From an uncultured delta proteobacterium (lineage in GTDB: Bacteria; Desulfobacterota; WTBG01; CAIYCZ01; CAIRTM01): a stretch of 41,334 nucleotides of DNA. Where the stretch lies: positions 1 through 41,334 of the forward strand of contig CAIWCT010000331.1 in assembly GCA_903911225.1 (NCBI GenBank), read 5' to 3'. Shown in pieces: positions 1 through 41,334 of this stretch; position 1 is the stretch's first letter; each line of letters begins with the position of its first letter. The notes under the pieces are model-generated. The model was not told the origin of the DNA. It saw only the letters and a list, made by a program, of their open reading frames with translations, and did not search any database. The position numbers were made by a program, and so were the translations under genes.

Positions 1-1
1 A

Positions 2-244
2 GTCGGCGAACCCCTTGAAGTGCTTATTATCAGCATAGACAAGCGCAACAGGAAAATCGGACTCAGCCTTCGTGAGCTCAAGCAGGCTCAGCAGGAATTT
101 GAAATGAAGGGCTATATTGCGCAGCAGCAGGAATCAAGTCCCAATGCAACACTGGGCGACGTACTCCGGGCTGCCGCTGAAATGAAGGCACAAGAGGCAA
201 AGGATACGGAAGCAGAGCAGGAAAAGATTGATGAAACAGAGTAA
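2..244 (+). CDS. rpsA: 30S ribosomal protein S1, C-terminal fragment (5' truncated by window edge)
   Basis: In-frame VGEPLEVLIISIDKRNRKIGLSLRELKQAQ matches the end of the last S1 domain of ribosomal protein S1; ORF open to the window start. Confidence 0.85.
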   Translation, partial: VGEPLEVLIISIDKRNRKIGLSLRELKQAQQEFEMKGYIAQQQESSPNATLGDVLRAAAEMKAQEAKDTEAEQEKIDETE

Positions 245-267
245 TTAAGACATTGTGCAGCAATCCG

Positions 268-306
268 GGGGAAGGTGATGGTATGCATCACCTTCCCTTC
301 TCTTTT
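268..306 (+). terminator. Rho-independent terminator after rpsA
   Basis: GGGAAGGTGATG-GTATG-CATCACCTTCCC perfect stem followed by TTCTCTTTT. Confidence 0.75.
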
Positions 307-318
307 CAGGTGGCGACC

Positions 319-1209
319 ATGAAAAAACATCCTTTTGTTACCGGCTTTATCCTTCTTTTTTCAATTGGCATTGCAAGCATACTGGGAATATGGCTTTTCA
401 GCAGCCCCAAAATGCATATCGGCAGTTCTATAACCGGCAGCAGCAAGATTGCTGTTGTTGAGGTTGAAGGAATTATCACCCAGTCCCGAACAATAATAAA
501 AACATTGAACAGCTATAAAAACAACCCCCGCATCAAGGCCATTGTTCTTCGAATTGATTCACCCGGTGGCAGCGTTGGCCCCTCACAGGAAATATATGAA
601 GAACTCATAAAAATGAGAGATAAAAAGCTCATTATTTCCTCCATGGGTTCGGTTGCGGCATCAGGTGGCTATTATATCGCTTGCGCTTCAAATAGAATTT
701 TTGCCAACCCGGGCACCATTACCGGCAGCATCGGCGTTATTATTGAATTTGCCAATATTGAAGAGTTGCTTGGAAAAATAGGGCTGAAAAGCGTCGTCAT
801 AAAAAGCGGCAAATATAAGGACATACTGTCCCCAACCCGTGAACTGGGAGATGATGAAAAGGTGCTTATTCAGGGAGTCATCGACAGCATACAAAACCAG
901 TTTGTTGACGCCGTTGCGCTGGGACGAAATCTTCCACGAACAAAAGTAGCTGAAATAGCCGATGGCAGGATATTTTCCGGCGAGCAGGCAAAATCGCTCG
1001 GCCTTGTTGATGAGCTGGGAAATCTTGAAGATGCCATTAACTATGCAGCAGAAAAGGCGGGCATAAGCGGTGAGCCTGATGTCGTATATCCCGAAAAGAA
1101 ACGCCCTTCAATACTGGATTATGTCATTGAAGAGTCTGTTTCAAAAATTCATGAAGTAATAACCCGCGGTCAGGTAAGCGCACAGTTTCTTCTGCAGACA
1201 CCAAAATAA
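319..1209 (+). CDS. sppA: Signal peptide peptidase SppA, S49 family
   Basis: N-terminal TM, LRIDSPGGSVGPSQEIYEEL, SMGSVAASGGYYIACAS (Ser nucleophile), Lys in VVIKSGKYKD; start chosen at MKKHPFV rather than the longer ORF start. Confidence 0.9.
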   Translation: MKKHPFVTGFILLFSIGIASILGIWLFSSPKMHIGSSITGSSKIAVVEVEGIITQSRTIIKTLNSYKNNPRIKAIVLRIDSPGGSVGPSQEIYEELIKMRDKKLIISSMGSVAASGGYYIACASNRIFANPGTITGSIGVIIEFANIEELLGKIGLKSVVIKSGKYKDILSPTRELGDDEKVLIQGVIDSIQNQFVDAVALGRNLPRTKVAEIADGRIFSGEQAKSLGLVDELGNLEDAINYAAEKAGISGEPDVVYPEKKRPSILDYVIEESVSKIHEVITRGQVSAQFLLQTPK

Positions 1210-1224
1210 TATCGAAAAAATGTT

Positions 1225-1362
1225 CTATTGTTATCGTTATACCGTCTAAAGCCGGTATCCGGTAGGGGCGCACCTGTGTGTGCGCCCTTGTTATAGGCAG
1301 ACACGCAGGTCTGCCCCTACCCATGTTCCCGGTTTTCACCGGGGAGACGACTTTTTATAACG
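1225..1362. repeat. Copy 1 of a ~140 bp palindromic/MITE-like repeat (inverted relative to copy at 35409-35556)
   Basis: Core TAGGGGCGCACCTGTGTGTGCGCCCTTGTTATAGGCAGACACGCAGGTCTGCCCCTAC is the reverse complement of 35446-35505 with one mismatch; flanks AAAGCCGGTATCCG and CGGTTTTCACCGGGG-GACGACTTTTTA also shared. Confidence 0.85.
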
Positions 1363-2754
1363 TGATATCAACAACGCTGGTATCAAAAACATCTGCCTTT
1401 TCTAAAAGCTCCCCCTTCCATAAACCCATGCCCCGAAGCGCACGTTCTGCATACAGGCGCTTGCGGTCGCCTTTGCGGGCTTTAACGCCCAGCGGCGGAA
1501 GTATACCAAAATTTGCATTCATGGGCTGAAAATCCTTATTGGCTGCATCGGTAATATAGGCTGCAAGGGCTCCGGTAAGCGTTGTGGGAGGCGGCACCGC
1601 AGGCTCAAGCCCTGCGGCATATCTTGCGGCGTTGATGCCTGCCAGAAGCCCCATGGCGATTGACTCGACATACCCTTCTACACCCGTAATCTGGCCGGCA
1701 AAGAAGATGCGCGGTTCTGCTTGGAGCTGCAGCGACGGCGCAAGCAGCCAGGGCGAGTGAATATATGTATTGCGGTGCATGCTGCCGTAGCGGGCAAACT
1801 CGGCATGCTCAAGCCCCGGTATAAGGGCGAACACCCGCTTCTGCTCCGGCCATTTAAGCCGCGTCTGGAAACCTACGATATTATACAGTGTGGCCGCGCT
1901 GTTCTCCTGCCGCAGCTGCACCACGGCATAGGGCTGGCGCCCGGTGCGCGGGTCGATAAGGCCTACGGGCTTCATAGGGCCAAATGCGAGCGTTTCCACG
2001 CCGCGATCTGCCATAACCTCAACCGGCATGCATCCTTCAAAGGGCACAAGCGTCTCGAACTCGCGCAGGGGAGCTTTATCTGCGGCAAGCAGTTCGCGCA
2101 CGAACCCGTAATACTCATCCTGGGATAGCGGACAGTTAATGTAATCGGCATCACCCTTGTCATAGCGGGAAGCTCTGTACGTTTTGTCCGGGTCAATGGA
2201 GCCGGCCTCGATAATAGGGGCTATGGCATCATGGAAATAAAGGAACTGCTCGCCCAGCAGAGGCTTCAGCTGCCCGGCAAGGGCATCGGATGTGAGGGGG
2301 CCGGTGGCGATTATGACGATACCTTCAGGTGGAACAGCTGCTGCCTCACTGCGCACAAGCGTAATACCCGGATGCTGTTCAATAGCGAGCGTAATACCTG
2401 CGGAAAACTGTTCGCGGTCAACAGCCAGTGCTGCACCCGCCGGCACGCGGCTGGCATCGGCCTGCCTGACAACTAAAGAATCAAGCATGCGCAGCTCTTC
2501 CTTCAAAACTCCGGAGGCATTGGCAAGGCCTTCGGCTTTTAGAGAATTGCTGCACACACAAGCTCTGCAAGCCCTTCGCTTTTATGGGCCGGTGAAAAAC
2601 GCTGCGGCTTCATTTCATACAGCCTCACCCGGCAGCCGCTCTGCGCAGCCTGCCAGGCGGCCTCACAGCCGGCAAGCCCTGCGCCGATGATGGTTATTTC
2701 ATGATGTAACGACATAGTTGTAAACCCAAAAAAACCAAAAAAAATGCTGCGCAA
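1355..2754 (-). pseudogene. trmFO: TrmFO, methylenetetrahydrofolate-tRNA-(uracil-5-)-methyltransferase, split by a frameshift at ~2553-2560
   Basis: Frame A (2754-2539) [40 protein letters not shown], then frame B (2557-1355) [27 protein letters not shown]; together they form one contiguous TrmFO. Confidence 0.85.
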
Positions 2755-2761
2755 CTAACAA

Positions 2762-2798
2762 TAAAAAAAGCGGACAGGCCAATTGCGAAGGCCTGTCC
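2762..2798 (-). terminator. Rho-independent terminator of topA
   Basis: Minus strand GGACAGGCC-TTCGCAATT-GGCCTGTCC followed by GCTTTTTTTAT. Confidence 0.75.
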
Positions 2799-2821
2799 AC
2801 CCTGTACAATCCTGCAATAAA

Positions 2822-5131
<2,310 letters not shown>

Positions 5132-5217
5132 AAAAGTGCCAACCAATAAAATTAAAAGCTCAATAGTTGTTTCAATTTAACCACATAATCCATTAATACA
5201 CTAATTCTTTTCAATAG

Positions 5218-6339
5218 CTAAACATCCATTTTAACAAACCGCTTGCCTGGCAGCTGCCGCACAAAGCCTGAAAGCTCAAGCTCCAGCAGCAACGATAAGA
5301 GCTGCCCGGAGTGCAGCTTTGAGCGAACAATGAGATCATCTATTTGCACCGGCGCATCCTGTAAAAGGCCATACAGGTTTTGCAGCGCCGGCCCAAGGGC
5401 TGCGATCCGATCAGCCTCCGGCTCGGCCGGCATTTGCTGCGGCGCACCGATATTCAGCTCTTCCAATATATCAGCTGCGCCCTCAACAAGTTTTGCGCCT
5501 GTGCGCAGCAGACTGTGCGTTCCCTTGGTCTTATAAGAATAGATGCTTCCGGGCACGGCGTACACGTCACGGCCCTGTTCAAGGGCCATTCGCGCCGTGA
5601 TGAGAGATCCGCTTTTCATACCTGCTTCGACCACCAGCACCCCAAGGGACAGGCCGCTGATGATCCTGTTGCGCGCCGGGAAATTATAGGCATTGGGCTT
5701 TGTGCCCAGGCTGTACTCCGACACAACTGCGCCGTTTTCTGCAATCCGGTCATACAACTTTTTATTTTCAGGCGGATATACCGTGTCAACGCCGCAGCCA
5801 AGCACCGCCAGTGTGCGGCCCTGTACCGCAAGTGCTGCGGCATGCGCCTCGGAATCTATGCCACGTGCCAGACCGCTCACCACGGTGATTCCGGAGGCGG
5901 CAAGCTCCCGGGAAATGTCCTGTGCCGCCCGGCGGCCATAGTCAGAAGAACTGCGTGATCCAACGACCGCAACTGCGTTCTTATCCTGCGGCTCAATGCT
6001 GCCCTTCACATACAGAAGCTGCGGCGGATCATATATATTTCTGAGATTCTCAGGATAGCCGGGATGAGCAATGGTGATTACCTGTACACCTGCACCCTCG
6101 ATACGCTCTATCTCGCGGTCTATGGCATCACTGTGTCTGAACTGCCGGATTGCCTCTACCGCCTGAGGTCCCATCCCCTCGACCTGCCCGAGAGCATCGG
6201 AGCCCGCGTGAAACACCTGTTCAGGGGAACCGAAGCGCGCCAGCAAATTCTTGCAGGTAACATTGCCGATACCGGCAATAAGGCGAAGGGCGATCCAGTA
6301 ATACAGCTCATGCACAGGCGGCATCCTTTGCGGGTTCAA
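5218..6339 (-). CDS. dprA: DNA-processing protein DprA (Smf)
   Basis: AVVGSRSSSDYGRRAAQDISRELAASGITVVSGLARGIDSEAHAAAL, PARNRIISGLSLGVLVVEAGMKSGSLITARMALEQGRDVYAVPGSI. Confidence 0.95.
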   Translation of the reverse strand: MNPQRMPPVHELYYWIALRLIAGIGNVTCKNLLARFGSPEQVFHAGSDALGQVEGMGPQAVEAIRQFRHSDAIDREIERIEGAGVQVITIAHPGYPENLRNIYDPPQLLYVKGSIEPQDKNAVAVVGSRSSSDYGRRAAQDISRELAASGITVVSGLARGIDSEAHAAALAVQGRTLAVLGCGVDTVYPPENKKLYDRIAENGAVVSEYSLGTKPNAYNFPARNRIISGLSLGVLVVEAGMKSGSLITARMALEQGRDVYAVPGSIYSYKTKGTHSLLRTGAKLVEGAADILEELNIGAPQQMPAEPEADRIAALGPALQNLYGLLQDAPVQIDDLIVRSKLHSGQLLSLLLELELSGFVRQLPGKRFVKMDV

Positions 6340-6388
6340 AACAAATCAAGAGTGATAGCCGCGGGGGGGATAAAAGTCAAGCTCAAAT

Positions 6389-7171
6389 TTAGCCGGCTGG
6401 TTTTTCAAGCATGAAAACCTTGCGTGCGTTTTCCGCCGTAGTGCGGGCCACCTCATCAAAATCAACCTGCTTTATCTCTGCTATTTTCTCGGCCACCAGG
6501 CGAACATTGGCAGGCTCATTGCGCTTACCCCGGTGCGGCACAGGGGTAAGAAACGGGCAATCGGTCTCAATGAGCAAATGCTTAAGCGGCACACTGCTTA
6601 CCACCTCCTGTATGACCCGGGCGTTTTTAAATGTGACGGTGCCGGGAATAGAGATATAAAACCCCATATCGATACAGGCAAAAGCCATTGCCGCATCGCC
6701 AGAAAAGCAGTGCAGCACGCCACCCATCTCATGGGCTTTCTCATGACGCAGAATTTCGAGTGTTTCATCATGTGCCTCACGGTCATGAATGACCACGGGC
6801 AATTTCAGGCTCCGGGCAAGTCCGAGCTGAGCGCGAAAGCAGCGACGCTGCTCGTCCCGGGTTGAAAGGTTGCGGTAGTAGTCGAGCCCCATCTCCCCCA
6901 GTGCCACCACGTTTGCGTTAGATGCATGCGCTTCCAGAAAATCAAGCGCCCCGCGATCAAACTCCACTGCATTATGCGGATGTATGCCCAGGGTTGCATA
7001 AATAAACGGATAGCAAGCGGCAAGCTCAAGGGCCTGCCTGCATTCGCTAATGCCGATGCCCACGGTGATGATCGACTCAATGCCGTTGTCAAGAGCGCGC
7101 TGTATGACAGCATCAATGTCATGTTTGAATTCAGGCAGATCAAGATGAGCATGCGAGTCTATGAGTGACAT
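6389..7171 (-). CDS. tatD: TatD family DNase
   Basis: MSLIDSHAHLDLPEF, GEMGLDYYRN, HCFSGDAAMA, LLIETDCPFLTPVPHRGKRNEPANV. Confidence 0.95.
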   Translation of the reverse strand: MSLIDSHAHLDLPEFKHDIDAVIQRALDNGIESIITVGIGISECRQALELAACYPFIYATLGIHPHNAVEFDRGALDFLEAHASNANVVALGEMGLDYYRNLSTRDEQRRCFRAQLGLARSLKLPVVIHDREAHDETLEILRHEKAHEMGGVLHCFSGDAAMAFACIDMGFYISIPGTVTFKNARVIQEVVSSVPLKHLLIETDCPFLTPVPHRGKRNEPANVRLVAEKIAEIKQVDFDEVARTTAENARKVFMLEKPAG

Positions 7172-7211
7172 GATAGGTCCATTGTATAAGTTAAGGGCGT
7201 AAAGCCCGTTT

Positions 7212-9158
7212 TCAATCTTCTGCTTCTTCCTGCAGTGACGGTCTGCCTGTAGACATTCCCTGCAGCCGCTGAGCTTTCAGCAGAAACGCTTTGCCCTGCT
7301 CCGGCTGCCCCATGTCACTATAGGCTCTGCCGACATACTGGTTTAAAACCAGGTCATCGGGAGCATACTTCAGCCCTTCGATCCACTGCTCAATCGCCGC
7401 TTTAAAGTTTCCCCGAGACGCAAGGATAGCGCCAAAATTACGGCGCGCTAAAACAAATTGCGGATCAGCAGCAACAGAGCGGCGATACAGTTCTTCTGCT
7501 TTATCGGGCTGGTTGCGAACATTCCGGTACAGAAAACCCAGTGAATTGAGAGCGGTGGGGCTGTCGGGCTTATGTACGAGGGCTTTTTCATAATCGCCAA
7601 TGGCCTGATCATACATTTTCAGCTTTGAATACGCAAGCGCCCTGTAGCCTATGGTCTGGGAATTCGGGTATGCCTCGTATGCTTTGGTGAAAAGCTCTAT
7701 GCTTTTCTTCACCATAGCCTGATCCTCAACAACGCTTGTAGCTGAATTATAGCCCTTGTAAAGACATTCCACGCCGTAGTGGTGCATCAGCATAGCGCTG
7801 TCGGGAGAGACCCGCATATCGGCTCCAAACAGCGTAAAGTTATCTTTCCAGTCAGGGCTGCGCATGACGGTTTTTGCGCCATAGAGCACAAGTATCAGCC
7901 CGGCAACAGCCATAAGAAGCATGGTTGGTTTACCGCCGGACAGTTGGCCTTGAAAAATTCGAAGCAGCAGCCATGCCAGGGCCAACGTAAAACCAAGCGA
8001 CGGCAGATACAGCAGCCGCTCGCCATAATTGGTGTACGTGAGTATAAAAACATTGCTGACCAGTGAAAAAGAAACCAGAAAAAAAAGAACGGTAAACGCC
8101 ATGAATGAACGCCTCCGCGCCTGCCAGAAGGCCCAGGCAGCCATGCCGCCATAGGCCGCAAGCCCGGCCAGCGGACGCCAGTCGGCAAATGTTGCGGGCT
8201 TCACCTGCGGATAGCCCATGTCGCTCACCAGCGGGTGCGGGGACACAAGCACTGCCAGATACCTCCAGCACATGTCAAGCGCCGATGCCAGGCGAGATAC
8301 AGAACTAGAGGCTAATACGATATAATTAGATATCCCTGCAATTTTGAGGTCTGCGCCCTGCCCTGCTATCACCTTAAAACGAATTGCCAGAAAAAGCGCA
8401 GCTGGAAGCAGAAACCATGCCGAGAGCTTAAGGATTTCGCCGAGCCTTTTTTTCGAAAAAAACCAGAGCGTCAGGGGGAAAATCCCGAAGAAGACGATAG
8501 AACCTTCCTTGGAAAAAAGGGCAAGCCCGTATGCCGTAACCGCACCCGCAAGCCAGAGCGGTTTCTGTTCGTCTGCAAAACGCCACAGTCCGTACAGGGC
8601 AGCCGTGCCAAACAGCAATGCCAGAATTTCATCAAGGCTCTTAATGTTTGCCACCACCTCGGTGTGCACCGGCTGAGCCATAAACAGCAGCACACCCAGG
8701 GCAGGCAGCAGCGGCGTGTAGGTGCGCAGAATGCGCCGCCATGTCACCCACAGAAGCCAGCCCGTCAGGGAATACAAAAGCACATTAACGAAATGGTACA
8801 AGCCGGGCTTGTCCGGCGCAAGCTGCCACATGATGGCAAACACGGAAAGCGTCAGCGGGCGATACAGCGGCCCGGCCTGACGGCGCACCTGGTAGCCCGA
8901 GCGATATTCCGTTGAAAAGAATGTGCCGATATTTTTGACCCCGCCCTTCACCAGGTAATTATTTATGATGGCGGAGCTGTCATCATAGCAGTAGTCGTGG
9001 CCAATGGTGTTGGCATACAGGCAGAACCCGAGAAGAGCCGCCAGCAAGCCGACATACCAGAGGCTCCCGCTGCCCTGCTTCGCACCAGGCTCCGGTACGC
9101 TAGCAGCAGCTACAGGCTTTACACCCTTTTGAGGCCGTATCTGAATTCGTTTAGCCAT
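7212..9158 (-). CDS. TMTC-like multi-pass membrane protein with C-terminal TPR repeats
   Basis: Multiple TM segments, LFMAQPVHTEVVANIKSLDEILALLFG and LFSKEGSIVFFGI motifs, C-terminal TPRs (AIGDYEKALVHKPDSPTALNSLGFLYRN). Confidence 0.75.
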   Translation of the reverse strand: MAKRIQIRPQKGVKPVAAASVPEPGAKQGSGSLWYVGLLAALLGFCLYANTIGHDYCYDDSSAIINNYLVKGGVKNIGTFFSTEYRSGYQVRRQAGPLYRPLTLSVFAIMWQLAPDKPGLYHFVNVLLYSLTGWLLWVTWRRILRTYTPLLPALGVLLFMAQPVHTEVVANIKSLDEILALLFGTAALYGLWRFADEQKPLWLAGAVTAYGLALFSKEGSIVFFGIFPLTLWFFSKKRLGEILKLSAWFLLPAALFLAIRFKVIAGQGADLKIAGISNYIVLASSSVSRLASALDMCWRYLAVLVSPHPLVSDMGYPQVKPATFADWRPLAGLAAYGGMAAWAFWQARRRSFMAFTVLFFLVSFSLVSNVFILTYTNYGERLLYLPSLGFTLALAWLLLRIFQGQLSGGKPTMLLMAVAGLILVLYGAKTVMRSPDWKDNFTLFGADMRVSPDSAMLMHHYGVECLYKGYNSATSVVEDQAMVKKSIELFTKAYEAYPNSQTIGYRALAYSKLKMYDQAIGDYEKALVHKPDSPTALNSLGFLYRNVRNQPDKAEELYRRSVAADPQFVLARRNFGAILASRGNFKAAIEQWIEGLKYAPDDLVLNQYVGRAYSDMGQPEQGKAFLLKAQRLQGMSTGRPSLQEEAED

Positions 9159-9258
9159 TCTGAAACTTTTAAAGCCAGTTATTATTTATGTTCTTGCACA
9201 TGCCATGAGATGCCGGGTTGTCAGGCAGCCTCATTTTACTGCTGCGAGACTTATCGTT

Positions 9259-11208
9259 TCAATTTTCGGCATTTACCTGTGAATCCTGCCTGCTGTCTTT
9301 CATTTTTTTGAGCCGTTCGACTTTTTCCAAAAAAGGTTTTCCCGCATCCGGCTGCCCCATGTCGGTATAGGCGCGGCCGATGTACTGATTCAGGAGCAGG
9401 TTGTCAGGGGCGTATTTGAGCCCTTCTTTCCACTGTTCGATAGCATCGCCAAATCTGCTTCGGCTTGCAAGAACCGCTCCAAGGTTACGCCGCGCTTCTA
9501 CAAAACGCGGATCCGTTGCAACAGCCCTGCGGTAGAGTTCCTCGGCTTTATCAGTCTGGTTTAAATGGTTACGGTATAAAAAACCCAGAGCGCACAAAGC
9601 TGCAGGATTGGCCGGGTTAAGCGCAATGGCTTTCTCATAGTCGGCAATGGCCAGATCGAATTTTTTCAACTTTGAATACGCGTACCCCCGGTACCCGATA
9701 GCCTCGAAGTTACCTGGAAACCCTTCATATGCTTTGGTAAAATAATCTATGCTTTTTTGCACCATAGCGGGATCGAAGACGACTTCGGCATTTTTATCAT
9801 AGCCTTTATGCAGGCACTGAATGCCATAGTTGCCAACCAGCAGAAGGCTGTTGGGGCAAACCTTAATATCCGTGTCAAACAGCGTGAAATCGTTTTTCCA
9901 GTCGGCATTGCGGCTCACGGTTTTCGCGCTGTACAGCACCAGGATGAGAGCCACAGAACACCAAAAAAGGGGGTGTATTTTTTTGCCTGCCTGTTCAGCC
10001 GAAAAAACTTTGATTAACGCCCAGGCAAGCGCAAAGGCAAACCCCAGAGATGGCAGGTAGAGCATCCGCTCGGCATAATTAGTGTAAATAAGATAAAAAA
10101 TATTACTTGGTAGAGTGAAAGCTATTAGAAAAAAGAGCACGGCAAAGGCTAAAAAAACGCGCCGCCGCGCCTCCCATAGCGCCCAGATCGCCATAGTGCC
10201 GTAGGTCATAAGTCCCGCAATCGCCCTCCAATCTGTGAAGGTAACGGGTTTCACCTGCGCATAATTCATCTCGCACACCAGCGGATGCGGCACCAGCAGC
10301 ACGGCAAGGTACCGCCAGCACATAGACAGAGCCGATGCAAAGCGCGACAGCATATCCGGGGCAAGCACGATAAAATTGGTCAAATGGCTCACTTCCAACG
10401 GCACGTTCTGAGAGGTAAGAACAATGGAGCGGGCTGACATAAACAAAGCCGCCGGCACCAAAAACCATGCCGATATTTTTACAATTTTCCAGGGTTTCCT
10501 GTCTGAAAAAAACCAAAGCACCACCGGAAAAATTCCAAGAAAAACAATGCAGCCTTCTTTTGAAAAAAGCGCCAGCCCGAATGCCGTTACCGAACCTGCC
10601 AGCCAGAGCGGCTTTTGTTCATCCAAAAAACGCCACAGCCCGTACAGCGCTGCTGTGCAAAACAGCAGCGCCAGTATTTCATCAAGACTCTTTATATTGG
10701 CTACCACCTCCGTATGCACAGGATGAGCCATAAACAGAAGCACCCCGAGAGCCGGCAGCAGCGGCGGGTATTGTCGCAAAATACGCCGCCACGTCACCCA
10801 CAGGAGCCACCCCGTCAACGCGTACACAAAAGCGTTGAATAAATGAAACGCCCATGGTGTTCCCAACCCAAGCTGCCACAGGGTGGCAAAAATCGTAAGC
10901 GTCAGCGGGCGATATAAAGGACCGGGGTTGTGGCGCACCTCAAAGCCATAGCGGTATTCAGTCGTAAAAATTAAGCCGATATTCTTTATTCCCCCTTTTA
11001 CAATATAGTTTTCCTTGATAGCCGAGTGATCATCAAGACAAAAATCGTTTCCCAGAGTATTGGCGTACAGGCAGAAGCCCAGCAGTGCAGCCAGCAGTCC
11101 GGCATACCTCATGCTTCGGTAGCCCGACGCAGCGGCCCCAACAGGCGCAGACAAAGGGATTACGGATTTTTCAGGCCTTTGAGGAGTGGTTTGCTTTCGT
11201 TTGGCCAT
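9259..11208 (-). CDS. TMTC-like multi-pass membrane protein with C-terminal TPR repeats (tandem paralogue)
   Basis: Strong end-to-end similarity to the 7212-9158 product (AHPVHTEVVANIKSLDEILALLFCTAALYGLWRF); same size and architecture. Confidence 0.75.
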   Translation of the reverse strand: MAKRKQTTPQRPEKSVIPLSAPVGAAASGYRSMRYAGLLAALLGFCLYANTLGNDFCLDDHSAIKENYIVKGGIKNIGLIFTTEYRYGFEVRHNPGPLYRPLTLTIFATLWQLGLGTPWAFHLFNAFVYALTGWLLWVTWRRILRQYPPLLPALGVLLFMAHPVHTEVVANIKSLDEILALLFCTAALYGLWRFLDEQKPLWLAGSVTAFGLALFSKEGCIVFLGIFPVVLWFFSDRKPWKIVKISAWFLVPAALFMSARSIVLTSQNVPLEVSHLTNFIVLAPDMLSRFASALSMCWRYLAVLLVPHPLVCEMNYAQVKPVTFTDWRAIAGLMTYGTMAIWALWEARRRVFLAFAVLFFLIAFTLPSNIFYLIYTNYAERMLYLPSLGFAFALAWALIKVFSAEQAGKKIHPLFWCSVALILVLYSAKTVSRNADWKNDFTLFDTDIKVCPNSLLLVGNYGIQCLHKGYDKNAEVVFDPAMVQKSIDYFTKAYEGFPGNFEAIGYRGYAYSKLKKFDLAIADYEKAIALNPANPAALCALGFLYRNHLNQTDKAEELYRRAVATDPRFVEARRNLGAVLASRSRFGDAIEQWKEGLKYAPDNLLLNQYIGRAYTDMGQPDAGKPFLEKVERLKKMKDSRQDSQVNAEN

Positions 11209-11257
11209 GATGGTTAGCGTCTAAAGTAATTCATTATAAGAAAACAGGAGGGCGTTC

Positions 11258-11659
11258 TTATTTTTCTGCGCTCAGCATCTGCACCCAGACTTTTCTGGTG
11301 CGCGGGCCGTCGAATTCGCAGAAAAAAACGGATTGCCAGTTCCCCAGCTGCAGGCAGCCGCCTTCAACAATGACGCTGAGAGAACAGCCGAAAAGGGATG
11401 ATTTGATATGTGCCGCCGAGTTGCCTTCGCTGTGAGCGTAGCCGTCTGAAAACGGTATGATTTTATTCATTTCCATGATCATATCGCGGATCACGTCAGG
11501 ATCGGCATTTTCGTTTATGGTAACACCAGCCGTGGTATGCGGTACAAAAACCGTACAGATGCCCCGCTCGATGCCGGTTGTGCGCACAATGGCCTGAAGC
11601 TGAGAGGTAATATTTACCATATCAGTCTGCCTGTATGTTTTAACCGTTAGTTCATCCAT
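11258..11659 (-). CDS. YjbQ/UPF0047 family protein (secondary thiamine-phosphate synthase-like)
   Basis: TGIERGICTVFVPHTTAGVTINENADPDVIRDM, HSEGNSAAHIKSSLFGCS, LQLGNWQSVFFCEFDGPRTRKVWVQ. Confidence 0.85.
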   Translation of the reverse strand: MDELTVKTYRQTDMVNITSQLQAIVRTTGIERGICTVFVPHTTAGVTINENADPDVIRDMIMEMNKIIPFSDGYAHSEGNSAAHIKSSLFGCSLSVIVEGGCLQLGNWQSVFFCEFDGPRTRKVWVQMLSAEK

Positions 11660-11953
11660 CGTATATCTCGTCCACAGCATGATTTTTGCGTCGATTATAA
11701 CCGTCCCGGCGGCGTTATGTCAACTGCTGCAAAGAAACTGCTTTTAAGCAATTAAAACAGCAGGATAGTTGCCGAGTTTTATCACTACTTATTTAATAAA
11801 AAAAAACACGGGATTAAAAAAATAATATCTGGTATTTTTAAAAAAAACGGTTATAGAATATAAAAATCGCATAATATAATTTGGTGAGTTGGAGCATTTT
11901 CCCTAAAATCATACTACCCTTAAAAAAACAATAGAAGGAACGGGTTACTTATT

Positions 11954-12562
11954 ATGTCAATCATGTATCGATACCCGCAGCTGTATGATCTCCTAGTCAG
12001 AATTGTTCATGGCAGATCCCTTAAAAAAAGATTTGAGGTTATCGCGCAGGAGATCGGAGAAAATAAAAAAGTTTTCGAGCTCGGCTGCGGAACAGCAATG
12101 GTGTATCCGTTCCTTCATCGGGGGTCTAAATATGAAGGTTGGGATTTAAATGAAAATTTTTTAGCAATGGCACGAAAGAGGGCCGATGCTGTTAAGGTGT
12201 TCAATAAGAATATATTCGACTTTGACAGCTATCCGGACAATGACGTCATCCTCATCTGCGACGTCCTTCATCATATCATCCCCAACCACCCAAAGCTGGT
12301 GGAAGAAGCATTAAAGAGAACCAAAAAGCTGATCATTTCCGAGCCGGCTCGATCATTTAAACCGCCCAAAATACTTTTTCCCATAGTCCGGCTCTTCACA
12401 AATATCTTAGGTGATTATGACGGTATAAATGATTCTTCCCACACTTTAGAATGGGATTATAATAAAGAAAAGCTACAGAGCTTCTTTCAAAGCATGGGAT
12501 GTTCAAAGACAATCACTGTAGGCTGGGATATGATCGCAGTGTTTGACTCAAATTGTATCTGA
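11954..12562 (+). CDS. Class I SAM-dependent methyltransferase
   Basis: KVFELGCGTAMVYPFL motif I, DVILICDVLHHI. Confidence 0.75.
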   Translation: MSIMYRYPQLYDLLVRIVHGRSLKKRFEVIAQEIGENKKVFELGCGTAMVYPFLHRGSKYEGWDLNENFLAMARKRADAVKVFNKNIFDFDSYPDNDVILICDVLHHIIPNHPKLVEEALKRTKKLIISEPARSFKPPKILFPIVRLFTNILGDYDGINDSSHTLEWDYNKEKLQSFFQSMGCSKTITVGWDMIAVFDSNCI

Positions 12563-12749
12563 TAGGATTCAGGTTCAAACTATAGCGATATCGGTAAAAT
12601 AAGGTCGGAATCCATACTGATGGATAACGGTTTATAGTTTTCAGCTGCCGGTAAGCTGATAGAAAAGCACCTTCAGCCCGAAAGAAAAAAAGAGCCGAAG
12701 GGTTCGCACGCCTGCATACCCCCAACCCTCGTTTATATCTTCAGAAGGC

Positions 12750-13493
12750 TTACTGAGGCCGGATTCCCTCGAAAATCATTGTTTCAAAAGCTGACATTTC
12801 GCTGGCAGTATTACCGGAATCGTGCCGATACGGCTCCAGGCAACTGAGAGGCTCATGCTCTGATTGGCCGGGAGAGCATCGCCGAATGTTTATAAATCCG
12901 GCTTCCTGCATGGCCATGGTTAAAAGCTCGCTGTCATACAGAAACTTATGGCCCCAGCTGTAAAAGGCATTGTTGATGATAAAAGAAGCCTTGTAGGCAT
13001 GTATTCCGTCTAACTGCTGATCCGTAATCCACTTGATATATCTTTCACTGATCGGGGCGTCTTTGCCGGAATGAAGGCCAATGAGAACTTCAAGGTCCGG
13101 AGTAGCGACTCTGATACAACCGCCCGGCCTCATTACCCGCCTGCACTCACGCAGCATGCTGAGCCCATCATTCCAGGATATATGCTCAATCATATGCTCA
13201 CTGTAAATGAAATTAAAGGTGGCATCATCAAAAGGAAAGCGCCTGGTCGCATCAAGATACACGGTATGGGGTGGCACAGGAACTATATCTGTACACAGCC
13301 AGCCTTCGTGGTAATTGGGCCCGGAGCCGATCTGCAGTTTTTTTATTTCATGGGATGTCAGGTATCTTTGCATGATTCCCGGGCCCGAACTCAGTCGTGA
13401 GATAAAAAGAGGCAGCCTTCGCGCTATTTTTTGCGCGTCACGAACCATGCCGGTGATCGTGTCGTACTTTTTTAACAGCTGCCGAAAGCTCAT
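12750..13493 (-). CDS. Class I SAM-dependent methyltransferase
   Basis: KKLQIGSGPNYHEGWLCTDI, FPFDDATFNFIYSEHMIEHI, ECRRVMRPGGCIRVATPDLE; start at MSFRQLLKK with upstream AGAGG. Confidence 0.8.
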   Translation of the reverse strand: MSFRQLLKKYDTITGMVRDAQKIARRLPLFISRLSSGPGIMQRYLTSHEIKKLQIGSGPNYHEGWLCTDIVPVPPHTVYLDATRRFPFDDATFNFIYSEHMIEHISWNDGLSMLRECRRVMRPGGCIRVATPDLEVLIGLHSGKDAPISERYIKWITDQQLDGIHAYKASFIINNAFYSWGHKFLYDSELLTMAMQEAGFINIRRCSPGQSEHEPLSCLEPYRHDSGNTASEMSAFETMIFEGIRPQ

Positions 13494-13594
13494 ACTAACC
13501 TCTTTTAGAGTAAGGAGCGCAGGGGATTGATAAGAAAATCGTTTGGGGATGAGGGGTGCGCGGCTTGCTTCCGCACACACCAGGCTTTCTGCCG

Positions 13595-15655
13595 CTACAA
13601 GGTCATTCTGGATTCAGGCCTGAAACAAAGCTTGTAAAATTTTTCAAGAATTATTTCTCTGTTGACAGGTTTTGGTATGCAGTCATCCATGCCGGCTTTT
13701 TTATATCTTTGAAAATCCTCCTCCAGCGCATGAGCGGTATAGGCAATGATGGGAGTTGTAATATTGTTTTGCCGAAGCATAATAGTGGCATCAACCCCGT
13801 TCATAATAGGCATTTGAATATCCATAAGTATGACATCATACTTTTGGGGATTGGCTAATACTTTATTCGCAGCTTCCATGCCATTACTGGAACAGTCTAC
13901 TGCATAGCCTGATTGCACCAGAATTTTCATGGCAACCAGCTGGTTGATGCGGTTATCATCAACCACAAGTATGTTTAAATTATGTTTTATCTTTTCCGAC
14001 AGAGAATATCGTGTCAGGATTTCACGGCTGCTGCCGGAATCAAAATCCTCCGTAAACAGATGTTTTATAATCTCGTAGAAAGAAAGTTTTGAACAGGGCT
14101 TTGACAAACAGCCGTTAAAGCCCATATTCTGGCATGCTTTTGCAGAGCCTCTATTGGGAGACGCAAATGCCAAAAGAGGAACATAGAGGCCAAAATTTTC
14201 ACGTATCAGCTCAACAATTTCTGAAATATCCTCAAATGAAGTGGAAACATCTATCACAAACAGATCTACCCGTGTTTTATTTATAATTAAATCTTGAAAT
14301 TGAGGAGAAACGTCCTGGATGCTTCCGCAGGTAATGACATTCATCTGTGCCTGTTTGCAGAGCTTTGATAAAATATCCAGATGTATTTTTTCGAAATCAA
14401 GAATAAAAACTGTCTTATCCTGCAGATTAACAGTGACAGCGGACTTAGCGGTCTGTATTTTTTCAGCTCTAAGCAGCTTTACGGTAAAATCGAAAGAGCT
14501 TCCTTTGCCGAGCTTGCTTGTTGCTTGTAAATCACCCCGCATCAGGCGGGCAATGCTGCGGCATACATGCAGCCCTATTCCGAGGCCTTTGGACTTTCTT
14601 GTTAATGCACCGTCGCCCTTGTAAAACAGGGTAAAGATTGATTCCAGGGTGCCCTTGGCCATTCCAACGCCTGTGTCCTGCACATGAAACCGTACGGTAA
14701 TATCGCTTTCATGCTCGTGTGCGGGCTCAACATCAAGTGTAACTTTTATACTGCCGGATCTGGTGTGCTTTATTGCATTATTAAGCAGCTTCAGCACAAT
14801 CTGTCTGATTCTGCTGGGGTCGCCTTTAAGCAGGAAGGGAACCTGATTGGTAATTTCATGCTGAAATTCAATGTTTTTGCCTTCAAGCTTGTCTTTTGTA
14901 TCAATAATAATACTGTAAAAGAGAAGCTCGATATCAAAGCCTATGTCAGCAATCTCGATTTTGCCATTCTCGATTTTCGCGTAATCAAGTATGTTATTTA
15001 TCATGCTGAGCAGATCTTCACTGCTTTTTTTGATTACATGCAATTGCTCTTTATATTCTTCAGTAATCTGCTCATTATCAATCAGTAAATCCGTAAAACC
15101 GCAAATGCCATTCATCGGTATCCTTAATTCGCTCGAAATTTTCGAAAGAAAAAATTCCTTAAGGTCTTTGGTAGTCTCAGCCAGAATCTTAGCTTTTTCG
15201 AGCTCTGTCTCCAGGTTTTGTTTATCTGTAATATCCTTAACAAGACATAGCGAGGCGACACTGTTGCCCATGGAATCTTTCAAAAGGCACACATTCTGCT
15301 GAACGGGTACGAGCTTGCCCTCCTTGTCGACGTAAAAAGTTGTCCAGTCTTTTATCTCACCGGTTTTGTTTAATGTGGAAAGAATATTGTGAGTTTCTTC
15401 AAAATAATCATCGCCCAGTTCAAACACTTCACCTAATCGCGAGGTGTAGATACCGTGAGACGGCGTGAAACGAACGGGCATTTTCCCCACGATTTCATCT
15501 CGTTCAAATCCCAGTGTATTTAAAAAGTATGGATTGGCATCAAGCACATGGCCCTTCAAATCGGAAAGCAGTATACCCGTATCGACCTTGTCAAATACGC
15601 TGGCTAAAAAAGATTGGGAAGATTTGTATTCTGTTTGCATAATCGGGGCGTTCAT
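13595..15655 (-). CDS. PAS-HisKA-HATPase-REC-REC hybrid sensor protein, H-box degenerate
   Basis: PAS domain, H-box position FLSKISSELRIPMNGICGF (His replaced by Ser), HVQDTGVGMAKG / KSKGLGIGLHVCRSI ATPase motifs, intact C-terminal REC (ILVVDDNRINQLVAMKIL, VILMDIQMPIMNG, PKPV). Confidence 0.9.
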   Translation of the reverse strand: MNAPIMQTEYKSSQSFLASVFDKVDTGILLSDLKGHVLDANPYFLNTLGFERDEIVGKMPVRFTPSHGIYTSRLGEVFELGDDYFEETHNILSTLNKTGEIKDWTTFYVDKEGKLVPVQQNVCLLKDSMGNSVASLCLVKDITDKQNLETELEKAKILAETTKDLKEFFLSKISSELRIPMNGICGFTDLLIDNEQITEEYKEQLHVIKKSSEDLLSMINNILDYAKIENGKIEIADIGFDIELLFYSIIIDTKDKLEGKNIEFQHEITNQVPFLLKGDPSRIRQIVLKLLNNAIKHTRSGSIKVTLDVEPAHEHESDITVRFHVQDTGVGMAKGTLESIFTLFYKGDGALTRKSKGLGIGLHVCRSIARLMRGDLQATSKLGKGSSFDFTVKLLRAEKIQTAKSAVTVNLQDKTVFILDFEKIHLDILSKLCKQAQMNVITCGSIQDVSPQFQDLIINKTRVDLFVIDVSTSFEDISEIVELIRENFGLYVPLLAFASPNRGSAKACQNMGFNGCLSKPCSKLSFYEIIKHLFTEDFDSGSSREILTRYSLSEKIKHNLNILVVDDNRINQLVAMKILVQSGYAVDCSSNGMEAANKVLANPQKYDVILMDIQMPIMNGVDATIMLRQNNITTPIIAYTAHALEEDFQRYKKAGMDDCIPKPVNREIILEKFYKLCFRPESRMTL

Positions 15656-15767
15656 ATTTACTGACTCCGTTGTTGTTTATTAAAAGCAGTACCGCATAAA
15701 AAATACCGAACCAGGAAGACTGCGACTGTTATTCGCATTGCTGCAACCTTTACGGCACCATTGCCGA

Positions 15768-16109
15768 TTAATATTCTTCATGAGAGGCTCTGAGTTTTTG
15801 AAGCCCGCGGCTTATGGTCATAACGCTGCAGGGCTTTTTGTAAGCCCTGCAAAGTTTTTCCAATGTCAAATCCTGGCGCTGCTCAACGGTTTTACGCAGC
15901 CACGCCATATCCTGTTCATCCAAAATTTTTTTCCTCCCGCAACGGTGGTTCTGCGGTTCAAGCATGCCAAGTTTCTTGCGCTGGGCCAGTAATTTTTTTA
16001 CCATTCCCAGCGAAACGCCGTAGCGCTCTGCAATCTCTTCACGGGTACCTTCTCCCGCATCGCAGGCAACTACTATGAGCATGCGCATGTGCATCGATAT
16101 AGGCTTCAT
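15768..16109 (-). CDS. Small helix-turn-helix protein resembling the N-terminal region of IS630-type transposases
   Basis: TREEIAERYGVSLGMVKKLLAQRKKLG...GRKKILDEQDMAWLRKTVEQRQDLTLEKLCRAY.KPCSVMTISRGLQKL; no DDE domain follows. Confidence 0.55.
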   Translation of the reverse strand: MKPISMHMRMLIVVACDAGEGTREEIAERYGVSLGMVKKLLAQRKKLGMLEPQNHRCGRKKILDEQDMAWLRKTVEQRQDLTLEKLCRAYKKPCSVMTISRGLQKLRASHEEY

Positions 16110-16526
16110 ACTTATATTATCGGATTTTTTTTGTCCGGCTATAGTATTTTGTGAAAATATTTTTAATTTTTTTTATAAAGGGTTGTTATGCTTGATGTAG
16201 GCCGGGAATCAAAAAACAAGCTGACAAAGCCTGTGCGGTTGGGGGAAAGCGGAGCCGCAGCCTTATTTTTTGTTTAAATGGGGCCTTGTGCTTCAAAAAC
16301 AGGGGGGGAGCACTGCGAGCCTGCTATAAAATCGGCTGTGGCGGGAGTTTCGATCAATCAGTTTTGGTTGTTGCGGCTGCAGTAGGATAAGCTTTGACGG
16401 GGTGAGATTCCCTCTCAATGCATAGGAGGATGGGTGCCCTGGCATTTTCAGCCCCCTGGCAGCGTGCATGAACCCATCTATTGTCTGCATAAGACTGCTC
16501 TGCCGGCTGTTCGAATTAAAACCCGA

Positions 16527-16973
16527 TTACGGTAGCTTCGGTTGTATCGTTTTAATTAAGCGAAAGCTGAGGCCGGCAAACAGATTAAACCCGTATTTTC
16601 GGTGTAGATACAGGAACAGAATTGAAATTACACATATGCTACAGCAGCCTAAGGCAGAAAACAGTTGGCTGGCATTACTTGAAAATCGGATGAAATATTT
16701 TTCCGCAAATCCCGAAGTAAAAATGGCCAGCAAGGCAAGCCAAAAGGTTCTCGCATAGATGTTTGGCAGATTTTTCAGTATCAACAAAAAATAAACTATA
16801 AAAACAAAATTAAAAGCAAACACGCACCAGTCCCATCCTGAGGCAGGATTAAAATCAGGCGTGTTATATTTTGAAGGCTTACATATAAAATATATATTTG
16901 CGAGCGCCCCCAAAAAAAAGACGACTGTCAAAACCTTGAGAAACTGCAGGGTAGGATTCATTATTAATTTCAT
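16527..16973 (-). CDS. Small multi-pass membrane protein of unknown function
   Basis: 148 aa ORF with about four hydrophobic segments; no family recognised. Confidence 0.45.
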   Translation of the reverse strand: MKLIMNPTLQFLKVLTVVFFLGALANIYFICKPSKYNTPDFNPASGWDWCVFAFNFVFIVYFLLILKNLPNIYARTFWLALLAIFTSGFAEKYFIRFSSNASQLFSALGCCSICVISILFLYLHRKYGFNLFAGLSFRLIKTIQPKLP

Positions 16974-17186
16974 GGGTTGAACGCTGTCAAATAAAGCATT
17001 GCTATTCAGCGGAGTATTTCACATATCCCTACAAAAGCTATTCCAAAATATATCGGTTTTGTCAAGCTGACGGAAGGTATGGCAACAACCGGCAGCCGAA
17101 AAACATAAAAACCCCCTGTTCAGGGTTGTATTGTCCTAAAATTACAATTATAATTGAAGAAAATGCTGAATCATGGAGGTTACCGG

Positions 17187-17450
17187 ATGTCTGAGGATCA
17201 ACTGAATGAAAAAACAGCAGGTACGTCTGAGCCGCCGCATGCTCAGGACCCTGCACAGCAGGATGCTGACCGTCGCACAATCAAAAGCTATGACGAGCTT
17301 ATGCATGGATTTGAAGAGATAAGGAAAATTGTGGATAATCAGGATAAATTTGATAAGCAAAAAAACACAGACACTAGCTGCAATGAAATTCTCAAAAACT
17401 TTGATAAAATTAAAAAAATTATTGACAATCAGGAGACCCCGGAGGACTAG
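17187..17450 (+). CDS. Small charged hypothetical protein with an internal duplicated motif
   Basis: Start preceded by GGAGGT; FEEIRKIVDNQD and FDKIKKIIDNQE repeat. Confidence 0.5.
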   Translation: MSEDQLNEKTAGTSEPPHAQDPAQQDADRRTIKSYDELMHGFEEIRKIVDNQDKFDKQKNTDTSCNEILKNFDKIKKIIDNQETPED

Positions 17451-17751
17451 TTTGCAGGCCGGACCTTCAGCATCAATCGAGATCAGCCAATAAAAATTAC
17501 ACAGCTTACAAAGTGATGCTCACTGCTGCAAGGGGGTGGCATACAGGTAGATAAGATTGATTTTTTAATTTGTCACACTTAATTCCGCTTACTCGCGGGC
17601 ATTGCACGGCATATTTTGGTCAGCCTGCCGTCAAAGGCTATAATTATTCACTGCTTCTGCTTTGTTCAATTTTAACAACGGCTTCCATGCCGACAAACGG
17701 CACTTTCACCCTGCCCCCCCCCTCGTCCAATTGTCTGTCTTTGTCTGCCTG

Positions 17752-17868
17752 TTAATAACGCTTCTGCATGTATGAAAGCAACACGGCATCATACGTGCGT
17801 CCGCTTTTTTGGGCTACAGTCAGAAGTCGGGCGCGAATGAATGCTGCGATATCTTTTGGTTTTTTTTC
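17752..17868 (-). pseudogene. Remnant of an AbiEii-type nucleotidyltransferase toxin N-terminus
   Basis: Minus-strand translation KDIAAFIRARLLTVAQKSGRTYDAVLLSYMQKRY* resembles the conserved N-terminus (xNIAASVRARLLNLARERG..F..LL.RYA.ERLLYRL) of AbiEii proteins; truncated by stop. Confidence 0.4.
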
Positions 17869-18180
17869 GGCATGCTATACCACCAGTGCTTGCTGGCAAG
17901 GCAACATATAACATTTCACAACAATAGGTAGCCTGCATATATGGATTTTACAATTGGCTGTCTGGAACCAATTGAAGCATAGTAAGGGCTGTAAAGTGGT
18001 TGTTTTGAACCAACGCAAATTTTAACACCTTGCAAAAAAAACGCCTTGAAAAGAAACTAATTTATAACTACCTGAATTTCAGACTTTTATTGCATAGTTT
18101 TTCTGCAATTTTTATTTGATTTTTAGTGGCACGGCCATTGCAATAACTATTCAGCAAGCAAACGCTGAAAGGAGTAAAAA

Positions 18181-19533
18181 ATGACCGCTGCATATTATAA
18201 CGACAGGAACTGGGACAAAAAGAAGACAGAGCGCAAACGCGTTGTTATAACCGGAATCGGCTCAGTGACGCCTATCGGCAATACCCTGGATGCCACCTGG
18301 TCAAATCTGATCAAAGGCACCTCGGGCATAGCTCCCATAACAATTTTTGACGCATCAACATTCCCGGTTAAAATCGGCGCAGAGGTCAAGAATTTTGATT
18401 TTAACGCTGTAGTGCCTGAAGACCTCAGGCCTTTTATTGGCAGAAGCACAAGCTTCTGCATTCAGGCAACACGTGAAGCGCTTCGCAATGCCGGCCTTGA
18501 TCTTGATCTTATGAACACGGCATCAGTTGGTATCGCTCTGGGGTCAAACGAAGAGGCCATGGGCCTGAATATGTTTGGCGACCTTTTTGACGCACGCACT
18601 ATAAAGGAGCATCTTGAGCGGCAGCAGGACGAAACCAGTCTGCACCGGCCTTTTGCTCATCTTGCGGCCTCAAAACAGTTGGGCCAGATCTGGCCCGTGC
18701 GCCGCAGCGCAGCTACAGCGGCCAACATTCTGTCGATTCTGTTCAATATTCAGGGCCCCGTGAGCACCTCCTCCGGCGCATGCGTATCTTCAGCACAGGC
18801 CATGGGCCGGGCTCTTCGCATGATTCAGGACGGAGACGCTAATGTTGTTATCACCGGCGGCTGCGACTCCATGATCGGCGAATTCTCCGTTGCCGGCTTT
18901 TACCGGCTGCGGGCTTTGTCCAAAAACAACGATAATCCCGAAAAAGCCTCCCGTCCCTTTGATCTCAAACGGGATGGCTTCGTGCTGGGAGAAGGATCGG
19001 CCGTGCTGATTCTTGAAGACCTTGAGCATGCGCGCAAGCGCGGCGCAACCATTCTGGCAGAGCTTGCAGGCTACGGGTCATCTTCAAATGCCGGCAGCAT
19101 CACCGCACCCCCTGAAGACGGCCGGGGAGCCGACCTGTGCCTCAAAGCGGCTCTTGCAGACGGGAACTGCTCGCCTGACGAAGTCGACTATATAAATGCC
19201 CATGGCACGTCGACCTATCTTAACGACAAGTCTGAGACAGCGGCCATCAAGAACGTGTTCGGAGAGCGGGCGTATAGCATCCCCGTTAGCTCGAACAAGT
19301 CGATGCTGGGGCATCTGGTGGCAAGCGCGGCAGCAATAGAGCTTGCCATGAGCGTACAGACGATCAACAGCCAGGTGATTCCGCCTACCATCAACTATGA
19401 AAACCCTGATCCTGTATGCGATCTTGACTATGTGCCCAATGAGTTTCGTCTGAAGAAAGTGAATACCATTCTTTCTAATTCATTTGCCTTCGGCGGCCAG
19501 AACGCATCGGTACTTGTTAAGAAATTCCAATGA
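18181..19533 (+). CDS. Beta-ketoacyl-ACP synthase (FabF-like, KS1), catalytic triad intact
   Basis: GPVSTSSGACVSSAQAMGRA (Cys201), NAHGTSTYLND, KSMLGHLVASAAA. Confidence 0.93.
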   Translation: MTAAYYNDRNWDKKKTERKRVVITGIGSVTPIGNTLDATWSNLIKGTSGIAPITIFDASTFPVKIGAEVKNFDFNAVVPEDLRPFIGRSTSFCIQATREALRNAGLDLDLMNTASVGIALGSNEEAMGLNMFGDLFDARTIKEHLERQQDETSLHRPFAHLAASKQLGQIWPVRRSAATAANILSILFNIQGPVSTSSGACVSSAQAMGRALRMIQDGDANVVITGGCDSMIGEFSVAGFYRLRALSKNNDNPEKASRPFDLKRDGFVLGEGSAVLILEDLEHARKRGATILAELAGYGSSSNAGSITAPPEDGRGADLCLKAALADGNCSPDEVDYINAHGTSTYLNDKSETAAIKNVFGERAYSIPVSSNKSMLGHLVASAAAIELAMSVQTINSQVIPPTINYENPDPVCDLDYVPNEFRLKKVNTILSNSFAFGGQNASVLVKKFQ

Positions 19534-20828
19534 ACCGCAGGGTTGTTGTTACCGGGCTCGGGGTTATTTCTTCCCTTGGAAATACCGTCAAGGAAAACTG
19601 GAAAAACCTTACTGAAGGCATAAGCGGCATTAGTCCCCTAGCGCTGCTCCCCAGCCCATCCTTCCCTGTAAAGACTGCCGGTGGAATTAAGCATTTTAAG
19701 CCTGCAGATCATGGAATACAGCCTAAATCCCTCAAAGTAATGAATACCACCATTCAGTATGCAATTGCCGCAAGCAATTTTGCTGTTGAAGATGCAAACA
19801 TTTCCCGGAACGAGTATGCGGATCGAGAGATCGGCTTATCCTTTGGCGTTAACGGTATCCAGTATGCAGCCGAAGAGGGCTTTCTTGCCTTGTATGAGGC
19901 TATTAATAAAGATTTAAGAAATTATATGTCCGGCGACAACATGACGGCGGGTGCTCCCATAAAAATAAATGACCCTGGCCTTGCCGTGCACCCTCTCTGG
20001 CCCTTGTCCGTGCTTGCAAACATGAGCCTCTGTCATATAGCAATACATCATAACTTTCAGGGGCCCAATCTGGCTTTCAGCTCTATTGATGCAGCAGGAA
20101 GCCAGGCAATCGGCGAGGCGTATAGGTCAATACTTCAGGGAATGGGCGATATCTATGTTGCCGGCGGTGGATATGCGCTGAACACCATTGATATTCTCTC
20201 TTTGTCATCAATGGATATGCTTTCAAAAAAGCAGGAAGCAGTACGACCTTTTGACCGCCTGCGTGATGGCTGTGTTCCGGGGGAAGGCGCTGCCGTGCTT
20301 ATCATTGAGGAAATGTCTCATGCTCTCAAGCGTGGCGCCCCCATTTATGCTGAAATAGCAGGATACGGCTCTTTTTTTAATGGGCTTTCTGATGCTTGTG
20401 ATAATGGCAACAGCTCTACCGACTGTCAGGCAATGCAAGAATGTATGAGCAGGGCGCTGAGCGATGCATCACTTGATCCTGCTTCTATAGATTACATCAA
20501 TGCAGACGGCAAGGGCACAGTTCAAAGCGATAGGCTGGAAGCTCAGGCGCTTCATCATATGTTTGGAAGAGAAGTTCCTGTCAGCACCAGTAAGCCGTTA
20601 ACCGGACATATGCTTGCTGCAAACGGCGCTTTTCAGGCTCTCTCAACGGTTTTATCAATAAAGCATGGCATCATTCCTCCTACGATAAACTGTTTGGATC
20701 AGGATCCTCAGTGCGACATTGCCGTGGTCAAAAATGCTTTGAAGAAACAAATAAAGTATGCTATCTCAAACACCTTCGGTTTTTCAGGGGAACATACATC
20801 CCTGGTATTTAAACACTATAACCAGTAA
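19530..20828 (+). CDS. KS-like protein (KS2) lacking nucleophilic Cys and first His; chain-length-factor-like
   Basis: FabF fold motifs throughout, but GPNLAFSSIDAAGSQAIG (Asp187 at Cys position) and NADGKGT (Asp326 at His position); KPLTGHMLAANG retained; start overlaps KS1 stop (ATGA). Confidence 0.88.
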   Translation: MNRRVVVTGLGVISSLGNTVKENWKNLTEGISGISPLALLPSPSFPVKTAGGIKHFKPADHGIQPKSLKVMNTTIQYAIAASNFAVEDANISRNEYADREIGLSFGVNGIQYAAEEGFLALYEAINKDLRNYMSGDNMTAGAPIKINDPGLAVHPLWPLSVLANMSLCHIAIHHNFQGPNLAFSSIDAAGSQAIGEAYRSILQGMGDIYVAGGGYALNTIDILSLSSMDMLSKKQEAVRPFDRLRDGCVPGEGAAVLIIEEMSHALKRGAPIYAEIAGYGSFFNGLSDACDNGNSSTDCQAMQECMSRALSDASLDPASIDYINADGKGTVQSDRLEAQALHHMFGREVPVSTSKPLTGHMLAANGAFQALSTVLSIKHGIIPPTINCLDQDPQCDIAVVKNALKKQIKYAISNTFGFSGEHTSLVFKHYNQ

Positions 20829-20844
20829 TAAAAAAGTATAGGCT

Positions 20845-22140
20845 ATGGGAAAAAGAGCAGTTATTACAGGAATGGGTGTTGTCTCCCCCATTGGTATAGG
20901 CAGGGAGGAAAACTGGCAAAGTCTTATCCGGGGCACGTCAGGTATTGAGCGGTTTTCCCGGTTGAATCCTGAGCATCTGCCCGTTCATATCGGCGCGGAG
21001 GTTAAAAATTTCGACCCCAAGAAGTTTATCACGGAACGTAAAATCATAAGGCTTACCTTTAGAAATGTGCACCTTGCTCTTGCTGCAGCCAAGCTTGCTT
21101 TTGAAGATTCAGGACTTGAGGTCGGCAAAGTTTCTCCCGAGCGGTTTGGCGCAATTATCGGCTCTGGAGGAGGCGGGTATGATGACGGGCCCGGCTTTGA
21201 AGACCTGAATGATCCTATCCTCAAATCATGGAATGAGGAGACGCAGGACTTTGATTCCGCCAAATTCGGCCAGGTAGGCGTGCCCTCTGCCTATCCGCTG
21301 TTTCTGCTCAAGGCCCTTCCTAATAATGCGTTTTATTATATCTCTCTTCTTTATAATATTCAGGGCGAAAATGATAATATCGTTACCTCGTTTACCGGCG
21401 GGTCTCAGGCCATCGGGGATGCTTTTCGGGCAATACGGCGGGGGCTGGCAGATGTAATTATCGCCGGAGGCTATGATTCCCTCATTACCCCGAACACGAT
21501 TTTCAGCCTCGACTCATTTAATCTGCTTTCAAAAAATGAGGATCCCGGGAAGGCCTGCCGGCCGTTTGATAAGCTCAGGGATGGTATGGTGGCAGGCGAA
21601 GGAGCGGGCTTTTTCATTGTGGAAGATCTTGAGCATGCTGAAAAGCGGGGGGCGCGAATATATGCAGAAATTGCCGGATACGGAAATGCATCAAGCGCTT
21701 ACCATCTTTATAAGCCGGAGCCTGAAGGCAGCGGCATTATTAATGCCACCGCCAGGGCATTGCAGGATGCACAGATGGGGGCTGAACACATCGACTGGGT
21801 ATGTTCGGACGGCATTGCAACAAAGGACGGCGACAGAGCGGAAGCCAATGCTTTGAAATCGATTTTTAGAGAAAAAATTTCTTCTCTACCGGTGAGTGCT
21901 ACAAAATCAATGACCGGCCATATGGGCTCAGGCTCAGGGGGCGCTGAATCCGTATATGCCGTAATGGCGATGAACAACAGTATTATCCCTCCAACCATAA
22001 ATTATGATAGCCCTGATGCTGACTGCCCTCTGGATATTGTTGCCCCTGGGCCGCGCGAGCAAAAAATTGATGTTGCTCTTACTATTAACCAGGGGCTTGG
22101 CGGACAGAGTACAGCTTTAATATTCAAAAAATTCGAGTAA
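20845..22140 (+). CDS. KS-like protein (KS3) lacking nucleophilic Cys and first His; chain-length-factor-like
   Basis: NIVTSFTGGSQAIGDA (Phe183 at Cys position), CSDGIATKDGD (Asp322 at His position), KSMTGHMGSGSGG retained. Confidence 0.88.
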   Translation: MGKRAVITGMGVVSPIGIGREENWQSLIRGTSGIERFSRLNPEHLPVHIGAEVKNFDPKKFITERKIIRLTFRNVHLALAAAKLAFEDSGLEVGKVSPERFGAIIGSGGGGYDDGPGFEDLNDPILKSWNEETQDFDSAKFGQVGVPSAYPLFLLKALPNNAFYYISLLYNIQGENDNIVTSFTGGSQAIGDAFRAIRRGLADVIIAGGYDSLITPNTIFSLDSFNLLSKNEDPGKACRPFDKLRDGMVAGEGAGFFIVEDLEHAEKRGARIYAEIAGYGNASSAYHLYKPEPEGSGIINATARALQDAQMGAEHIDWVCSDGIATKDGDRAEANALKSIFREKISSLPVSATKSMTGHMGSGSGGAESVYAVMAMNNSIIPPTINYDSPDADCPLDIVAPGPREQKIDVALTINQGLGGQSTALIFKKFE

Positions 22141-22186
22141 TGGCTCCTGATTTGATTCATGACACGCACTATGGTTTTTAAATGCT

Positions 22187-23287
22187 ATGGCAGCAGATAC
22201 GATACATAAGTTTGGCTTTATTGTTCACTGCAGAAGCACAAAGGAGCTTCGGCTTGCCCTTGGTTTCTACAAGCAGAACCCGGCTGCTCTGCTGCCGGAA
22301 AAAGCCCTAAAGCAGTATTGCCTTAATAAGGGATTTATCAAGGACATATTTACCTTTGATAAAGTTATCTCAGATAAAGGGGTTGTCTGCCAGGGTAAGG
22401 CTTTTTGCATTTTTCTGACGCCGGACCAGTTTCTTGAGCACCAGACCTACTCTACAGAGCTCGTGGTAAAGGCCTCAAAGATGGCTGAAGCATGGGGCGC
22501 TGAAATGATCGGACTTGGAGCTATCTGTGCGGTGGTTGGCGCCCGGGGCGTGGAAGTGGCGGATAACTGCACATCGGCAGTAACGACGGGAAACTCCCTT
22601 ACCGTCTATGCCTCAGTTATTCAATTTGAAAAGATTATGCAGCGCCTTGCGGTTGATCCTCTTAAACATAAAATAGTTATCATCGGATTTCCCGGCAGTA
22701 TCGGCCTTGCTCTCACAAAGATTTTGTACCAGAAAGGCCACAAGCTTGTTCTGGTCAGCCGGCAGAAGACGGCCTTTTTAAAGAAATTTCTTGAAAGCCT
22801 CAGTGCCGGCAGCGGAGAGATTGAAGTTACCCAGGATGTTGAAAGCGCCATACAAAAGGGCCGGATCATATTAACGGCCACCTCATCAGGACAGATCATT
22901 GATCAGGATATGCTGCTGCCGGGCTCGGTTGTTTTTGATATTGCCCAGCCCAAGGATGTTATATACCGCCGGGACGCCAGAAAGGATGTTCTTATTGTTG
23001 ATGCGGGATTGATATCGCTTCCCCGCTCAACAAAAAAGCGCTATCGGTATTCAGGCCTTGGGCCAAACGACATTCCTTCCTGCCTTGGCGAAACCATGAC
23101 GCTTACTCTTGAAAAGCGATGGGAGCGATTTTCCATAGGCCGGGAGCTTGATCTTGATAAGGTCCAGGAGATCGGCAGGCTCAGCGAAGGGCACGGCTTT
23201 GTTTTTGATGATTTCCGCACTTTTCAGAAGCCCATTTCAACTGAGAATTTTGAAGCAACAAAAAAGGCTATTCATAAAGCAGTTTAA
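22187..23287 (+). CDS. Homologue of long-chain acyl-[acyl-carrier-protein] reductase (AAR, aldehyde-forming)
   Basis: FGFIVHCRSTKELRLALGFY, GLGAICAVVGARGVEVADN..AVTTGNSLTVYASV (cf. TTGNTHTAYV), Rossmann IIGFPGSIGLAL, conserved Cys in NDIPSCLGETMTLTLEKRWERFSIGRELDLDKVQEIGRLSEGHGF (cf. the Cys-containing FACFAEAMLLEFEG segment of Synechococcus AAR). Confidence 0.8.
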   Translation: MAADTIHKFGFIVHCRSTKELRLALGFYKQNPAALLPEKALKQYCLNKGFIKDIFTFDKVISDKGVVCQGKAFCIFLTPDQFLEHQTYSTELVVKASKMAEAWGAEMIGLGAICAVVGARGVEVADNCTSAVTTGNSLTVYASVIQFEKIMQRLAVDPLKHKIVIIGFPGSIGLALTKILYQKGHKLVLVSRQKTAFLKKFLESLSAGSGEIEVTQDVESAIQKGRIILTATSSGQIIDQDMLLPGSVVFDIAQPKDVIYRRDARKDVLIVDAGLISLPRSTKKRYRYSGLGPNDIPSCLGETMTLTLEKRWERFSIGRELDLDKVQEIGRLSEGHGFVFDDFRTFQKPISTENFEATKKAIHKAV

Positions 23288-23304
23288 ATACAAGTGAGCA
23301 TGCC

Positions 23305-24048
23305 ATGAAGCTGAAAAATAAGATCGCCATAGTAACCGGCGCCTCACGGGGCATCGGCAGGTCAATAGCGCTGAACCTTGCTGCAGAAGGGGCAACAGTT
23401 GTGTGTAATTATGCTGCAAGCAGGCAAAAGGCTGAAGCCGTTGTGTTGGAGATTCAGGAAAAGGGCGGCACAGCCCTTGCCTGTCAGGGCGATGTGAAAA
23501 AATTTTCAGACATGGAAAAAATGGCTCAGGACATTATTGAAAAGTTCGACCGCATCGATATTCTGGTCAATAATGCCGGGGTCAACAGGGACCAGCTTAT
23601 CCTTCAGATGACAGAGGATGAGTGGAAGGATGTTCTGGAAACAAATCTTTACGGGACCTTTCACTGTACAAAAGCGGTTGCCCAGCAGATGATGTTTCAG
23701 AAAAGCGGCAGAATTATTAATATTTCATCGATTGCCGGCGAACGGGGCGGCAGGGGACAGTCTAACTATGCTGCATCAAAGGGAGCAGTGAATGCCTTCA
23801 CCCGCGCAGCAGCCGTTGAGCTGGCCCTAAAAAAAATTACGGTAAATGCTATCGCTCCGGGTGTTATTGAAACAGAAATGAGCCAGGAGGTTATGCGGCG
23901 GGCAAAAGAGCTTGTCATGGAGCACATTCCCCTTAAACGGCTGGGCACTGCCGATGAGGTGGCAAAGCTTGTGGTCTTTCTTGCATCTGATGATGCCGCC
24001 TACATTACCGGCCAGGTATTCAACGTCGATGGCGGCTTTAGAGGTTAG
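23305..24048 (+). CDS. fabG: 3-oxoacyl-ACP reductase (FabG-like SDR)
   Basis: VTGASRGIGRSIAL, NNAGVNRDQLI, SNYAASKGAVNAFTR, C-terminal ITGQVFNVDGGF. Confidence 0.93.
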   Translation: MKLKNKIAIVTGASRGIGRSIALNLAAEGATVVCNYAASRQKAEAVVLEIQEKGGTALACQGDVKKFSDMEKMAQDIIEKFDRIDILVNNAGVNRDQLILQMTEDEWKDVLETNLYGTFHCTKAVAQQMMFQKSGRIINISSIAGERGGRGQSNYAASKGAVNAFTRAAAVELALKKITVNAIAPGVIETEMSQEVMRRAKELVMEHIPLKRLGTADEVAKLVVFLASDDAAYITGQVFNVDGGFRG

Positions 24049-24129
24049 AGGTTGATACGCCGCAGCTAAAGCGGTGTCGCAGTTTATAGATATACATAAA
24101 AGCAGTGAACCCCTGAAAGGAGCTTTGAG

Positions 24130-24528
24130 ATGGAAGAAAAGGAAATTTTTGAGAAGGTGAAAGAGGCAATCGTTGACGCTTTGGGCGTTGATGAGGAAGA
24201 GGTTACGGCCGACTCGGCTCTGTTTGACGATCTGGGGGCTGAGTCCCTTGACCTGCTTGACATTGTTTTTCGCCTTGAAAAGACCTTCGGCATCAAAATT
24301 CCCCGCGGCGCCGTGCAGTTGGGCATTCTAGCCGCTGAAGGCGTCAAGGAAGAAGATGTGCTGGTGGACGGCGCCGTCACCGAGCTGGGCGCTAAGCTGC
24401 TGCGCGAGTATATGTCAGAGGTGAAGCCCGAGAAGATTAAAGCAGGGTTCCGCCTTGACGACATCCCCTTGCTTTTTACTGTGCAGACTTTCGTGAAAAT
24501 GGTCAAGGTGCAGCTGGCCGCCAAGTAA
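24130..24528 (+). CDS. Acyl carrier protein, extended (132 aa)
   Basis: LFDDLGAESLDLLDIVFRLEKTFGIKIPRG with the phosphopantetheine Ser; ~50 extra residues C-terminal to the core; RBS GAAAGGAG. Confidence 0.88.
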   Translation: MEEKEIFEKVKEAIVDALGVDEEEVTADSALFDDLGAESLDLLDIVFRLEKTFGIKIPRGAVQLGILAAEGVKEEDVLVDGAVTELGAKLLREYMSEVKPEKIKAGFRLDDIPLLFTVQTFVKMVKVQLAAK

Positions 24529-24553
24529 GGGCGGCGGTACGGCCATCATAGCC

Positions 24554-24919
24554 ATGCGCGTAGGAACAGACATTACCGAGGTAGGGCGCATCCGTGAACT
24601 CATGGCACGGCATCCGGAGTTCAGGTCTGCGGTGTTTACCCCGCAGGAGATCGGCTACTGCGAGAGCAAGCGGCGCACCTTTGAACACTATGCCGCCCGC
24701 TTTGCTGCCAAAGAAAGCGTTATGAAGGCTATCGGAAAAGGGTGGCTGCAGGGCATACAGTGGACTGACATAGAAGTGAAAACGCTGTCTTCAGGGGAGC
24801 CGGCAATTGCAGCCCATGGAACACTTATACAAGCAATGGATGAAAAAAAAATTACATCTTTTTCTGTTTCCCTATCTCACTGTAAAGCATATGCGCTGGC
24901 AACCGTCGTTGCCATATAA
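24554..24919 (+). CDS. acpS: Holo-[acyl-carrier-protein] synthase (AcpS type)
   Basis: MRVGTDITEVGRIREL, FTPQEIGYCESKRR..HYAARFAAKESVMKAIGKG, FSVSLSHCKAYALATVV. Confidence 0.92.
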   Translation: MRVGTDITEVGRIRELMARHPEFRSAVFTPQEIGYCESKRRTFEHYAARFAAKESVMKAIGKGWLQGIQWTDIEVKTLSSGEPAIAAHGTLIQAMDEKKITSFSVSLSHCKAYALATVVAI

Positions 24920-25058
24920 TCAAAGCACGGCGCTTTTCCACTGAGGAATGCTGATTAAAGTACGGCTAAATCGGAATTCCATGATTAAGAGAGCATGCTT
25001 CTGCTTTGTCCGAAAGCAGTAATTTTTATATGCACCCCCAAAAAAGAATCAGAGTTTT

Positions 25059-25544
25059 ATGCGCTGTCTTCTCGTTGATAAAATTATTTCTTATGAAAAA
25101 GGGAAAAGGATCACGGGCATAAAAAATGTCACCATGAGTGAGAATTTTTTGCAGGATCATTTTCCGGGGTTTCCGGTTATGCCGGGCATGCTGCAGCTGG
25201 AGGCGATACTTCAGCTTGCATCATGGCTTATGTTCGTAACAACGGACTTTACCAGGAAGCTGAACCTTGTTTCAATAAAGTCCATTAAGTTCAAGGAGTT
25301 TATTGTCCCGGGGGATCAGATGTGCCTGGATCTTGACCTTGCCTCCTATGACGATAAGCAGGCCGTGTGCAATGCCAGTATTTCCGTGAAGGATAAGCTT
25401 AAAACCGAGATCAGGCAGATAAAGCTGTCATATGTGAATGTGGAAGATATTGAAGATCCCCTCACGGCAAAGGCGCATTTTAATTTTATTACCGGTAATA
25501 CCCCCCTCGGGTCCTATGGATATAGTAAAGGCGGGTTGCTGTAA
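25059..25544 (+). CDS. FabZ-like hotdog dehydratase, active-site His and Glu present
   Basis: [28 protein letters not shown]. Confidence 0.88.
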
Positions 25545-26854
25545 TGGATGGATTGGAAAAAAAAGAAGTTGTTATTACCGGGATAGGGGTTGTTTCCCCC
25601 ATAGGCATTGGGAAAAAACAGTTCAGTGATGGCCTGTATGCAGGAAAATCAGGGATAGATTTTATTACGTTGTGTGATGCATCCCATTATCCAACCCGGT
25701 TTGCCGGAGAGGTTAAAGGATTTGAGCCTGAGAGACTTCTGTTCGGGACGGAGCTGGTACAGCGCACCGGAGAGCGCAGAATCCTTCTTGCGGGCGCTGC
25801 CGCACGTCTGGCAGTAGATGATGCCTGCTTGTCGCGAGAAGAGCTTTCGCGTGAGAGGTCAGCGGTCATTATGGGGTCCGGAGTGCATCCTGCAATTCCT
25901 GATTTCGGGAAGGTTATGGCGGCAGGCATTTATAGTAAAATGTTTGATGACCCGAACCCCGACGCTTCTAAATTTACTCAGAAAGCGGGGCCGGATTCTG
26001 AAAACAGATTTTATCCTGTCTTTAACCGGGTTAATGGCGGAGCCCATGCCATTGCCCGGGAGTATGCAATATCGGGTCTCTGCTATACCATAGTTTCAGC
26101 CTGTGCTGCTGCAACGCAGGCAATCGGCTATGGCTATAAAATTATTCAGCGGGGCGAGGCCGATATTGTTTTAAGCGGCGGATATGATTCCATGATCTCT
26201 GAGTTTGGAGTTTATGCATTTTGCCTCCTTGGCCTTATGAGCACCGCTAATGACGATCCGGCAAAGGCAATGAAGCCGTTTGATAAAAAGCGCGATGGCT
26301 TTGCCCTTGGTGAAGGCTCCGGGGTTTTGGTGCTTGAAGAAAAGGAGCATGCTGTCAAAAGGGGTGCAAAAATTTATGCAACCGTTGCGGGATATGGGTC
26401 ATCGGTTGATGCTCATAAAGTAACAGACCCCCACCCTGAAGGAAAAGGCGCAGTCATTTCCATGGAAAATGCCTTGCGCGATGCAGGCATGCAGCCTGAA
26501 GCTATCGAGTATATCAATGCCCATGGTACTGCAACGCCCAAAAATGACCGTATAGAAACAGCAGCCATTAAAGAAGTTTTCGGAAAAAATGCTTACAGCA
26601 TTCCGGTTTCAAGCACAAAGTCAATGATAGGGCATCTTATGGCGGCAGGCGGCGCTCTTGAACTTATTGCCTCAGTTCTGGGTATGGAGCACGGCTTTAT
26701 TCCTCCGACGATTAATTATGAAAATCCTGACCCTGCCTGTGATCTTGATTATGTGCCAAATAAAGCCCGGGATGTCAAAATACGCACAGCTCTTTCCAAC
26801 TCTTTTGGGCTGGGGGGGCAGAATGCTTCAATTATTGTGCGCAAAGACAGGTGA
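25544..26854 (+). CDS. Beta-ketoacyl-ACP synthase (FabF-like, KS4), catalytic triad intact
   Basis: [38 protein letters not shown]; start overlaps the dehydratase stop (TAATG). Confidence 0.93.
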
Positions 26855-26863
26855 TTTTTTTGC

Positions 26864-27046
26864 TTTAGAGCATTTTTTTTATTGTAACCAGGCGCACAGG
26901 TGAGCTTTTGATTCGTTTGCCCGTGCTATATTCTCGCAAGAGAAACCGGCAATGATGGAATGATAATCGCTCGAACCGCACGGGCTGCCTTCACCAAAAG
27001 CTCACCTGTGCGTATATGGCTATACTATTTTGAAAAATGCTCTAAA
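26864..27046. mobile_element. MITE-like element (copy 1), inserted between KS4 and KS5
   Basis: Outer perfect 14 bp TIR TTTAGAGCATTTTT / AAAAATGCTCTAAA; inner inverted repeat GCGCACAGGTGAGCTTTTG / CAAAAGCTCACCTGTGCGT; TTGC on both flanks; second copy at ~38605-38781. Confidence 0.8.
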
Positions 27047-27116
27047 TTGCACATTGATAAGAGCCCACAGTATTACAGAAAATTTGGGCGCCAGAGAATA
27101 AAAAAACAGGATTATT

Positions 27117-28412
27117 ATGGACAGAAGAGTTGTCATTACCGGAATGGGAGCAATTACGCCGCTCGGAAACACTTTGAAAACCACCTGGGATGGTATTGTG
27201 AATGGCCGCTCAGGGGTTGGCTATGTAACTATTTTTAATGCCTCAACCTTTCCGGTGAAAATAGCAGGTGAAGTAAAAAACTTCTCCCCTGATCTTTCAC
27301 AGCTGCCCGAGGACTTTCGGCTGGTTGCAGGACGCAGCGCCCTTTTATGCCTTGAAACATCAAAAATGGCTCTGGATGATTCAGGCCTTGCCCTGAGCAG
27401 TGAGGATGCTGCCAGGATCGGTATATCCCTTGGCGGGGATGAAGAATGCCAGCTCCTCAGCACGATGAATGAAATATATAATCCTCAGTATGTGTCCCGC
27501 GCATTTGCTGAAGGTGGCAATGCCCATTGCGAGCTTCTTAAGGTTTCTTCTCCGGAGGCAAAAATTTGGGCGCTAAGAAAAAAGACATCCACGGGGGCCA
27601 TGCTTGTATCCCTCAAATATAATATTCGCGGCCCTGTGGCAGTATCACATACCTCCTGCTCCTCAAGCGGGCATGCCCTTGGGAGGGCAAAGCGCCTTAT
27701 AGAGAATAATGACTGCGACATTGTATTATCGGGCGGGCACTGCTCCATGATTTCAGAGTTCTCGGTTGCAGGCTTCCATCTTCTGGGCACACTCTCTACG
27801 CAGAATGAGAATCCGCAGCGGGCCAGCCGCCCCTTTGATCTGAATAGAGACGGGTTTGTCATTGGCGAAGGCGCGGGTATTCTGGTTCTTGAAGAATTGA
27901 ACCATGCAAAAAAACGGGGAGCCCATATTTATGCCGAGCTTTCCGGGTTTGGCTCTTCATCCAATGCGTATCGCCTCACCGATACCCCTCCTGACGGCAC
28001 AGGAGGAGATATTTCAATGCAGCGTGCTCTTAAAGATGCTCGCACGGATCTTTCGCGCGTTGACTATATTAATGCTCACGGGACAGCCACCTTGCTCAAT
28101 GACCGCAGCGAAACCCTTTCTATTAAAAAAGTTTTTGCTGACAGGGCATATACCATACCCATCAGCTCCAGCAAGTCAATGATCGGGCATCTTGTATGCT
28201 GCTCATCTGCGGTTGAGCTTGTCATAACAGCTATGTCAGTACAGGAGAATATTGTTCCCCCGACAATTAATTTGGAAACCCGGGATCCCCTGTGCGACCT
28301 TGACTATGTGCCCAATACTGCCCGCGAGCAGCAGGTTAACGTTGCGCTTTCAAACTCCTTTGCTTTTGGAGGACAGAACGCAACACTGGTGGTGGAAAAA
28401 TTTAAAGCATAA
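27117..28412 (+). CDS. Beta-ketoacyl-ACP synthase (FabF-like, KS5), catalytic triad intact
   Basis: GPVAVSHTSCSSSGHALG, NAHGTATLLND, KSMIGHLVCCSSA. Confidence 0.93.
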   Translation: MDRRVVITGMGAITPLGNTLKTTWDGIVNGRSGVGYVTIFNASTFPVKIAGEVKNFSPDLSQLPEDFRLVAGRSALLCLETSKMALDDSGLALSSEDAARIGISLGGDEECQLLSTMNEIYNPQYVSRAFAEGGNAHCELLKVSSPEAKIWALRKKTSTGAMLVSLKYNIRGPVAVSHTSCSSSGHALGRAKRLIENNDCDIVLSGGHCSMISEFSVAGFHLLGTLSTQNENPQRASRPFDLNRDGFVIGEGAGILVLEELNHAKKRGAHIYAELSGFGSSSNAYRLTDTPPDGTGGDISMQRALKDARTDLSRVDYINAHGTATLLNDRSETLSIKKVFADRAYTIPISSSKSMIGHLVCCSSAVELVITAMSVQENIVPPTINLETRDPLCDLDYVPNTAREQQVNVALSNSFAFGGQNATLVVEKFKA

Positions 28413-28568
28413 CAAGGGGCTCACGGTTTAAGGTGTCCGGTGAATGACGGTAACCCCCGGATCTAATGTTTTTTAAAAAAGGCATTAGTGGCTCATGACA
28501 ATTAAATTTATCAGTTCGACATCCTCTGCTTTTTGCAGAAACAATGGTGGTCAATGCTGTTGAATGAA

Positions 28569-28676
28569 GAGTTCCTTCTCCCCTTGAGGGGAGAAGGTCA
28601 GGATGAGGGGTGAAAAAGATCTGTAAAAACAAATCCCCCTCACCTCGATCCTCTCCCCCGTGCCGGGGCGAGGAAG
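28569..28676. repeat. REP-like paired palindromes
   Basis: CCTTCTCCCCTTGAGGGGAGAAGGTCAGGATGAGGGG and CCCCCTCACCTCGATCCTCTCCCCCGTGCCGGGGCGAGG arranged as an inverted pair. Confidence 0.6.
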
Positions 28677-28771
28677 CTTTTTGCATAATTCCGCAATATT
28701 GAGTGCCGTGGGTGTAGATGCCAAAATGAATTGTCATGCCCACTAGATAAATAAAAAGGGCAGGATCAACC

Positions 28772-29209
28772 ATGCGGTTTTATCTTTTTGATAAGGTCAT
28801 AGATTTTATTCCCGGTACATCATCCCGGGGCATAAAGAATGTATCCTCCCAGGAGGAGTTTTTAATTGACCACTATGAAAAGTTTCCTGTTATGCCTCTG
28901 CCGCTCATAGTTGAATCCATAGCACAGCTTGGGGGCTGGACGATAACGGTTTCAAGCCAGTACCGGTATCTTGCCCTTATGGTTATGGTAAAAGATGTTG
29001 AAGCAAGCGGCAGGGCCTGTCCCGGCGACCAGATCGAAATGCAGGTAACCATAGAAAATTTAAATGAATTCGCGGCCACGATTTCTTCAGTTGCTCTCGT
29101 GGAGGGGAAGCCGATATTGAAAGTCGGCAGCCTGACATATGCGCTCTATGAAATTCCTGAGGCGGACCGCCGGGCAATCAAAGAAAGGTACGAAAAATTA
29201 ATCAATTAA
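28772..29209 (+). CDS. Hotdog-fold FabZ/ApeI-like dehydratase
   Basis: FLIDHYEKFPVMPLPLIVESIAQLGGW: His and Glu retained, but the usual PG of the H-x(n)-PG segment altered. Confidence 0.78.
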   Translation: MRFYLFDKVIDFIPGTSSRGIKNVSSQEEFLIDHYEKFPVMPLPLIVESIAQLGGWTITVSSQYRYLALMVMVKDVEASGRACPGDQIEMQVTIENLNEFAATISSVALVEGKPILKVGSLTYALYEIPEADRRAIKERYEKLIN

Positions 29210-29227
29210 ACTGAGAGGTGGCGCACC

Positions 29228-30160
29228 ATGCGATTTCTTATGATTGACAGGATCTGTGAGCTTGAAAAAGGGAAAAGCGCACGGGGCATTAAAAATATCT
29301 CATGGAATGATGATTTCCTCGAAGAAATTTTCCCGGGCATGCCGGTTGTCTCTTCCTTTGTTATCGCCGAAGCTGTTGCCCAGCTTTTATCATGGATTAT
29401 TGTAGAGGCGAAAGATTTTACGGTAAAGCCCGTGATTACGGTTGTTGATTCCTATATCTGCAATGGCCATATTCAGCCTGGCGATCAGCTTGAAGTTATG
29501 GGCAGCGTGGAAAGCATGAGCGAGGAGGGCGCCCTCGTCCACGGAAAGATTCTGCTGCGGGGAAAGCCTGTTATTGAAATTAACCATGCCGTCTGTTATT
29601 TGTATCCTCTGAGCGAGCTTGACCCACCGGAACGGGCACGGATGCAGTTTAAGCATTTGTATGTTCCGGGCTGTCCGCTTCCTCAAACAGCACAGCATCC
29701 CGCAAGCCTGATGCGCGAGGAAGTTCCTGTATATAAACGGCCCTGGTTTGATAGAATTACAGATGACAGTCAGCCTGCAAGGCTAGTAGCAATTAAAAAT
29801 GTTACAGCCACAGAGGATTATTTTAATGATCACTTTCCTCGCAAGCCGATTCTGCCCGGCGTTGTCATCCTTGAGGCGCAGCACAGTCTTGCCCGCGAGC
29901 TTGTTCTGCGCCAGCTTGCCGAGCGCGGCTTGACCGGCAGCTTTCCGGTGCTCTGCGGGGCTGAGAAGGTAAAATTCAGGCTTTTTATTCAGCCGGGGGA
30001 TCAGATGCTGGTCGAGGCTGCGGTGAAATCTTTTTCCGACGGCCAGTGCTTCATAGCCACGAAAGTGACTGTGGGAGGCAAAAATGCCGCCAGCGCCCTG
30101 CTGCATTTCGATCTGACCGACCGCGCTTCCTATACGCAAAAATATATTCTCGGCAGGTGA
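29228..30160 (+). CDS. Double-hotdog dehydratase-like protein (N-terminal domain lacks the catalytic His)
   Basis: Domain 1 FLEEIFPGMPVVSSFVIAEAVAQ (Ile34 at His position), domain 2 YFNDHFPRKPILPGVVILEAQHSLA (His and Glu present). Confidence 0.83.
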   Translation: MRFLMIDRICELEKGKSARGIKNISWNDDFLEEIFPGMPVVSSFVIAEAVAQLLSWIIVEAKDFTVKPVITVVDSYICNGHIQPGDQLEVMGSVESMSEEGALVHGKILLRGKPVIEINHAVCYLYPLSELDPPERARMQFKHLYVPGCPLPQTAQHPASLMREEVPVYKRPWFDRITDDSQPARLVAIKNVTATEDYFNDHFPRKPILPGVVILEAQHSLARELVLRQLAERGLTGSFPVLCGAEKVKFRLFIQPGDQMLVEAAVKSFSDGQCFIATKVTVGGKNAASALLHFDLTDRASYTQKYILGR

Positions 30161-30271
30161 TCTTCAGCCCGTGCAATAGCTTAAATGCTTCTTTGCAGAA
30201 TTAGGTTGACAAAAGATCACCCATGCTATACTTTATATAATTCTTTATACGGAACCATACGGAGGTCATTG

Positions 30272-30508
30272 ATGGCACGCATTACTGTTGAAGATTGTCT
30301 GCGCAACATTGAAAATCGCTTCATTCTGGTGCATATGGCAAGCCAGCGCACCCGTCAGCTCTTCAAGGGTGCAACCCCGCTTGTCAACGCTCCCGACAAT
30401 CGCGAGGTCGTACAGTCGCTGCGTGAAATAGCGGCCGGCAAGGTACGGCTTACCGATGCAACCATAACACGCCTCAAAGAGTTGGATATTCTTGATTCCA
30501 AATCCTGA
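30272..30508 (+). CDS. rpoZ: DNA-directed RNA polymerase subunit omega
   Basis: [38 protein letters not shown]. Confidence 0.93.
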
Positions 30509-30546
30509 CAGAGCTGCCACCAGCTTTCGCAGAATGTACTTATATT

Positions 30547-30576
30547 GAAAGGCCGCACACCAGCGGCCTTTTTTAT
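30547..30576 (+). terminator. Rho-independent terminator after rpoZ
   Basis: AAAGGCCGC-ACACCA-GCGGCCTTTTTT. Confidence 0.75.
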
Positions 30577-30636
30577 TGCTCTTGACAGCGCTGTGGCACC
30601 TTTATAAGATAGCCGATAAACTGTTTGGGGAGTACA

Positions 30637-31221
30637 ATGAAAAACAGGGTACAGACTATCTTTGATGAGGCTGCACAAGATATTGGCCAGTGCGCAGCAG
30701 AAAGCAGCGGCATTATTGTACGCATGGCAGATGCCCTTGTGGGCTGCTTTGAGCGTGGCTGCAAGGTTTTGATCTGCGGCAATGGCGGCAGCGCCGCCGA
30801 GGCGCAGCACTTCGCCGCCGAATTTATAAACAAGATTTCAACCTTCCGGAAAGCTTTGCCCGCCCTTGCCCTCACAACCGACACATCAGCTATTACCAGC
30901 ATCGGTAATGATCTTGCCTTCGAGGATATTTTTTCACGCCAGGTTGAAGCGTTCGGCAAACCTGGCGACATACTCTGGGGGTTGAGCACCAGTGGCCGGT
31001 CTGCCAATGTCATCAAGGCTTTTTCCGCAGCACAAGCCGCAGGGCTTACCCGTATGGCTTTTTGCGGGAAACCGGGAAGCGCCATTGAAGCCCAGGCCGA
31101 CATCACTCTGACTGTGTTATCCGGCAAAACCGCCCATATCCAGGAGGTACATCTGGTTGCGGGTCATGTGCTGTGCGAGCTGGTTGAACAGCATTATTGT
31201 AATAAAGGTCAGACTGCATGA
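30637..31221 (+). CDS. gmhA: Sedoheptulose-7-phosphate/phosphoheptose isomerase (SIS domain)
   Basis: VLICGNGGSAAEAQHFAAEFINK, SIGNDLAFEDIFSRQVEAFGKPGDILWGLSTSGRSANVIKA. Confidence 0.93.
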   Translation: MKNRVQTIFDEAAQDIGQCAAESSGIIVRMADALVGCFERGCKVLICGNGGSAAEAQHFAAEFINKISTFRKALPALALTTDTSAITSIGNDLAFEDIFSRQVEAFGKPGDILWGLSTSGRSANVIKAFSAAQAAGLTRMAFCGKPGSAIEAQADITLTVLSGKTAHIQEVHLVAGHVLCELVEQHYCNKGQTA

Positions 31222-31264
31222 GGTTTAGCCGTGACGGCATTTTTATAAACAGGGGTGAGGGGCA

Positions 31265-31651
31265 TTGAAAATTATGGAACGCAGAATCACAATAACTTCG
31301 GGCTCTCTGCATTTTGACTGCATGCTTTATGCAACTTCTACTGCAGAGGCCATCTGGAATTGCCTGCCGCTGCATGCCTCCGTTAATACCTGGGGCGATG
31401 AAATTTATTTCAAAATTCCGGTGCAGGCGGAACTCGAGGCTGATGCCCGGGAAGTTGTTCAGATAGGTGATATGGGCTACTGGCCATCGGGCTCGGCGCT
31501 CTGTATTTTTTTTGGCCCCACGCCCGTGAGCCGTCCGGGCGAGATAAGGCCGGCAAGCGCGGTTAATGTTTTCGGTAAAGTAACAGGCGATACGAAAGGT
31601 TTTAAAAAGATCGCCGATGGCAGCGCCATCAGCATTGCAAAGGCTTTGTGA
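31265..31651 (+). CDS. Cyclophilin-like fold protein (DUF369-type)
   Basis: WNCLPLHASVNTWGDEIYFKIPV, GDMGYWPSGSALCIFFGPTPVS, NVFGKVTGD. Confidence 0.8.
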   Translation: MKIMERRITITSGSLHFDCMLYATSTAEAIWNCLPLHASVNTWGDEIYFKIPVQAELEADAREVVQIGDMGYWPSGSALCIFFGPTPVSRPGEIRPASAVNVFGKVTGDTKGFKKIADGSAISIAKAL

Positions 31652-32113
31652 ATGAGGCGACCTGTCCGCAGCCTCGTGCTTTTTTTTGCCAGCGGCTGCT
31701 GCTCAGGCTATGCGCCTCTGGCGCCCGGCACTGCTGGCTCCATCGTGGGCCTGCTGCTTTTTTATTTGCTGGCAACCCTGCCGCCTGCCCTTTATTGTGC
31801 TGTAACATTCATCATAATCCTTATTGCCATATGGCTTGCGGGTAAAGCTGAAACGCTTCTTGGCAGAAATGACCCGCCGCAGATCGTCATCGATGAAATC
31901 GCCGGGCAGCTTATAACCCTTGCCGTCTTACCGGCGAACTGGATATACATGCTTGCAGGGTTCCTTCTTTTTCGGCTGCTTGATATCATCAAGCCGTGGC
32001 CGGCAAATAAAATTAACAGTGATATGCGCGGCGGAGCGGGCATCGTGCTTGATGATGTTGTGGCCGGCCTGTATGCCAACTTTATCCTTCAGCTTGCACG
32101 GTTGGTATTTTAA
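31652..32113 (+). CDS. pgpA: Phosphatidylglycerophosphatase A
   Basis: GYAPLAPGTAGSIVGL, DPPQIVIDEIAGQLITL, FRLLDIIKPWP, GGAGIVLDDVVAGLYAN. Confidence 0.92.
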   Translation: MRRPVRSLVLFFASGCCSGYAPLAPGTAGSIVGLLLFYLLATLPPALYCAVTFIIILIAIWLAGKAETLLGRNDPPQIVIDEIAGQLITLAVLPANWIYMLAGFLLFRLLDIIKPWPANKINSDMRGGAGIVLDDVVAGLYANFILQLARLVF

Positions 32114-32265
32114 ATTCCGTCTGCACGGCAGCGGAATTGCGGGATTCGCTTTGCACAAATAAAAACCGGACAGACAAAAAACATTGTCGGCAAAGCCTTT
32201 TGGCCATATCGCTGCTGGTGCGAAGTTGCGCAGGACATTTTTGTTTAAAAATAATTAGTGATTGC

Positions 32266-34125
32266 ATGCCAATGAGCTACTCACAAGAAAAGTTTGAATC
32301 ATACTTCTGCAAAATGGATGATTTTCAGAAAATAGCTGCCAGGAATGGCTTTGCATTAAAAGAATTACTTATTAAAAAGGTTGGCCTCGACGAGGAACTT
32401 GCAGATGCACTTGTTGAACAATGGGAAAATAAAAAGGGCAGTGCGACAGGCCAGTCCGTTGCGGGGGGCGCACCTGCAAAAGATCTGTTTGAATCGTATT
32501 TGAGCGACATGAGTTCTTTTCAAAAACTTGCTGATGTGCAAGGTGTCCCTTTGCGGGATTGGCTTACAGAGAAGTGCGGCATTGATGAGGCAACAGCAGC
32601 CGCGCTTATCAAACAATGGGGGCCACAAGCGCTTAAAAAAAGCACATCGCTGCTGGAGCTGGTTAGTGATTCCGGGAGCAGCGCTGCAGAACCCGATAAA
32701 GGAAAGTCTGTAAGCAGTGATACTGCCCCTGCCGGGGAAGCAGCTGCAAATAAGGCTGCTGCTGCAAAGGATACTGGCAGGAAAAGGTCTGGTGAAGCTT
32801 CAGAAAACGATATGGTTATTACAATCAGTGCAACAGTAAATGAATCTGCGCCCGCGCCCCCGATAGAGGTCAATGATTTAGACTGGCAGATTGACAAGCT
32901 GCACAAGCTGGCAGATCTTTCAGGTAATAAGGAACCGCATCAATTGATAGCAGAGCTGAAAACCATTGGCTATAAAAAATATTATTTAGCAAACTCTGTT
33001 TCTCATGAAGATAAAAACAGTGCTGAGCGGCTGATAAGCCTTAGTGATGAACAAAATAAAAAATTATCAAGGCTTGAAAAAAATCTGATTGAAACAAAGG
33101 CCGCCCTGTCTTTGCTCAGAGAAAATCCGCCCAAGCTGTTCGGCCGAGATGATCACAGACAAAAAATTCAAGCTGCTGAGGCCGCAATTCAAAGGATGGA
33201 AAATGAAATACGTCTGCTCAATACAAGAAAGGCAGAGAAGCAAAATGAATACAGCAAAGCTTTAGCCCTTATCGAAAAACATGCGCAGGGAAAACGGGAA
33301 ATCGACAGACTTTATAAAATTGATGAAGAAAAATTCAATCAGGCAAAAGATGTTATTATCCGCTCTCTTTATTGGTCGCTGCTTGATATTCCGGAAGATA
33401 TTTGTGCGGGTTCAGTCATGGAGCATCTCGGGTGGTATACATCTTTTTTCAAGGCGCTTCCGGAAAAAATCGACTTCCCGCTCCAGGGCTGGCTGAAGGC
33501 CTACAATATTGCATTTAAAGTAACTTTGAATTATCCTGAATTGCGTGATGAAATTGAAAATATTCATTTTGTAATTGAAAATGATATGAAAAGCCTCAAG
33601 GATTTGATTAGGGTTTTTCTGAATTCGTTTGTTGATAATCTCAAGGAGCTGTTTCAGTCAGTCTGTCAACTTTGTGTGTCAAGAAGCGAAGCCGAAAAAA
33701 CGCAGGGCCGCACCCTGCTGGAATTAGTCAAACAGATGGAGAATAAACTTAATAAATCTTTTGATCATTCCATCATTGAATTTTGCAGTTCAGTACTTCC
33801 TTCATTTTATACAATTCATGCTCTGGCAGAGCTTTTGAATTTTGAAGCGGGCCTGAAAAATTTTTTCGAAAACATGAAGCATACGGAGCGCTTTTCTTTG
33901 CAGGACAAAACTATCCGTGATGCCCAGATGAAAACGTTTTATGCACTGGCGGAAGCCAGTTCCAGGGTGTTAACCGTCTGTTTTAAAGCTTCAGAAGAAG
34001 TTTTGGCACTGGCACATCAACAATCCATGCCGGACGGGATGGCTGCCTGTAGAAACAGTATTCGTTCTGATTTTGAAAGATATTATAAATCTTCCGAAGA
34101 TACATTGAAACGCTTTTTGCTCTAA
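32266..34125 (+). CDS. Large coiled-coil hypothetical protein with two N-terminal ~50 aa repeats
   Basis: Repeats KFESYFCKMDDFQKIAARNGFALKELLIKKVGLDEELADALVEQW and LFESYLSDMSSFQKLADVQGVPLRDWLTEKCGIDEATAAALIKQW; central heptad-rich region. Confidence 0.7.
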   Translation: MPMSYSQEKFESYFCKMDDFQKIAARNGFALKELLIKKVGLDEELADALVEQWENKKGSATGQSVAGGAPAKDLFESYLSDMSSFQKLADVQGVPLRDWLTEKCGIDEATAAALIKQWGPQALKKSTSLLELVSDSGSSAAEPDKGKSVSSDTAPAGEAAANKAAAAKDTGRKRSGEASENDMVITISATVNESAPAPPIEVNDLDWQIDKLHKLADLSGNKEPHQLIAELKTIGYKKYYLANSVSHEDKNSAERLISLSDEQNKKLSRLEKNLIETKAALSLLRENPPKLFGRDDHRQKIQAAEAAIQRMENEIRLLNTRKAEKQNEYSKALALIEKHAQGKREIDRLYKIDEEKFNQAKDVIIRSLYWSLLDIPEDICAGSVMEHLGWYTSFFKALPEKIDFPLQGWLKAYNIAFKVTLNYPELRDEIENIHFVIENDMKSLKDLIRVFLNSFVDNLKELFQSVCQLCVSRSEAEKTQGRTLLELVKQMENKLNKSFDHSIIEFCSSVLPSFYTIHALAELLNFEAGLKNFFENMKHTERFSLQDKTIRDAQMKTFYALAEASSRVLTVCFKASEEVLALAHQQSMPDGMAACRNSIRSDFERYYKSSEDTLKRFLL

Positions 34126-34137
34126 ATGGAGTGTTGC

Positions 34138-35382
34138 ATGATTGAACTGCTCACCATTGGCGATGAGCTGCTTTCAGGCCGCACCGCAGATACCAACGCA
34201 AGCTTTATCGCGAGGGCGCTGGCTGAAGCAGGGTTGTCCGTCAGACGCTTCAGCTCTGTGGGCGATTGCCTTGAAGACATTCGGCGGGCCCTCTCAAATC
34301 TTTTGCCCGACACGCGTTTTCTCATTGCCACGGGCGGGCTCGGGCCAACCGATGATGACCGCACAGCGCAGGCTGCTGCGCGCACATTCGGCTGCGAACT
34401 CACCGTGCATGAGGCAGCCGTGAAAAACATGGAGGCCCGTTACCGGGAATTTGGCCGCACCATGCCTGCTGCGGCAAAAAAGCAGGCGGTGCTGCCCGAA
34501 GGCTGTCAGGCAATTGAAAATCCCGTGGGAACGGCATGCGGGTTTTTAATAAGGAGCAGGGGCTGCCAGTTTATGTTTCTGCCCGGCGTGCCCGAAGAAG
34601 TGCATGCTATGGTCACAGGCTTCATTGTCGACCATATACGGGGCGAGTGCGGGATGCGACAGTTTATCCTGAGCGCAACACTTAAAACGTTTGGCCTGTG
34701 GGAGTCGAAAATTCAAGAATTACTCAATGGCTGTTTGCCAGATCTTCCCTCGGTGTCTCTTGGCTTTTATCCCGCATTTCCTGAGGTGAGTCTGAAGATA
34801 ACGGGCACAGGAACCGATGAGCAGCAGGTAAAAAAACAGATTCAACGGTTTCAGGAAGCCATTCAGAAACGCATCGGTGAGTATATCTATTCTGAGAACA
34901 ATGAGCTGATGGAGGAAGTGGTCGGCAGACTGCTGGCGGCTCAGACTGCAACGATTGCTGTCGCAGAATCTTGTACCGGCGGGCTCATAACCCACCGGCT
35001 GACCAATGTGCCCGGCAGTTCGGCCTATGTGGAGCGCTCTTTTGTGGTGTACAGCAACCGCGCAAAGCAGGAGCTTCTGGCTGTGCCGGAAGCTGTGCTT
35101 AAGGAGCATGGTGCTGTGAGCGAGCCCGTAGCGCGGCTTATGGCTGAGGGAGCCCGCAAAGCCGCAGGAACGGTCTACGGCCTTTCTGTCACCGGCATTG
35201 CCGGGCCTGATGGCGGCACGCCCGAGAAACCCGTCGGTACGGTTTTCATCGGCATCGCGACACCTGATACGACCGTTGTGAAAAAGATATTTTATCCCGG
35301 CACCAGGGAAAAGGTTAAAATGATGACCGCACAGATGGCGCTCAACATGCTGCGGCTGGTTTTACTGGGCAAGTACGCCTGA
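34138..35382 (+). CDS. cinA: CinA family protein (competence/damage-inducible; NMN amidase domain)
   Basis: MIELLTIGDELLSGRTADTNASFIARAL, ATGGLGPTDDDRT, VAESCTGGLITHRLTNVPGSSAYVERSFVVYSNRAKQELL, GIAGPDGGTPEKPVGTVFIG. Confidence 0.96.
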   Translation: MIELLTIGDELLSGRTADTNASFIARALAEAGLSVRRFSSVGDCLEDIRRALSNLLPDTRFLIATGGLGPTDDDRTAQAAARTFGCELTVHEAAVKNMEARYREFGRTMPAAAKKQAVLPEGCQAIENPVGTACGFLIRSRGCQFMFLPGVPEEVHAMVTGFIVDHIRGECGMRQFILSATLKTFGLWESKIQELLNGCLPDLPSVSLGFYPAFPEVSLKITGTGTDEQQVKKQIQRFQEAIQKRIGEYIYSENNELMEEVVGRLLAAQTATIAVAESCTGGLITHRLTNVPGSSAYVERSFVVYSNRAKQELLAVPEAVLKEHGAVSEPVARLMAEGARKAAGTVYGLSVTGIAGPDGGTPEKPVGTVFIGIATPDTTVVKKIFYPGTREKVKMMTAQMALNMLRLVLLGKYA

Positions 35383-35408
35383 TGTCGGGCATAATAATTT
35401 TGATGTTT

Positions 35409-35556
35409 TCGTAAAAAGTCGTCACCCCGGTGAAAACCGGGGTTCAGTAGGGGCAGACCTGCGTGTCTGCCTATAACAAGGGCGCACACCCAGGTGCGCC
35501 CCTACGGATACCGGCTTTCGGTATGACGATTTAGTCGAATTTTCGACTTTTTACGA
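35409..35556. mobile_element. MITE-like/palindromic element (copy 2) with perfect 13 bp TIRs
   Basis: TCGTAAAAAGTCG (35409-35421) and CGACTTTTTACGA (35544-35556); internal hairpins GGGCAGACC..GGTCTGCC and GGGCGCAC..GTGCGCCC; related to 1225-1362 in inverted orientation. Confidence 0.8.
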
Positions 35557-35667
35557 GAGAGTCAATTTTGAATCCAGAGCGTGTAATATTTATTTATGCT
35601 CTTTCAGAATGACATGATATAATTATAAATCTAGATATATAAACTGCTCTAAAGAAGGAGTGCCGTT

Positions 35668-36441
35668 ATGAAAATACTTGCCTGCCTGTGTATGTTTTTC
35701 TGCATGTGTGTCTTTGGTGGTTCCGTCAGCAGGGTTTATGCAGCCGGTGCGGTGCATGCGGTTCAGACCCAGAAAGACGATTCTTTGTATGATCCTTTCG
35801 AAAAGAGCGGCGGGAATGCCGATGCCGCCGAGCAGCAGGTTGCCGACCCACTTGAAAAATTCAACCGCGGCATGTTCGTGTTCAATGATAAGCTCTATTA
35901 CTGGGTGCTGAAGCCTACCGCCCAGGGCTACAGCTATGTCGTCCCGGAGCCGGCGCGCATGTGCGTAAAAAGGTTTTTCGTAAACCTTGCCACGCCGATA
36001 CGTTTTGTCAACTGCCTGTTACAGGGCAGGTTTGCACCGGCAGGGTCCGAGCTGACGCGATTTGTGGTGAATTCAACAGCGGGCATTGGCGGGCTTTTCG
36101 ATCCGGCCTATTACTGCTGGGAGCTGAAGCGCTCTGATGAAGATACGGGCAGAACATTCGGTCGCTACGGCGTCGGCCACGGTATTTATATCGTCCTGCC
36201 GTTTTTCGGGCCGTCAAGCGCGCGCGATACGGTGGGCATGGTGGGCGATGCTTTTCTTGATCCGCTGTTTTATGTGAATACCAATCTCTGGGAATCGGCA
36301 GCCATCGAGGCCACGGACAAAGTTAATTCCGTATCCCTTAAAATCAACGAGTATGATGAATTCAAGAAAAGCGCCGTTGACCCCTATGTATCTCTGAAAA
36401 ACGCTTATATTCAAAACAGGCAATACGGGCTGACGCGCTAA
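35668..36441 (+). CDS. mlaA: MlaA/VacJ family outer-membrane lipid asymmetry protein
   Basis: DPLEKFNRGMFVFNDKLYYWVLKPTAQGYSYVVPEPARMCVKRFFVNLATPIRFVNCLLQG, FGRYGVGHGIYIVLPFFGPSSARDTVG. Confidence 0.93.
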   Translation: MKILACLCMFFCMCVFGGSVSRVYAAGAVHAVQTQKDDSLYDPFEKSGGNADAAEQQVADPLEKFNRGMFVFNDKLYYWVLKPTAQGYSYVVPEPARMCVKRFFVNLATPIRFVNCLLQGRFAPAGSELTRFVVNSTAGIGGLFDPAYYCWELKRSDEDTGRTFGRYGVGHGIYIVLPFFGPSSARDTVGMVGDAFLDPLFYVNTNLWESAAIEATDKVNSVSLKINEYDEFKKSAVDPYVSLKNAYIQNRQYGLTR

Positions 36442-36445
36442 TCAG

Positions 36446-37123
36446 CTACTGCTTTTTCTGGGCTGCAGACGGGGGGGATTTTTCAATAAGATCTCCCTCG
36501 CCCTTTTTTGATTTTAATTTTTCGATAAGCTTTTCATAGGAGCCGTTTGCCAGCAGCTCATTGAACTGCGTGCGGTAGTTGGAAACGATGCCGACCCCTT
36601 CAAGCGTCAGGTCATACACCACCCATTTTCCGCCTTTGTTTATCATCTTATAGCTGAGCGGAATTTCCTCTTCCTTCAGGGCAACTTTTGAGTCAACCAG
36701 GGCGTATTGTCCCTCAATTGTTTCCTTGGTATACACAATATTGCCTGCTGAAAAGCCTTTTTCCTCTTTGAGAAACAGATCGACTTTCGATATATACGTC
36801 CGTTCAAGAAACTCGCTGAAAATAGCCACAAACTCTTTTTGCTGCGGCGGGGTGAAATCTCTCCAGTGCGTTCCCAGTGCCCGTCTGGCCATTTCTTCCC
36901 AGTCGAATTTTTCGGCGATTACCGTATTGATAAGCTTTTGGCGTTCTTCTTTTTTGTCAGGCGCCGCATTGGCCGGATTCTGCATGATCGCAAGGACTTT
37001 ATCTACCGCAGTTTTCAGATCATCGGTAATGGCGCCGGCTCTGCCTGCATGCGGCCAGAGAAGCGCCAGGCAGGTAAACAGTGCGAGCAGTAAAACAGTT
37101 TTTTTTGTCAATGTTTTCATCAT
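36446..37123 (-). CDS. mlaC: MlaC/Ttg2D family phospholipid-binding protein
   Basis: FDWEEMARRALGTHWRDFTPPQQKEFVAIFSEFLERTYISKVD, VDSKVALKEEEIPLSYKMINKGGKWVVYDLTLEGVGIVSNYRTQF. Confidence 0.92.
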   Translation of the reverse strand: MMKTLTKKTVLLLALFTCLALLWPHAGRAGAITDDLKTAVDKVLAIMQNPANAAPDKKEERQKLINTVIAEKFDWEEMARRALGTHWRDFTPPQQKEFVAIFSEFLERTYISKVDLFLKEEKGFSAGNIVYTKETIEGQYALVDSKVALKEEEIPLSYKMINKGGKWVVYDLTLEGVGIVSNYRTQFNELLANGSYEKLIEKLKSKKGEGDLIEKSPPSAAQKKQ

Positions 37124-37479
37124 GGATTACAAAAACCTCCTATGTGGGATCTGTCATAAACACGTTCATTTTAGTTGTCTGTCCGACGCGCAGCCCATTA
37201 TTGGAAGATTCTCAGTCAGCTGTACTGCAGCAAAGAATTTTTGTTCCTCAGAGGGCTTTCTAATAAAATAATTCCAATAGGCCCCTTGCTCGGCCTGCGT
37301 TGCTTCTATGCTTTACAAAATTTAGCATCCTGCAGTTTGTTCCGTGTTCCGTAACATATCTGCAGATTCAGGGCAAATGTTATTTTTAATCACGTTGCTT
37401 TCGAGAGGCCACGGCTATGAGATGCACTTCATGTGTCGGGTTTTTTTTGATAATCAGAGTGTATTTATGGAGGGCTTGC

Positions 37480-37526
37480 TAATAAAAAAGCAGCCGCTAA
37501 TCAAGTTTTAATTAGCGGCTGCATGC
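37480..37526 (-). terminator. Rho-independent terminator of the 37556-38410 hydrolase
   Basis: Minus strand GCAGCCGCTAAT-TAAAACTTG-ATTAGCGGCTGC followed by TTTTTTATT. Confidence 0.8.
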
Positions 37527-37555
37527 AAGTTTGGGCGCTATGGCTACTTCAGTCC

Positions 37556-38410
37556 TTAGGGAGCATCGCTGTCAACAAACAGGGTTGTCGGCGTTGTGGT
37601 GCTGACCTTAACATTGGCCTTTGACCATGTTCCGTAGAAGGCGGTGTTTATGAACTTGTTTACGCTCTTTGCAACATCGGTAAAGAAATAGCTCGGCGTT
37701 GTCATGCAGTTGGTGCATGCCGGGCAGCTGCCGTCTGCGAAGCTGCAGTGGTAGTATTTCGGAGAATAGCCGCAGGGGCCCCATGAGTAGGTTTTATTAA
37801 CTCTGTAGAAAGCCCGGGGGCCGTCACAATAATAATATGCTGCCATGGCTGCATCTGTTTTCTCAACAAAGCAGGTGGTTACATCAAAGCCCCAGTAAAG
37901 CCCTGGCAGGGCTACGCGGCTTGCACCTTCAATGCTATAGGGATCGATGCTGAACATGGCATCGGCAAGATTAAGGTCGCCGCCAACGGCGTTCTGTGCT
38001 GCCTGACCGCCTGCGGAGTGGCCGCCAAGAATCCAGTGAGCGATAGACGTGCAGCCTGTTCCTGACAGCCAGCTCAGTACATTATTCTGTACTTCGATTG
38101 CGCAGCTTTTGTATTTGCCGGCATCTGTTTTTGTCATGCTGCCGGGCTGATGATCCATAATAATAACAACATAACCATAGGCTATAAGCTGATTTGCAAG
38201 ATTGTCATAGCTGTCGCGCGACATGGCTGTTCCAACGCCAAGCATAATTGCTTCAGCTGCTGCAGGTGACGGGCTTTTGTAAAAAACGCGAACCTGGCCT
38301 GTGCCGAGATCCTTGTCAAAATAGTTGGCCTGTGCAGAGCCGATGAAGGTGAAACATAATAACAAAGGCACCATCGCAAGTACGGTTGAAAAATAAAACT
38401 TTCCTTTCAT
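37556..38410 (-). CDS. Secreted alpha/beta hydrolase (PET hydrolase/chlorophyllase-like superfamily)
   Basis: Signal peptide MKGKFYFSTVLAMVPLLLCFTFIGSAQA; nucleophile elbow LGGHSAGGQAA; VVIIMDHQPGS; Cys-rich C-terminal half. Confidence 0.75.
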   Translation of the reverse strand: MKGKFYFSTVLAMVPLLLCFTFIGSAQANYFDKDLGTGQVRVFYKSPSPAAAEAIMLGVGTAMSRDSYDNLANQLIAYGYVVIIMDHQPGSMTKTDAGKYKSCAIEVQNNVLSWLSGTGCTSIAHWILGGHSAGGQAAQNAVGGDLNLADAMFSIDPYSIEGASRVALPGLYWGFDVTTCFVEKTDAAMAAYYYCDGPRAFYRVNKTYSWGPCGYSPKYYHCSFADGSCPACTNCMTTPSYFFTDVAKSVNKFINTAFYGTWSKANVKVSTTTPTTLFVDSDAP

Positions 38411-38604
38411 GACACTCTCCTTTGGTTTAAGTAGGTTTAGAGAACTTGAAAAGTATTGTTCTTGCCGCAACTTCTACCAATGGTTATAACCGTAAAAGAT
38501 TCGACTTTCAAATAAAATAGCAATTGAATTATACTCTAAAAAAACCTATACTATACTAGTATAAAACAAGTTATATTTATTTGCTGCAGACCCATATCTT
38601 TATC

Positions 38605-38781
38605 ATTAGAGCACTTTTCTTTTTATTGTAACCAAGCGCACAGGTGAGCTTTTGATTTATTTGCCCGTGCTTTATTCTCACAAAAGAAGCCGGCAATGAT
38701 GCAATGGTAATAGCCCGAACCGCCCGGGCTGCCTTTACAGAAAGCTCACCTGTGCGCATATGGCTATACTGTTTTTAAAAT
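38605..38781. mobile_element. MITE-like element (copy 2), direct orientation relative to 26864-27046
   Basis: TTAGAGCAC..TTTTATTGTAACCAAGCGCACAGGTGAGCTTTTGATT..CCCGTGCTTTATTCTCAC..GCCGGCAATGATG..AAAGCTCACCTGTGCGCATATGGCTATACT; 3' TIR diverged. Confidence 0.75.
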
Positions 38782-38911
38782 AATCCAATGTACCTGTATT
38801 GAGTGTTTGGTGAGAGGAACTGCAATTTTAAATGTGAAGGCCTACTGGGGGTTGGTTGGTATTGGGAACAGGATAAAGCAGCAAGCAGTCCATTGCTTCG
38901 TTCATTCTCTA

Positions 38912-40996
38912 TCAATTATTTATTTCAGGCATCTCAAGCCTGCGGTCGATCACCTGCCGGATGGCCGCAGGATTACCTCTTCTTGCCGCCTCCACTATAA
39001 GGGCATCAGCTTCGTTATGCTTGCCCATGGCTGCCTTGACGGTTGCCAGATTCATATAGGCATCTGCATCGGTGCTGTCAAGTTCAACGGCCTTTGTAAG
39101 GGTGTTTTCCGCCTTCACAAGCTCTTTAAGCATAAAATAATCAACACCCAGATGTTTCCAGTTAAGCGCTTTCGCGGGTTCAATAGAAATCAGATGCTCA
39201 AGGCACATGGCGCCTAGAGAATACTCTTTATTAAAAAAAGCCTCCTCACCTGCTGCAGCCAGAACGGTCATGCAGCGAATGTCAGGATGTTTTTCAAAAG
39301 TTTCAAGATAGTCCTGCGTATCGTGTTTATAGGGGGCGCGCGTCTTTGCAATAAAATGGTCATACTCACCAAGGTTCATGCCTGCAATTGCCCGCAGCCG
39401 CTCGCGGCTAAAGAGATCGCCCCGTGTGATGGTGCGGACTTTTTCGTAAAATGCCATGATGTTTGCATCCTTGATCTCGTTGTCATCTGATATTATCGAC
39501 GACATGTACCCTTTGGGGATATTGCGCAGAAAGTGGCCGATGCGCCATTTTTGTGGGCATTTTTTTTCCAGCAGCTCTTCGTAAAATTGTTCATACAGCG
39601 GATCTTCGGTAACCATGGGCAGATGCGACAGCAGCGGGTCGCCCAGGGCATGGTAATCCAGAAAATACACGGCAGGGCCAAGAGAGAAACCTGCAAAGCC
39701 GACGGCCCCGTGTACAAACAGCGGAGTTTTTAATTGGCTGGCCCGCTTAGCAATCTCAATTATATTGGCCTTCGGTTTTTCCTGCAAGGCTACATTGTTG
39801 ATAAGGCCGGTAATGGAAAAATAATATTGCCTTTCACTTGCAATGCCGTTTTCATCAAGAGGGCTTTTCATATCCCTGCCGTAATCGCTGTCGGAAAGAA
39901 TAGTTGACGTGGGCACTGAAAATCCTACAATCGCAACGATGACTGCGACTGCCGCAAGGTGGCGGCCGGGCAGGAAAAGGTTTTCCGCGACAAGCATTGC
40001 CACTGCCAGTACAAGCGGTGCGGCAAAAAACCTCCCGCTCATAAAATCCCCGCCGATCCAGACAATGTAGCCCATATACAGCATAATGCCCGCGGCATGC
40101 CAAAAAAATTGCCGTGCCCTGCAAACGCCGACCATCACAAGGGCATACGCAATTGCCGCCAGCGTCAGCGGATCTCTGGCAATCGAGTTGCGGAAATAAT
40201 TGATCCCCTGCGCCAGATACTCTGCCCGTCTGATCCCCGTGTTCATCTTGGCGAATGCCGTGTTGGGCACAAGGTAGCCATAGTAAATCAGTGAAAAAAG
40301 TTCCCAGGTAAAAAACGGGATGAAGCCTGCAAGCATAATGCCTATGCCTTTCATCCGGCCAAACCGTATCAGGGCGTAGGCAAGCGTCGGAGCAAATAAT
40401 AGCCCCGTGTCCATCCTGTTTAAAAAACCGAGGCAGGCAAGAACCGAAAGCTTCAGAAGATGTTTTTCATCAAAACTGCCCTTCAGGGAACAGATAAAGA
40501 ACAGCACCAGAATAAGATAGGTGAGCGGGTTCTCCAGGCCCGAAGTGGAGTAATCGACAAAAGCCTTTGAAAGGACCAGCACGAAAACACCAAGGGCCGC
40601 AGAAATAACCCCGCCCCCGGCCTTTCGCGCCAGAACAAAAACGGCAACAAACGACAGGGCGATCGAAAGTATCATCGGTGTGAGATAAAACTCGCGGGTC
40701 ACGAAGCTGCACAGCGACAGCACGAGCATCCAGAGCGGATGGGTATAGCTCTGCACCCGCTCGGCTATGTTCCAGCGCAGGCCGAAGCCGTTGATAAAAT
40801 TATCGACCGTGCGGAAGGTAATATAGGCGTCGTCGCAGAGCCATGCCGTTCTAAAAAGAACCACGCCGTACAGCAATAGACAGCCGTACAGCAGCAGTTT
40901 TGGGATTTCGGGGTTTGCGAGCACACCGACAGCAGTCGCCCCCTTTGTTTGTTGGGGCGCAGACACCTTATGGGCTTTTATGGGTTTTTTTTTCAT
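38912..40996 (-). CDS. GT-C type membrane glycosyltransferase-like protein with C-terminal TPRs
   Basis: LCDDAYITFRTVDNFINGFGLRWNIAERVQSYTHPLWMLVLS (Asp-Asp near TM1), many TM segments, C-terminal NWKHLGVDYFMLKELVKAENTLTKAVELDSTDADAYMNLATVKAAMGK. Confidence 0.7.
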   Translation of the reverse strand: MKKKPIKAHKVSAPQQTKGATAVGVLANPEIPKLLLYGCLLLYGVVLFRTAWLCDDAYITFRTVDNFINGFGLRWNIAERVQSYTHPLWMLVLSLCSFVTREFYLTPMILSIALSFVAVFVLARKAGGGVISAALGVFVLVLSKAFVDYSTSGLENPLTYLILVLFFICSLKGSFDEKHLLKLSVLACLGFLNRMDTGLLFAPTLAYALIRFGRMKGIGIMLAGFIPFFTWELFSLIYYGYLVPNTAFAKMNTGIRRAEYLAQGINYFRNSIARDPLTLAAIAYALVMVGVCRARQFFWHAAGIMLYMGYIVWIGGDFMSGRFFAAPLVLAVAMLVAENLFLPGRHLAAVAVIVAIVGFSVPTSTILSDSDYGRDMKSPLDENGIASERQYYFSITGLINNVALQEKPKANIIEIAKRASQLKTPLFVHGAVGFAGFSLGPAVYFLDYHALGDPLLSHLPMVTEDPLYEQFYEELLEKKCPQKWRIGHFLRNIPKGYMSSIISDDNEIKDANIMAFYEKVRTITRGDLFSRERLRAIAGMNLGEYDHFIAKTRAPYKHDTQDYLETFEKHPDIRCMTVLAAAGEEAFFNKEYSLGAMCLEHLISIEPAKALNWKHLGVDYFMLKELVKAENTLTKAVELDSTDADAYMNLATVKAAMGKHNEADALIVEAARRGNPAAIRQVIDRRLEMPEINN

Positions 40997-41120
40997 GTTT
41001 ATGCGGTGTGTGTCAGCATGTGCGATGATGGAAAGGGCTTTGATAAGAATCCGAATTTTACAGGCGAAGTATAGAAGAGGGGCTCATGTGTGTCAACCAA
41101 AATACCCCCTGTGCTGTGTG

Positions 41121-41192
41121 TGGGAACGCTAAAGGTCACTGGCGTGGTGGAGCGCAGCGGAACCACGTCCAGTGCAGCGACATGAGTTATGC
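41121..41192 (-). other. Putative integron attC recombination site
   Basis: Minus strand GCATAAC-TCATG-TCGCTGCACTGGACGTGGT-TCCGCTGCGCTCC-ACCACGCCAGTGACCTTTAGC-GTTCCCA: AAC/GTT core boxes, imperfect palindrome with an extrahelical A, adjacent gene stop codon inside the R'' box. Confidence 0.65.
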
Positions 41193-41334
41193 CGCTCTAT
41201 GAATTTCTATTGCTTCGTACTCTGGAAACATAATTATTGCGGGATGTACATTAAATGCTTTAGCAAGCTGCACCGCCCTTTTTTTTCCAATTTCCAGTTT
41301 ATCGTTTTCAAGCATGCTGATATTTTTTGCATTG
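41187..41334 (-). CDS. XRE-type HTH regulator, C-terminal fragment (truncated by window edge)
   Basis: NAKNISMLENDKLEIGKKRAVQLAKAFNVHPAIIMFPEYEAIEIHRAA*: end of an HTH_3 domain. Confidence 0.75.
   Translation of the reverse strand, partial: NAKNISMLENDKLEIGKKRAVQLAKAFNVHPAIIMFPEYEAIEIHRAA

Follow-up and report, generated by a model that had tools for sequence, protein, structure and literature searches.

An attC site at a contig edge closes the last cassette of a probable chromosomal three-cassette CALIN

Introduction

What is the palindrome that follows the stop codon of an XRE-type regulator gene where a contig of this genome breaks off? The window analysed here is the entire contig C331 (41,334 nucleotides); at its right edge, the contig stops within a cassette. 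The assembly to which it belongs consists of 455 contigs, with a total of 4.86 Mb and a completeness of 85.5%. The first-pass annotation had proposed an integron attC site and a cassette-borne XRE regulator at this edge. Our results support, with a probability of about 0.9, the reading that the feature is the attC site closing the third and last cassette of a chromosomal CALIN (an integrase-less attC cluster), the remaining part of which is carried by contig C439 of the same genome.

Results

Anatomy of the attC site

All the bases pointed out by the first-pass annotation, the XRE frame ending in GCA TAA C, the imperfect palindrome with its extrahelical base and the terminal AGCGTT, are present at the positions and on the strand given there. 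The site is composed of the following elements.

41187..41333, minus strand: XRE (HTH_3) antitoxin gene, C-terminal 48 codons and stop (N44-A91 of about 91 residues), 5' truncated by the contig end
41186..41192, minus strand: R'' box GCATAAC, read from the sequence, exact complement (7/7) of the attC2 R' box GTTATGC at C439:17342-17348
41162..41174, minus strand: L'' arm CACTGG-A-CGTGGT, extrahelical A at 41168, from sequence and fold
41137..41148, minus strand: L' arm ACCACGCCAGTG, from sequence and fold
41121..41127, minus strand: R' box GTTCCCA, without pairing to R''; the similarity of the copies stops at or near its GTT

The R'' box holds the last Ala codon of the antitoxin (41192-41190) together with its stop codon TAA (41189-41187), and deviates from the RYYYAAC consensus at one position (A at the third position), while the GTT is present in R'. 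The L'' and L' arms form a stem of 12 bp with one extrahelical A. The minus strand past the palindrome and the extrahelical A reads AGCGTTCCCA, and the site ends with AGC followed by GTTCCCA, finishing at 41121. Cleavage between G and TT is predicted between 41127 and 41126; TTCCCA and everything below it is chromosome, not cassette. When folded as single-stranded DNA, the site gave −17.4 kcal/mol, as compared with −10.2 ± 2.1 for shuffled sequences (z = −3.5), and none of 200 shuffles folded as well.

A hairpin behind an XRE gene could also be an ordinary terminator or a REP/MITE-like palindrome, with GCATAAC as a by-product of the Ala-stop. The coding sequence indeed allows for this: of 72 homologous antitoxins (L023-L102), 71 have a C-terminal Ala and 58 an Ala-Ala end, including ones not followed by attC, and the exact GCATAAC is found at the stop in 17 of the 72, several without attC behind. 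Since GC(N)-TAA-C thus arises easily without attC, GCATAAC by itself is weak evidence; what argues for attC is the palindrome together with the terminal GTT, the repeats and the match at the cassette boundary. Against a terminator, the sequence 3' of the stem contains no T-run.

Covariance models

Model R1 was made of class 1 integron attC sites only, taken from plasmid records. It gave 10.3 bits (E = 5.7) for the window site, and was dropped as too narrow and replaced by R2, a home-made model of two class 1 sites plus five attC sites located behind homologous toxin-antitoxin genes of other genomes (only seven training sites, nothing from the own genome, 90% of cells paired). R2 recovers known class 1 sites. 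By unfiltered search of the 41-kb window with R2, the window site, hereafter attC3, was the top match with 17.2 bits (E = 0.053), followed by a runner-up of 13.5 bits (E = 0.49); over the last 5.3 kb of the window, the E-value of attC3 was 0.0068. The match spans model positions 7-54, and is limited to this range because R'' and R' are unpaired, which is the expectation for an outermost site. The modest E-value of 0.053 is in part explained in the same way, because the R' box is chromosomal and cannot pair. With the home-made R2, the covariance-model check suggested by the first-pass annotation came out in favour of attC, at a modest level.

By filtered search of the whole genome with R2, the window site was absent from the list. 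Elsewhere in the genome, R2 gave 23.9 bits for attC2 of C439, 22.2 for a site on C37 and 30.1 for C9:40495-40551. In contrast, attC1 of C439 was scored poorly (9.1 bits) despite its canonical-looking R boxes and arms. R2 matches at C386:137-220 and C217:12110-12168 were not accepted, as they look like coding sequence. An Rfam search of the window detected nothing at gathering thresholds.

Copies of the site and covariation of the stem

Near-copies of attC3 were found by DNA search of the own genome on C439 (95% over 55 bp) and C37 (91%). Of the matches in 98 genomes, the best from outside the own genome came from the same-family genome G007, with 97% identity over 59 bp; this copy adjoins a ParD-like/RelE-like gene pair and another attC-like site, and sits inside a cassette array. 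The copies on C439, C37, C54 and C163 and in G007 all end at GTT or a few bases from it. Related sites were detected in G037, G053 and G033; G037 is a complete genome that encodes a full IntI, and about 3 kb separate its site from a partial IntI match. In an alignment of eight family members, 96.5% of stem cells were paired, as compared with 22-49% for slid controls; four stem pairs were changed on both sides, and nine double-changed cells were counted against 2.2 in shuffles, indicating that pairing in the stem is preserved through changes of its sequence.

The spread of copies over several contigs would agree with a REP-like palindrome. The similarity of the copies, however, stops at or near the cleavage triplet GTT, a covariance model lacking own-genome sequences finds the site, and the 97% identical copy lies within the cassette array of a relative. 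The terminator or REP/MITE explanation is further disfavoured by the complementarity of R boxes across whole cassettes, including the boundary match with C439, and we regard it as extremely improbable.

Some other sites of the genome were also observed. On C54 (L004:1501-1540) and C163 (L005:1501-1540), half attC sites carry an L'-R' half 91-94% identical to the window attC, the L'' half being missing or different; these are possibly remnants of cassette loss. Near position 41120 of C9 (L103:2125-2230, G000:C9), an attC-like sequence GCTAAC...ACTGGCAATTCCGTTGCGCTCCATTGCCAGT is directly followed by an element that looks, by eye and from its start, like the IS110/IS1111 type, probably an attC-targeting insertion. 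An attC-like site at L020:10191-10573 (G000:C163:20190-20572) has a group II intron (RF02001, 50.3 bits) within about 110 bases; attC-associated group II introns are a known phenomenon.

The array on contigs C439 and C331

The last features of contig C439 (17,708 bp) are an attC site (17279-17348), the gene for a 90-aa RelE-like toxin and then MGVNKSNFK, the opening of the next gene. Read from C439 (plus strand) into the window (minus strand), the array is arranged as follows.

C439:14564, plus strand: array start, with the boundary between G and TTAGGC
C439, between array start and attC1: cassette 1, 221-aa CxxCxxCC-like protein
C439:15241-15315, plus strand: attC1, R boxes and arms found by our own scan
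C439, between attC1 and attC2: cassette 2, type II restriction-modification set
C439:17279-17348, plus strand: attC2
C439 into window, between attC2 and attC3: cassette 3, RelE/HigB-type toxin and XRE antitoxin
Window 41192-41121, minus strand: attC3, last of the array, from fold, covariance model, paralogues, same-family copy and stem covariation
Window 38912..40996, minus strand: first chromosomal gene past the array, outside the cassette, 694-aa membrane protein with weak, sub-threshold Pfam similarity to PMT_2 and TPR

The antitoxin is divided into M1-K9 at the C439 end and N44-A91 at the window end. Given a homologue length of 91-92 aa, the missing stretch is 101 nt and in frame. The R boxes also fit: R' of attC1 (GTTCGGC) is the complement of R'' of attC2 (GCCGAAC), as R' of attC2 is of the window R''. 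Another good antitoxin fragment of the cassette 3 family was not found in the genome. A sequence bridging C439 and C331 is lacking, and the window attC might thus belong to an unrelated cassette, with C331 joined to another contig. This is very unlikely, because the antitoxin halves, the frame, the gap length and the R boxes all fit and the genome has no other antitoxin fragment of the family; on the same grounds the C439-C331 join is very likely, and the other half of the window cassette is very probably the end of C439. The XRE gene, taken as cassette-borne by the first-pass annotation, is the C-terminal half of an antitoxin, the cassette of which very probably continues on C439.

The same annotation had ascribed the mismatch of GTTCCCA to the outer end of an array or CALIN, and both its lack of pairing to R'' and the stop of similarity at or near GTT bear this out. 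An empty site was searched for among relatives of the 694-aa membrane protein; the best match was 45% identical, and neither a same-genus orthologue nor the empty site was found. Further inside the window (18181-26854), three ketoacyl-synthase genes lie in a dense run of plus-strand genes, which may be a fatty-acid/polyketide cluster, for example of an aryl-polyene-like type. On C439 (L017:8673-12455, G000:C439), a 1260-aa frame adjoining an ABC ATPase gene reads, by eye, as an ABC permease with three similar substrate-binding-like stretches.

Integrase genes and CALIN status

The first-pass annotation expected intI and additional attC repeats beyond 41334, and named a lack of both, with a poor covariance score, as evidence against its claim. 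Further attC repeats do exist, on C439, while intI was not found in the assembly. IntI (TIGR02249) was not detected above the cut-off in the genome, and on C439 or C331 no match whatever was obtained. The two best-matching proteins of the genome were identified as XerD, at 381 bits (cut-off 329.6), and XerC, at 335.9 bits (cut-off 335.15). Of 39 relatives examined by the same TIGR02249 search, 12 have IntI above the cut-off, three of them (G004, G005 and G008) from the same family, which indicates that the search is able to see IntI. The absence of IntI rests on an 85.5%-complete assembly, in which the gene may be missing rather than absent.

A CALIN is defined by at least two attC sites per cluster, and the present array has two on C439 in addition to the window site. 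No integrase lies on its flanks, which extend for 14.5 kb to the left on the C439 side and 41 kb on the window side, and the layout of a complete integron, intI and attI beside the array, was not observed. As an attC cluster without integrase, the array is thus a CALIN and not a complete integron. The array could instead belong to a sedentary chromosomal integron that is complete, with intI and attI on unassembled sequence. The incompleteness and fragmentation of the assembly, the additional attC sites on C9 and C37, the half-sites on C54 and C163 and the IntI genes of the same-family genomes are in line with this, and breaks in assemblies and inflated CALIN counts in drafts are known effects of attC repeats (PMC9024848). 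Both flanks of the array are, however, present and devoid of IntI, so the integrase would sit elsewhere, and the array would be locally a CALIN even if an integron existed elsewhere in the genome. We consider the complete-integron explanation unlikely, and the CALIN assignment is preferred.

Cargo of the cassettes

The antitoxin fragment, NAKNISMLENDKLEIGKKRAVQLAKAFNVHPAIIMFPEYEAIEIHRAA followed by the stop, matches HTH_3 (E = 8e-4) and shares 88% identity with positions 44-91 of a homologue from Desulfobacterales; no other good copy was found in the genome. By structure search, the antitoxin matched only generic regulators, and it was not found in viral contigs. The toxin weakly matches RelE_StbE (E = 3e-5) and the Pfam families YoeB (E = 7e-4) and HigB (E = 1e-3), all below curated cut-offs; a solved structure of a toxin homologue was not found. 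Scanning of genomes with the toxin yielded 80 homologous loci, with antitoxins of 91-92 aa in the close ones. A complete partner gene stands beside the toxin gene in 72 of the 80, most of the others being cut by contig ends. R2 matches starting at the antitoxin stop were found in 8 of 73 homologous loci searched (L023, L024, L028, L033, L052, L083, L084 and L088), five of the eight being in the R2 training set. A promoter-like hexamer pair, with weak consensus match only, lies just inside cassette 3 (C439:17350-17379).

The 221-aa protein of cassette 1 is weakly similar to the CxxCxxCC family. In cassette 2, a match to controller proteins and a putative restriction enzyme of 213 aa (weak match) are accompanied by a type II methyltransferase on the opposite strand; the region L017:15397-17205 (G000:C439) probably represents a whole type II restriction-modification set, controller gene included, within one cassette.

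Discussion

By analogy with known integrons, the array would be active in recombination as follows. The attC site would fold into a single-stranded hairpin with one extrahelical base, and IntI, absent from the assembly, would cut between G and TT. The cassette would then be excised as a circle, in which GCATAAC and GTTATGC are fully paired; for the window site, this R''/R' complementarity depends on the C439-C331 join. The cassette 3 pair may likewise act as a toxin-antitoxin system, probably a selfish or array-stabilising addiction module as judged from what is known of integrons and toxin-antitoxin systems.

The site resembles the attC sites of class 1 integrons (aadA1, aac(6')-IIa, blaVIM-2) in the R''-L''-L'-R' layout, the cleavage between G and TT and the single extrahelical base past the first six L'' pairs. 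It differs in the lack of R'-R'' pairing, this being the outermost site, and the conservation is mainly structural. Toxin-antitoxin cassettes of sedentary chromosomal integrons are likewise composed of two genes, a promoter-like sequence and an attC at the antitoxin stop; in contrast to these, the closest homologues of the present pair are mostly in deltaproteobacterial MAGs, and the toxin stays below the curated HigB, YoeB and RelE cut-offs. With CALINs (PMC9024848) the array shares at least two attC sites, a cassette array and no IntI nearby, but it is split over two contigs of an 85%-complete draft and has three attC sites only.

The Ala end of the antitoxin is possibly a proteolysis signal, a ClpXP-type degron. 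One could imagine that this toxin-antitoxin family is pre-adapted to the integron, because the Ala codon, the stop and one base spell the R'' box GCATAAC; we regard this as quite unlikely. If true, one short sequence would serve as degron, stop codon and recombination box, and the pre-adaptation could explain the repeated appearance of the family as cassette cargo.

The array is a genuine mobile gene array, but of a known and ordinary kind. Integrons are known as stores of restriction-modification and toxin-antitoxin genes, and the cargo of this CALIN fits. The useful addition is the scaffold partner C439, with which the seeming dangling regulator at a contig edge is recognised as the terminus of a CALIN whose restriction-modification and toxin-antitoxin cargo is defence-like. 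The complementarity of R boxes between contig ends is usable for scaffolding of broken cassette arrays in draft genomes.
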